This document shows positions 1 through 53,438 of a stretch of DNA of 53,438 bases, piece by piece; positions within the stretch are counted from its first letter, which is position 1; each line of letters starts with the position of its first letter. Under the pieces are notes generated by a model, which saw nothing but the letters and a program-made list of their open reading frames with translations, searched no databases and was not told the origin of the DNA. Source of the DNA: Candidatus Manganitrophaceae bacterium (GTDB lineage Bacteria; Nitrospirota; Nitrospiria; SBBL01; Manganitrophaceae); contig JACQEZ010000017.1 of NCBI GenBank assembly GCA_016200325.1, positions 1 through 53,438 on the forward strand. Direction: 5' to 3'. Both the position numbers and the translations under genes were made by a program.

Positions 1-525
1 CCGTGGGGGCCGACTGCCCGGCCCCCTCCGGCCTCCCCGTGCAGCCGGGGGGAGATCCCCCCCGCTCCCCCCTTACGGTCACAACTTGTACCACGCGCGG
101 AAGAGCACCGCGGATGGTACTTCGACAGGTGACCTGATTTGGTCGATAGAACGTCTGATATAAAACGCAGCAGAGTGGGGGGGCGGAGTGCGCCCTTGCC
201 GCGCAGTCGCTTACGATCTTTTTGTTGATTCAGAAGATTACTGGCTCTAGATTTATCTCCTCGGTGGCACGCTGTGTCGGAGCGTAAGGGCCCCACTGGG
301 GGATGGGTGGAGCGAGGACGCAGTGCGCCACCGCTATAAATGAATCGTTCCATCTACCTTCTCAGGGCGCATGTCTGAGGCGCAGTCCGCACCTCTTTGT
401 GCGGTCGCGCCGAGTTCGGCCGTGGGGGGGAGCAGGGGGGGAAGCCCCACCGCTGCACGGGGAAGCCGAAGGGGGCCGGGCAGTCGGCCCCCACGGTGGG
501 GGGTGGGGTAAAACCCCACGAACTT
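1..525 (-). repeat. Dispersed GC-rich foldback element, copy R1 (cut by window start)
   Basis: Intergenic repeat read on the minus strand. Positions 196-525 are nearly identical, as reverse complement, to 53109-53438. Positions 1-150 are the reverse complement of the right half of the copies near 24120-24289 and 51085-51263 (shared block around 90-145 with GACCTGATTTGG). The ends are runs of short GC hairpins, and the middle is less GC-rich and contains palindromic patches. Open frames across it encode only low-complexity Pro/Arg/Gly peptides, so I see no gene here. It looks like a non-autonomous foldback or MITE-like element, or a structured RNA locus. Its nature is inference. Confidence 0.75.
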
Positions 526-570
526 CCGCAGTTGAGACTTTTGAGCAGCGCCCCTTTCCAACGCCCTTTA

Positions 571-885
571 TTAACGCAGGTTGGAATCCACCCCCATCGT
601 CCGCTCCCGAAGCGGCGTACAGACCTGAATCCGATACTCCGAGAAAAACTCGCTCCGCCCCCGCCGCTGCGCCTCCCGATGCTCCGGGTGCTCCCGCCAC
701 GCATCGACATCCTCAATCGATTCAAACTCCACGATCGAGACATTCTCGCCATCTTCCGCCACGAAGTCTTTATAAGAGCGGAAGCCCGGCATCGCGGAAG
801 CGAGCGCATACATCCGCATCCCCACCTTCGCGATCTCCGGCTCCACCCCCTCTTTCAAACGAGAACGAAACACAATGACGACCAT
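571..885 (-). CDS. Antibiotic biosynthesis monooxygenase (ABM) domain protein
   Basis: A 104-residue single-domain protein. It opens with a beta strand of the MVVIVFRSRL type, followed by the MPGFRSYKDFVAEDG stretch and the WREHPEHREAQRRGRSEFF helix. This is the usual pattern of the dimeric ferredoxin-like ABM fold found in small haem- or quinol-associated monooxygenases and YgiN/HmoA-like proteins. The length is normal for the family. An AGGAGG site lies 8 bases before the ATG. The substrate cannot be told, because family members range from haem-degrading enzymes to proteins of unknown role. It sits alone between repeat R1 and the next minus-strand gene. It is probably cytoplasmic, since no signal peptide is seen. 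Confidence 0.8.
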   Translation of the reverse strand: MVVIVFRSRLKEGVEPEIAKVGMRMYALASAMPGFRSYKDFVAEDGENVSIVEFESIEDVDAWREHPEHREAQRRGRSEFFSEYRIQVCTPLRERTMGVDSNLR

Positions 886-965
886 CTTATTTCCTCCTCA
901 CCGCTCGTCCTTTCCCCGATGGAACGGCCGGGGGGGACAGGGCGGCGCTTCAGCACTCCGACGAT

Positions 966-1826
966 TTAAATCTCTTCCCCCTTCTTTCGGGTCAGCAGGC
1001 CATAGAATTCCTCCGTCGACCAGAGCGGCTCCCCCGGGACGAGCGACGACGACTTCTGCAGAAGGATCAACTCTCCCTGAAGCGACCGGACATACTCCTC
1101 TTTTCGCGCCAGGCTGTCGAGGTTGTAGCGGATAGCATCTTTCTCGGTAAAGTTGGTATGCTCCCAGAGAAAATAAACATCGCTGAGACAGAGAGATTTG
1201 TTCGCCTCGAACCATTTCTTCGGGACCATGCACTTCCAGAGGTATCCCGAGTAGATCTCCGTCTTATCGGCAAGGAGGGTGATCTTGTGCTCTTTATCTT
1301 CTTCGTTTAACCAGAGACAATAGTCGAGGAGTCCTCCGACCAGACCGAGCGGCCCCGGCTCCTTCGCGAACTGATGCCGGTGGCCGAGCAGTCCCCGGAC
1401 ATTCACCTCCACCCCGCCCCACCCCTCTTTGAATTTCTCCCGGAGTTTCTTCGCCTTCTCGCACGGGATGATCACCGGGAGGGAGTTCGCCTCGTCCCCC
1501 TCTCCGATCTGGGCGATAAAGTGAGAGCGGCTCCCGCCGGTCTGGGTGTCGAAATCCCATGAAAAATCCCAGGAGGGTCCCCAGAGGTCGAAGCCGATGA
1601 AGAGCCACTTTTGGAGGCGGTCTTTCCACTCCAGCTCGGAGGAGATCGCCCGCGACTCCCGCTCCCACCAGCCGGAGGAGAGAAGGGCGCAGGGATAGAG
1701 GGTGCCGCGGACGGTGATGAAGCTCGGATCTTTCAGCGCTTCGATGTGAAGGAGTTTTTTGCGGAGGGTGCTGATCTCTTCGACGCCGTGGAACGAGAGG
1801 TCCCACGGCCGGGAAGGGTCATTCAA
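966..1826 (-). CDS. Unrecognised protein, start uncertain (possibly frameshift-joined to the upstream gene)
   Basis: At least 286 residues, soluble, rich in Trp and charged residues (for example SSGWWERESRAISSELEWKD and WLFIGFDLWGPSWDFSW). I do not recognise the family. The first usable start is a TTG at 1826 with no convincing ribosome-binding site. The same frame stays open and protein-like upstream to about 1980, including DVDIHVGSRNYLILRGVEPY, with no ATG, GTG or TTG. The true N-terminus therefore probably lies upstream. The open extension overlaps the end of the 1964-2425 gene in the -1 frame, next to an in-frame A AAC CCC heptamer at about 1978-1984. A programmed -1 frameshift, a sequencing error or decay are all possible. 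Confidence is for coding, not for the start. Confidence 0.6.
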   Translation of the reverse strand: MNDPSRPWDLSFHGVEEISTLRKKLLHIEALKDPSFITVRGTLYPCALLSSGWWERESRAISSELEWKDRLQKWLFIGFDLWGPSWDFSWDFDTQTGGSRSHFIAQIGEGDEANSLPVIIPCEKAKKLREKFKEGWGGVEVNVRGLLGHRHQFAKEPGPLGLVGGLLDYCLWLNEEDKEHKITLLADKTEIYSGYLWKCMVPKKWFEANKSLCLSDVYFLWEHTNFTEKDAIRYNLDSLARKEEYVRSLQGELILLQKSSSLVPGEPLWSTEEFYGLLTRKKGEEI

Positions 1827-1963
1827 AAAATCGCGATACGGCTCGACCCCCCGAAGGATGAGATAATTCCGCGACCCGACATGGATATCGACATCGCGCG
1901 CCGAGACCCCTTCGAGGTCGACGGCCGAGCGGGATTCCGCGGCAGCAGCTCCCGGCGTTTTTC

Positions 1964-2425
1964 CTACTGCCGCTTCGAGGGGTTTTCGGAGCCGCCGCCG
2001 GCCCGGACCCCTTTGATCTCGATGTCTCCGGTGAGCTCCGCCTTTCGCACCTTGACCCCGGTGCCGGAGGCGAGGATGTCGCTGATCCGGAGCGAGGCCC
2101 CTTTGATCTCTTCTAAGTCGACGCCGATCTTCTCCGCCGCTTCCGGCGCATGCTGCTGAACGGCATCGAGGAGCACCTTCGCCTGGGTGAGCAGCTCCGG
2201 ATCGCTCCCCGCCTCGGCGCGCTCCAGCTCCTCTTTCACCACCCCCCGTCGCGATACCGAGGCGGGGTCTTTCTCCAGCAGGGGGACGCTCGTCTCCCCA
2301 TATTTGCGCAGAATCAGCCCCTTGATCCCTTCATAGGCATCCTGAATCACCTTCGCCGCCGTCGGCTTGAGCCCCGCCGCCGCGCCGGTCGCCAGCGCGG
2401 TCACAATGATTGAAATCGGATCCAT
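1964..2425 (-). CDS. Small hypothetical protein, possible first half of a frameshifted product
   Basis: A 153-residue protein. It starts with a hydrophobic, Ala/Gly-rich helix (MDPISIIVTALATGAAAG), continues into a charged helical region with many Glu and Lys, and ends in a beta-rich stretch (VKVRKAELTGDIEIKGVRAG) before SENPSKRQ. A GGAG site precedes the ATG closely. I do not assign a function. The N-terminal segment with a helical core resembles small adaptor-like proteins, but that is only an impression. The last codons contain A AAC CCC in frame, and a -1 slip there would continue directly into the long open frame of the downstream gene (966-1826). Confidence 0.65.
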   Translation of the reverse strand: MDPISIIVTALATGAAAGLKPTAAKVIQDAYEGIKGLILRKYGETSVPLLEKDPASVSRRGVVKEELERAEAGSDPELLTQAKVLLDAVQQHAPEAAEKIGVDLEEIKGASLRISDILASGTGVKVRKAELTGDIEIKGVRAGGGSENPSKRQ

Positions 2426-2483
2426 CTCTCGCTCCTTTCAGATTGAAAACGGGCTTCACACAGAGCTGCTCTTTTCCTTTGAA

Positions 2484-2660
2484 CTACCTTCTTCGACGCC
2501 GGGTGTCGTCCCCCAAAATCGATCCCAAAACACCCCGGATAATCTGGCGGCCGATCTGGCTTCCGATCGCCCGCGCCGCACTCTTCGCCATCGACTCGAC
2601 GATCCCTTCCCGGGAGCGGCCCTTCGGACCGGCCGCGCCGGTCAGCAGGTCGGTCCACGA
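2484..2660 (-). other. Out-of-frame C-terminal coding segment of the YjgR-type ATPase
   Basis: Read one frame away from the end of the ATPase gene, this stretch encodes [18 protein letters not shown] followed by ESMAKSAARAIGSQIGRQ and a basic end before TAG at 2484-2486. It has no start codon context of its own. It continues the ATPase naturally if the G6 run is read as G5, so it is the displaced tail and not a separate gene. Confidence 0.7.
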
Positions 2661-3973
2661 TCCCCCCTGCTCGACCGAGGGGCGGCCGAGGCCGTCTGCT
2701 CGGCGCGCGATTTTAATTTCTCATAAGCCGACTCCCGATCGATCCCCTTTTCATAGTGACCATAAATCACCGATTGCGCGATCGACCGCCGACGCTGCTC
2801 CGGCGTGATCGCGCCGATCTGGCCCTGCGGCGGGACGATCCATGCCCGCTCGACAATCCCGGGCTGGCCTTGGTCATCGAGGAGGGAGACGAGGGCTTCT
2901 CCGACCGCGAGCTCGGTGATCGCCTTCTCGACGTTCACCTTCGGGTTGCTCCGGAAGGTCGTCGCCGCCACTTTGACCGCCTTCTGATCGCGCGGGGTAA
3001 AGGCGCGGAGCGCATGCTGGATCCGATTTCCCAACTGACCGAGGACCGGATCGGGAAGGTCGAGCGGATTTTGGGTGACGAAATAAATGCCGACCCCTTT
3101 CGAGCGGACCAGCCGGACCACCTGCTCGATCTTTTCCAACAAGACCGGCGGCGCGTCGCTAAACAAAAGATGCGCTTCGTCAAAAAAGAAGACGAGCTTC
3201 GGCTGCACGGGGTCGCCGATCTCCGGGAGGCGCTCGAAGAGCTCGGACAACAGCCAAAGCAACAAGGTCGCATAGACCTTCGGCGACTGCATCAACCGAT
3301 CGGCCGCCAGAATGTTCACGATCCCCTGACCCTTCTCGTCGGTCTGAATCAGATCGTCGAGGTTCAGCGCCGGCTCGCCGAAGAACGGCTCGCCCCCTTG
3401 CTGCTCCAGCGCGACCAGGCCGCGTTGAATCGCCCCGATGCTTGCGGCGGAGATATTCCCATATTGCGTCGAGAAGGTTTTTGCATTGTCGCCGACATAC
3501 TGGAGCATGGCGCGGAGGTCTTTGAGATCGAGGAGGAGCAGGCCGTTGTCGTCGGCAATTTTGAAGACGAGCGCCAGCACCCCGCTCTGCGTCTCGTTGA
3601 GATTCAAGAGCCGGCTGAAGAGAAGCGGCCCCATCTCCGAGACGGTGGTCCGGAGCGGATGGCCCTGCTCGCCGAAGACATCCCAGAAAGCCACCGGTGT
3701 CGCGGCGGGGGAAAAGTCGGTCAAGCGGAGCTGTTTCACCCGCTCCGTGACCTTCGGATTCTCTTTTCCGGCCTGGCTCATTCCGGAGAGGTCCCCTTTC
3801 ACATCGGCGAGGAAAACCGGCACGCCGATCCGGCTGAATCGCTCCGCCAGCGATTGAAGGGTGACCGACTTCCCGGTCCCCGTCGCCCCGGCGATCAATC
3901 CATGCCGGTTCGCCATCTTCGGCAGAAGCGTCAGCTCTTTTTTATCCTTCGCAATCAAAATCGGCTCCGCCAT
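2642..3973 (-). CDS. HerA/YjgR-type DUF853 ATPase, C-terminus out of frame
   Basis: A 443-residue P-loop ATPase of the DUF853 (YjgR) family, related to HerA/FtsK DNA translocases. The Walker A motif is [10 protein letters not shown] near residue 30. The Walker B region is [12 protein letters not shown], followed by a sensor-like [10 protein letters not shown]. The family substrate is unknown and the protein is expected to be cytoplasmic. The frame ends early with RGDRGPTC after a run of six G (C6 at 2662-2667 on the plus strand). Dropping one G restores [20 protein letters not shown], then a helical tail with GRQIIRGVLGSILGDDTRRR, ending at 2484. That tail is typical of YjgR proteins. A homopolymer frameshift, real or a sequencing error, has probably removed about 60 residues. 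The promoter was not identified. Confidence 0.9.
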
Positions 3974-4131
3974 CTCTTCCTCTATCCCTCCTGAATCATA
4001 AAAGCGTCCAACGCCCCCATCATTATGAATTTGGAAAAAGGAGTCAAGTGGTTTTTCAGAGAAGCGCTTGGGATCTTTTTAGTTAGAAGCGAAAGGATCG
4101 ACGGTCCAGGCGATGCGGAATGTGGAAACGA

Positions 4132-4515
4132 TCAGACGTTCTTTCTAAAAAATTCGGCCACGGCGGCTTTGCCGATTTTACCTTGAGCCACATCTAAAAT
4201 AATCCCCTCAAACGAGAACTCATCCGCTTTAAGCGCGTGTCCATTCAATTTCAAAAATGTAAAGGCAGAGAGCGCAGCGGTCCGCTTGTTTCCATCGATG
4301 AAAGGATGATTCTGAACGAGATGGAAAAGATAGGCCGCTGCCATTTCAAAAAGATTGGAATGGAGGTATTCATCTCCAAAACCGGCCTGCGGCATGGCAA
4401 TGGCGGATTGAAGCAACCCGAGGTCTCGGATACCGTGAGAACCTCCAAACTCCTCGATCAAATCGGCATGAACTTCAATGACCTGATCTACGGTGAGAAA
4501 AAGAATTTCTTTCAT
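4132..4515 (-). CDS. doc: Doc-type Fic-fold toxin (death-on-curing family)
   Basis: A 127-residue protein with the Fic/Doc signature HPFIDGNKR at residues 70-78 and an N-terminal VDQVIEVHADLIEEFGG helix typical of Doc. Doc toxins are kinases that phosphorylate elongation factor EF-Tu and stop translation. The motif is intact, so the protein should be active. Its ATG overlaps the end of the upstream antitoxin gene by four bases (ATGA), so the two are translationally coupled in one operon. The partner is AbrB-like rather than the classical Phd, a pairing also known elsewhere. It is likely repressed by antitoxin-toxin binding to the operator at 4769-4784. The role here (plasmid-like maintenance, stress or phage defence) is not shown. 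Confidence 0.93.
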   Translation of the reverse strand: MKEILFLTVDQVIEVHADLIEEFGGSHGIRDLGLLQSAIAMPQAGFGDEYLHSNLFEMAAAYLFHLVQNHPFIDGNKRTAALSAFTFLKLNGHALKADEFSFEGIILDVAQGKIGKAAVAEFFRKNV

Positions 4516-4742
4516 TTGTCTGCAAGCCGCTTCAGCATCTTGCCATATTTTCGTTTCCCTTCCGCCACCGCCTCTCGAAATGCCTTCTGCTTCTTTTCAT
4601 CCCTCACCGGTGCGATAATGAGACACTTTCCATCGGTCGTAATGGAGAGCGGGGTATCGGCATCGATTTCCAGCAGATCCAGCACCGGCCGGTCGATCAC
4701 CAGCGCCAAGCTGTTGCCATGTTTGGTTAAACGTTTGATCAT
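4512..4742 (-). CDS. AbrB/MazE-type antitoxin paired with Doc
   Basis: A 76-residue protein with an N-terminal SpoVT-AbrB swapped-hairpin DNA-binding domain (IKRLTKHGNSLALVIDRPVL, then LLEIDADTPLSITTDGKCLI). A charged helical tail (DEKKQKAFREAVAEGKRKYG) should wrap and neutralise the toxin. Three start codons lie in a row (TTG 4748, ATG 4745, ATG 4742). I chose 4742 because the GGAGG at 4749-4753 then has a six-base spacing. The gene is followed directly by doc with an ATGA overlap. It should also act as autorepressor at its own promoter. Confidence 0.92.
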   Translation of the reverse strand: MIKRLTKHGNSLALVIDRPVLDLLEIDADTPLSITTDGKCLIIAPVRDEKKQKAFREAVAEGKRKYGKMLKRLADK

Positions 4743-4768
4743 CATCAACCTCCAAGTAAGGGTGACTC

Positions 4769-4808
4769 AATGTATCTCCATTGTATAACCTTGTTTTTAG
4801 GAGGTCAA
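4769..4808 (-). promoter_or_regulatory. Promoter and probable operator of the AbrB-Doc operon
   Basis: On the minus strand the -35 TTGACC (4803-4808) is followed by 17 bases and the -10 TACAAT (4780-4785). An inverted repeat CAATG-N6-CATTG at 4769-4784 overlaps the -10. This suits an autoregulatory operator for the antitoxin about 30 bases downstream. The promoter match is strong; the operator is inference. Confidence 0.7.
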
Positions 4809-4970
4809 GACAAAGGCTGAAGACCGCCTGGAGCAAAAGAGAAGATCCTTCTTGCCTGACGAGAGGCGCCCTCGCGTCCAATACTTCAAGCAAGAGCGTT
4901 TCCATTTGCCTTTTTTTATTCTTTTCGCTAATCTCTCTCCATTGGTTTTCTTCCCCTGGGTGAGAGCCGC

Positions 4971-6017
4971 ATGCCGCGCGCCGACCAGCCGATCCGACAA
5001 TGGACCATCCTCAAGCTGCTGGAGTCGAACGGAAGGGTGACGCTTCGGCATATCGCCGACGCCCTCTCCGAGACCTGCCATGAGCGGACGCTCCGGCGGG
5101 ATCTCGATGTCCTGGGGCTGGTCGGGTTTCCGATCTACTCCGAGCGGGAGAACGGCAAGACGGTTTGGAAGCTCGACGACGCCTATCGGTGCGCCCCCCT
5201 CCCGCTCACCGCCACGGAGCTCTATGCGCTCCAGTGCGGGATGCAAATGATGGCCCCCCTCGAAGGGACCTTCATCACCGACGCGATTCAAAGTCTCACC
5301 CAAAAAATCAAAGCCAACCTTCCTCCGAAAAGCAAAGACTACCTCGCACTGCTCCAACAGACGATCCAAATCGGGATCCCTCCCTACAAGATCTACAAAA
5401 CCCACCGCGCTCGGATCGACCCAATCCAACAGGCGATCGAATCTGGAAAAACGATCGAGATCCGCTATACGCCGCTGCGGACCGGCCGCGCGGCAACGCG
5501 CGCCGTCAACCCTTATCGTCTCTGGCATTATGGCGGAACGCTTTACCTCATCGGCTACTGTCATGAACGAAAAGATACCCGCACCTTTGTGATCGACCGG
5601 ATCACGTCGATCCAGATGACCAACCGGCCGTTTCAGATCCCCTTTTATTTTTCCACCGACGACTATTTCAAGAATGCCTTCGGGGTTTATCGTGGCGAGG
5701 CGGAGACGGTATCCCTCCTCTTTGAAAAGAAGGCCGCCTTCTGGGTAAGAGAACGGAAATGGCATCAGAGCCAGAAGATCACGTCGCTTCGGAGCGGGAG
5801 GATTCAATTGGAGCTTCGGGTCGCGATTACGCCGGAGTTGATGCAATGGGTGATGGGGTTTGGGGCGCAAGTGGAGGTCATTGCGCCGGTGAGATTGAGA
5901 CGGATGGTGGAGAATGAGGCATGGCGGATCGCGGGGAAATATCAGACGGGAAAAAGCCGGCGCCCGATCAAGACCAAAAGCGGCGCAGGTCGAAAGAGAG
6001 CTGCCGATGATGCTTGA
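4971..6017 (+). CDS. WYL-domain transcriptional regulator
   Basis: A 348-residue regulator. The N-terminal winged helix-turn-helix covers about residues 8-65 (WTILKLLESNGRVTLRHIAD, then HERTLRRDLDVLGLVGFPI). The WYL domain is central (IEIRYTPLRTGRAATRAVNP, then YRLWHYGGTLYLIGYCHERK with the FVIDRITSI element), and the C-terminal WCX extension ends with a long basic tail rich in Lys and Arg. WYL regulators sense nucleotide or nucleic-acid ligands and often control DNA damage or phage-defence genes. The gene is transcribed toward the ParE-like toxin, and their 3' ends overlap by about 50 bases. It lies some 1.3 kb before the CRISPR operon on the same strand, but nothing in the sequence shows that it regulates it. 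Confidence 0.92.
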   Translation: MPRADQPIRQWTILKLLESNGRVTLRHIADALSETCHERTLRRDLDVLGLVGFPIYSERENGKTVWKLDDAYRCAPLPLTATELYALQCGMQMMAPLEGTFITDAIQSLTQKIKANLPPKSKDYLALLQQTIQIGIPPYKIYKTHRARIDPIQQAIESGKTIEIRYTPLRTGRAATRAVNPYRLWHYGGTLYLIGYCHERKDTRTFVIDRITSIQMTNRPFQIPFYFSTDDYFKNAFGVYRGEAETVSLLFEKKAAFWVRERKWHQSQKITSLRSGRIQLELRVAITPELMQWVMGFGAQVEVIAPVRLRRMVENEAWRIAGKYQTGKSRRPIKTKSGAGRKRAADDA

Positions 6018-6342
6018 TGGAAAGAAAAATAATCCGGGTTCCCCGCAGGAGATAAAGGATCAGAGATTCCTCCGACACAAATTCCCGAAGGTCGTCTCCT
6101 TTCTTCATTTTGGCTTTCAGCTTGCGAAGGAGGAGTTGCCCCTCGCGGGAGTGAATCGGGTGAGATAAAAACAGCCGGCCCGGCTGGGGGTAACGGCGAA
6201 GCATCGGGACGATCTCATCGACCAGCCGATCGAGAAGGTCGTCGAAGGCGCGGCCTCCTTGCGGTTTCAGAAAGGATTGGATGGCATCGAGGTTTCGGAT
6301 GAAGTTTTCGGAAAAGACCGGCGTCCGGAGTTTACCGGCCAT
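5968..6342 (-). CDS. RelE/ParE-like toxin
   Basis: A 124-residue basic protein of RelE/ParE-like shape. It begins TPVFSENFIRNLDAIQSFL, has PMLRRYPQPGRLFLSHPIHS in the middle, and ends in the strand-rich LILYLLRGTRIIFLSIKHHR typical of the end of the fold (family end usually a short YRIxxxxxxVxIxxIxHRR segment). It is longer than the usual 90-100 residues. It overlaps the upstream antitoxin gene by 11 bases, the classical arrangement of type II modules. Whether it cleaves ribosome-bound mRNA or poisons gyrase cannot be told. Its 3' end overlaps the convergent WYL gene. Confidence 0.75.
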   Translation of the reverse strand: MAGKLRTPVFSENFIRNLDAIQSFLKPQGGRAFDDLLDRLVDEIVPMLRRYPQPGRLFLSHPIHSREGQLLLRKLKAKMKKGDDLREFVSEESLILYLLRGTRIIFLSIKHHRQLSFDLRRFWS

Positions 6343-6613
6343 AGCGGGATTTTATTTTCTTCAGCGAAACCGTTTTCCCACTTTCGGCTTCTTCGACTCC
6401 CCGAATTGCCTCTTCCAGAAGAGTGAGATGAATGTGCTCCCGCTCCAAGCGATGGTAATGGTCGAGCCGCTCGGCATCGATGAGGGCGGCGCAGCTTTCG
6501 CCGTTCTTGGTGATGATCTTCTCGCTCCCCTCGCTGCAGACCTCCTCGCAGAGCTCGGTGAGCTTGGCGCGGGCTTTGGTGAGGGGAATGATGTCTTTGG
6601 GTGAGATGGGCAT
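6332..6613 (-). CDS. Phd/YefM-type antitoxin
   Basis: A 93-residue protein. The N-terminal MPISPKDIIPLTKARAKLTE followed by IITKNGESCAALIDAERLD is the Phd/YefM DNA-binding fold. The C-terminal helical part (EEAIRGVEEAESGKTVSLKK) is the expected toxin-binding tail. The ATG at 6613 is preferred over an upstream in-frame codon, because an AACGGAGG site precedes it and the promoter -10 lies at 6642-6647, inside the longer reading. It is cotranscribed with the ParE-like toxin and should neutralise it and repress the operon. Confidence 0.88.
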   Translation of the reverse strand: MPISPKDIIPLTKARAKLTELCEEVCSEGSEKIITKNGESCAALIDAERLDHYHRLEREHIHLTLLEEAIRGVEEAESGKTVSLKKIKSRYGR

Positions 6614-6641
6614 GAGGGCCTCCGTTTTGGTGGCAAGCCCG

Positions 6642-6706
6642 AGTATAAATTGTGTACAGAATTCTGTCAACAAAGGAGAGCAAATTTGTGACCACCGGTG
6701 TCACAA
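6642..6706 (-). promoter_or_regulatory. Promoter of the Phd/ParE-like module with upstream inverted repeat
   Basis: Near-consensus promoter on the minus strand: TTGACA at 6665-6670, 17 bases, TATACT at 6642-6647, with the antitoxin ATG about 30 bases downstream. Just upstream of the -35 is a perfect inverted repeat, TTGTGAC-N7-GTCACAA, at 6686-6706, a candidate operator for the antitoxin or another regulator. Confidence 0.75.
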
Positions 6707-7044
6707 CGGTGTAGTAGGATCACGCTTATAAAGTTAAGGAGAATACCGGTTTTGGCGGTGACCCTGTCCCGATTCTTGTTGCAAGTCTTTTAAATTGGCC
6801 AGGCATAGTCTCCAACAAAACGGGGTAGAGCCGTGGAAAGGTAGCGATTCGGAGATTCCATGTTCTGAACGACATCGTTTCCCCTCCCCGGCCCCTCTTC
6901 AAGCAACATGACATGAATTGTCCCACTCTAGGGATGAAATGGCGGACCAGCTCGGTATCGAAGTGAAAAGACGTAAATGGAGCTTAGATAATCTCAAAAG
7001 ATAAGTAATACTTTAATGTATTTTGTAGTTTAATGAGAAAAATG

Positions 7045-7074
7045 TTGATTCTTCATGTAAGCACATGCTATATC
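7045..7074 (+). promoter_or_regulatory. Candidate promoter of the cas operon with internal operator-like palindrome
   Basis: TTGATT at 7045-7050, an 18-base spacer and TATATC at 7069-7074 form a plausible sigma-70 promoter about 220 bases before cas3. The spacer contains the perfect inverted repeat CATGT-AAGC-ACATG at 7054-7067, a natural place for a repressor. The surrounding AT-rich stretch 6985-7075 holds no gene. Confidence 0.5.
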
Positions 7075-7120
7075 TCTCCCGTGACACTCTAAAGGGTATC
7101 GCTGGAGTGGGAGATCCTGC

Positions 7121-7246
7121 ATCGGCACCCTACAAAACAAATGTGGGGTGCCGATAGCTCCATGTTCACTGAGCAGGCCCTGTTGAAGCAATGTCTTTTG
7201 AAGCATCATGAGACTCCAAAAACCTTATCCGCGGCACCTGCCGCGG
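7121..7246 (+). promoter_or_regulatory. Structured 5' leader of the cas operon
   Basis: Two hairpins lie between the candidate promoter and cas3. The first has 10-bp arms, ATCGGCACCC at 7121-7130 and GGGTGCCGAT at 7146-7155. The second is CCGCGGCACCTGCCGCGG at 7229-7246. Neither is followed by a U-run, so they are not simple terminators. Between them, at 7176-7189 and 7196-7204, are two copies of TTGAAGC, the same end as the CRISPR repeat 5' handle. Function unknown. Confidence 0.45.
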
Positions 7247-7291
7247 CCCCATTGTATTTCATAACAAGAGTTATAGCTGAGAGGACGCTAA

Positions 7292-9733
7292 GTGAATAAA
7301 CGCCATCTGGAATTCATAAATTGGTTTCAGGGTGTTATGAATAAGGAGAATGAACCGTATCCATATCAAGCCCGCTTCGCAATGGATGATACCCTGCCTC
7401 AATTGGTCGATATACCGACAGGCTTGGGGAAAACGGCAACGACTATCTTAGGATGGTTATGGAGGCGGAGGTTTCATCCGGATAGAGCAATCCAAAATGC
7501 CACACCTCGCCGCCTCATCTATTGCTTACCCATGCGTGTATTGGTTGAACAAACCTATGAGAACGCAAAGGGTTGGTTGAGCAAATTAAACATGTTGGGT
7601 AGCCCCGGCGACGGGAAAATTTCGGTCCATCTTCTAATGGGCGGTGAAATCGATATCGACTGGGACGCTCATCCCGAAGCGGATGCAATCCTGATCGGCA
7701 CTCAAGATCAGTTGTTATCGCGCGCATTAAACCGGGGCTATGCAATGAGCCGTTACCGATGGCCAATGCATTTTTCCCTTCTCAACAACGATTGTCTTTG
7801 GATCTTTGATGAAGTGCAGCTGATGGGAGCGGGACTTCCGACAACCGCTCAGCTTCAGGCGTTTCGAGAAAAGCTCGGAACCTATGGAGCAGTTCATTCG
7901 CTCTGGATGTCCGCCACACTGAAAAAAGAAGGACTTGCCACGATCGACTTTCTGGAACAGGCCGCCCGTCTTCAAACACTCTCGTTGAATGATCAAGATA
8001 AGCAGCATCAAGAAGTATCTAAACGCATAAATGCCAGAAAAACTCTGACAAAGGCGCAGACTGTGTGGCGCGCGGAAGCAGAAGATGACTATGCGGAGAC
8101 TTTAGCAAAAGAAGTGGTCCAGAAACACAAAACGGGGTCGTTCAGTCTGGTCATCGTAAATCGTGTCAATCGTGCTCAGGAAGTATTAAAAGAGCTACAG
8201 GAACTCTTGCGAAGCGCCTCTCAACCGCCAGACCTACTTCTCATTCATTCCCGTTTCCGCTCCGCCGAACGGAAAAAGATTCAAGCACGTCTAAAAGAAA
8301 GCCCTCCACAAGGCCGTATCATTGTGGCTACTCAGGCCATTGAGGCAGGCATCGATCTCTCCGCTCAAACGCTCTTTACGGAACTGGCCCCCTGGTCATC
8401 ACTTGTTCAGCGGTTTGGAAGGTGCAATCGATACGGAGAATACAACGAAGATCATCCCGCCCGCATCTTTTGGATAGATCTCGAAACGCTGGTCGTCAAC
8501 AAAAACGGTGAAAATGAGCCAAATAAAGAGGCGGCTCAACCCTATGAGACCCCTCCGCTGGACTGGGCTAGAAAACAACTGACGCAGTTAACGGATGGGG
8601 GACCTCAAGCAGTGTCCGGATTCAGCGATCCTTTCCCGGCTCCGCCCGCCTATGTGCTCCGGAAGAAAGATTTGATCGAACTTTTTGACACCACCCCCGA
8701 TCTGGCAGGCAATGATATTGACGTATCCCGTTACATTCGTGAGACCGAGAACAATGATGTTCAGATTTATTGGCGAACACCCGTTGATATCAATTCGGAA
8801 CCTCGAGACGAAGAACTCTGCTCCGTTTCGATTAAAAGTTTCAGAATTTTTCTAAAAAAGAAGAAGCCTGCCTATCGATGGAATGGTTTGGATCGAGAGT
8901 GGATTCCTGTCACTGATAGATCTATCTGGCCCGGCCTTACCATTCTCCTGGATGTCTCTGCCGGCGGGTATTCGGAAGAGCTCGGCTGGACTGGAGACGG
9001 AACCGACCTGGTCTCAGCGCTTCCATCTCTTCTAAACGCCCCTTCACTGGACGCTTATGACGAGGACCGCCCCACTTTTATAAGTCGTTACGTCACACTA
9101 ACAGACCACGCAAAAGATGTCGCTGAGGCACTGATCGCTCTCAGAAAAATATTTTTCAGTTCTCTGCCTGACGTTCCGTGGGACGATCTTTCGAAAGCGG
9201 CTCGATGGCACGATATCGGCAAGGCTCATAAAGTATTTCAAGAGATGCTGCCATCCCCTCTCCAAAGCGACGACCTACGGGGAGGCCAGCCCCCCTGGGC
9301 AAAGTCAGCGCACAAAGGAGGCAAATATTCCCGCCCCCATTTCCGCCATGAACTTGCCTCGGCTTTGGCACTTTTGCAACACAAGGAATCCGACCTGGCC
9401 GCGTACCTTGCAGCAGCCCACCACGGCAAGGTACGTCTTTCGATCCGCTCCCTTCCTGGTGAAATACCATCTGGTGATGGGAGGCCCTTCGCGCGCGGCG
9501 TCTGGGAAGGAGATGACCTTCCGGCGGTCGATCTGGGAGATAAAATTCAGAGTCAGCAATTGATTCTCACCCTTGCCTATATGGGAATGGGTGAGGGCCC
9601 GCATGGGGCCAGCTGGTTGGAGCGAACACTGAAATTGCGGGATGAATACGGGCCTTTTAGATTAGCCTGGATGGAAACCCTCGTCCGTGTGGCCGATTGG
9701 AGGGGTACCCGGAAGGAAGAGGAGACCAAATGA
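7292..9733 (+). CDS. cas3: Cas3 helicase-nuclease, type I-G (HD domain C-terminal)
   Basis: An 813-residue protein. The N-terminal superfamily 2 helicase has Walker A IPTGLGKTAT (Lys48), DEAD-box variant DEVQ at 173-176, motif III LWMSATL and motif VI QRFGRCNRYG. The HD nuclease is at the C-terminus: ARWHDIGKAH with His640-Asp641, then HFRHELASAL and AAHHGK. An HD domain after the helicase is the arrangement of type I-G (formerly I-U) Cas3. The protein is recruited by the DNA-bound Cascade complex, unwinds the target and degrades it. The start is GTG, preceded by GAGAGGA. The stop overlaps the csx17 start by ATGA. The gene is AT-richer than neighbouring chromosomal genes. Confidence 0.96.
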   Translation: MNKRHLEFINWFQGVMNKENEPYPYQARFAMDDTLPQLVDIPTGLGKTATTILGWLWRRRFHPDRAIQNATPRRLIYCLPMRVLVEQTYENAKGWLSKLNMLGSPGDGKISVHLLMGGEIDIDWDAHPEADAILIGTQDQLLSRALNRGYAMSRYRWPMHFSLLNNDCLWIFDEVQLMGAGLPTTAQLQAFREKLGTYGAVHSLWMSATLKKEGLATIDFLEQAARLQTLSLNDQDKQHQEVSKRINARKTLTKAQTVWRAEAEDDYAETLAKEVVQKHKTGSFSLVIVNRVNRAQEVLKELQELLRSASQPPDLLLIHSRFRSAERKKIQARLKESPPQGRIIVATQAIEAGIDLSAQTLFTELAPWSSLVQRFGRCNRYGEYNEDHPARIFWIDLETLVVNKNGENEPNKEAAQPYETPPLDWARKQLTQLTDGGPQAVSGFSDPFPAPPAYVLRKKDLIELFDTTPDLAGNDIDVSRYIRETENNDVQIYWRTPVDINSEPRDEELCSVSIKSFRIFLKKKKPAYRWNGLDREWIPVTDRSIWPGLTILLDVSAGGYSEELGWTGDGTDLVSALPSLLNAPSLDAYDEDRPTFISRYVTLTDHAKDVAEALIALRKIFFSSLPDVPWDDLSKAARWHDIGKAHKVFQEMLPSPLQSDDLRGGQPPWAKSAHKGGKYSRPHFRHELASALALLQHKESDLAAYLAAAHHGKVRLSIRSLPGEIPSGDGRPFARGVWEGDDLPAVDLGDKIQSQQLILTLAYMGMGEGPHGASWLERTLKLRDEYGPFRLAWMETLVRVADWRGTRKEEETK

Positions 9734-11796
9734 ATGATCTGATACTTTCCGGATGTAGGCCGGAACCGCTGGCCAACTATCTTAAGGCCCTCGGGGTATT
9801 ACGGCTCTTAGGTGAACAGGCTGACCCGAATGTCCGGGGGGGATGGAAACAAGATGAGTTTATTCTCCGATCGAGCCTTGATCGAGAAAAACTGGAACAG
9901 TTTTTCTTACAAGATTACCGGCCAACACCCATCGTCGCCCCCTGGAATGGAGGAAGCGGATTCTATCCGAAAGATAAAAAAGAAGGGATCGATGCTCTTT
10001 GTATTTCTCCGGCTCAACGATTCACCGATTACCGGCAGACGATTTCTATCGCTCAAAACTTAATTGAGTCACTTGGGTTGTCCGAAAAATCGAGTGGTGA
10101 GCAAAAACAACTGCTTTTACGTCAATGCCGAAATCATTTCCCGGATAAAGCAGTCGCCTGGCTAGATGCGGCGTATATCTTGACGGAATCTGAAGCGAAA
10201 TATCCACCTCTCCTCGGAACCGGAGGCAATGATGGAAGGTTAGAATTCACGAATAATTTCATGCAGCGATTGATCGACATTTTTGATATCGGAACAGGTG
10301 CGCCGACCGCTTTTTCCCGGTCATGGCTCTCCGGCGCTCTTTTCAACGAGCCTGTACAGAAGCTTTTAGCTGACAAGCCGATTGGGCAATTTTATCCGGG
10401 CGCAGCGGGAGGGGCAAATTCGTCAGTAGGTTTTTCCTCAAAATCGCTGATCAACCCTTGGGATTTCATTCTCATGATCGAAGGTGCGTTGCTCTTTGCC
10501 GCTGCGGCAACAAAGCGTCTTCGGGCCGGCACCACCGTAGAGTTGGGTTATCCCTTCAGCACACGAGCGGCCGGCGTGGGATATGGCACTGCCAGCACGG
10601 CAGATGAAAGTTCCCGCGGTGAACTCTGGATTCCTTTATGGGAATCACCTTCATTGCTCTCTGAAGTGATGACCCTTTTTTCTGAGGGAAGGGCGCAAGC
10701 GGGAAAGCGTCCTGCTAAAAACAGTGTCGACTTCGCCCAGGCATTGGCAATGCTGGGAACGGATCGCGGCATCAATGAATTTCTTCGCTACGGCTTTCAG
10801 GAGAGAAACGGTCTCGCTTATTTTGCAACCCCTCTGGGGCGTTGGAGGGCCAAAGCCCGTCCTAAGGCAAATTTGCTGGATCAGGTCGGGTCCTGGATCG
10901 ATTCGTTCAGGCATAAAGCGATGGGAAACATCGCCCCCGAACGGATAAAACGAACATTTCGCGCCGTCGAAGAAGCGATCATGAATTTCTGCAAACCCGG
11001 AGGGCCATCCCAAATGACGGAGATCGTGATCGCACTGGGGCAGGCAGAGAGGGCCTTGGCAGGATCACCTCGATTTCGAGAAGAAGCGTTTGCCAAACCG
11101 ATTCTTCTTTCCGAAGAGTGGATTGAAACATTAGACAATGGGAAAGAAAAAGCCGAATTTCACCTCGCTTTAGCGCTGGCCTCAATGGAAATCCGGAAGA
11201 ATTTAGAACCGGTCGAAGTCCGACCTGGAAAAGTAAGTTGGCTTGATCAGAAGAATCCTCCGCATGTGGTCTGGAGAGATGGATCGCTCGTTAATAATCT
11301 TACGGCCGCTCTACTTCGGCGATGTTTGGATGCTGAGTCCCTGGATGGGAAATACCGAGCGGGCCTGGGAGAAATTGCGGCCTTTATTTCTGTTGATATC
11401 GATGATTCACGCCTTGAGAAACTTCTATGGGGACTCTCTCTCATTGACTGGCCAAAAATCACAACCGCAGCCAGTCATCGCATTGAGGGCAGTTTTACGC
11501 CCATGCTCTATGATCTCCTGAAATTGACATGTCTGCATGAGCCTTTAAAAGATACACCGATTCCGCTCAATACAGCGATTCTGACGAGAGCAGCTTCAGG
11601 GGATGCAGCCGCAGCCTCAAAGCTGGCAGCCCAACGTCTAACAGGCAGCGGGTTTCATCCCTTCGTAGACCTTATTAGAGAGCCAAACAAAAAAACTCAA
11701 CGCATTGCAGCAGCATTGATCTTTCCAATTTCCAGATCAGATATTTACCACCTGGTTAAACGCGTTTTAAAAGTGTCCGAGCCGGCACAAAGATAG
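9730..11796 (+). CDS. csx17: Csx17, large-subunit-like protein of the type I-G effector complex
   Basis: A 688-residue protein beginning MNDLILSGCRPEPLANYLKA, the hallmark N-terminus of the Csx17 (GSU0052-like) family. Length and position between cas3 and csb1 fit. Other landmarks are PPLLGTGGNDGRLEFTNNFM and the GSFTPMLYDLLKL region near the C-terminus. In type I-G systems this protein takes the place of Cas8, so it should help recognise the PAM and recruit Cas3, although the exact role is less studied than in I-E. The ATG at 9730 overlaps the cas3 stop. An earlier in-frame codon at 9697 is less likely because it would extend deep into cas3. Confidence 0.95.
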   Translation: MNDLILSGCRPEPLANYLKALGVLRLLGEQADPNVRGGWKQDEFILRSSLDREKLEQFFLQDYRPTPIVAPWNGGSGFYPKDKKEGIDALCISPAQRFTDYRQTISIAQNLIESLGLSEKSSGEQKQLLLRQCRNHFPDKAVAWLDAAYILTESEAKYPPLLGTGGNDGRLEFTNNFMQRLIDIFDIGTGAPTAFSRSWLSGALFNEPVQKLLADKPIGQFYPGAAGGANSSVGFSSKSLINPWDFILMIEGALLFAAAATKRLRAGTTVELGYPFSTRAAGVGYGTASTADESSRGELWIPLWESPSLLSEVMTLFSEGRAQAGKRPAKNSVDFAQALAMLGTDRGINEFLRYGFQERNGLAYFATPLGRWRAKARPKANLLDQVGSWIDSFRHKAMGNIAPERIKRTFRAVEEAIMNFCKPGGPSQMTEIVIALGQAERALAGSPRFREEAFAKPILLSEEWIETLDNGKEKAEFHLALALASMEIRKNLEPVEVRPGKVSWLDQKNPPHVVWRDGSLVNNLTAALLRRCLDAESLDGKYRAGLGEIAAFISVDIDDSRLEKLLWGLSLIDWPKITTAASHRIEGSFTPMLYDLLKLTCLHEPLKDTPIPLNTAILTRAASGDAAAASKLAAQRLTGSGFHPFVDLIREPNKKTQRIAAALIFPISRSDIYHLVKRVLKVSEPAQR

Positions 11797-11820
11797 AACT
11801 TAATATTCTTACTCACATGA

Positions 11821-14345
<2,525 letters not shown>

Positions 14346-14396
14346 TCATTTTTGCCAACTATTCCACCCGCTCTTTGACAACTGAAAGGAGGTTTT

Positions 14397-16091
14397 ATGA
14401 ACACCAACGCAACAGATGCGCCTGTGGACTTACCGCTCCTCCCCGTTCGGATGTTGAACGAGTTTACCTATTGTCCCCGTTTGGGATACCTCGAATGGGT
14501 CCAGGGGGAATTCGCCGACAGCGCCGATACGGTGGAGGGGCGGTATCGCCATCGGCGGGTGGATCAGAGTGCGAAGCGGCCGGCGAAAAAAGAATCGGAA
14601 GGCGAAGAAGAAAAAGTCGTTCTCCACGCCCGGTCGGTGTCGCTCTCCAGCGAGCGGATGGGGCTTACGGCCAAGATCGATCTTGTTGAGGGCGAAGGCG
14701 CCCGCGTGACGCCGGTCGATTACAAAAAAAGCAAACGGCCGCATGTGGCGAGGGGGGCGTGGGAGCCGGAGTTAGTACAGCTTTGCGCTCAGGGGTTGCT
14801 TCTCCGGGAGCAAGGATACGAATGCGCCGAAGGGGTGATTTATTTCGTCGGCTCGCGCGAGCGGGTGACGATCGCTTTTGACGACGAGCTGATCGCCCTC
14901 ACGCTGGAGCGGATCGCACAGATGCGGCGGGCGGTCGTTTCAGGAGAGATCCCGCCGCCGTTGGAGGAGAGTCCCAAATGTGTCCGTTGCTCGCTGGTCG
15001 GCATCTGCCTTCCGGATGAGGTGCGGTTTCTCAGGGCGAACGCCGCCGGCCTTCCGGAGCCACGGCCGCTCTTTCCGGCGTCGGACGACACCTTGCCGCT
15101 CCATGTCCAGCATCCGGGCGCGAAGGTGGCGAAACGGGGCGAGGTCCTGGCGATCTTAGATGGCGATGCGCTCCTCACCGAAGCCCGTTTGGGAGAGATC
15201 TCCCAGGTCGCTCTCTTCGGAGGGGTCCACATCAGCACGCCGGTGGTTCAGGAGCTCTGCCGCCGGGGCATTCCGCTCACCTATCTCTCCTCGGGTGGCT
15301 GGTTTTATGGGTTCACCCATGGGATGAACCACAAGAACATCGACCTGCGGCGCCACCAGTTCCGGGCGGCCGAAGATCGGTCCAGGTGTCTATTACTTGC
15401 GCGCCGGTTCGTCCAGGCGAAGATCGCCAACTGCCGGACCCTTCTCCGCCGCAATCACGAGCTTCCGCTGGATCAGCCGCTGCAGCAGATGAAATGGGAC
15501 ATCGAGCAGGCCGGAAAAGCCGACAGCCTCGAACAGCTTTTGGGGGTGGAAGGGATGTCGGCGCGGCGCTATTTCGAATGCTTCGATGGGATGCTAAAGT
15601 TGGCCGATCCCCTTTTTCCGGAATTCGACTTCAACGGCCGCAACCGAAGGCCGCCGCGCGATCCGATCAACGCGCTTCTCTCGCTCGCCTATGCGATGCT
15701 GGCGCGGGAATGGGCCGTAGTGCTGCAGACAGTCGGTCTCGATCCTTATCTGGGGTTCTATCATCAGCCTCGATACGGCCGCCCGGCGCTGGCGCTCGAT
15801 CTGATGGAGGAGTTCCGGCCGATCATCGGCGATTCGGCGGTGATCACGGCGATCAACAACGGTGAAATTACCGCGAACGATTTCATCAAGCAGATGGGCG
15901 CCGTCAGCCTGACCGCGGAAGGGAGGAGCCGTTTCATTCAGACGTACGAGCGGCGGATGAGCAGCGAGATCACCCACCCCGTCTTTGGATACCGGATCAG
16001 CTACCGGCGGGTTTTCGAAGTCCAGGCCCGCCTGCTGGGACGCCATCTCATGGGAGAGATCCCCGACTATCCGGCGTTCGTGACGCGGTGA
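14397..16091 (+). CDS. cas4-cas1: Cas4-Cas1 fusion, spacer-acquisition integrase
   Basis: A 564-residue fusion. The Cas4 part (about 1-215) has Cys26 and the C-terminal cluster Cys195, Cys198, Cys204 (KCVRCSLVGICLP) for a 4Fe-4S centre, plus the nuclease motif TPVDYKKSKRP. The Cas1 part (about 225-564) has Glu385 (LLGVEGMSARRYF), His456 (GFYHQPRYGR) and Asp468 (ALDLMEEFRP), the three metal ligands. Such fusions trim prespacers at the PAM and integrate them directionally next to the leader. AAAGGAGG precedes the ATG. A 51-base gap containing TTTGACAA separates it from csb2. Codon use is clearly more GC-rich than in the effector genes upstream, so adaptation and effector modules may have different histories. 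Confidence 0.97.
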   Translation: MNTNATDAPVDLPLLPVRMLNEFTYCPRLGYLEWVQGEFADSADTVEGRYRHRRVDQSAKRPAKKESEGEEEKVVLHARSVSLSSERMGLTAKIDLVEGEGARVTPVDYKKSKRPHVARGAWEPELVQLCAQGLLLREQGYECAEGVIYFVGSRERVTIAFDDELIALTLERIAQMRRAVVSGEIPPPLEESPKCVRCSLVGICLPDEVRFLRANAAGLPEPRPLFPASDDTLPLHVQHPGAKVAKRGEVLAILDGDALLTEARLGEISQVALFGGVHISTPVVQELCRRGIPLTYLSSGGWFYGFTHGMNHKNIDLRRHQFRAAEDRSRCLLLARRFVQAKIANCRTLLRRNHELPLDQPLQQMKWDIEQAGKADSLEQLLGVEGMSARRYFECFDGMLKLADPLFPEFDFNGRNRRPPRDPINALLSLAYAMLAREWAVVLQTVGLDPYLGFYHQPRYGRPALALDLMEEFRPIIGDSAVITAINNGEITANDFIKQMGAVSLTAEGRSRFIQTYERRMSSEITHPVFGYRISYRRVFEVQARLLGRHLMGEIPDYPAFVTR

Positions 16092-16124
16092 TCCCGGGAT
16101 GACTTAAACCAGGAGCGGTTCCCA

Positions 16125-16415
16125 ATGCGGCATGTTTATATCGTGACCTACGACATCGCGAATCCGAAACGGCTTCGCCGTGTTTTCAAGACCATGAAGG
16201 GGTTTGGAAAACATCTTCAGCTTTCGGTTTTCCAATGCGATCTTCCGGCGATCGATCTGATCCGGATGCAGGATATCCTGACCCTGATTATCAACGCGGA
16301 GGAAGATCAAGTCCTTATCTTCAACCTGGGGCCGACGGAAAGCTGCCCGATCAAATCGATTCAGACCCTCGGTCTTCCCGCCAAGCTGGCAAAGCGCGCA
16401 ACCGTAGTGGTTTGA
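16125..16415 (+). CDS. cas2: Cas2 endoribonuclease-fold protein, Cas1 partner
   Basis: A 96-residue protein with the Cas2 ferredoxin-like fold. It starts MRHVYIVTYDIANPKRLRRV with the conserved Asp at the end of strand one, followed by FGKHLQLSVFQCDL and DQVLIFNLGP. It dimerises and holds two Cas1 dimers during spacer integration. The gene follows cas4-cas1 by 33 bases with an AGGAG site. It is the last cas gene and ends 208 bases before the first repeat, so the leader lies directly downstream. Confidence 0.96.
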   Translation: MRHVYIVTYDIANPKRLRRVFKTMKGFGKHLQLSVFQCDLPAIDLIRMQDILTLIINAEEDQVLIFNLGPTESCPIKSIQTLGLPAKLAKRATVVV

Positions 16416-16623
16416 TTTTTTTTTGCCTACCGCGCGCGAGCGGTTCGGTGACGCGGCCGCCTGGAGGAGCGCTCGCAAGTTGCTATGCAGTTAAAATATC
16501 AGCACTTTAGTGGCTAAAAGGAGACACAAAAAATTGAAATTCAAACACATGACATATTGTAAGTCGAACCACTCGTTTTGGCGCCCGAAAGAAACGGCTA
16601 ATCACCAACTTAGCAGGGGCGCC
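16416..16623 (+). promoter_or_regulatory. CRISPR leader
   Basis: Non-coding stretch between cas2 and the first repeat. It starts with a T9 run just after the cas2 stop, then a short palindrome (ACCGC..GCGGT, 16430-16445) and an AT-rich middle (16480-16560) containing TTAAAATAT and TTGAAATTC, likely pre-crRNA promoter elements. Spacers are expected to be inserted at its right edge (16623/16624), because the opposite end of the array has decayed repeats. Confidence 0.7.
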
Positions 16624-18926
16624 CTTTCCACAGAGTAAAATCTGTGGCCTCATTGAAGCCGAGGTTGTCGGCGAGGGGGTCGGTGAGATCGTACGAGGCT
16701 TTCCACAGAGTAAAATCTGTGGCCTCATTGAAGCTCGGTCGGCCAGGTTTTGACAGCGACTCACGCGAATCACTTTCCACAGAGTAAAATCTGTGGCCTC
16801 ATTGAAGCTTACGCTAGTAATTATTGCATGGTGGGATGGGCTGACCCTTTCCACAGAGTAAAATCTGTGGCCTCATTGAAGCTTCTCTCCCACAGGATCG
16901 ACCTTGATGTGCCGAAGTTCCTTTCCACAGAGTAAAATCTGTGGCCTCATTGAAGCTTTTGCTCATTTTATTGACACCTCCTAGTAGTTCCTGTCTTTCC
17001 ACAGAGTAAAATCTGTGGCCTCATTGAAGCTCGTTAACGACGCTCGATTCAACGGGGAAGGAATCAGCTTTCCACAGAGTAAAATCTGTGGCCTCATTGA
17101 AGCAGACCCACCCGCAGGTCCGTCATAGATCCAGTCGGTTTGCTTTCCACAGAGTAAAATCTGTGGCCTCATTGAAGCTGGATTTGCAAAACCTGGCTTA
17201 CGAACTGAGACAATCTCTTTCCACAGAGTAAAATCTGTGGCCTCATTGAAGCTTCTTCCTCTTTAGGTTCTTCAATCTTTTTCCAACACTTTCCACAGAG
17301 TAAAATCTGTGGCCTCATTGAAGCGCATTAACATTATGCACTCTAGGAAATTGGCTTCCTGGCTTTCCACAGAGTAAAATCTGTGGCCTCATTGAAGCCA
17401 TTAAGGGAACCTCCAAGCAATACATATTGACCTAACTTTCCACAGAGTAAAATCTGTGGCCTCATTGAAGCGGGTCTCACTCAACCCGGGGACGCCGCTC
17501 TTCCTGATTCTTTCCACAGAGTAAAATCTGTGGCCTCATTGAAGCATGACCTTTTTATCGGCCTTGCGGCCTGGTCGATCGTCAGCTTTCCACAGAGTAA
17601 AATCTGTGGCCTCATTGAAGCCAATCACTTCGTTTTTGTCTGTGCTGCTGGAACTCGCTTTCCACAGAGTAAAATCTGTGGCCTCATTGAAGCTTTTCTC
17701 AGTCGTTTTGAGATTGCAATGAACATAATTTCTTTCCACAGAGTAAAATCTGTGGCCTCATTGAAGCTTCATTTCGGTGCGGCTAAACAGCGACGCCTTG
17801 ATCTCTTTCCACAGAGTAAAATCTGTGGCCTCATTGAAGCTGCCTCTCTTCTCCGTTTATGTTGTAAGAGGCCCTTCTTTCCACAGAGTAAAATCTGTGG
17901 CCTCATTGAAGCGCCGTCAAACGCGCATTCGAGAGCACCCAGAGGGTCGCTTTCCACAGAGTAAAATCTGTGGCCTCATTGAAGCATTATAACGAGCAGA
18001 CGTTTTTCCCCAAGAGAGGTTGCTTTCCACAGAGTAAAATCTGTGGCCTCATTGAAGCTTCCTTTTTCTGAATCTGAATCTGAAGATGCGCTTTACTTTC
18101 CACAGAGTAAAATCTGTGGCCTCATTGAAGCCCTGATCATCGATACCTTGCATCGAACCCCCCATCTTCTTTCCACAGAGTAAAATCTGTGGCCTCATTG
18201 AAGCTTCTCCGGACGAGGTCCAAGCCATCCAGACCGCTAACTTTCCACAGAGTAAAATCTGTGGCCTCATTGAAGCGTGTTGGATGGGGGATTGGTCGTG
18301 GATGCGCACATTACCTTTCCACAGAGTAAAATCTGTGGCCTCATTGAAGCAGGATTACAATAAGCTTCTAAGGCCGCCTTCACCTGACTTTCCACAGAGT
18401 AAAATCTGTGGCCTCATTGAAGCCTCTATCGGTACGTCTGCGATAACCGGATCATCTGGCTTTCCACAGAGTAAAATCTGTGGCCTCATTGAAGCTTTTC
18501 TTTCGATTCCGTCGCCCCAAACCCCCCAACCGCTTTCCACAGAGTAAAATCTGTGGCCTCATTGAAGCAGTCGCCATGCAACGTTCCGAGAAGTATCGGA
18601 ACAAGCTTTCCACAGAGTAAAATCTGTGGCCTCATTGAAGCACCCAGGGGACGACGTCGATCACCCCGATCGGGGGTTTGCTTTCCACAGAGTAAAATCT
18701 GTGGCCTCATTGAAGCACCTGATCGACAAAGAACCCGGTCACATCGGCCGGGGCTTTCCACAGAGTAAAATCTGTGGCCTCATTAAAACCATGATACGAA
18801 AGGCTCAGGAGTTTGGACTCTATCTGCTTTCCGAAGAGTAAAATCTTCGGCCTCATTGAAGCAGCTATACTGCCCTGGTGGATCTCCAGGGCGCCGAGAA
18901 ACCTTTCCACAAAGTAAAATCTATGT
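16624..18926 (+). CRISPR. Type I-G CRISPR array, 31 full-length repeats plus one remnant, 31 spacers
   Basis: The repeat is 36 bp, starts CTTTCCACAGAG and ends CCTCATTGAAGC. It contains the perfect hairpin CCACAGA-GTAAAA-TCTGTGG, and the last eight bases ATTGAAGC fit a Cas6-type 5' handle, so the array is read left to right. Repeats start at 16624, 16699, 16773, 16847 and so on to 18754 and 18827. Spacers are 36-40 bp. The first 29 repeats are identical by eye. The 30th (18754) has a changed end (CATTAAAAC), the 31st (18827) has a changed but still self-complementary stem, and a 3'-truncated remnant lies at 18903-18926. This places the oldest end on the right. I saw no spacer that obviously matches this window, though no systematic comparison was possible. 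Confidence 0.98.
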
Positions 18927-19074
18927 TCTTCCCTTGCCTTTCCAACCCACTTTGGGTATCGTTAAAAACGATGCAGCCACAGATAAACTTCGGCGATGAT
19001 CTGTTTCCCACTTCAAAGTCGTATCCAAAAAGTACCCGCATTTAGACGGACAGCATTAAAAAAGGAGAGGTCAT

Positions 19075-19275
19075 ATGGCCAAAAAAGTCGTAAAACTCTG
19101 GTATGACTCGGAGGGAGACTATCTGGAAGTCACCTTTGACCAGAAGGAAGGCTATTTTAGGGAAACGGAAAGCGATCAGGTCATGGAAAAAGTCGACCAA
19201 GAAGGAAATGTCTTGGGGTTCTCTGTATTAAAGATTAGCAAACTCCGGAACAAACCGCTTGAAGTTGCCCTTTAA
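19075..19275 (+). CDS. DUF2283 protein
   Basis: A 66-residue protein. VVKLWYDSEGDYLEVTFDQK followed by VDQEGNVLGFSVLKISKL is the small beta-rich DUF2283 fold. Members are often found near toxin-antitoxin or mobile regions, but their function is not known. A strong AAGGAGAGGTCAT site precedes the ATG. It lies between the distal end of the CRISPR array and a metabolic gene 11 bases downstream. There is no sign that it belongs to the CRISPR system. Confidence 0.85.
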   Translation: MAKKVVKLWYDSEGDYLEVTFDQKEGYFRETESDQVMEKVDQEGNVLGFSVLKISKLRNKPLEVAL

Positions 19276-19286
19276 AACATAACGAC

Positions 19287-20960
19287 ATGCGGCCGCAAAT
19301 GAAGCTCGGCGATTACCTGATCGCCTATCTCAAGAAAATCGGCGTCGATCACCTCTTCGGCATTCCCGGAGACCTGGTGATCAAGCTTTTCCTTCAGTTC
19401 GGGAAACCGCGCGGGCTGAAGGTGATCACCTTCTCGCACGAGCCGGGGGTTGGCTTCGCCGCCGACGGTTATGCGCGAAGCACCGGCAAGCTGGGCGTCC
19501 TCTGCGTCACCTATGGCGCCGGCGGGCTCAACATGGTCAACCCGGTCGCCGGCTCCTTCTCCGAGAAGGTGCCGATCCTGGTGATCTCCGGCGGGCCGGG
19601 GGAGGAAGAGCGAAAGCTCGGCGTCCTCATCCACCATCAAGTCAAAGAGATCGAATCCCAGCTCCACATCTACAAAGAGCTCACCTGCGCCGCACGGATC
19701 ATCCAAGATCCGAACCGGGCCGCCGAAGAGATCGATGAGGTCATCCAGACGATCCTACGGGCGCGCCGGCCGGGCTATCTGGAGATTCACCGCGATCTGG
19801 TCGATCTGATGATTCCGGTCCCGAAAAGGATCCTGGAGTGGGATGGCCGCTTCATCGACATTCCCTCCGACAAACGGAAGAAGGTCGAAGCGGCGCGCGA
19901 GACGGTGGAGCGGCTGCGGCGGGCAAAGCGGCCGGTCCTGATCGTCGGAATCGAGGTCAAACGGTTCGGCCTGACGAACGAAATGGTCCGGCTGGCCGAG
20001 GCGATCGGCGCGCCGGTGTTGACGAACGTGCTGGCAAAGGGGGCCTTCCCGATGGACCATCCGCTGGCGATGGGAATCTATGTCGGCCCGCTCAGCCACC
20101 CCGCCATTCGAAAACGGGTGGCGCAAGCCGATCTGGTCTTAAACCTCGGAACGCTGCTGACCGATATCGATCTCGGAAGCCGGCCGCCGGAGATCCCCCG
20201 GGAGAAATCGATCTGGGCGGTGGAGAGCCGGGTCGACATCAGCTTCCACACCTATACCGATGTTCGAATCAATGACTTCATCAAAGCACTGCGCGACGCC
20301 TCCTTTCCCCGCCGCAAAGAAAAGGTCCGCTACTACGACAACCTGCCGAAGCGGACGCGCCGAACGGGTCCGGAGCGCGCCGACCCGGCGATTGAGATGG
20401 CGGAGGTGCTGCACGAGGTCAACGACTTCCTGAAAGCGCGAAAGAACTTCATGGCGATCACCGAGTCGGGCGACTCGCTCTTCGCCGGGATCGACCTCAA
20501 GGTCGGGAGCAGCGTCTATTTGGCGCAGGGGTATTACGCCTCAATGGGATTCGCCGTCCCCGGCGGCCTGGGGGCGCAGATCGGAACCGGACTGCGTCCC
20601 TTGATTCTCTGCGGCGACGGCGCCTTTCAGATGACCGGCCCGGAGATCTCGCACGCGCCCCGCTACCGGCTCAACCCGATTGTGCTCCTGCTCAACAATA
20701 AAGGATGGGGGATCTTCCGGCCGATCGCCGAGCGGGAGACCCTCCTCGCGATCCCCGACTGGCCGTATGCCGAGCTCGCCCGGCTCTGGGGCGGGGTCGG
20801 GTTTCAGGTAAAAACAGCGGCTGAATTGAAAGAGACCCTCTTAAAAGCGGAGAAGCTCCCCTCCTTTGTCCTCATCGAGGTGGCGATCCGTCCGAACGAC
20901 CTCTCCCCGATGGCGCGGAAATATATTCAGGCGGCGGCCCGGAAGGCCCGGCTCTCCTGA
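19287..20960 (+). CDS. Thiamine-diphosphate 2-oxoacid decarboxylase (pyruvate/indolepyruvate decarboxylase type)
   Basis: A 557-residue ThDP enzyme with the three-domain layout of the family. The N-terminal PYR domain has the activating Glu52 in FSHEPGVGFAADGYAR, and His116-His117 in LGVLIHHQVK correspond to the paired histidines of pyruvate decarboxylases. The central domain includes RAKRPVLIVGIEV. The C-terminal PP domain has GDGAFQMTGPEIS (Asp444 region) and ends with NN in LLLNNKGWG, binding Mg-ThDP. The HH pair favours a non-oxidative decarboxylase releasing CO2 and an aldehyde, over acetolactate synthase. The substrate (pyruvate, phenylpyruvate, branched or indole keto acid) is unresolved. 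No strong ribosome-binding site is seen; Met5 at 19299 is an alternative start. Confidence 0.88.
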   Translation: MRPQMKLGDYLIAYLKKIGVDHLFGIPGDLVIKLFLQFGKPRGLKVITFSHEPGVGFAADGYARSTGKLGVLCVTYGAGGLNMVNPVAGSFSEKVPILVISGGPGEEERKLGVLIHHQVKEIESQLHIYKELTCAARIIQDPNRAAEEIDEVIQTILRARRPGYLEIHRDLVDLMIPVPKRILEWDGRFIDIPSDKRKKVEAARETVERLRRAKRPVLIVGIEVKRFGLTNEMVRLAEAIGAPVLTNVLAKGAFPMDHPLAMGIYVGPLSHPAIRKRVAQADLVLNLGTLLTDIDLGSRPPEIPREKSIWAVESRVDISFHTYTDVRINDFIKALRDASFPRRKEKVRYYDNLPKRTRRTGPERADPAIEMAEVLHEVNDFLKARKNFMAITESGDSLFAGIDLKVGSSVYLAQGYYASMGFAVPGGLGAQIGTGLRPLILCGDGAFQMTGPEISHAPRYRLNPIVLLLNNKGWGIFRPIAERETLLAIPDWPYAELARLWGGVGFQVKTAAELKETLLKAEKLPSFVLIEVAIRPNDLSPMARKYIQAAARKARLS

Positions 20961-21202
20961 AACCGGCCGAACGCTTCTTATCGTTACTTATGACCCTCGA
21001 AACGATGGACCCTCGAAGCGCGAGCGGGAGGACCATCCCAAAATGAGATCTCTTACCCCGAAGCGCAGAAAGTCTCTCCGAAAAGATTGATCTTTTCCGG
21101 TCATTTTGCTAAGCTAAAATCAATTTTCCCGATGATGTCCTAGACGACATAGACGAGATCGACGATCTGAATCAGACCTCAAACTGAATAAGGAGAGAGA
21201 AA

Positions 21203-22657
21203 ATGCAATTCGAGACGATGAGCCAGCTTGGAGATACGATCAAGGGGATCATTGAGATTTCGAACGGGCAGGTCAAGGTGATCGACCCGAAACGGGTCCG
21301 CGGCGCGCTGATCGACCGGCTCGTCTACACCGCCGTTTTTCATGAAAAACCCGACATGCGCGGAACCGCCCGCTGGATCATCAAGATGGCGGCGCCTCAG
21401 CTCGGCGTCTATCTCGCCTCCATCCAGCCGCTTTATGAAGCGATGGGCCGGGGCGAGGCGGGCGGCTTCACCGTCCCGGCGATCAACGTCCGGGGAATGG
21501 CGTACGACACCGCCCGGGCCATTTTCAGGTCGGTCGGAAAGAACAATGTCGGGACGTTTATCTTGGAGATCGCCAAATCCGAAATGGGATATACCCATCA
21601 ATCGCCCGCCGAATATGCCGCCGTCATGGCCGCCGCCGCCATCCAAGAAGGCTATCAGGGTCCCCTCTTCATCCAGGGGGACCACATCCAATTGAATGCC
21701 AAGAAGTTCAAAGAGAACCGGCAGAAAGAGGTCGATGGGGTCCGCAAGCTGATGAAAGAGGCGATCGCCGCCGGCTTCTTCAACATCGACATCGACTCCT
21801 CCACCCTGGTCGATCTCGACCCACCCGACGTCGTCGAGCAGCAGCGGGACAATTTCGAGGTCGGCGCCGATCTGACCGCCTATGTCCGGTCGCTTGAGCC
21901 GAAGGGGGTGACGATCTCCGTCGGCGGGGAGATCGGAGAGGTCGGCGGAAAGAATTCGACCGTCGAAGAGTTCAAGGTCTACATCGACCACTACCTGACC
22001 ACCCTTGAGAAGCTCAGACCGGGGGCGAAGGGGATCAGCAAGATCTCGGTCCAGACCGGGACGAGCCACGGCGGCGTTCCGATGCCCGACGGCACCGTCG
22101 CCAAGGTGAAGCTCGATTTCGGCGTGTTGGAGTCGATCTCCAAGGTCGCCCGCGAAGAATATCGGCTGGCCGGTGCGGTGCAGCATGGCGCTTCGACGCT
22201 CCCGCCGGAGGTCTTCGACCGCTTCCCGAAAACCGGAACCGCTGAGATCCACCTCGCCACCGAATTCCAGAACATGATCTACGAGCAGCTTCCGAACGAC
22301 TTCAAACAGGAGATCTACGCCTATCTGCGCGAAGCGTGTCAGGACGAGATGAAGGCGGGACAGACGGATGAGCAGTTCATCTACAAGACCCGGAAGAAGG
22401 CGCTCGGACCGTTCAAAAAAAGGCTCTGGGACCTTCCGGCCGACCTTCGCCGACAGATCGGCCAGGTCTTGGAGGACAAGTTCACCTTCCTCTTCAACAA
22501 GCTCGATGTGATCCGCACCCGGGAGACGGTCCTCAAATGGGTGAAGCCGGTCGAGGTCTCCTTTGCGATCCGCGAAGAGATCGCCGCCGCCGAGGTCGAA
22601 TCGAAAGCCGCCGCACAACCGAAGCAAAAAGAGGAGGTCAATCCCCTTGCCGATTAA
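21203..22657 (+). CDS. fba: Class II fructose-bisphosphate aldolase, long form
   Basis: A 484-residue zinc aldolase, longer than the usual 300-360 residues because of N- and C-terminal extensions. Key segments are FTVPAINVRGMAYDTARAIF, FIQGDHIQLN with the zinc-ligand region, DIDSSTLVDLD, GGEIGEVGGKNST and VQTGTSHGGVPMPDG, which binds the phosphate. It cleaves or forms fructose 1,6-bisphosphate in glycolysis, gluconeogenesis or the Calvin cycle. AAGGAGAGA lies 6 bases before the ATG. The last 11 bases overlap the next gene in another frame. The 242 bases upstream hold no gene, and I could not settle on a promoter there. Confidence 0.93.
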   Translation: MQFETMSQLGDTIKGIIEISNGQVKVIDPKRVRGALIDRLVYTAVFHEKPDMRGTARWIIKMAAPQLGVYLASIQPLYEAMGRGEAGGFTVPAINVRGMAYDTARAIFRSVGKNNVGTFILEIAKSEMGYTHQSPAEYAAVMAAAAIQEGYQGPLFIQGDHIQLNAKKFKENRQKEVDGVRKLMKEAIAAGFFNIDIDSSTLVDLDPPDVVEQQRDNFEVGADLTAYVRSLEPKGVTISVGGEIGEVGGKNSTVEEFKVYIDHYLTTLEKLRPGAKGISKISVQTGTSHGGVPMPDGTVAKVKLDFGVLESISKVAREEYRLAGAVQHGASTLPPEVFDRFPKTGTAEIHLATEFQNMIYEQLPNDFKQEIYAYLREACQDEMKAGQTDEQFIYKTRKKALGPFKKRLWDLPADLRRQIGQVLEDKFTFLFNKLDVIRTRETVLKWVKPVEVSFAIREEIAAAEVESKAAAQPKQKEEVNPLAD

Positions 22658-23537
22658 TCGATCTCGCCCCCTGCATCCGCGACCGACCGCGCCGCTGCTT
22701 CGACGGCTCCGGCTGCTTCAGCTGCTTCAATGGGCCACAGCGCTTTTAACCGTCTTGGCCTTTACCCTGTCGGCCTCCTTCGCCTTCGCCGGCGTGATCC
22801 TCGGCTTCGAGGAGGCGCAGGCGCCGTCGAAAGAGACGACCGCCTCCCGCGCCAGCCGCTTCACCCTCGAGGGAAAGAAAATCCGCGCGGAAGATCCCCG
22901 CGGCGGGGTGATGATCTTCGACGGCGACAAGCAGACCCTCTGGACGGTCGACCCGCAGAAGCAGCGCTACACCGAGGTGACCGAGGCCGACGCCAAGCGG
23001 ATTCAAGAGATGCAGCAGCAGATGGAACAGCAGATGAAAGAGCGGCTGAAGGGCCTTCCGCCGGAGCAGCGGAAACAGATGGAAGATCAGCTCGACGCGA
23101 TGAAGGGAAAAGAGACCGAGGCGCCGAAGCTGACCTTCGAGCCGATCGGCGAGGGACGCAAAACCGAGCATGGTTTTTCCTGCAAACCGTTTCGCGTGAC
23201 GGCCAACGGCCAGGCGATTGAAGAGGCCTGCTTTATTCCTTGGAAAGAGACCGGCCTCTCGGTCGAAGACTTCCGGGCTTTCGACGCGCTCGATCAGTTC
23301 TTCCGAAAAATCGGCGGCGGAAAAGGGAATCAACAGAACCGGGTCTTCGGCGATCTCCTCCAATCCCCCGGCATCCCCGCCCACGTCAAGATGCTCCGCC
23401 CCGACGGAACCGCCGGCCCCGAACAAGACCTCGTCATCCTAAAAAAAGAATCGATCCCCGCCGACCGCTTCACCGTCCCCCCCGGCCTCCAAAAAGAATC
23501 GCTCTTCGGGGGAAAACAAGACAAACCGAAAATGTAA
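22647..23537 (+). CDS. Exported DUF4412-type protein
   Basis: A 296-residue protein starting at TTG 22647, chosen because AGGAGG at 22633-22638 sits eight bases before it, inside the end of fba; this implies translational coupling. It has a basic N-terminus, then a signal peptide hydrophobic core (ATALLTVLAFTLSASFAFAG). The mature part has the DUF4412-like GGVMIFDGDKQTLWTVDPQK segment, a Gln/Met-rich coiled helix (KRIQEMQQQMEQQMKERLKG) and a beta-rich C-terminus. Function is unknown; DUF4412 proteins are periplasmic or outer-membrane-associated. Why it is coupled to an aldolase is unclear. Confidence 0.85.
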   Translation: MPINRSRPLHPRPTAPLLRRLRLLQLLQWATALLTVLAFTLSASFAFAGVILGFEEAQAPSKETTASRASRFTLEGKKIRAEDPRGGVMIFDGDKQTLWTVDPQKQRYTEVTEADAKRIQEMQQQMEQQMKERLKGLPPEQRKQMEDQLDAMKGKETEAPKLTFEPIGEGRKTEHGFSCKPFRVTANGQAIEEACFIPWKETGLSVEDFRAFDALDQFFRKIGGGKGNQQNRVFGDLLQSPGIPAHVKMLRPDGTAGPEQDLVILKKESIPADRFTVPPGLQKESLFGGKQDKPKM

Positions 23538-23684
23538 GAAGAGGGGAAGAAGTCTGAAGACAGGAGTCAGAATTCAGAAGGGAAGATTTAGCAACGATCG
23601 TCGGGCGAAGCGGCTGCGGGTAAAAGGACCGACTGCCTTCTCTATTATCTTTTCGGACAATCAGACATTCTACCCACCGCCTAA

Positions 23685-23750
23685 GGTCACCCGCTGCAGC
23701 AGTCCGTCGCTGTAGTGCTGTAGTATACGCGGTCGCTGCAGCGTGTGACC
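23685..23750. repeat. 16-bp inverted repeat with 34-base loop
   Basis: Arm one at 23685-23700 (GGTCACCCGCTGCAGC) and arm two at 23735-23750 (GCTGCAGCGTGTGACC) pair with a single mismatch. GCTGCAGC within each arm is itself palindromic. The 23538-23797 interval holds no gene. It lies about 50 bases before repeat element R2 and could be a terminator-less hairpin or the end of a decayed mobile element. Confidence 0.6.
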
Positions 23751-23797
23751 GTAGGGACAGGAGAAGGAGAAGTAGAAGACATAGAATTAAGAATATT

Positions 23798-24289
23798 GAA
23801 GCGGGGTTTCACCCCACACCCCACCGCGGGGGTTGCGTGCCCAATCCCCTTCGGCCTCCCAAGGGCAGCTGGGGGTTTACACCCCCAGCACCCCCACGGT
23901 CGAATGCCACGCGACCGCGCACAGATCAGCGCGGACTGCTGCGGCTCGACCTGATTGGGTCGATACTACGTTTGATTATAATACGCAGGGGCCTCGAGGC
24001 CGCAGGCCTCATCACGCTTCATCTCTTTCTAGTTTGTAAAGAACTCAGATCGTAAGACAATGCGCGTCAAGGGCGTGCTGTGCCCGCCATTCACCGCGTT
24101 CCAAATCAGACGTCTCATCTACTTACCTTCCAAATCAGGTCACCTTGTCGAAGCACCATCCGCGGTGCACTCCCGCGCGTGGTGCAAGTTGTGACCGTGG
24201 GGTCCGGGGGTCTCCCCCGGTGCCGGGGGAGGCCGGAGGGGCGGCGGCAGGGCCGCCCCACGGCGGGGTGCGGGGTGGAACCCCGCTCC
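23798..24289 (+). repeat. Dispersed GC-rich foldback element, copy R2
   Basis: About 490 bp with imperfect terminal inverted repeats. The left end GAAGCGGGGTTTCACCCC matches the reverse complement of the right end GGAGCGGGGTTCCACCCC, and the similarity extends inward. The interior contains GACCTGATTGGGTCGATA, a GGCCTCGAGGCC palindrome, and the block GTCACCTTGTCGAAGCACC. It is closely similar to 50773-51263 in the same orientation and more distantly to R1 and R4. No convincing gene is inside. The 24290-24383 remainder shows nothing. Confidence 0.8.
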
Positions 24290-24383
24290 AGTGCATTGCT
24301 CCCATGTATTTAGATTCGTCTTCTACCTCCCCTCACCACTCCTCATAAAGGAGGGGAAATCTAAGTACTGAAGTGAAGCCCCG

Positions 24384-25043
24384 CTACTCCATCAATTCCT
24401 TCTCGCTCTTCACCGGCACCGCATTCAAGCTCTTCCAAAGATACCAGGTCGCAATCGACCGATACGGCCGCCACGGCTCGGCAATCAGCCGAATCCGCTC
24501 CGGAGAGGGGAGCTTCCGCAGCCGGTACGCGCGCTCGATCGCCTTTTTCAACCCGAGGTCATCGACCGGCAAGACATCGGGCCGATTCAGCGCAAAAATC
24601 AGAAACATCTCCGCCGTCCACCGGCCGACCCCTTTGATCCGGATCAGCTGAGCGATCACCTCCTCATCGGAGAGGCTCCGAAAGCGCCGGGGGACGATCT
24701 CTCCGGTCTCCCACCGCTCGGCGAGGTCGCGCATATATTCAATTTTCTGACGGGAGAGGCCGGCCCGCGACAGGGCGAGCGTGTTGGTCGCCAAGAGCGC
24801 GCGGGGGAGGATTTTTTTCTTCGGATGATAGAGCGCCAGGAGCCGCTTGAAGATCGTATCGGCCGCCTTGACCGAGAGCTGCTGCGAGACGATCGCCTCG
24901 ACCAGCGCCATAAAAGGGTCGGGGGTCGGGATCAGCCGGCACGGCCCGACCGAGGTGATGAACTCCGCCAAGACCGGATCGGCCGCGGCGAGCGCCCGGC
25001 ATTCCGCCTCAAAACGTCCCTTCTCGGAAAGAGGTCGAAGCAA
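24384..25043 (-). CDS. alkA: DNA-3-methyladenine glycosylase II (AlkA-type, HhH-GPD)
   Basis: A 219-residue HhH-GPD glycosylase. MALVEAIVSQQLSVKAADTI is the conserved start of the domain. LIRIKGVGRWTAEMFLIFAL is the helix-hairpin-helix, followed by the catalytic aspartate region LPVDDLGLKKAIERAY and EPWRPYRSIATWYLWKSL. It should excise alkylated purines from DNA by base flipping. It lacks the extra N-terminal domain of E. coli AlkA, as many bacterial homologues do. The start is TTG at 25043 with AGGAGG 8 bases upstream, 10 bases after the ABC-F stop, so the two form an operon. Confidence 0.92.
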   Translation of the reverse strand: MLRPLSEKGRFEAECRALAAADPVLAEFITSVGPCRLIPTPDPFMALVEAIVSQQLSVKAADTIFKRLLALYHPKKKILPRALLATNTLALSRAGLSRQKIEYMRDLAERWETGEIVPRRFRSLSDEEVIAQLIRIKGVGRWTAEMFLIFALNRPDVLPVDDLGLKKAIERAYRLRKLPSPERIRLIAEPWRPYRSIATWYLWKSLNAVPVKSEKELME

Positions 25044-25053
25044 CGCCTTCCTC

Positions 25054-26964
25054 CTACTTCGCCTGCTTGGTTTCGAGAAATTCCCAACGGCTCATCTTCT
25101 CCTGCAACATTTTCTCGGTCGCGGCGAGCTCATTCCCCCACGCGGTAATCGTCCCCGCCCCGCTCGCCTGACCGGCGGGATCGGCAAGGAAGCGCTCCAG
25201 CGCCCGCTTCCGCTCCTCCAGTTTGGCAATCTCCTCCTCGATCCCCTCCAGCTCCCGTCGCTCTTTGAAGTTGAGCCCTTTCTTCTCGTTCGGCTTTCCC
25301 GGAGAGCGCTGCGCCGGCGGGCCGGGGGTGATTTCGACCTGCTCTTTCCCCTTCGCCGCCTCTTCATTTTTCAGACGGGTGAGGTAGGTCTCATAGTTCC
25401 CCTCGGTGTAGCGAATGCGCCCGCCTCCTTCAAAGCTGAGGATGCCGGTCGCCACCTTGTCGAGAAAGAAGCGGTCGTGCGTCACCATCAGCACACAGCC
25501 GTTGTAGGAGACCAGGGCGTCGTCGAAGAGCTGAAGGGTCGGGATGTCGAGGTCGTTCGTCGGCGCATCCAGGACGAGCATGTTGGCATTCTCCAGCATC
25601 ATCTTCGCCAAGATCAGCCGGGCTTTCTCCCCCCCAGAGAGGGTCCGGATGTACCGCTTTTGATCGTAGTGCTCGAAGAGGAACTCGGCCAGATAGCCGG
25701 TCTTGTGCCGCCGCTCCCCGCCGAGCGTCACCCACGATCCCTCGCCGAGCGCATCCTCGACCTTCAGCTCCGGATCGAGCACCTCCCGCTTCTGATCGAA
25801 GTAGGCGATCTTCGTATTCTTTCCGCGCACGATCGACCCCGCCGTCGGCGTCTCCTCTCCGAGGATCATCCGGAGCAGGGTCGTCTTTCCGGAGCCGTTC
25901 GGACCGATGATGCCGATCCGGTCCCCCGCCTTGAGCAGCAGGCTCAGCTTGCAGACCAAGGTCCGATCGCCGAACGACTTGAACAGCTCGTTCAGCTCTA
26001 AGATGGTATGCCCCAGCCGCTGATCGGTCTCCAGCCGCAACCCGATCTCCCGCTCGACATGGTCCTTCCGCTCTCCCTGCATGGCGTAGAACCGATCGAT
26101 TCGGGCTTTTGATTTGGTCGTTCGGGCTTTGGCGCCGCGCCGCATCCACTCCGTCTCCCGCCGCAGCAGCGTGATCAGACGCCCCTGCTCGCGCGCGTCG
26201 TGCATGAGGCGGTCGGCCCGCCCTTCCAGATAATCGAGGTAGCCGCCGAGATAACTGTAGGCGCCGCCGTCTTCGATCTCGAAGATCCGCTGTGCGACCC
26301 GATCGAGAAAGTAACGGTCATGGGTGATCAACATCACCGCCCCTTTATAGCCGATGAGAAACGTCTCCAGCCAGGCGGTCGTCTCCGCATCGAGGTGGTT
26401 CGTCGGCTCGTCGAGAAGGAGCAGATCGGGCGATTGAAGGACCAATTTCGCCAGCGCCACCCGCTTGCGCATTCCGCCGCTCAGCATGCCGACCGGCTCA
26501 TCGCGCCGAACGATTCCCAGACGGAGGAGAACTTCGTCGATCCGATGGTCGGTCTCCCATCCCTGATGGAGCTCCAGCCACTCCCCGAGCCCCTCCTGCT
26601 CTTTCAGAAGCCGCTCCATTTCGGCCGCATCGGCGGTTCGCATCTTCTCCCCGATCGCGTCATAACGGTCCCGCTTCTCGTGGATCTGCGCCAACGCCGA
26701 TTCGATCTCCTCCCCGACGGTCGATGTATCGTTTAACACCGGATCTTGGGTCAGGTAGCCGATCGAGATCCCCCGCTTAAAGGCGATCTCCCCGCCGTCC
26801 GGCGGCTCCAGGCCGGCGATGATTCGAAACAGCGTCGTCTTTCCGCAGCCGTTCCGCCCGACAAAGCCGACCTTCTCATTTTCATCGATCGTTAAGGTGA
26901 CATCCCGAAAAACCTCTCTCATCCCATACGTTTTGGCGAGGTGAGAGACATCCAATATATTCAT
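25054..26964 (-). CDS. ABC-F family ATPase (Uup-like)
   Basis: A 636-residue protein with two ABC domains in tandem and no membrane segments. Walker A motifs are GRNGCGKTT and GPNGSGKTT. Signature motifs are LSGGMRKRVALA and LSGGEKARLILA, and Walker B regions are LLLDEPTNHLDAET and LVLDAPTNDLDIPT, the second with Ala in place of Glu. The interdomain linker (HDAREQGRLITLLRRETEWM) and a C-terminal coiled coil rich in Glu/Lys (ELEGIEEEIAKLEERKRALE) point to the Uup subgroup. ABC-F proteins act on ribosomes, and Uup also affects DNA branch intermediates. The DAPTND variant at the second site could weaken hydrolysis there. Cotranscribed with the glycosylase gene. Confidence 0.93.
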   Translation of the reverse strand: MNILDVSHLAKTYGMREVFRDVTLTIDENEKVGFVGRNGCGKTTLFRIIAGLEPPDGGEIAFKRGISIGYLTQDPVLNDTSTVGEEIESALAQIHEKRDRYDAIGEKMRTADAAEMERLLKEQEGLGEWLELHQGWETDHRIDEVLLRLGIVRRDEPVGMLSGGMRKRVALAKLVLQSPDLLLLDEPTNHLDAETTAWLETFLIGYKGAVMLITHDRYFLDRVAQRIFEIEDGGAYSYLGGYLDYLEGRADRLMHDAREQGRLITLLRRETEWMRRGAKARTTKSKARIDRFYAMQGERKDHVEREIGLRLETDQRLGHTILELNELFKSFGDRTLVCKLSLLLKAGDRIGIIGPNGSGKTTLLRMILGEETPTAGSIVRGKNTKIAYFDQKREVLDPELKVEDALGEGSWVTLGGERRHKTGYLAEFLFEHYDQKRYIRTLSGGEKARLILAKMMLENANMLVLDAPTNDLDIPTLQLFDDALVSYNGCVLMVTHDRFFLDKVATGILSFEGGGRIRYTEGNYETYLTRLKNEEAAKGKEQVEITPGPPAQRSPGKPNEKKGLNFKERRELEGIEEEIAKLEERKRALERFLADPAGQASGAGTITAWGNELAATEKMLQEKMSRWEFLETKQAK

Positions 26965-27119
26965 CTATCTTCTTCCTTCTTCCCATTCTTTTATAAAATA
27001 AAAGGTCGGTCGATTATAGCACATCCGACCCTCGGAAGCGTGTCTTGTTATAGAGACCCAAACGCTTTAGTATAGGGATAGAGAGAGAAGCACTCATCGT
27101 AAAACAGGGGCAGCGCCTT

Positions 27120-27797
27120 ATGACAAAACCGATTGAACACGAGCCGATCTTTCAAGATCGGCAAGAAGCGGGACAAGCGCTGGCTCAACGGTTGCGCTCC
27201 TATCGCGATGGAAAGCGCCTCCTGATCCTTGCCCTCTCTCCCGGCGGGGCGGTGGTCGGCGCGGAGGTCGCAAAATCGCTCGGCGCGCCGATGGAGCTGT
27301 TCCGCTCCAGGAGACTTCCCGTCCCCGGAAACCCGGCCCTCTCGTTCGGCTCGATGACGGAGGAGGGGACGATTTGCCTTCTCTCCGAGATCATCAGCCG
27401 CTATGAGATTCCGGACGAGGAGATCCAAGAGGCGATCTCTTCAAAGAGAAAAGAAATCCTTCAGCGGAGGCATCAATTTCGAAAAATGTCGATGGGGTTT
27501 AATATCCAGGGGAGGAAGGTGATTCTCATCGATGAAGGGGTCTCTAACGGGACCGCCCTCTTCTCAGCGCTCGACTGGCTCCGACTGGAGGGGGCCGATG
27601 CGAGAATCGTCGCGATTCCGGTCGCCGGCCGGCAGAATATCTCTCGGATGAAAGCGTCGATGGATGAGGTGGTGGTGCTTCACACGATTCCGTCCTATCG
27701 ATCGATTAAGAGCTGCTACCAGCAGTTCGATCCGGTACCGGAGGCCGCGGTCCGGACCCTTCTAGAGGAGGTTAATCGAGGGTTGAAGGCGGCGTAA
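27120..27797 (+). CDS. Phosphoribosyltransferase-fold protein
   Basis: A 225-residue type I PRTase-like protein of the group often seen as 'predicted phosphoribosyltransferase' (RQEAGQALAQRLRSYRDGKR, then LILALSPGGAVVGAEVAKSL). The PRPP loop reads VILIDEGVSNGTA, where the usual form is D-D/E-G-x-A/S-T-G-x-T, so the central Thr-Gly is replaced by Ser-Asn-Gly. It keeps the acidic pair region but may bind PRPP poorly or act as a regulator or hydrolase. The C-terminus has the HTIPSYRSIKSCYQQFDPVP segment typical of this group. The ribosome-binding site is weak. It stands alone between divergent and convergent genes. Confidence 0.8.
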   Translation: MTKPIEHEPIFQDRQEAGQALAQRLRSYRDGKRLLILALSPGGAVVGAEVAKSLGAPMELFRSRRLPVPGNPALSFGSMTEEGTICLLSEIISRYEIPDEEIQEAISSKRKEILQRRHQFRKMSMGFNIQGRKVILIDEGVSNGTALFSALDWLRLEGADARIVAIPVAGRQNISRMKASMDEVVVLHTIPSYRSIKSCYQQFDPVPEAAVRTLLEEVNRGLKAA

Positions 27798-27906
27798 ACA
27801 TCCATTCCTCCCAGAATTCCGTCCCACTTCGTCTTAACCCACACGATGGAGACGAGGTCACCGTCGCCGGTCCCGCCTCTTCTCCCTCTTTAAAGATCAA
27901 CTCACA

Positions 27907-30900
27907 CTACGGCAGCTGATAGGTCACGGTGAGCGAAGGACGGATTGCGGCGGTCGGGTTCTCCATGCTGGCGAAGAAGCGGTAGCGGTCGGCTTCTTTG
28001 GTCGCGTCGGAATTCAGCATCAGACCAAAGTTGGTCGTCGGCGCGTTGATCCACTCCTGCACCATCGCCGTGAGGGTCCAGTTCTTCCGCCCGAGCACCT
28101 TATCGATCGCCTTGGTGTCATAGGGGGCGGAGATATCCTGCTCCGCGAGCGGAACATTGTCGTAACAGCAGGCGTTCGCCGTCCAGCCGTTCACCCCGTC
28201 ATAGGTATAGCCGGTCGCTCTCGTCAGATCGGGATTCTTGTTGATCACCTTGTGGACCGTGACGGTGTAGGTCGGTTCCGCCTCAATATCGGCTTCGACC
28301 AGGGAGAGGTTAAGTGTCGCGCTCTGAATGACGGCGCCCGCCGGGATGCTGCTTAGGTTGAATTTCATCAACACCGTATTCGCCGCTTGATTATCGGGCC
28401 AGGTATAGGTATTCAATGTCACATCGGTGCTGTTGACCGAGGTGTCGAGATTGAGGTAGGTGTCGGCCGCCGGGGAGAGCGTCACTGTCGTCGGGGTCGA
28501 GACCGGCGGCGCGGCGGTCACAAAGATCGCGTCGGCGGAGGTCGCAACGTTTCCGGCGGGATCTTTACTCCGGACCCGATAATGATAGAGGGTGGAGGGA
28601 AGGAGTCCGGTCAGCGTCTGCGAATGGGCCGCGATCAGCTTTGAGACGACGGCGGTGGTCGTCCCATAAGAGGCCGTCGTTCCATAGTCAACCTGGCTGT
28701 CGGCGACTTCATTCGTCGTCCAGCTGATCACCACACTGGTCGACGTGATGCTCCCCGCCGCCACCGCCGAGATCACCGGCGGGGTGGTGTCGGGGGCGAG
28801 AAGGGTCCGGGCGCTGATCGCCGCGCTCTGCGCCGAGAGATTCCCCGCCGCATCGGACGCCGCCACCGTATAGCTATACGCCGTATTGGCGGTCAAGCCG
28901 CCGTCGGAGTAGGTCAGGCCGCTCGGAGTGGCCACCTGCGTCCCATTGCGATAAACCCGATAGCCGGTCACTCCGATGTTGTCGGTCGAAGCGCTCCAGC
29001 TCAGATTGATCTGGGTCGAAGAAGGGACCGTGGCGGCCAGCCCGGCCGGCACCGACGGCGCCGTCGTGTCGGGGATGGCGGTCGTGATAAAGATGGCGTC
29101 GGAGGAGGTCGCCACATTCCCGGCGGCATCCCGGCTGATCACTTGATAATGATAGGTTGTCGAAGCGGTTAACCCGGTGAGGGAAACGGTATGGGCGGAG
29201 ACCAGGGCCGTATTTAATGTGGAGAAGCTCCCATACGCCGTCGTCGTTCCATACGCCACCTGAGTGGTCGCCGGCTCATTGGTCGTCCAGCCGACGGTCG
29301 CTCCGGTCTGCGTCACCCCCGACGCGCCGATCCCGGAAAAGACCGGCGGGGCGGTGTCGGGCGGAAGGAGGGTCCGGGCGCTGATCGCGGCGCTCTGCGC
29401 CGAGAGATTCCCCGCCGCATCGGACGCGGCCACCGTGTAGCTATAAGCGGTATCGGGGGTCAAGCTGCCGTCGGAGTAGGTCAGGCCGGTTGGGGTGGCG
29501 ATCTGGGTTCCGTTGCGATAGAGCCGGTAGCCGGTGACCCCGACATTGTCGGTCGAAGCGCTCCAACTTAGATTGATCTGGGTGGAAGAAGGCACCGTGG
29601 CCGCCAGCCCGGTCGGCGCCGACGGCGCCGACGTGTCGGGCGGGGTCACCGTGGTAAAGATCCCATCGGTTGAGACCGCCAGATTTCCGGCGGCGTCCTT
29701 GCTTCGGACGCGGTAATGATAAAGGGTGGAAGAAGCCAATCCGGTCAAGCTCTGCGAGTGGGCGGTCACCATCGTCGAGACAAGCGGGCTGGTCAGGCCA
29801 TAAGAGGTCGTCGCTCCATATTCCACTTGGGTATCGGAGAGCTCATCCGTGCTCCACCCGATGACAGCGCTGCTGGCGGTGACACTCCCCGTCCCCATTC
29901 CGGAAAGAACCGGTGCCGTCGTGTCGGCGGCCGACGGCGGGGCGGCGGCGGTGTTGGGGGTGAAGCGGAAACCGCTGTTGGCGGAGACCGTCGGAATCGA
30001 TATTCCGACGCTGCCGTCCTGGTTCTCGATCCCGATCCCGGTCGGGGCATTCATCGTCACCGCTCCATATTGGAAAAGGATCGTCCCATCCGGCCTCAAG
30101 ACCACTTCAAAGGTATGGGTCGGCGCGCTGCAGCAGAGGTCTCTCACGCCGTTAAAGGCGATCACGAACTCCGTATCTGAAGAGGCGAAGGTGATCTGCT
30201 GCATCCCGACATAAAGATCCCGCCAAAAAGGGGCGATGAAAGCGTTCGGCTGAGCGGGTCCCGGAATCGACTGCGGGATAAAAGCGGTATTCGCCCCTCC
30301 GAAGGTGATCAACCCGTTGGTCGAGAGATACAACTGTTTATAGGTCTGTCCATAGAAGGGGAAGGGAAAGGGGAGAAAGGCGGTGGTCGAATTGTCATCC
30401 CCGGCGAGCGTTAAGGCGATCGGCGCCGCCACCCAGGCGTATGGATCTTGTGTCAGGGTGTAGCTGCTGATCGATGGGGGAGGCCCTTGGACAGGAGGAG
30501 GCGCCACCGTCGGCGGGGCGAGCGTTAGGAAATAGGCATCCGGTCCATAGGTCGTTCCCCCCGCGTTGCGGGCGGCCAGTCGGAAATGATAGGTCGTCGA
30601 AGCGGTCAGCGAGGCGAGGGTGGCCGAGATCGTATTGGTCGCCGAGACGGTGGCCACAGGGGTGCTGCTGCCGTAAGCGGTCGTGGTGCCATACTCGAAC
30701 CAGGCGGTTGTGGTCGCTCCCGAAGGATTGACCGTGCCGGAGAGGGTCGCGCCGGAGGAGGTCATACCGGTCGCCGCCGTCTGAGAGAGGACCGGCGCCA
30801 GCGGCAGGGTGGTATAGGCGCGCGCAGAAGAAGCCGCCGAGAGATTCCCCGCCGCATCATAGGCCGCCACCGTATAGCTATAGGTCGTGTTAGCGGTCAG

Positions 30901-31671
30901 ACCGCCGTCGAGATAGCCTGGGGTCGCGCTGCTGGCCACCTGGGTTCCATTGCGATAGATACGATAGCCGGTCACCCCCAGGTTGTCGGTGGAGGCCGAC
31001 CAGGTGAGATTGATCTGTGTGGCGGAGAGAACAGTCCCGGTCACCCCTGCCGGTGTGGAGGGAGCGGTGCCGTCGCCGAGGGTGGTGAAGGTGCCGTCTT
31101 GAGAGGTGGCCAGATTCCCCGCCGCATCGCGGCTGAGGGCGCTGAAGTGATAGAGGGTTCCCGGCTGCAGACCGGTGAGCGTTTGGGTGTGAGCCGTTAC
31201 GAGGTCCGGCGTCCCCGGCGTTGAAGCGCCATAGGAAGCGGTCGCCCCATAGACGACGCGGCTGCTCGATACCTCATTGCTGCTCCAGCTGATCGTCGCG
31301 GAATTCAGTGTCAGGCTGCCGACCGTGATGCTCGAGAGAATGGGAGGGGTCAGGTCGATCGCCAGGGGGATCGCTTTGCTGACCTCGTTGGAGGAGGGGC
31401 TTTCATTTCCGGCGCCGTCATAGGCGGTGACGGCAAAGTAGTAGGTCAATCCGTCGATGAGATTGGGGACCGTATAGGTCGTCCCCGTTCCGACATCGAC
31501 GGCGGTCAAATAGATACCGGAAACCGTCCCGGTATAAACCTTATAGCCGCTGACCGCGTCGGGGCTCGGGTCCCACGTCAGGACCGCCTGACCCGCCCAC
31601 GCGACCCCACCCTGATTGAGCCAGAGTGAAAGAAAAAGAACGATCACCCACCGAGCACTGACTCTCCTCAT
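27907..31671 (-). CDS. Large exported fibronectin-III protein with nidogen-like insert and C-terminal DNRLRE domain
   Basis: 1254 residues with an N-terminal signal peptide (VSARWVIVLFLSLWLNQGG, then WAG). An Fn3 domain (VLTWDPSPDAVSGYKVY) is followed by an A-type Fn3 (TINE-like TISWSSNEVSSSRVVYG), a B-type Fn3 (INLTWSASTDNLGVTGYRIY) and a titin-like one (GTVNPSGATTTAWFEYG). Next comes a nidogen-like domain (FPFPFYGQTYKQLYLSTNGL), then A-B-A-B-A Fn3 modules and a C-terminal DNRLRE domain (DTYLNLDTSVNSTDVTLNTY). It is probably cell-surface or extracellular, with adhesive or matrix functions; no sortase or PEP-CTERM signal is visible. GGAGAT precedes the ATG. It is expressed through the GEMM-I riboswitch at 31889-32001. 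Confidence 0.9.
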   Translation of the reverse strand: MRRVSARWVIVLFLSLWLNQGGVAWAGQAVLTWDPSPDAVSGYKVYTGTVSGIYLTAVDVGTGTTYTVPNLIDGLTYYFAVTAYDGAGNESPSSNEVSKAIPLAIDLTPPILSSITVGSLTLNSATISWSSNEVSSSRVVYGATASYGASTPGTPDLVTAHTQTLTGLQPGTLYHFSALSRDAAGNLATSQDGTFTTLGDGTAPSTPAGVTGTVLSATQINLTWSASTDNLGVTGYRIYRNGTQVASSATPGYLDGGLTANTTYSYTVAAYDAAGNLSAASSARAYTTLPLAPVLSQTAATGMTSSGATLSGTVNPSGATTTAWFEYGTTTAYGSSTPVATVSATNTISATLASLTASTTYHFRLAARNAGGTTYGPDAYFLTLAPPTVAPPPVQGPPPSISSYTLTQDPYAWVAAPIALTLAGDDNSTTAFLPFPFPFYGQTYKQLYLSTNGLITFGGANTAFIPQSIPGPAQPNAFIAPFWRDLYVGMQQITFASSDTEFVIAFNGVRDLCCSAPTHTFEVVLRPDGTILFQYGAVTMNAPTGIGIENQDGSVGISIPTVSANSGFRFTPNTAAAPPSAADTTAPVLSGMGTGSVTASSAVIGWSTDELSDTQVEYGATTSYGLTSPLVSTMVTAHSQSLTGLASSTLYHYRVRSKDAAGNLAVSTDGIFTTVTPPDTSAPSAPTGLAATVPSSTQINLSWSASTDNVGVTGYRLYRNGTQIATPTGLTYSDGSLTPDTAYSYTVAASDAAGNLSAQSAAISARTLLPPDTAPPVFSGIGASGVTQTGATVGWTTNEPATTQVAYGTTTAYGSFSTLNTALVSAHTVSLTGLTASTTYHYQVISRDAAGNVATSSDAIFITTAIPDTTAPSVPAGLAATVPSSTQINLSWSASTDNIGVTGYRVYRNGTQVATPSGLTYSDGGLTANTAYSYTVAASDAAGNLSAQSAAISARTLLAPDTTPPVISAVAAGSITSTSVVISWTTNEVADSQVDYGTTASYGTTTAVVSKLIAAHSQTLTGLLPSTLYHYRVRSKDPAGNVATSADAIFVTAAPPVSTPTTVTLSPAADTYLNLDTSVNSTDVTLNTYTWPDNQAANTVLMKFNLSSIPAGAVIQSATLNLSLVEADIEAEPTYTVTVHKVINKNPDLTRATGYTYDGVNGWTANACCYDNVPLAEQDISAPYDTKAIDKVLGRKNWTLTAMVQEWINAPTTNFGLMLNSDATKEADRYRFFASMENPTAAIRPSLTVTYQLP

Positions 31672-31888
31672 CGCATCTCCGTATCGTCCACAATGCCCGT
31701 CCTGAGCTCAGAAACCGCCTCCCTCCCTGTAGCGGCTTGCGGGCGTTGTCGATGCGCGTCGCTGGTCCTTTCGACGGGCCGACCGCTTACGCTTCTTGTC
31801 TCTTTTATTCGCTGACTAAAATACGAGCATTCAGATTCTATGAAAGATCGATTTCAATGCCAGTGCTGCATGAAGAATATGGCTGTAA

Positions 31889-32001
31889 CAAAAAACGAGC
31901 CGCCAACGAATTTCCTTTGGCGGCTCGGCGGGCATGGCCGATCGGCTTTAGCCCCGTTGCTCTGCGCCCCCATCTTTCGATGAGTTTGCTCTGATCAAAG
32001 G
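31889..32001 (-). promoter_or_regulatory. GEMM-I riboswitch with A20 (cGAMP-type prediction), unit 1
   Basis: On the minus strand the P1 strand CCTTTG is followed by CAGAGCAAACTCATCGAAAG (P2 with GAAA tetraloop), GGGGGCGCAGAG and GGGGCTAAAGCC (P3). Aligned to Vc2, the position of G20 is A, A47 is kept in GCGCA, and C92 is kept in GCCGCC. The P1 3' strand CAAAGG is inside the terminator hairpin 31897-31926 (GAGCCGCCAA..TTGGCGGCTC), which is followed by a U-run. Ligand binding should prevent termination. About 215 bases of untranslated RNA separate it from the Fn3 gene; nothing further is seen there. Confidence 0.9.
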
Positions 32002-32055
32002 ATATAACGGAAAGGTAAATCTTCGAATTAGATATATCTATTTACAGTAGGATTT

Positions 32056-32085
32056 CTTATAACATAATGCCGATTTCAGAGTCAA
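32056..32085 (-). promoter_or_regulatory. Promoter of the first riboswitch-Fn3 transcript
   Basis: TTGACT at 32080-32085, 18 bases, TATAAG at 32056-32061 on the minus strand. It is about 55 bases before the aptamer, so the transcript would include the riboswitch. The remaining bases to the DUF72 gene (32086-32326) show no gene. Confidence 0.65.
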
Positions 32086-32326
32086 ACCTTAATTCAGAAT
32101 ATTTTTTTATTGAATGAGCCCATCCCGGGATCAAACCAAACGGGGAACGGAGAGGGGCGCGCACGGTCCTTCGATTGCGTCGGAGCCGAGGAGTGTTCTA
32201 AAATAATTAGAGAAGAGGGTTTCGATCCGGTTGAACGGCGGCCGTCGCAGATCGGCCTCCCTTTCGAAGGTGATCGACGCAAAGGGGGGCCGGCATCGGT
32301 TTTATTCAGCGTGAGGGAAAGGCGTC

Positions 32327-33082
32327 ATGAAGAAAAGCACTCCTTATCGGGTCGGATGTTCCGGCTGGCAATACCGCCATTGGAAGGAGGCCTTCTATCC
32401 TGCCACCTTGCCTCAAAAAAGATGGCTTGAATTCTATGCGGAGCGCTTTGATACGGTCGAGGTAAACAACAGCTTCTATCGGCTTCCAACCGAGAAAACC
32501 TTTTCGGAGTGGCGCGGCCGGGTTCCCGACCCTTTTCTTTTTGCCGTGAAGGCGAGCCGTTATCTCACCCATTTAAAAAAGCTGAAAGATCCGGCCGAGC
32601 CGCTCGATCTCTTCTGGAGCCGCGCCCGGCTTCTCGAAGAAAAACTCGGTCCCGTCCTCTACCAGCTTCCCCCCTATTGGAAACGGAACGAGACACGATT
32701 CTTTCAATTTCTCGATGCCCTCCCGGAAGCGGGACGGCACGTGGTCGAATTTCGAGATCCGACCTGGTATACCGATACCATCTTTCGAGCGATGGAGGAG
32801 AAGCGGGTCGCCCTCTGTCTCCATGACATGCCCGGTTCCGCCTCCCCTCACGAGCGGGTCGGACCGTTCGTCTATGTCCGATTCCATGGTTTTAGGGAAC
32901 ATCCGGAAGGGGCCTATCCGAAACGGCACCTCCAAGAGTGGGCCCGCTGGCTTGCGAAAGAAGCCGATGCCGGAAGGGCGATCTTTGCTTATTTCAACAA
33001 TGACGCCTTCGGGCATGCCCCCCGAAATGCGATGGAACTGAGAGACGCCCTCTTATCCAGTGGCCGCGAGGAAGCGGCCTAA
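32327..33082 (+). CDS. DUF72 (YecE-like) protein
   Basis: A 251-residue TIM-barrel protein of the DUF72 family. It starts YRVGCSGWQYRHWKEAFYP, followed by FYAERFDTVEVNNSFYRLPT, FLFAVKASRYLTHLKKL, RHVVEFRDPTWY and YVRFHGFREHPEGAYPKRHL near the C-terminus, all classical for YecE. The biochemical role is unknown; the fold suggests a metal-dependent or xylose-isomerase-like activity. The length is normal. GAGGGAAAGG precedes the ATG at 32327. It is divergent from the riboswitch-controlled gene upstream, and an independent gene. Confidence 0.93.
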   Translation: MKKSTPYRVGCSGWQYRHWKEAFYPATLPQKRWLEFYAERFDTVEVNNSFYRLPTEKTFSEWRGRVPDPFLFAVKASRYLTHLKKLKDPAEPLDLFWSRARLLEEKLGPVLYQLPPYWKRNETRFFQFLDALPEAGRHVVEFRDPTWYTDTIFRAMEEKRVALCLHDMPGSASPHERVGPFVYVRFHGFREHPEGAYPKRHLQEWARWLAKEADAGRAIFAYFNNDAFGHAPRNAMELRDALLSSGREEAA

Positions 33083-33235
33083 AGGATCAGAATCGCCGCG
33101 ACGGAAAACAGGATTATAGCCCCCTACCCCTGCCGGACCGAATCATCCCGGATTCTTGCCGATTCTTGCCGAGACCGCTCCATCCGGGTCGTTCCGGCCC
33201 GTTCAAAAAAAGATCGATTCTGTCCGACCTCCGTT

Positions 33236-36200
33236 TCAGCGCCCTCCCCATCGGCTTCTGTCCGTGGTCGCCGAACGGCTGGCGCTCTGGTTCGAGACAT
33301 TCCCCGCCGCATCATACGCGGAGACCGTGTAACGGTACGTTGTATTCTCGGAAAGCCCGGTATTCGAATAGCTCGTCGAGGTCGTCGTGGCAATCTGCGC
33401 TCCGTTTCGGTAAATTCGATAGCCGGCCACTTTCACGTTGTCGGTTGAGGCGCTCCAACTCAGGTTGATCTGGCTGGAGGAGACCGCCGACGCGCTCAAG
33501 CCATTCGGCACCGACGGCGCGGTGGTGTCGGGCGGCATTGCGGTCGTGAAGGTCCCGTCGCCGGAGATCGTCAGATTCCCCGCCGCATCTCTGCTCCGCA
33601 CCCGATAGTGATAGAGGGTGGAGGGATTCAGCCCGCTCACACTCTGAGCATGCGATGTGACCAGGGTCGAGACGACGGCGGTGAAAGAGCCATAGGTCGT
33701 TGTCGTCCCATACTCGATCTGTGTGTCGGCCGGCTCGTTCGTGCTCCAACCGATGACGGCACTGTTGACCGTGACGCTCCCCGCCCCCATTCCGGAGATC
33801 ACCGGCGGGGTCGTGTCGGGCGGCGCGGCGGTCGTGAAGCTGTTGTCGCCCGAGGTCGCCAGATTGCCGGCCGCATCCCGGCTGAGCAGCCGATAGTGAT
33901 AGGTCGTCGAAGGGCTCAGGCCGGTGAGCGCCACGCTGTGAGAGGCCGCCAAGGTCGTATTCAGCGTCGAGAGGGTGCCATAGGCGGTCGTCGTCCCATA
34001 TTCCACCTGGGTCGTCGCCGGCTCGTTTGTCGTCCAACCGACGGTCGCGCCGCCGGGGGTCACCCCGCTGATGCCGATTCCGGAGAGGGTCGGCGCGGTC
34101 GTATCGGGGGGCGGCAAGGTCTTCGCACTGACCGCCTGGGTTTGCGCGGAGGCGTTCCCGGCCGCGTCGTAGGCCGAGACAGTATAACTGTAAGTGGTCG
34201 CGGCAGTAAGACCGGAATCCACGTAGCTCGGTAATGCGGCCGTTCCGACCTGTGTTCCGTTGCGGTAGACCCGGTAGCCGGTCACCTTCACATTATCGGT
34301 TGAGGCGCTCCAGGCCAAATTGATCTGACCGGCCGACGCCGCCGTTGCGCTCAGCCCGGCCGGGACCGACGGTGCCGCCGTATCGGGGGGGGTCGCGGTG
34401 GTGAAGGTGGCATCGCTCGAAACGGCCAGATTCCCCGCCGCATCTTTGCTCTTGACCCGATAGTGATAGAGGGTCGCGGAGAGAAGGCCGGTTAAGCTTT
34501 GGGAGTGTGCGGTGACCCGATTGGAAACGATCGGTGTGGCGCTGCCATAAGCGGTCGTCGTCCCATATTCCACCTGCGTGTCGGACGACTCGTTGGTGGT
34601 CCAGCTGAGGGTCGCCCCGCCGGGGGTGATGTTCCCTGCCGCGATGCCGGAGATGACCGGCGCGGTCGTATCAGGCGGGAGGGCGGTGGTGAAGGTATTG
34701 TCCCCCGAGGTTGCGATGTTCCCCGCCCCATCTCGGCTGATCACCCGGTAGTGGTACACCGTCGAAGCGCTCAAGCCGGTCAGGGCGACACTATGGGAGG
34801 TTGCGAGGGTACTGTTGAGGGTGGAGAGGAGCCCATACGTGGCGGTGGCGCCATATTCCACCTGGGTCGTCGCCGGTTCATTGGTGGTCCAACCGACGGT
34901 CGCTCCCCCCGAGGTGATCCCCGTAGTGCCGATTCCGGAGAGAACCGGCGCGGTCGTGTCGGGCGCCGCCGACGTCTTCACACTGACCGCCGACGTCTGC
35001 GCCGAGGCATTCCCCGCGGCATCATACGCCGAAATCGTATAGCTGTAGGTCGTCGACGCAACCAAACCGCTGTCGGCGTAACTTGCGGTCGCGGTCGTTC
35101 CCACCTGCGTGCCATTCCGATAAACGCGATAGCCGGCCACTTTTACATTGTCGGTCGAAACAGTCCAGGTGAGATTGATCTGAGTCGAAGAGGCCGCGGC
35201 CGCCTGAAGGCCGGCGGGCACCGCAGGCGGGGTCGTGTCGGCGGGGGTGGCGGTGGTGAAGGTCGCATCGGCCGAGACCGCCAGGTTACCGGCGGCATCT
35301 TTGCTCTTGACCCGGTAGTGATAGAGGGTGGCCGAGAGAAGGCCGGTGAGGCTCTGCGAATGGGCGGTGACCTTTGTCGGGAGAACGACGGTCGTTGTCC
35401 CGTAAGCGAGGGTCGTTCCATATTCGACCTGCGTGTCGGCCGCTTCACTGCTGGTCCAAGTGATCGTCGCTCCGCCGGTCGTGATGCTCCCGGCGGCGAT
35501 CGCCGAGAGGGCCGGCGCGGCGGTATCGGGCGCCGCGAGGGTGGCGGCGCTGACCGCCGCCGTCTGCGCCGAGACGTTTCCGGCCGCATCATAGGCGGAG
35601 AGGCTGTAGTTGTACGTCGTGGAAGATGCGAGGCCGGTGTCCAAGTAGCTCGTCGTTGCAGACGTCCCCACTTGGGCACCATTTCTGTAGATCCGATATC
35701 CGATTGCTTTTACATTGTCGGTCGAGGCGGTCCAGGTCAGATTGACCTGACTTGACGAAACCGTGCTGGCCTTCAGGCCCGTCGGCATCGCCGGTGCGGT
35801 GGTATCTGGAGCGGCTGGAGTCGTGAAGGAATTATCGAGAGACGTAGCCAGATTGCCGGCCGCATCTCGGCTGAGGACCCGATAATGGTAAAGGGTAGTC
35901 GGCTGGAGTCCAGTGAGCGCTTGACTATGGACCGTGACCAGGGCTGAGATCAAAGTGGTTGATGATCCATAAGAGGTCGTCGTTCCATACTGTACCTGGG
36001 TGTTGGCTCCTTCGTTCGTCCCCCAGGTGATGGTTGCAACAGCACTGGTAATGCTGCTCGCATTAATGCTCGAAATGAGCGGCGCTGTAATATCGGGGGA
36101 GGGGGCTTTAGAGACTTCTGCAGAAAAGGCGCTCTCGTGACCACCGGTATCGTAAGAGGTTACAGCGAAAAAGTGGATTTGGTTGGGAAGATTCGTCAGA

Positions 36201-36409
36201 ACATAAGAAATCTGCTTTCCAACATCAATCGGGGTATTATATTTCCGTGAAGTGGTTCCATAATAGATTTTGTATCCTGCTAAAATCGTGTCTGTGTTCG
36301 CACTCCATGTCAGTGTGGCATCCATTGCCGATGCGATTCCATTCATTGGAATCAGTAACACCATAAAAATAAAAAGGATGAATCCACACTTTCCGAGGGT
36401 ATTGTGCAC
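33236..36409 (-). CDS. Large exported fibronectin-III repeat protein
   Basis: 1057 residues from GTG 36409, chosen because GAAGGAGAT lies just upstream and a signal peptide follows at once (CGFILFIFMVLLIPMNGIAS, then AMDATLTW). After an N-terminal Fn3 the modules alternate between an A type (TTNEPATTQVEYGTT; six copies) and a B type (LSWSASTDNVKVAGYRIYRN; four copies) in the order A-B-A-B-A-A-B-A-A-B. It lacks the DNRLRE domain of its paralogues and ends in a short basic tail (DRSRWGGR). Near-identical modules suggest recent expansion by recombination. It is probably extracellular or surface-bound. Two riboswitches in tandem precede it. Confidence 0.9.
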   Translation of the reverse strand: MHNTLGKCGFILFIFMVLLIPMNGIASAMDATLTWSANTDTILAGYKIYYGTTSRKYNTPIDVGKQISYVLTNLPNQIHFFAVTSYDTGGHESAFSAEVSKAPSPDITAPLISSINASSITSAVATITWGTNEGANTQVQYGTTTSYGSSTTLISALVTVHSQALTGLQPTTLYHYRVLSRDAAGNLATSLDNSFTTPAAPDTTAPAMPTGLKASTVSSSQVNLTWTASTDNVKAIGYRIYRNGAQVGTSATTSYLDTGLASSTTYNYSLSAYDAAGNVSAQTAAVSAATLAAPDTAAPALSAIAAGSITTGGATITWTSSEAADTQVEYGTTLAYGTTTVVLPTKVTAHSQSLTGLLSATLYHYRVKSKDAAGNLAVSADATFTTATPADTTPPAVPAGLQAAAASSTQINLTWTVSTDNVKVAGYRVYRNGTQVGTTATASYADSGLVASTTYSYTISAYDAAGNASAQTSAVSVKTSAAPDTTAPVLSGIGTTGITSGGATVGWTTNEPATTQVEYGATATYGLLSTLNSTLATSHSVALTGLSASTVYHYRVISRDGAGNIATSGDNTFTTALPPDTTAPVISGIAAGNITPGGATLSWTTNESSDTQVEYGTTTAYGSATPIVSNRVTAHSQSLTGLLSATLYHYRVKSKDAAGNLAVSSDATFTTATPPDTAAPSVPAGLSATAASAGQINLAWSASTDNVKVTGYRVYRNGTQVGTAALPSYVDSGLTAATTYSYTVSAYDAAGNASAQTQAVSAKTLPPPDTTAPTLSGIGISGVTPGGATVGWTTNEPATTQVEYGTTTAYGTLSTLNTTLAASHSVALTGLSPSTTYHYRLLSRDAAGNLATSGDNSFTTAAPPDTTPPVISGMGAGSVTVNSAVIGWSTNEPADTQIEYGTTTTYGSFTAVVSTLVTSHAQSVSGLNPSTLYHYRVRSRDAAGNLTISGDGTFTTAMPPDTTAPSVPNGLSASAVSSSQINLSWSASTDNVKVAGYRIYRNGAQIATTTSTSYSNTGLSENTTYRYTVSAYDAAGNVSNQSASRSATTDRSRWGGR

Positions 36410-36429
36410 GACGATCTCCTTCCTAAAAA

Positions 36430-36543
36430 CAAAAAAAGCCGCCAAATGGAATATCCTTTGGCGGCTCGGCGGGCATGGCCGATCGGCTTTAGCCCCGTTG
36501 CTCTGCGTCCCCACCTTTCGATGAGTTTGCTCTGAAGCAAAGG
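36430..36543 (-). promoter_or_regulatory. GEMM-I riboswitch with A20, unit 2a (gene-proximal of a tandem pair)
   Basis: Minus strand: P1 CCTTTG, CAGAGCAAACTCATCGAAAG, GGGGACGCAGAGC, GGGGCTAAAGCCGATCGGCC, then ATGCCCGCCGAGCCGCC. A replaces G20; A47 and C92 equivalents are kept. The P1 3' strand is CAAAGG, a perfect match to CCTTTG, and it forms the terminator hairpin 36437-36466 with TTTGGCGGCT before a run of seven U. The Fn3 GTG start lies about 20 bases after the terminator. Confidence 0.9.
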
Positions 36544-36602
36544 TCAAATAAATAAATTGTTGCTCTTGAATACCTCCGGAGCCTGCGAAAAGATGAAGAG
36601 AT

Positions 36603-36714
36603 AAAAAAAGGCCGCCGAAGTATCCCTTCGGCGGCCCGGCGGGCATAGCCTCTTCGGCTTTAGCCCCGTGACTCTGCGTCCCCACCTTTCAGCGGGTTTG
36701 CTCTGAAGCAAAGG
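36603..36714 (-). promoter_or_regulatory. GEMM-I riboswitch with A20, unit 2b (promoter-proximal of a tandem pair)
   Basis: Same layout: P1 CCTTTG, CAGAGCAAACCCGCTGAAAG, GGGGACGCAGAG, GGGGCTAAAGCCGAAGAGGC. The P1 3' strand is CGAAGG, pairing with one G-U. It lies in the terminator hairpin 36609-36636 (GGCCGCCGAAG..CTTCGGCGGCC), followed by seven U. A20, A47 and C92 equivalents are as in the other units. It has its own terminator, so it is a complete switch and not just an extra aptamer. Confidence 0.9.
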
Positions 36715-36767
36715 AACAAAAACAATGTGTGGTTAAAGGATACTCAGTATTCTAACTATAGGGAGTA

Positions 36768-36796
36768 TATATAGCACACTGCGGGGTCGGTTTCAA
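36768..36796 (-). promoter_or_regulatory. Promoter of the tandem-riboswitch Fn3 transcript
   Basis: TTGAAA at 36791-36796, 17 bases, TATATA at 36768-36773 on the minus strand, about 55 bases before the first P1 strand. The spacing and distance match the other two riboswitch loci. Confidence 0.7.
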
Positions 36797-36887
36797 TACT
36801 TTATATAGGTTGGATCTCCTCCGATGAAGAGACACGGCTCAAGCGGAATGCGCCCCCCGGCATTCATTTTTTTACTTCCACTTTAAG

Positions 36888-36924
36888 GGCTGGGCGGGTT
36901 CATTTAGGATCGACCCACCCAGCC
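36888..36924 (-). terminator. Hairpin after the third Fn3 gene
   Basis: On the minus strand GGCTGGGTGGGTC (36912-36924) can pair with the facing arm at 36888-36900, leaving an 11-base loop. It lies 60 bases after the stop of the 36984-39368 gene. There is no immediate U-run, so it may stabilise the mRNA end or act as a weak terminator. Confidence 0.5.
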
Positions 36925-36983
36925 TGCGCTGCCATATCCCCCCCTGGACTGGCCTCCCGAAGGTGGCAACACACCGGAGCTCC

Positions 36984-39368
36984 TTACGGCAGCAGATAAT
37001 AGATCCGAAGGGAGGGACGAAGGGAGGCGTTCGGATTTTCCATGCTGGCAAAGTAGCGATAGCGGTCGCTCCCCTTCGTCGCGTCCGAATTGAGCAGCAA
37101 TCCATAATTGGTTGCAGGGCTGCTCATCCAATTTTGGATGATCGCCGTGACATTCCAGCTCTTCCTTCCAAGCACTTTATCGATCGCCTTGGTGTCATAG
37201 GCGGCCGAGATGTCGCCCTGCGCCAAAGGAATATTATCGGCACAGCAGTTATTGGCGGTCCAGCTGTTGATGCCGTCATAGGTATAGCCGGTCGCTTGGG
37301 TCAGATCGGGATTCTTGTTGATCAGCTTGTGCACGGACACCATGTAGGTCGGCTCCGCCTCCGTATCCGCTTCCACTAAGGAAAGATAGAGCGTGGCACT
37401 CTGGATAATGGCGCCGGGCGGAAGGCTCTTCAAGTCGAACTTCATCAAGGCGACATTCGCAATCTGATTGTCCGGCCAGGTATAGGTATTCAATGTCGCA
37501 TCGGTGTTGTTCACCGAGCTGTCGACATTCAGATAACTATCCATTGTCGGCGTCAGCGTCAATCGAATGGCCGAGCTGGAGGCCGACGTCGTGGCACTCA
37601 CGGCCGCCGTCTGCGGCGAGGCGTTCCCCGCCGCATCGTAAGCCGACAGGGTATAGTTATACGTCGTGCTCGCACTCAACCCGGTGTCGGCGTAATTTAA
37701 TGAGGTCGTCGTTCCCACCTGAGCGCCGTTTCGGTAGATTCGGTAACCGGCGACAGCCACATTGTCTGTGGAGGCCTTCCACACCAGATTGACGAGGCTT
37801 TGCGAAGCCGCCGTGGCGGTCAGACCGGTCGGCACCGACGGCGACGAGAGATCGGGCAGAAGGGTCGTGGTGAAGGTCGCATCACCGGAGGCGGCGGTGT
37901 TTCCCGACGCATCCCGACTGAGGACCCGGTAGTGGTAGGTGGTCAGCGGATTCAGACCGGCGAGAAGAACGCTGTGAGCGTTCAGGAGGGTGACATCGAG
38001 AAGCGAGCGGGAACCGTATGCGGTCGTCGTCCCATACTCCACCTGCGAGGTGGCCGGTTCATTGCTCGTCCAGCGGATCGTCGCGGCCAGGCCCCCGATG
38101 CCGCCGGCGGCCATTCCCGAGAGGACCGGCGGGGTTGTATCGGCGGCGGTATAGATGATGGTGAGCGAAGGACGGAGGGAGGCATTCGGGTTTTCCATGC
38201 TGCCGAAGAAACGGTAGCGATCGGCTCCTTTGGTCGTGTCGGAGTTCAGCAGCAACCCATAATTGGTCGCAGGCCCGGCGATCCACTCCTTGACCATCTG
38301 TGTCATATCCCAGCGCTTCACGCCGAGCGTTTTGTCGATCGCCTTCGTGTCATAAGCCGCCGAGATGTCGGCCTGCGCCAGAGGAACACTGTTGGCGCAG
38401 CAATCATTGGCCGTCCAGCTGTTGATCCCATCATAGCTGTATCCGGTCGCTTGGGTCAGATCGGGATTCTTGTTGATCAGCTTGTGCACCGTCACCGTGT
38501 AGGTCGGCTCCGCCTCCGTATCCGCTTCCACCAAGGAAAGGTTCAGCGTGGCGCTCTGGATGACGGCGCCGGCCGGAAGGGCGCTTAAACTGAATTCCAT
38601 TAAGATGGCATTGGCCGCCTGGTTTGCAGGCCAAGTATAAGTATTTAGCGTCACATCGGCGTTGTTGACCGACGTATCTACATTCAAATAGGTGTCGGTC
38701 ATCGGCGACAAGGTCACCGTGCCCGAAGAAGGGGAAGGGGTCACGACCGGCGGGGGCGGGAGGATCACAATGGCCGCGGTGGTAAATGTGTTATCGAGGG
38801 AGGTGGCGAGGTTGCCGGCCGCATCGCGGCTCAGCACCCGATAGTGGTAGAGGGTGCTCGGCTGCAGGCCGCTGAGGCTCTGGCTGTGCACCGTCACCTT
38901 CGCCGTCGCCAATGTTGTCGATGATCCGTAAGTGGTCGTCGTCCCATACTGCACCTGGGTGTCGGCCCCTTCATCCGTCCCCCAGGTAATCGTCGCCGCC
39001 GCGGTGGTGATGCCGCTCACGTTAATGCTGGAGATCAGCGGCGCCGCCGTATCGGGCGGCGGGGTCTTGGAGGCCTCATCGGCGTAAGCGCTCTCGTTTC
39101 CTGACCCATCATAGGCCGTCACGGTGAAGTAGTGCGTCTGATCAGGAAGATTGGTGAGGGAGTAAGACGTCTGCTTGCCGACATCCATCGCAGCCAGATA
39201 AATTCCTGAGGCGGTCCCGTAATAAACTTTATAGCCGGCCACTCTTGAATCGGTATTCGCGTCCCAGGTCAGCGTGGCATTCATTGCCGACGCGGTTGCA
39301 TTGAAAACAATCAAGGAAAAAAGAGAAATGAATAGAACGAAGCCCCGCTTCCCTATGATCTCGCGCAC
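36984..39368 (-). CDS. Exported fibronectin-III protein with two DNRLRE domains
   Basis: 794 residues from GTG 39368, with AAGGAGG four bases upstream. It has a signal peptide (KRGFVLFISLFSLIVFNATA, then SAM), an N-terminal Fn3 (ATLTWDANTDSRVAGYKVYY) and an A-type Fn3. The first DNRLRE domain begins DTYLNVDTSVNNADVTLNTY. Then come an A-type and a B-type Fn3, and a second DNRLRE domain (DSYLNVDSSVNNTDATLNTY) ends the protein with the aromatic/Cys-rich SWTANNCCADNIP segment typical of these domains. The two DNRLRE copies are strongly similar to each other and to that of the 27907-31671 protein. It is probably a surface or matrix protein, expressed through two riboswitches in series. Confidence 0.9.
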   Translation of the reverse strand: MREIIGKRGFVLFISLFSLIVFNATASAMNATLTWDANTDSRVAGYKVYYGTASGIYLAAMDVGKQTSYSLTNLPDQTHYFTVTAYDGSGNESAYADEASKTPPPDTAAPLISSINVSGITTAAATITWGTDEGADTQVQYGTTTTYGSSTTLATAKVTVHSQSLSGLQPSTLYHYRVLSRDAAGNLATSLDNTFTTAAIVILPPPPVVTPSPSSGTVTLSPMTDTYLNVDTSVNNADVTLNTYTWPANQAANAILMEFSLSALPAGAVIQSATLNLSLVEADTEAEPTYTVTVHKLINKNPDLTQATGYSYDGINSWTANDCCANSVPLAQADISAAYDTKAIDKTLGVKRWDMTQMVKEWIAGPATNYGLLLNSDTTKGADRYRFFGSMENPNASLRPSLTIIYTAADTTPPVLSGMAAGGIGGLAATIRWTSNEPATSQVEYGTTTAYGSRSLLDVTLLNAHSVLLAGLNPLTTYHYRVLSRDASGNTAASGDATFTTTLLPDLSSPSVPTGLTATAASQSLVNLVWKASTDNVAVAGYRIYRNGAQVGTTTSLNYADTGLSASTTYNYTLSAYDAAGNASPQTAAVSATTSASSSAIRLTLTPTMDSYLNVDSSVNNTDATLNTYTWPDNQIANVALMKFDLKSLPPGAIIQSATLYLSLVEADTEAEPTYMVSVHKLINKNPDLTQATGYTYDGINSWTANNCCADNIPLAQGDISAAYDTKAIDKVLGRKSWNVTAIIQNWMSSPATNYGLLLNSDATKGSDRYRYFASMENPNASLRPSLRIYYLLP

Positions 39369-39388
39369 AATACCTCCTTGTTAAAAAC

Positions 39389-39589
39389 AAAAAAAGGCCG
39401 CCAAAGAAATTTCCTTCGGCGGCTCGGCGGGCATGGCGTCTATCAGAGGCGGGGCCCGTCCGGTCCGCTTTCCAGCGAATCCTCCGATGCCCCACACCCA
39501 CGCTCCGACCGGCAAACCGGATCGGAGCGTCGCTTTAGCCCCGTGACTCTGCGTCCCCACCTTTCGATGGGTATGCTCTGAAACAAAGG
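39389..39589 (-). promoter_or_regulatory. GEMM-I riboswitch with A20 and an enlarged P3 arm, unit 3a
   Basis: Minus strand: P1 CCTTTG, CAGAGCATACCCATCGAAAG, GGGGACGCAGAG, GGGGCTAAAGC. Then about 95 extra bases (39437-39531) before GCCATGCCCGCCGAGCCGCC. The insertion holds a strong hairpin at 39500-39530 (ACGCTCCGA..TCGGAGCGT). P1 closes with CGAAGG, which is also in the terminator hairpin 39397-39423, followed by seven U. A20, A47 and C92 equivalents are conserved. The coding start lies about 20 bases after the U-run. Confidence 0.88.
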
Positions 39590-39657
39590 ACGGAATAAAA
39601 ATAAAGATGAAGCCTGTCTTGTCCCGGAGGGGCCTGAACCGCTCCGATGTCGCGCAC

Positions 39658-39770
39658 AAAAAAAGGCCGCCGAAGGAATCCCTTCGGCGGCCCGGCGGGC
39701 ATGGCCTTTTCGGCTTTAGCCCCATGACTCTGCGTCCCCACCTTTCGATGGGTATGCTCTGAAACAAAGG
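39658..39770 (-). promoter_or_regulatory. GEMM-I riboswitch with A20, unit 3b (promoter-proximal)
   Basis: Minus strand: P1 CCTTTG, CAGAGCATACCCATCGAAAG, GGGGACGCAGAG, GGGGCTAAAGCCGAAAAGGC. The P1 3' strand CGAAGG is in the terminator hairpin 39665-39692 (GGCCGCCGAAGG..CCTTCGGCGGCC), followed by seven U. The ligand-contact positions match those in the other four units. It is complete, with its own terminator. Confidence 0.9.
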
Positions 39771-39813
39771 AGAGAAATGAAAAATGAATAAATTTTTGAA
39801 TATTGCGGAAACG

Positions 39814-39843
39814 TTTATATCATTGGGTGATCAGCAGTGTCAA
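39814..39843 (-). promoter_or_regulatory. Promoter of the third riboswitch-Fn3 transcript
   Basis: Consensus TTGACA at 39838-39843, 18 bases, TATAAA at 39814-39819 on the minus strand, about 45 bases before the aptamer. The stretch from 39844 to the nfuA gene shows no other gene. Confidence 0.75.
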
Positions 39844-40118
39844 TCAGGCCGCGCCCCTAGACTCCCGTTCTTGCGTATCATAACGTCGTCCGATCACATT
39901 GCGATGATTCATTCCTCCCCGATGAATCCCCATAGGGTATGAATGCGGATCGCCTCGGCCGGTCCGAATCGTCACTGTGCACCCTTTCGAACGCTGAAGA
40001 AGGGGTCTCCCCCTCTTCACTTCCTGGCTGCCAAACGGGGCCGAAGTATGATATGATCGGAATCTAAGAGTGTGGTTTGCGCTCTTTTTAAAGAACGTTC
40101 AGAAGGAGATCACCCGCA

Positions 40119-40736
40119 ATGATTCAGGTCACTGAGATCGCAAAAAAGAGAATCATCCTTCTCAAAGAAAAACAGGAGACGGAGCAAGGGAAGAAGATCG
40201 AAGGGCTCCGCCTGATCGTGAAATCGACCCTCCCGAGCCCTGAATACACGCTTGCCTTCATCGAACAGGGGAAGAGAGATCCGAACGATGTCATGGTCGA
40301 GGCGGAGGGACTTCAGATCTTCATGGAGCCGCAACATGCAAATCTCCTCGAAGATGTGAAGATCGACTTCATTACGACCCTGCAGCAGAGCGGCTTTAAG
40401 GTCGAGAACCCGAAGGTCATTGAGCCGAAACCGGCCGTGCCGACGACCCCGCCCAATCTCGACAGTCCCGAAGCGAAAGCGGTCCAACAGGTCCTCGACA
40501 CTGAAATCAATCCGGCGGTCGCCTCGCACGGCGGCTTCATCAGCCTCGTCGATGTCAAAGAGCAGGTCGCCTACATCCGGCTCGGCGGCGGCTGTCAAGG
40601 ATGCGGCATGGCCGACGTGACGCTGAAGCAAGGGGTGGTGGTGGCGATCAAAAAAGGGGTCCCCAACATTAAAGAGGTCCTCGATGTGACCGATCACGCC
40701 GGCGGAAACAATCCCTACTACACGCCGGGGAAATAA
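40119..40736 (+). CDS. nfuA: Fe-S cluster carrier NfuA
   Basis: A 205-residue two-domain protein. The N-terminal half (about 1-100) is an A-type (IscA/HesB-like) fold without its cluster cysteines, as in NfuA. The C-terminal NifU-like domain (about 115-195) has Cys159-x-x-Cys162 in GGGCQGCGMADVTLK. A proline-rich linker joins them. It should carry a 4Fe-4S cluster between two monomers and deliver it to client enzymes. AGAAGGAGATCA precedes the ATG. It is a single gene, with the next ORF 127 bases downstream. Confidence 0.92.
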   Translation: MIQVTEIAKKRIILLKEKQETEQGKKIEGLRLIVKSTLPSPEYTLAFIEQGKRDPNDVMVEAEGLQIFMEPQHANLLEDVKIDFITTLQQSGFKVENPKVIEPKPAVPTTPPNLDSPEAKAVQQVLDTEINPAVASHGGFISLVDVKEQVAYIRLGGGCQGCGMADVTLKQGVVVAIKKGVPNIKEVLDVTDHAGGNNPYYTPGK

Positions 40737-40863
40737 TTCAGCTCGCCCGTCGCCCAGATTCCGTCACCCAGATCCCGTCGCCCGGATTCCTTCTCCGGCC
40801 CCTTCCTGATTCTTTTCGAGTCGTCTCCTCCTTCGACCCTCTTCCCCCTTTTTCGGAGCGCAG

Positions 40864-42105
40864 ATGAAGCGGCTTCTTCTCCTCCTTCCCAGCACCTCCT
40901 ACCGCGCCGAAGATTTCCTCGGCGCGGCCGAACGCCTCGGCGTCGAGATCGTCGTCGGCTCAAACGAGCGACAGGCGCTCGAGTCGGTCGTCCCCGGCAA
41001 GACGGTCACCCTCGACTTCATCGATTTAAAAAAAGGGGTGGCGCAAGCGATCGCCTTTGCCGAGGAACAGCCGTTTCAAGCGGTCCTCTCGGCCGATGAA
41101 GAGGGCGTCGTCCTCGCCGCCCTGATCTCGGAAGCACTCGGACTCCCCCACAACCCGGTCTCCGCCGCCGCTCCGACGAAAGACAAGCTCCAACTGCGAG
41201 AGGCCCTCACCGCCGCCGCGATCCCGACTCCGCCGTTTCAGCGCTTCTCGACCGACGATCGCCCGGAGGAGATCGCCCCGAAGCGAATCTATCCGTGCGT
41301 CTTGAAGCCGACCTTCCTCTCGGCGAGCCGCGGGGTGATCCGCGCCGACACGCCGGAGGAATTCGTCGCCGCGTTTCATCGGCTTGGCCGGATTCTCAAA
41401 GAGCCGGAGGTCCGGCGTCTCGGCGGCCCGGCGGCCAAGCAGTTTTTGGTGGAAGGCTTTATCCCTGGGAAAGAGGTGGCGCTGGAAGGGCTCTTGCAGA
41501 ATGGGACGCTCGCACTCCTCGCCCTCTTCGACAAGCCGGACCCGCTCAACGGTCCTTTTTTCGAGGAGACGATCTATGTCACCCCCTCCCGCCTCTCCCC
41601 GTCGGTGCAGGAAGCGATCGTCGATTGCACCCGCCGCGCAACCGCCGCGCTCGGCCTAAAGGAGGGACCGATCCACGCCGAGCTGCGGGTCAATGAAAGC
41701 GGTCCCTGGATGATTGAATTGGCCGCCCGGTCGATCGGCGGGATCTGCTCCCGCACCCTCCGCTTCGGCGTCGGGACGACGCTGGAGGAGCTCCTCCTCC
41801 GCCACGCGTTGGCAATGCCGATCGACTCCCTTGAGCGCCAGCGCCGCGCCGCAGGCGTGATGATGATCCCGATCCCCGCCGCCGGCACCCTCCTCGATTA
41901 TCACGGAATCGAGGAGGCGAAAAAAGTCGCCGGCATCGAGAGCATCCAGATCACGATCCGCCGAAAACAAAAAGTGATCCCCCTCCCCGAAGGAAGACGC
42001 TACCTCGGCTTCATCTTCGCCCGCGCCAAAACCCCCGAAGAAGCCGAAGCGGCCCTGAGAGAGGCCCACCGAAAATTAAAATTCGAAATCGAACCGTTCA
42101 AATGA
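40864..42105 (+). CDS. ATP-grasp ligase of unknown substrate
   Basis: A 413-residue ATP-grasp protein. The preATP-grasp domain starts KRLLLLLPSTSYRAEDFLGA. The central domain has the lysine-bearing YPCVLKPTFLSASRGV loop, FLVEGFIPGKEVALEGLLQN and the metal-binding IHAELRVNESGPWMIELAAR. The C-terminal part (GVMMIPIPAAGTLLDYHGIE) resembles the extra domain of L-amino-acid ligases and carboxylases. It should activate a carboxylate by phosphorylation and join it to an amine or thiol; no substrate can be named. It lies between nfuA and uvrA, but the gaps suggest separate transcription. The 276 bases after it hold no gene. Confidence 0.85.
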   Translation: MKRLLLLLPSTSYRAEDFLGAAERLGVEIVVGSNERQALESVVPGKTVTLDFIDLKKGVAQAIAFAEEQPFQAVLSADEEGVVLAALISEALGLPHNPVSAAAPTKDKLQLREALTAAAIPTPPFQRFSTDDRPEEIAPKRIYPCVLKPTFLSASRGVIRADTPEEFVAAFHRLGRILKEPEVRRLGGPAAKQFLVEGFIPGKEVALEGLLQNGTLALLALFDKPDPLNGPFFEETIYVTPSRLSPSVQEAIVDCTRRATAALGLKEGPIHAELRVNESGPWMIELAARSIGGICSRTLRFGVGTTLEELLLRHALAMPIDSLERQRRAAGVMMIPIPAAGTLLDYHGIEEAKKVAGIESIQITIRRKQKVIPLPEGRRYLGFIFARAKTPEEAEAALREAHRKLKFEIEPFK

Positions 42106-42381
42106 ATTGCGGAATGCGGATCGGAAACCGACCTTCTTCGGTCGGCGCCGGTCCCACAGAATATCAACCGGGAAAGACGGCCCCACCTCCCAGTTTCAAG
42201 CGCTTTCCCCCCTTCCATTCTCTCCGGTGATGCCTCGCCGCAACAGACCGCAATCACCCAAACAAATCGGCTGACTCAACCCATCCCCCGATGCCCTCTC
42301 CCACGCGTTGACCTCGCCCAAAGAGCATGTTAAGATCGCAGGTTCCCAACTTAATTTCTCATTGGAATTGACGGAATCGGC

Positions 42382-45201
42382 ATGAAAGACCAAAAAATCA
42401 TCATCAAAGGGGCGCGCGAGCACAACCTCAAGAATATCGATTTGGAGATCCCGCGCGACCGGTTCGTCGTCATCACCGGACTGTCGGGCTCGGGGAAGTC
42501 ATCGCTCGCCTTCGACACGATCTTTGCCGAGGGACAGCGGCGCTATGTCGAGTCGCTCTCGGCCTATGCCCGCCAGTTTCTGGAGCAGATGGACAAGCCC
42601 GACGTCGATGCGATCGAAGGGCTCTCGCCGGCGATCTCGATCGAGCAGAAGACGACGAGCAAAAACCCCCGCTCCACCGTCGGCACCGTCACCGAAATCT
42701 ACGACTACTTCCGCCTCCTCTACGCCCGGATCGGCCGACCTTATTGTTACAGCTGCGGGAAGGAGATCTCCGCCCAGACGATCCAGCAGATGGTCGACAC
42801 GATCATGCAATTTCCGGCGGGGGAGAAGATTCAGATTCTGGCGCCGATCGTCCGGGGGCGAAAGGGAGAATATAAGAAGGAGCTTCACGGCGTTCGGCAA
42901 AAAGGGTTCATCCGGGTTCGAATCGACGGGAAGATGATCGATCTCTCGCAAGATGAGAACCCGATCCAGGAGAAAAATAAAAAGCATACGATTGAGGTCG
43001 TCGTCGACCGGCTCGTCATCAAAGAGGGGCTGGAGCGGCGGCTCGCCGATTCGCTCGAGCTGGCGATGAAAATGGGGGAGGGGATCGTCGTCCTCCTCAA
43101 AGACAAAGAGTCGCTCCTCTTCTCGGAGCACTTGGCCTGCGTCGACTGCGGGGTGAGCTATCCCGAGATCGAGCCGCGCGTCTTCTCGTTTAACTCGCCG
43201 CACGGCGCCTGTCCTTCGTGCGACGGGCTCGGCACCACCCTCGACATCGATCCCGACCGGGTCGTTCCGAACAAGCAGCTTTCTCTCCGCGAGGGAGCGA
43301 TCCGACCGTGGGAGCGGCGGAGCTCGATGTTCTATTATCAGATGCTCGAGGCGCTGTCCGAACATTACAGCTTCGACCTGCGGGCGCCGTTCAACGACCT
43401 CTCCCCGGCGCACCGGAAAATCCTTCTCTACGGCTCGGGGAGCGAGGAGGTCCGGTTTTATTATGAAAAAGAAGGTCGGCGGGAATTCTATCGCCGGCCG
43501 TTCGAAGGGGTGATCCCGAATCTCGAGCGGCGCTACAAAGAGACCGATTCGACCTACATCCGGGCCGAGATCGAGGAGTTCATGGGGATGAACCCCTGCC
43601 CCGCCTGCAAAGGGAACCGGCTGAAGCCGGAGAGCCTCTCGATCAAAATTGCCGAAAAATCGATCGCCGACGTGACCCGGCTCTCGATTCGGGAATCGCG
43701 CGACTTTATTGAAGCGCTTCGGCTCAACGAGAAAGAGAAGACGATCGCGCAGCGGATTTTGAAAGAGATCCGGGAGCGGCTCGGCTTCTTGGTGAATGTC
43801 GGCGTCGATTACCTGACGCTCGATCGCTCGGCCGGGACCCTCTCCGGCGGCGAGGGGCAGCGGATCCGGTTGGCGACGCAGATCGGCTCATCGCTCGTCG
43901 GCGTCCTTTACATCCTCGACGAGCCGAGCATCGGCCTCCACCAGCGGGACAACGTCCGGCTCCTCAACACGCTGCGTCGCCTTCGGGATTTGGGGAACAC
44001 GGTGCTGGTCGTCGAGCATGACGAAGAGACGATTCAGACCGCCGATTGGGTGATCGACATGGGGCCGGCGGCCGGAATTCATGGCGGCGAAGTGATCGCG
44101 CAGGGGACGCCGAAGGAGATCGTCGATCAGCCCCGCTCGCTGACCGGAAAATACCTCTCCGGAGAGCGGACGATTTCCCTTCCGCCGCGCCTGCGCGCCG
44201 CGAAGGGCGCTTTGAAGATCAAGGGGGCGACCGAACACAACCTCCGGAACATCGATGTCGAGATTCCGCTCGGACTCTTCACCTGCATCACCGGCGTCTC
44301 CGGCTCCGGAAAATCGACGCTCGTCCTGGAGGTGCTCTATAAAAACCTCGCCCAGCGGCTCTATCGAAGCTCCGAGAAGCCGGGGGCCTGCCGCGCGATG
44401 GAGGGGGTCGACCAGATCGACAAGGTGATTCACATCGACCAGTCGCCGATCGGCCGGACCCCGCGGTCGAACCCGGCGACCTATTCCGGCGTCTTCAGCT
44501 TTGTTCGCGAGCTCTTCGCCCAGCTTCCCGAGTCGCGGATGCGCGGCTACAAATCGGGGCGCTACTCGTTCAACGTCAAAGGGGGGCGGTGCGAGGCGTG
44601 CCAGGGAGACGGGGTGATCAAGATCGAGATGCATTTTCTCCCCGACATCTATGTCACCTGCGAGGTCTGCAACGGCAAGCGGTACAACCGGGAGACGCTC
44701 GACATCCTCTACCGGGGAAAGAGCGTGGCCGATGTCCTCGACATGACGGTCGATGCGGCGCTCGAATTCTTTCAGGCCATTCCATTGATCAAGGCCAAGC
44801 TCCTCACCCTTCAAGAGGTGGGGTTGGGCTATGTGAAGCTCGGCCAGTCGGCGACGACCCTCTCGGGCGGCGAGGCGCAGCGGGTGAAGCTCTCCAAAGA
44901 GCTCTCGAAGCGGCCGACCGGGAAAACCCTCTATATCCTTGATGAGCCGACGACCGGGCTCCACTTCGCCGACATCCAACGGCTCCTCGATGTTCTCAAT
45001 CGTTTCGCCGAGTCGGGAAATACGGTGGTGGTGATCGAGCATAATCTGGATGTGATCCGAAACGCCGATTGGGTCATCGATCTCGGCCCGGAGGGGGGGA
45101 CCGGCGGCGGAGAGGTGGTTGCCACCGGCACCCCGGCGCAGGTCGCAGAGGCCGCGCGTTCCCATACCGGTCAATTCTTACGGAAGATGTTGAAGAATTA
45201 A
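42382..45201 (+). CDS. uvrA: Excinuclease ABC subunit UvrA
   Basis: 939 residues, full length for UvrA. The first ATPase has [20 protein letters not shown] and the signature [12 protein letters not shown], with Gly where most have Ala. The second has [16 protein letters not shown] and [15 protein letters not shown]. Zinc modules include [49 protein letters not shown] and CEVCNGKR. It begins [20 protein letters not shown], the standard N-terminus. With UvrB it detects helix-distorting lesions in nucleotide excision repair. uvrB and uvrC are not in the window. Confidence 0.98.
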
Positions 45202-45278
45202 GCTTTCAACCATCCGTGGTCCGCTGTCGGCGCAGTGGACGGCGGATCGTTTTCTTACTTCTTTTCATGAAGAATTTG

Positions 45279-45308
45279 TTGAATTCGTGCAGGGAGTTGG
45301 GGTATAAA
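45279..45308 (+). promoter_or_regulatory. Candidate promoter of the HEAT-like gene
   Basis: TTGAAT at 45279-45284, 18 bases, TATAAA at 45303-45308, about 50 bases before the ATG at 45356. Good spacing and -10. Confidence 0.6.
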
Positions 45309-45355
45309 AGACAATTACAGTTTTTTAATTTTAGATCATGAGGACGGGGGGACGA

Positions 45356-47143
45356 ATGGCGACAGAGTTAGAGGTAAATCTCGATCCGGCGAAAACGCCG
45401 GACACGGTACGGCAGTCGACAATAGAGAAGCTGGTCTACAATAGCGCGGTGCCTGATCCGAAGATCGTAACGATCTTAATCCCAATCGTGCAGAAGGAGC
45501 CGGTCGAGTGGATCCAGAAGCTCGAAATGCGGCTGCTCAAACGCCTTCCGTTTAACCCGGAGACGATCGGCTCGATCGCCTCTCTTCTCTCCGTTCCTAA
45601 AAAAGAGATCCGCTTGGAGACGGCCATTCTCCTGAGAAACCTTCTGGTTCAGCTGGTGACGGAGAAGCGGAAGGATGACCGGCCTCTCTTCGAAGCGAAG
45701 CTGCGGGAGACGTTGATCGCGCGCCTTCGGGCCGAGGGGGACGGTCACAACCCGGTCTGGATGGAGCTTTATAAGACGCTGAGCTATTTCAGCGCGACCG
45801 AGGAGATCACCTCGCTTTTGATTGAGATGCTCCCCAAAGGGGGCGAGGAAGCGCTTTTACATTTCGCCCAGTATACCCAGGGGAAATATCCTCCAGCGGG
45901 GCTCGAGACGCTCTTGACCAACGCCGAGACGGTGAAGGAAGACGACACGGCGATTCACATCATGAGGGCCTTCATCCAAACGCTGCCGAAAGAGGGACCG
46001 TCGATCGGATATCCGAGCACCGAGCCGATGATCCGCGTTCTCATCAACGCGTTGACGAATCGGAGCGAGAATATCCGCAAAGAGGCGGCGATCGCCCTGG
46101 CCTCTCGGGCAAAGGTCGCCCGGAAGGAGAAGAAAACGATCCCGCTTGAAAGCGAGGTGTGGGAGGCGCTCTTCAATCTGTATCAGCTCCGGCTGCCGTC
46201 GACCACCGCCCTCGACAAGGATCATGCGAGAGAGGGGCTCCGGAATCTGCCGGCCGATGCGGCCCGGCTCGCCAAGCTCTTCGAATTGATGCACCGCGTT
46301 CAGGACGAGCTGCAAAAGCAGAATGTCGTCGGTCTCATCGGGACCTTCAAGACCCCGGAGACCCGCGCCGAGCTGATCCGGATGGTAAAGGTGAACTTTA
46401 CCGGCCTGCGGCTTGAAGCGCAGAAGACGACCATCGATGCCATCTCCGGCTTCGTTCCGGATCAAGAGGTGGAGGCGGAGATGGAGAAGCTTCTGGAAGG
46501 AAAGGGGCTCCACGCCGACGTTCAGGCGAAGCTCGCCGACAAGCTCTTCTCCGAAATCCCGAGCCTGAAGGCCCGCCTGCTCCGCTGGCTCCGTGTGGAC
46601 GAAAAGAGCAAACGGCCGGTGCTGGAGCGGTTTGACCTCCCGATGATGCATATCAAGGTGATCGAATCGGCCAAGAAGCTGCCGGGCGATGGCGACATCT
46701 GCAAAAAACTTTTAGAGATCGAGCCGATGTTGATGATGAACGATGCCAAGGTGAAATTGCACGAGACCCTTCGCGAGTTCCCGCAGGCGGCGAACATCAA
46801 GCCGGCGCAGATTCTGCCGATGGATCAGGTGGCCAAAACCTTGATCGGAATGATTGAGCCGTTAAACAGCGCCCGGATCGTTTTCGACGGTTTCACCCTT
46901 CCCGCTGAATTCGGCGGGAGCAAGGAGTTGGAGTTCGGGAATGTCCAGCAGGCGAAGGCGCAGGGACTCGGAATGGGGGCGGCCCAGATGGGGAAAGACT
47001 TCGTGAAGAAGATGATTGAGGATCTTTTTGCAGGCGATCTCGGCGAGTTTGCTCCGGCGGGGACGAAGTTTAAACTTTCGCAAGAAGACGAAGGACTTTT
47101 TACGGTGGCGGTGGCTGCTGCGGTGGCGGCGGCGAAACATTAA
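45356..47143 (+). CDS. HEAT/ARM-like helical repeat protein of unknown function
   Basis: 595 residues from ATG 45356, preferred over ATG 45338 because a GGGGGA stretch precedes it and the residues before it are low-complexity. The sequence is almost wholly alpha-helical, with repeating helix pairs rich in Leu, Glu, Lys and Arg (ILIPIVQKEPVEWIQKLEMR, ILINALTNRSENIRKEAAIA, LIRMVKVNFTGLRLEAQKTT). It has no signal peptide. This suggests a scaffold for protein or nucleic-acid binding. The C-terminus (DEGLFTVAVAAAVAAAKH) is Ala-rich. I do not recognise a named family. Confidence 0.85.
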   Translation: MATELEVNLDPAKTPDTVRQSTIEKLVYNSAVPDPKIVTILIPIVQKEPVEWIQKLEMRLLKRLPFNPETIGSIASLLSVPKKEIRLETAILLRNLLVQLVTEKRKDDRPLFEAKLRETLIARLRAEGDGHNPVWMELYKTLSYFSATEEITSLLIEMLPKGGEEALLHFAQYTQGKYPPAGLETLLTNAETVKEDDTAIHIMRAFIQTLPKEGPSIGYPSTEPMIRVLINALTNRSENIRKEAAIALASRAKVARKEKKTIPLESEVWEALFNLYQLRLPSTTALDKDHAREGLRNLPADAARLAKLFELMHRVQDELQKQNVVGLIGTFKTPETRAELIRMVKVNFTGLRLEAQKTTIDAISGFVPDQEVEAEMEKLLEGKGLHADVQAKLADKLFSEIPSLKARLLRWLRVDEKSKRPVLERFDLPMMHIKVIESAKKLPGDGDICKKLLEIEPMLMMNDAKVKLHETLREFPQAANIKPAQILPMDQVAKTLIGMIEPLNSARIVFDGFTLPAEFGGSKELEFGNVQQAKAQGLGMGAAQMGKDFVKKMIEDLFAGDLGEFAPAGTKFKLSQEDEGLFTVAVAAAVAAAKH

Positions 47144-47164
47144 GCTTTTTTAGAGGCGATAGGA

Positions 47165-47197
47165 AGGGGCTCCGATTTCGGGGCCCCTTTTTATTTT
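47165..47197 (+). terminator. Intrinsic terminator after the HEAT-like gene
   Basis: A hairpin of AGGGGCTCCGA with TCGGGGCCCCT, followed by TTTTTATTTTT, just after the stop at 47143. The convergent peptidase gene ends at 47268, so it may serve both strands only in part. Confidence 0.8.
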
Positions 47198-47267
47198 TGT
47201 GCCAGGCACCGCTGATTGTTCTCCTCTTCCGTCTTCCGCAATCCGAAATCCGCCTTCCGCAATCGGC

Positions 47268-50200
47268 CTACCGCTCCTTCACCACCGCTTCGGCCGTCTG
47301 CTCTTTTCCGTCGCGGATAAAAAGGAGGGAGATCCGATCGCCCGGGTGGAGGGTCTTGAGCAGTTCGGAGAGGGCGCGGAGGTCATGGATCTGCGTCGTG
47401 CCGATCCGGACGATCCGATCCCCTTTCCGCAGCCCCGCCTGGTCGGCGGGCGATCCGGCGATCACCCCTTCGAGCTGGACCCCTTCTCCTTGATATCCAA
47501 AATCGGGAAGGGTTCCGAGGCTGACCTTTCTTCCGGGAACCGGCGGCGCTTCGCCGAGACGGCGCTGCGGGAGAAGGGAGGTCAGCGGGCCCGGCCGGGA
47601 GGTCAGATAGACGGTCGCCTCCTTCAGCACCGACGCGACCTTGATCAACCCTTCCCGGTCGATCTTGTCGGCGGTGTCGGAAGGACGGTGATAGTCGACA
47701 TTCGGACCGCTGTGGAGCTGGATGGCGGGGACGCCGGCCTCGGCGAAGCTGACCTGGTCGCTCGCCCCGAGGTCTTTCGGCGCCGGTTGGATCGGCACGC
47801 CGGTCACGAAACCGGCGCCATTAAAAAGGTGGACCCATTCCTCGGCCGAGCCGGTGCCGAAGACGATCAGCTTGTTCGCACCGAGCCGCCCGACCGTGTC
47901 GAGATTGAGCATCCCGATCATCTTCTCGAGGGGAAAGTCTTTTGAATGGGCGACGAAATATTTCGACCCGCGGCGGCCCGCTTCCTCGCCGGAGAAGGCG
48001 ACGAAAATGACCGTCCGCTCCGGCGGTCCTTCTTTCGCCAAGCTCCGCGCCAGCTCCAGTAAGACCGCCACCCCGCTCGCATTGTCGTCGGCGCCGGGGT
48101 GGATCTTTCCTCTGTTTTCTTGGCGGACGTCGGGCCAGCCCTGACCGAGGTGATCGTAGTGCGCCCCGACGACGATACTCTGACCGGCCCACTCCGGCTT
48201 TCGCCCCGGGAGCACGCCGATCACATTCTTCAACGTCGCCTCCCCTTCCGGCTCCCCTCCCCGCTCTTTCCAGCGCTGGAAATAACTCCCCTCCTCCCCG
48301 CCCGGCTGCAGTCCCGCTTCACGGAACTTCGTTGCGAGATAGTCCGCCGCCCGATCGAGCGCCGGCGTCCCGAACCCGCGCCCCTGTAATCCCTCGGCGG
48401 AGAGAAAGCGGATCTCCTCCATCATCCGGGCATCGGAAAAAGTCGCAGGAAGTTCTGCCAAGGCATGCCGCGCGGCGAGCTTGCCGCGCTCGACCGTCGC
48501 AGGGGTCCCCTTCTCCCCCTTCTCATTGAGGAGCAAGCGGGTCATCGGCGAGTCGCGGACCGGCCACTGCCCTTTCACGACGTTGGTCGGCTCGTCTCCC
48601 TCGAACGCAAGATAGCTGTAGGGACCGTAGTGCGGCAGCTTCCGCGCCAATCCGGGGAGCGCCGCGGCGCGGTCGGTGGTGATCCAGGTGAGCGAGCGGG
48701 CCGGATTGTCCGGATGCCGCGTCGTGAAGACGAGGGAGTGATTCGGAATCGGGATCGTGACGTTGTTGACCTTTAAGACCGTTTCTTGGAGGCCGGCCCC
48801 CTCCTTCGGCTGAACGCCGCCGATTTCCAGGTGGTAGTCGGCCAAGGCACCGACCATGTTTATCTTAAACCGATTGTTCCAGCCGAAGAGCCAGACCGCC
48901 CGATCGGAAGGAAGGGTAGCGACCTCGCTGTCGAGTTTGATCTCCAGCGCCATCGACTGCGTCTTCTTCCACTCCTCCGCGAGCTGTCGATATCCGTCGA
49001 GCAGCTCTTTCGAATCCGCCGATTCCGCGGCGGGGAGGAGGATCAATCCCTTCTCCGCCCCGAATGCGAGCGAGAGGGCGGCTGGGATCTCGTTTCGATC
49101 GAGCCGTCGGAAGAGATCGAACTCCGGATCGACATCGATCCGAAGGGGCCGGGCCGGAAGGGAGAGGGTGAAGGTCCGCTCCTTCGACTTCATTTCGACC
49201 GTCATCTGATACGCCGCGTCCCGCCCCGCCACCGTCACGGCGACCGGGACGCGCAGCTGATAGGCCGGACCCGCTTGGGTCTGCTCCAAGGTCGCGGTGA
49301 GGAGATATTTCTCTTCCTCCTGTTTCACCGTCGTCTCGGAGAGCTGAACGACCGGCGCGCCGGGCCGGGTGACCCACTGGTCGAATTCAGCCTGGAGGTC
49401 GCGTCCGGCGACGGCGGAGAAGGCCCGCTGGAGATCGGCGAAACCGGCCCGTTTGAACCGGTTCTCGCGATAAAACGCCTGAAGGCTTTTGATGAAGAGC
49501 GCATCTCCCAGCTGCTGCCGGAGCATGTGGAAGAACATCAACGTCTTGCCGTAGCCGACCGCTTCGGTGGCGGCGCTGTGGCGGCCGCGGAAGGCGGTGA
49601 GCGGAAAGTCGGTCGCCTCTGCCACGTAATCGGCATACTTTTGAAGCGACGCCCGCCGCGCCTGCGGCCCGCCGCCCCGCTGCTCCGAAATCAGATGATC
49701 GGCAAGATAGGCCGTCAGCCCCTCGCTCCAATTGCCGGTCGGAAAATCGACATAGACCCCATTCCCCCACCAGTTGTGGAGGATTTCGTGGGGATAAGAA
49801 GAGTGGAGGATGAACGGCAGGCGGATCACCTGCGATCCGAGCAGCGTAAACGACGGCATCCCGTAGCCGGTCTCCCAGAAGTTCTCGACCAAGGCAAATT
49901 TTTTATACGGATACGGTCCGATCAGCTGTTGGTACAGGTCGATATATTGCCCGGTCACCCCAAGGTATTTCTCCGCCAGCGCCGGATCGGGTTTCCGAAG
50001 AAAGGCGAGCGCCTCCACCCCGCCGGCCGGATGGCGGTACTCGGTCGCCGGCCCGCCGACCAGATAGATCTCCTCCTGCGGCTCGCGCGACTCCCATCGG
50101 ATCTCCGCGCCGCTTTCCTTCTGGAGATGCTTCATCCGCTTTCCCTGGCTGATCAGCTCCCACCCCTTCGGCATCCGGGCGTCGACCGTGAAGGTGATTA

Positions 50201-50678
50201 AATCGTTATTGAACCAGGGATACCAAAGACTGGCCGAGGCCAAGAAGACCCCCTCCGGAGAGAGGGCACCGGGCGTCTCATCGAAGCTGCGGCCATACGC
50301 CTCCCCCCCTTCTTTGGGGTGGTCGATCGCTCCCTGGTATTTTAGAATAAGCCTCCGCTCCCCCGCAGGGAGGGTGACGCGGTACTCCTCGATCGGAATC
50401 TGAAGGCCGCTCCCCTCCGGATCGAGGCCGACCATCGATTTGGACGGCTTCTTTTTGCGTGTGAGCTTGATCCCCGGCGTCGGGGAGGTCGGTGCGAGTC
50501 CCGCGTGCAGAAGGAAGGAAAGCTGGGGGTCGGCCTCGGGAAGGGTGATCGTGTCGGTCACCTCGATTCGCCCCTTCTCCGGCGTCAGGGCGATTTTGAT
50601 CTCATGGTGGAGCGCGGCGTGGAGGGGGGCGGGGACAAAGATCAAGGCAAGCAGGAAGAGATATCGAAGTGGCTTCAT
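47268..50678 (-). CDS. Exported M1-M28 peptidase fusion with C-terminal PDZ domain
   Basis: 1136 residues from ATG 50678 (CGGAGAAATTCCA upstream). It has a signal peptide (KPLRYLFLLALIFVPAPLHA). The N-terminal half is an M1-type gluzincin with HEILH at 297-301 (Zn ligands), Glu319 in WSEGLTAY, and an FxETGYGMPSF segment. A middle beta-rich domain follows. The second half is an M28 aminopeptidase with GAHYDHLG, GADDNASGVAV and FSGEEAGRRGSKYF. A PDZ domain (GVIAGSPADQAGLRKGDRIV) ends the protein. It should be a periplasmic or extracellular metallo-aminopeptidase with two active sites. Either site could act alone. The PDZ probably binds substrate C-termini or a partner. Confidence 0.9.
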   Translation of the reverse strand: MKPLRYLFLLALIFVPAPLHAALHHEIKIALTPEKGRIEVTDTITLPEADPQLSFLLHAGLAPTSPTPGIKLTRKKKPSKSMVGLDPEGSGLQIPIEEYRVTLPAGERRLILKYQGAIDHPKEGGEAYGRSFDETPGALSPEGVFLASASLWYPWFNNDLITFTVDARMPKGWELISQGKRMKHLQKESGAEIRWESREPQEEIYLVGGPATEYRHPAGGVEALAFLRKPDPALAEKYLGVTGQYIDLYQQLIGPYPYKKFALVENFWETGYGMPSFTLLGSQVIRLPFILHSSYPHEILHNWWGNGVYVDFPTGNWSEGLTAYLADHLISEQRGGGPQARRASLQKYADYVAEATDFPLTAFRGRHSAATEAVGYGKTLMFFHMLRQQLGDALFIKSLQAFYRENRFKRAGFADLQRAFSAVAGRDLQAEFDQWVTRPGAPVVQLSETTVKQEEEKYLLTATLEQTQAGPAYQLRVPVAVTVAGRDAAYQMTVEMKSKERTFTLSLPARPLRIDVDPEFDLFRRLDRNEIPAALSLAFGAEKGLILLPAAESADSKELLDGYRQLAEEWKKTQSMALEIKLDSEVATLPSDRAVWLFGWNNRFKINMVGALADYHLEIGGVQPKEGAGLQETVLKVNNVTIPIPNHSLVFTTRHPDNPARSLTWITTDRAAALPGLARKLPHYGPYSYLAFEGDEPTNVVKGQWPVRDSPMTRLLLNEKGEKGTPATVERGKLAARHALAELPATFSDARMMEEIRFLSAEGLQGRGFGTPALDRAADYLATKFREAGLQPGGEEGSYFQRWKERGGEPEGEATLKNVIGVLPGRKPEWAGQSIVVGAHYDHLGQGWPDVRQENRGKIHPGADDNASGVAVLLELARSLAKEGPPERTVIFVAFSGEEAGRRGSKYFVAHSKDFPLEKMIGMLNLDTVGRLGANKLIVFGTGSAEEWVHLFNGAGFVTGVPIQPAPKDLGASDQVSFAEAGVPAIQLHSGPNVDYHRPSDTADKIDREGLIKVASVLKEATVYLTSRPGPLTSLLPQRRLGEAPPVPGRKVSLGTLPDFGYQGEGVQLEGVIAGSPADQAGLRKGDRIVRIGTTQIHDLRALSELLKTLHPGDRISLLFIRDGKEQTAEAVVKER

Positions 50679-50772
50679 TGGAATTTCTCCGAGGGAAGGC
50701 TTTCCGCCATTAAAGGATTTTGGGTGCGTTGTGTCAAGGGGCGATCCATTAATATTGGGCATAAGAGATGAT

Positions 50773-51263
50773 GGAGCAGGGCTTTGCCCCGCGCCCCACC
50801 GCGGGGGCTGCGTGCCCAGCCCCCTTCGGCTTCCCCGTGCAGCGGGGGCAAGCCCCTGCGCCCCACGGTCGAATGCCACGCGACCGCGCAAGATCAGCGC
50901 GGACTGCTGCGGCTCGACCTGATTGGGTCGATGCTACGTTTGATTAGAGTACGCAGGGGCCTCGAGGCCGCAGGCCTCATCACGCTTCATCTCTTTCTAG
51001 TTTGATGGAGAACTAAGAACGTAAGACAGTGCGCGTCCAGGGCGTGCTGTGCCCGCCATCTTGCGCGTTCCAAATCAGACGTCTCATACTCCCTTCCAAA
51101 TCAGGTCACCTTGTCGAAGCACCATCCGCGGTGCCCTCCCGCGCGTGGTGCAAGTTGTGACCGTGGGGTCCAGGGGGTCTGCCCCCTGGTGTCCCTTGGG
51201 AATCCGAAGGGGGTTGGGCAAGCAACCCCCGCGGTGGGGTGTGGGGGGAAACCCCACGACTCC
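50773..51263 (+). repeat. Dispersed GC-rich foldback element, copy R3
   Basis: About 490 bp in the same orientation as R2 and clearly similar throughout. Imperfect terminal inverted repeats: the left end GGAGCAGGGCTTTGCCCC and the inner CCCCACCGCGGGGGCT match the reverse complement of the right end near 51220-51263. Hairpins at corresponding places differ in sequence from R2 but stay self-complementary (GGGGCTTTGCCCC here, GGGGTTTCACCCC in R2). The middle holds the GGCCTCGAGGCC palindrome and GTCACCTTGTCGAAGCACC. No gene is supported inside. The remaining 84 bases before the next gene are C/A-rich. Confidence 0.8.
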
Positions 51264-51347
51264 AGGCAGTACCCGGGGTCCGGGGCCACGCCCCGACGCC
51301 TTTCGTTGACAACCCCCCCCCGCTATGATAAAACCCTTTTTACTCCC

Positions 51348-51713
51348 ATGGAAACCAACACTCCCCCCACACAACTGACGATCGGTTTTTTGCTCACCAC
51401 AAGCCCCGAGCATCAAAACAGCCACACCGTTTTCCGACTAATCGAAGCGCTCCTCACCGCCGGACATCAGGTGTCGCTTTTTTTGATGGATGACGGCATT
51501 TATAATCTTGTTCGAATCGAATCGCCGAAAAGCCCCGCCGCCCAGCTCGAAAAATTAATAAAGGAAGGCTTAACCGTCTCGCTTTGCACCCAGTCGGCCG
51601 AAGGGCGGGGGATCTTCGAGGCCGATGCGATCCCCGGCATCGGCTGGCTCTCGCAACATGCGCTCTCTCGAATCGTCGCCCGGTCGGACCGCTTTCTCTC
51701 GTTCGGAGCGTGA
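51348..51713 (+). CDS. DsrE/TusD-like sulfur-relay protein
   Basis: A 121-residue DsrE-fold protein (LTIGFLLTTSPEHQNSHTVF, then LIEALLTAGHQVSLFLMDDG). Cys80 in VSLCTQSAEGRGI aligns with the catalytic cysteine of E. coli TusD/DsrE, and the end GWLSQHALSRIVARSDRFLS fits. It should carry a persulfide. It is the first gene of a tight cluster with DsrF-like and DsrH-like partners, so a heterohexamer like TusBCD or DsrEFH is likely, for tRNA thiolation or sulfur-compound metabolism. It ends one base before the next start. Confidence 0.82.
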   Translation: METNTPPTQLTIGFLLTTSPEHQNSHTVFRLIEALLTAGHQVSLFLMDDGIYNLVRIESPKSPAAQLEKLIKEGLTVSLCTQSAEGRGIFEADAIPGIGWLSQHALSRIVARSDRFLSFGA

Positions 51714-51714
51714 T

Positions 51715-52062
51715 GTGAAGCGCGTATTGGTCATCGTTCAAGAGAGCCCATTCAACACCCTCCGAACCAGCGAGGCATTCCGAATGACGATGGGGCTGAT
51801 TCTCTCCGAAAATGAAGTCTCGATTCTGCTGATGGGAGACGGGGTCTGGAGCCTGCTGCCGTTGAAAGCCGAGGCGGTCGGACAGCCGTCGATTGAAACC
51901 TATCTGGAATACTTCCCGAGAGTCCGCGTTCAGCTCTATGCCGAGGCGGAGGCGCTCGCCGACCGGGGGATCGAAACGGTTCCCGACGGGACGAAGCGGC
52001 TCTCGCACCCAGAAGCGCTCAATCTGATCTCCGAGGCGGAGGTGGTGATCCCCTTTCGATGA
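51715..52062 (+). CDS. DsrF/TusC-like sulfur-relay protein
   Basis: A 115-residue DsrE-superfamily protein from GTG 51715 (KRVLVIVQESPFNTLRTSEA, then FRMTMGLILSENEVSILLMG and DGVWSLLPLKA). The DGV-W/LL segment and the position between DsrE- and DsrH-like genes point to DsrF/TusC, which lacks a catalytic cysteine and serves as a structural subunit; none is evident in the usual position here. It overlaps the next gene by ATGA. Confidence 0.8.
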   Translation: MKRVLVIVQESPFNTLRTSEAFRMTMGLILSENEVSILLMGDGVWSLLPLKAEAVGQPSIETYLEYFPRVRVQLYAEAEALADRGIETVPDGTKRLSHPEALNLISEAEVVIPFR

Positions 52063-52304
52063 AGACGCTCCATATCGTCCGAAAGACAAACGATCCGCTG
52101 GCGCAGGAGGCGATCGCGCAAGATCGGCAGGCCGCCGTTCTTTTAATCCAAGACGGCGTCTTCGCCAAAGGGCCGTTTCCTTCGGAGACCTACGCCTGCC
52201 GGGAAGATCTGACGGCGCGCGGGATTGCCTCGCCCCACCCGGCGGTCGACTATGCCGAGATCGCCCGGCTGATCGCCGAGCACGACCGGGTCATCACGTG
52301 GTAG
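52059..52304 (+). CDS. DsrH/TusB-like sulfur-relay protein
   Basis: An 81-residue protein (MKTLHIVRKTNDPLAQEAIA, then AVLLIQDGVFAKGPF, ending HDRVITW). The AVLLIQDGV motif and the end with Trp are typical of DsrH/TusB. The usual catalytic cysteine of DsrH lies in the loop before the C-terminal helix; here Cys at YACREDL is the only cysteine. It overlaps the upstream gene by four bases and the downstream ubiE by seven, so all four are coupled. Confidence 0.8.
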   Translation: MKTLHIVRKTNDPLAQEAIAQDRQAAVLLIQDGVFAKGPFPSETYACREDLTARGIASPHPAVDYAEIARLIAEHDRVITW

Positions 52305-53023
52305 CCTACGCCCCGCCCCCTCCCTCCGAAAAAGAACGGGCCGTCCAGAAGATGTTCTCCTCGATCGCCCGCTTCTACGATCTGAACAACACCCTTCTCT
52401 CCTTCGGCCTCCACCACCGCTGGAAGGTCCGGACGATCGAAGCGGTTCAACTTCGGCCCGGCGAGAGCGTCGCCGACATCGGCGCCGGAACGGCCGATCT
52501 CTCGGTGCTTGCCGCCGGCGCGGTCGGAGGAAAGGGCCGGGTCGTCGCCCTTGACCTCAACGAGCCGATGCTCCGGATCGGACGGCGAAAGCTCGCCGTC
52601 CGCCGAATCGACCAAGCGATCTGCGCCCTCGGCAACGCCGAGCGCCTCCCACTCCCCGATGATTCGGTCGACGCCGTCATCACCGGCTTCTGCATGCGCA
52701 ATGTCACCGATTTGGACCAGGCGCTCCGCGAGATCTATCGTATCTTAAAGCCGGGCGGCAAATTCGCCTGCCTCGAATTCTCCCGTCCCACCACCCCAAC
52801 CCTCCGCAAGCTCTACGACTTCTACTCCTTCATCCTCCTTCCCAAAATCGGGACGTGGGTCTCCAAAGACCCCACCGGCGTCTACACCTACCTTCCCGAC
52901 TCCATTCGAAAATTTCCGGACCAAGGAGGGTTAAAGAAAAGAATGGAGGCTGCCGGATTGATTGAGGTGGCTTATGAAAATTTGACCGGTGGAATTGTGG
53001 CGATTCATGTTGGGAGGAAATAG
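52298..53023 (+). CDS. ubiE: UbiE/MenG-type quinone-biosynthesis methyltransferase
   Basis: A 241-residue class I SAM-dependent methyltransferase. VQKMFSSIARFYDLNNTLLS is the family N-terminus; ADIGAGTADLS is the SAM-binding loop, LDLNEPMLRIGRRK follows, with VITGFCMRNVTDLDQALREI and YRILKPGGKFACLEFSRPTT, all diagnostic of UbiE/COQ5/MenG. The end has YTYLPDSIRKFPDQGGLKKR. It C-methylates demethylmenaquinone or the ubiquinone precursor. GTG 52298 overlaps the DsrH-like stop. Without other quinone genes here, menaquinone versus ubiquinone cannot be decided. Confidence 0.93.
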   Translation: MVAYAPPPPSEKERAVQKMFSSIARFYDLNNTLLSFGLHHRWKVRTIEAVQLRPGESVADIGAGTADLSVLAAGAVGGKGRVVALDLNEPMLRIGRRKLAVRRIDQAICALGNAERLPLPDDSVDAVITGFCMRNVTDLDQALREIYRILKPGGKFACLEFSRPTTPTLRKLYDFYSFILLPKIGTWVSKDPTGVYTYLPDSIRKFPDQGGLKKRMEAAGLIEVAYENLTGGIVAIHVGRK

Positions 53024-53075
53024 GACACGATTGATCAATCGGAAAATGATGAATAATTAGAAATCAAGAGAAAGT

Positions 53076-53438
53076 GGAATGGGGCTTTGCCCCACACCCC
53101 CTGCCTTAAGTTCGTGGGGTTTTACCCCACCCCCCACCGTGGGGGCCGACTGCCCGGCCCCCTTCGGCTTCCCCGTGCAGCGGTGGGGCTTCCCCCCCTG
53201 CTCCCCCCCACGGCCGAACTCGGCGCGACCGCACAAGAGCAGTGCGGACTGCGCCTCAGACAGGCGCCCTGTAAAGGTCGATGGAACGATTCATTTATAG
53301 CGGTGGCGCACTGCGTCCTCGCTCCACCCATCCCCCAGTGGGGCCCTTTCTCTCCGACTCAGCGTGCCACCGAGGAGATAAATCTAGAGCCAGTAATCTT
53401 CTGAATCAACAAAAAGATCGTAAGCGACTGCGCGGCAA
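53076..53438 (+). repeat. Dispersed GC-rich foldback element, copy R4 (cut by window end)
   Basis: The plus-strand stretch 53109-53438 is nearly identical to the reverse complement of 196-525 (R1). It has a hairpin-rich GC left part (GGGGCTTTGCCCC, then GGGGTTTTACCCC), then the shared GATCGTAAGCGACTGCGCGG block at the window end. R4 carries an extra hairpin unit (53076-53108) at its left that R1 lacks. No gene is supported inside. Confidence 0.8.

Follow-up and report, generated by a model that had tools for sequence, protein, structure and literature searches.

What does a bacterium gain by placing two complete riboswitch-terminator units of the same specificity in series upstream of a gene? 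The question is raised by positions 36430-36714, and again by positions 39389-39770, of contig JACQEZ010000017.1 of a Candidatus Manganitrophaceae bacterium; the whole 53,438-nucleotide stretch that was analysed, hereafter the window, corresponds to contig 17 in a genome of 4.2 Mb. A preliminary description of this DNA had proposed that the paired units form a possible AND gate with a steeper and lower-background response than the single unit at 31889, arisen by recent duplication or selection. We consider it very probable that the pairs are homotypic tandems: in each, two transcriptional ON riboswitches of the 3',3'-cGAMP-responsive type (GEMM-Ib) would act independently of one another in front of a gene for an exported fibronectin-III protein. 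The features concerned are as follows:

27907..31671, minus strand: exported fibronectin-III repeat protein gene 3' of the isolated unit (PF00041, 3e-47)
31690..31800, minus strand: possible decayed proximal aptamer of the locus with the "single" unit (z 4.2-5.9 in local alignments with the proximal units of relatives)
31890..32001, minus strand: isolated GEMM-Ib (A20) unit with terminator (RF01051, 64.5 bits; stem 31896-31927, -20.2 kcal/mol)
33236..36409, minus strand: exported fibronectin-III repeat protein gene behind the first pair (PF00041, 3e-55)
36431..36467, minus strand: terminator of the proximal unit, first pair (stem -20.8 kcal/mol)
36457..36543, minus strand: proximal GEMM-Ib (A20) aptamer, first pair (RF01051, 63.4 bits; A20; P1 5' strand 36538-36543)
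36603..36637, minus strand: terminator of the distal unit, first pair (12-13 bp stem, U7; -24.9 kcal/mol; terminator scan match)
36627..36714, minus strand: distal GEMM-Ib (A20) aptamer, first pair (RF01051, 64.3 bits; A20; P1 5' strand 36709-36714)
36984..39368, minus strand: exported fibronectin-III repeat protein gene behind the second pair (PF00041, 2e-18)
39389..39423, minus strand: terminator of the proximal unit, second pair (stem -19.4 kcal/mol; terminator scan match)
39418..39589, minus strand: proximal GEMM-Ib (A20) aptamer, second pair, with interrupted P3 loop (RF01051, 45.3 bits at 39508-39587; 3' end by pattern)
39438..39531, minus strand: extra P3-loop sequence in the second pair's proximal aptamer (pattern)
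39658..39693, minus strand: terminator of the distal unit, second pair (stem -27.3 kcal/mol; terminator scan match)
39683..39770, minus strand: distal GEMM-Ib (A20) aptamer, second pair (RF01051, 60.5 bits)

An Rfam cmscan of the window returned five c-di-GMP-I (GEMM-I; RF01051) aptamers, all on the minus strand, four of them scoring 60-65 bits (E ~1e-9 to 1e-10) and the fifth 45 bits (1e-5). All five lie above the gathering score of 35 and belong to this family, and the matches comprise a lone unit at 31916-32000 and a pair at each of two places (36457-36541 with 36627-36712, and 39508-39587 with 39683-39768). The low score of the fifth aptamer, the 39508-39587 match, reflects a partial alignment due to about 90-94 extra nucleotides in its P3 loop; by pattern, its true 3' end lies at ~39418. 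Each of the five units is followed by a GC-rich hairpin and U-run of its own, with stems of -19 to -27 kcal/mol. The two full aptamer-terminator modules in series that had been described at each pair are thus borne out, coordinates included, by Rfam, the stems and the terminator scan. Immediately downstream of each pair is a gene for an exported fibronectin-III protein, and no open reading frame lies between the aptamers of a pair; in the first pair, the U-run of the proximal terminator ends ~21 nt upstream of a GTG start at 36409, which is inferred from sequence together with the Shine-Dalgarno site GGAAGGAG.

Which ligand would these units sense? Alignment to the Vc2 aptamer places an A at the position of Vc2 G20 in all five window units (motif CAGAGCAWAC), which agrees with the A20 specificity assigned before; the position numbers are those of the Vc2 structure. 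According to PMC9481103, the specificity nucleotide at position 20 contacts the ligand, and the A20 aptamer of Desulfobacca acetoxidans gained affinity for cGAMP, with c-di-GMP binding perhaps only slightly weakened. An A at this position is the hallmark of c-AMP-GMP (3',3'-cGAMP) variants; it predicts, without being proof, that the window units probably prefer 3',3'-cGAMP. A serine in place of the aspartate of the GHxxGD motif marks Hypr cyclases (PMC6456294), and by this criterion two of the 27 GGDEF loci with a readable motif (30 loci in the genome) carry the Hypr serine (GHxxGS). One of these two proteins, apparently GAF-GGDEF when its domains are named by eye, has as its best PDB match, by a wide margin, 6D9M, which is described as a diguanylate cyclase (Geobacter-type) with response-receiver and GAF parts, joined to lysozyme. 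We take 6D9M to be the Hypr domain of Geobacter metallireducens GacA. Its description is in keeping with the G. metallireducens GacA construct of PMC6456294, which was fused to T4 lysozyme. The A20 units and the Hypr-serine GGDEF proteins, one of them nearest to Geobacter GacA, together make cGAMP signalling plausible in this organism.

In each unit, one strand serves two helices, as the 3' side of P1 and in the 5' arm of the terminator (in the distal unit of the first pair, 36625-36630 within 36603..36637), so P1 and terminator are mutually exclusive. In the absence of ligand, GCCGCC(A/G)AAGG would become the 5' arm of an intrinsic terminator in each unit; with ligand bound, CCUUUG upstream of the aptamer would hold CAAAGG or CGAAGG in P1 and block the terminator. 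The ligand would stabilise P1 during transcription and let the polymerase pass, which would make each unit an ON switch. Across 18 units of the genus, P1 pairs are formed in 100% of cells, three of the six pairs varying on one side, and the terminator stem is paired in 94.9%, one of its pairs having changed on both sides from A-U to G-C; two mutually exclusive helices are thus both kept. The covariation of P1 and terminator is weak because the genus units are so similar in sequence. In minimum-energy folds, the terminator state is favoured by 13-23 kcal/mol in every unit, a computed bias that would be expected of a ligand-dependent kinetic switch but would also suit an inactive, always-terminating unit. 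A sigma-70 scan found no internal promoter inside either pair, which is weak evidence given nine matches in the region versus 3.3 expected; one weak match (9-of-12) lies just downstream of the second pair, at 39384-39355.

If the two units of a pair act independently, as we infer, RNA polymerase would pass two decision points, and read-through would approximate the product of two probabilities. We modelled the read-through of each unit as b + (m-b)L/(L+K) and multiplied two units. With a leak of 0.1 and a maximum of 0.8, the modelled pair lowers basal read-through from 0.10 to 0.01 and raises fold induction from 8 to 64, with an effective Hill coefficient of 1.12; the ceiling of 1.19 belongs to identical ideal independent units and falls with realistic leak. 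The series arrangement would square the basal leak, lower the maximum slightly, raise the half-maximal ligand concentration about two-fold and increase steepness modestly. In the model the gain from a tandem is mainly low background and little steepness, in agreement with the triple tandem of Bacillus thuringiensis (PMC4759541). The lower background anticipated in the preliminary description is therefore expected, whereas the anticipated gain in steepness is small.

But does such a pair amount to an AND gate? The idea is supported in part, in that two independent aptamer-terminator ON units with the same predicted ligand stand in series, but a single ligand does not make a two-input gate. Within each pair the two units do not differ at the specificity nucleotide, so we rejected the label of a two-input Boolean AND gate for the window pairs. 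A glycine-type cooperative tandem, with a single platform after the second aptamer, does not apply either, since a terminator lies between the aptamers. Two same-class aptamers before one open reading frame, each with its terminator, make up the arrangement for which the published term is pseudo-cooperative (PMC9481103). That two different ligands should nevertheless be required at these pairs is very improbable: G20 units followed by A20 units do appear elsewhere in this genome (contigs C16 and C20), but A occupies the specificity position in all window units, which predicts the same ligand.

The genomes of relatives show how old the tandem is. They have in common with this genome the gene order ABC-transporter ATPase gene, fibronectin-III gene A, DUF72, fibronectin-III gene(s) B and NifU-like gene. 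Upstream of gene B, beside the NifU-like gene, two A20 units stand in series in this genome and in all four genus relatives with a readable locus (G001, G002, G004 and G005); upstream of gene A, the locus of the window's "single" unit, two units are present in G002, G003, G004 and G005. Some of these units were missed by Rfam owing to P3 inserts and were recovered by pattern. The relatives' units form a clade for each of the four positions (ultrafast bootstrap 88-100), with three exceptions placed outside (G1_B_prox, G2_A_dist and G3_A_dist). This grouping by position, into proximal and distal clades, implies that the doubling predates these species. A recent duplication, as had been suggested for the tandem itself, is therefore rejected: the same doublet sits at syntenic loci in relatives, and its proximal and distal units fall mostly in separate clades. 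What does look recent is the extra fibronectin-III gene with its own pair that this genome has relative to the others, together with homogenisation within this genome. The distal unit of the extra pair resembles its distal counterpart next door (89% identity) more than its own partner (80%), so the extra pair and a gene were probably copied jointly, and the clustering of three of the four paired units of this genome (support 95) suggests homogenisation. Beyond the genus, no RF01051 match was found in eight further loci from the NifU-like search (mostly labelled Nitrospirota or Troglogloeales); homotypic A20 series occur elsewhere in the class, with three units in G019 (L108) and two in G038 (L109).

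The history of locus A also bears on the single unit as a comparator. It has one clear unit, and no second conventional aptamer was found there by Rfam at E up to 10. As a comparator it is weak, however, as relatives are paired at this locus and the leader downstream of the isolated unit has, at 31690..31800, a weak similarity to their proximal units (z against shuffles); the window's "single" may thus be a decayed pair. In the relatives, the proximal aptamers of locus A are without a GC-rich terminator and lie near the Shine-Dalgarno site (L074 7122-7196, L075 7694-7768, L076 11746-11820 and L077 2410-2484). They may act on translation, which would make a two-mechanism tandem.

Could the two units of a pair do different things, or could one of them do nothing? 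We think it unlikely, if still worth weighing, that the units differ in affinity or in a residual response to c-di-GMP, so that the pair widens the range or mixes signals and does not sharpen the response. The stably different, separate clades of the relatives' proximal and distal units would suit such a division, as would the identity of just 80% between the units at 36430-36714, and in the series model a ten-fold gap in Kd lowers the effective Hill coefficient to ~0.9-1.1, so that an unequal pair can be shallower than one unit. However, the binding-core specificity nucleotides A20 and A47 are identical in both units of a pair, and within-pair differences lie mainly in P2, the P3 tips and the terminator loops. 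Less probable still is that each pair has one functional unit, unequal crossing-over having left the second as a relic that still terminates or constitutively reads through. The units are alike enough to recombine (92% identity at 39389-39770), the proximal unit of the second pair carries a large P3 insert, and at locus A the terminator-poor proximal units of relatives and the possible decayed second unit of this genome point the same way. Yet the four paired units all exceed the Rfam gathering threshold, each has a full terminator, and the locus B doublet persists across species at 76-77% protein identity of the neighbouring gene, which would be unlikely for a relic. Two independent ON units remain our preferred reading of both pairs, with activity less certain for the second pair on sequence grounds: both its units have a U for one A of GCAAAC, and its proximal unit also has the 94-nt P3 extension.

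The insert at 39438-39531 has an 85% identical copy in an A20 unit on contig C20 (L080 7234-7398) and less similar copies (79-82%) on contig 3 (L128), where they are not part of riboswitches; a similar-looking sequence occurs in G003 (L123). G005 has four near-full-length copies of an insert of its own, unrelated to the one here (121-128 nt, 91-100% identical), each in the P3 loop of a different A20 aptamer (L076 6461-6639, L076 11467-11652, L118 1200-1382 and L127 near 3571), and the rest of the G005 genome has no more than partial and weaker matches; the P2 stems around these copies mostly differ. Such inserts could come from local gene conversion or from a mobile element tolerated at the loop. 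Two further riboswitch-type matches were seen. A divergent GEMM-I match of 43-47 bits, conserved in the genus and upstream of a terminator, has AAGAGCTACCC in place of GGCAAAC (L084 6593-6679; L113, L116 and L120) and is possibly another variant specificity. A 103-bit Rfam match to 5_ureB_sRNA (L083 10476-10774) may only mirror similarity in urease coding sequence.

What about true two-signal control? In two of the four tandem pairs of this genome, a G20 unit with its terminator is followed by an A20 unit (L079 4893-5144 and L080 7234-7568, on contigs C16 and C20), both times upstream of fibronectin-III genes. Such mixed tandems also occur in the relatives G003 (L123 1017-1354), G004 (L115 776-1082) and G005 (L118 1034-1382), and in another family in G019 (L107 465-814). 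Each G20 and A20 unit has a terminator of its own, and the arrangement is conserved in four genus genomes. The G20 units presumably sense c-di-GMP; some of those in relatives score as the Rfam variant c-di-GMP-I-GGC, which leaves their ligand not certain. When the transcript is folded only as far as the terminator loop, the terminator 5' arm pairs with the aptamer's own strand (GGGC/GCCC in the genus, GGGUUGC/GCAACCC in G019), and the G20 unit is therefore predicted to be an OFF switch. These folds suggest OFF polarity, less strongly in the genus, where only a short pairing competes and, except at C20, termination persists in the full-length fold. That the mixed tandems of the genus are true two-signal gates, with the output "cGAMP and not c-di-GMP" if the G20 unit is OFF, is a tentative reading to which we give somewhat less than even chances. 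If true, a mixed tandem would allow two cyclic-dinucleotide programmes to be kept apart within a single transcript. Among the logic gates tabulated in PMC9481103 there is no c-di-GMP/c-AMP-GMP pair. As a separate observation, in the G20-unit terminator on C20 (L080 7471-7568 and the following bases) the 3' bases that would pair with GGGC at the foot of the stem are gone, and the hairpin that is left is weak, unlike those of the relatives.

The pairs extend tandem cGAMP riboswitches to Candidatus Manganitrophus, a Nitrospirota genus known for manganese oxidation, and the retention of the doublet over species divergence argues for selection for low leak of surface-protein genes. With natural single, homotypic-tandem and mixed-tandem versions before related genes, this genome is a convenient set for measuring what a tandem gains.

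Finally, we would like to place the window pairs among known tandem riboswitches. That tandem GEMM arrangements were already known, as the preliminary description noted, is correct: in the survey of PMC9481103, c-di-GMP-I doublets are the most numerous tandems (347 doublets and 12 triplets) and are termed pseudo-cooperative. The window pairs share with them two complete same-class units with an intrinsic terminator each; the survey text pools c-di-GMP-I as one class, whereas the window units are both of the A20 variant. The D. acetoxidans clusters in the same paper (c-di-GMP/c-AMP-GMP with AdoCbl) likewise have A/G-variant GEMM-I units in one neighbourhood and in tandem with other switches, but there the partner is an AdoCbl riboswitch and no second cyclic-dinucleotide switch. 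The triple-tandem c-di-GMP-I riboswitch of B. thuringiensis (Bc3-5) also consists of complete ON units in series, and in reporters background fell and fold change rose as units were added (PMC4759541); it differs in having three units, c-di-GMP as ligand and a Gram-positive host. In Geobacter sulfurreducens, a tandem GEMM-Ib lies upstream of GSU2885/omcAHG, where RNA-seq shows ligand-dependent read-through, and on deletion of gacA the RNA is lost by the second riboswitch (PMC6456294). The likeness lies in two GEMM-Ib units in series before one gene and in a Hypr GGDEF protein as ligand source, whereas the phylum is another, the genes here encode exported fibronectin-III proteins in place of cytochromes, and a 94-nt P3 insert is present here. 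The window pairs are an already described leak-lowering design and no new logic gate.
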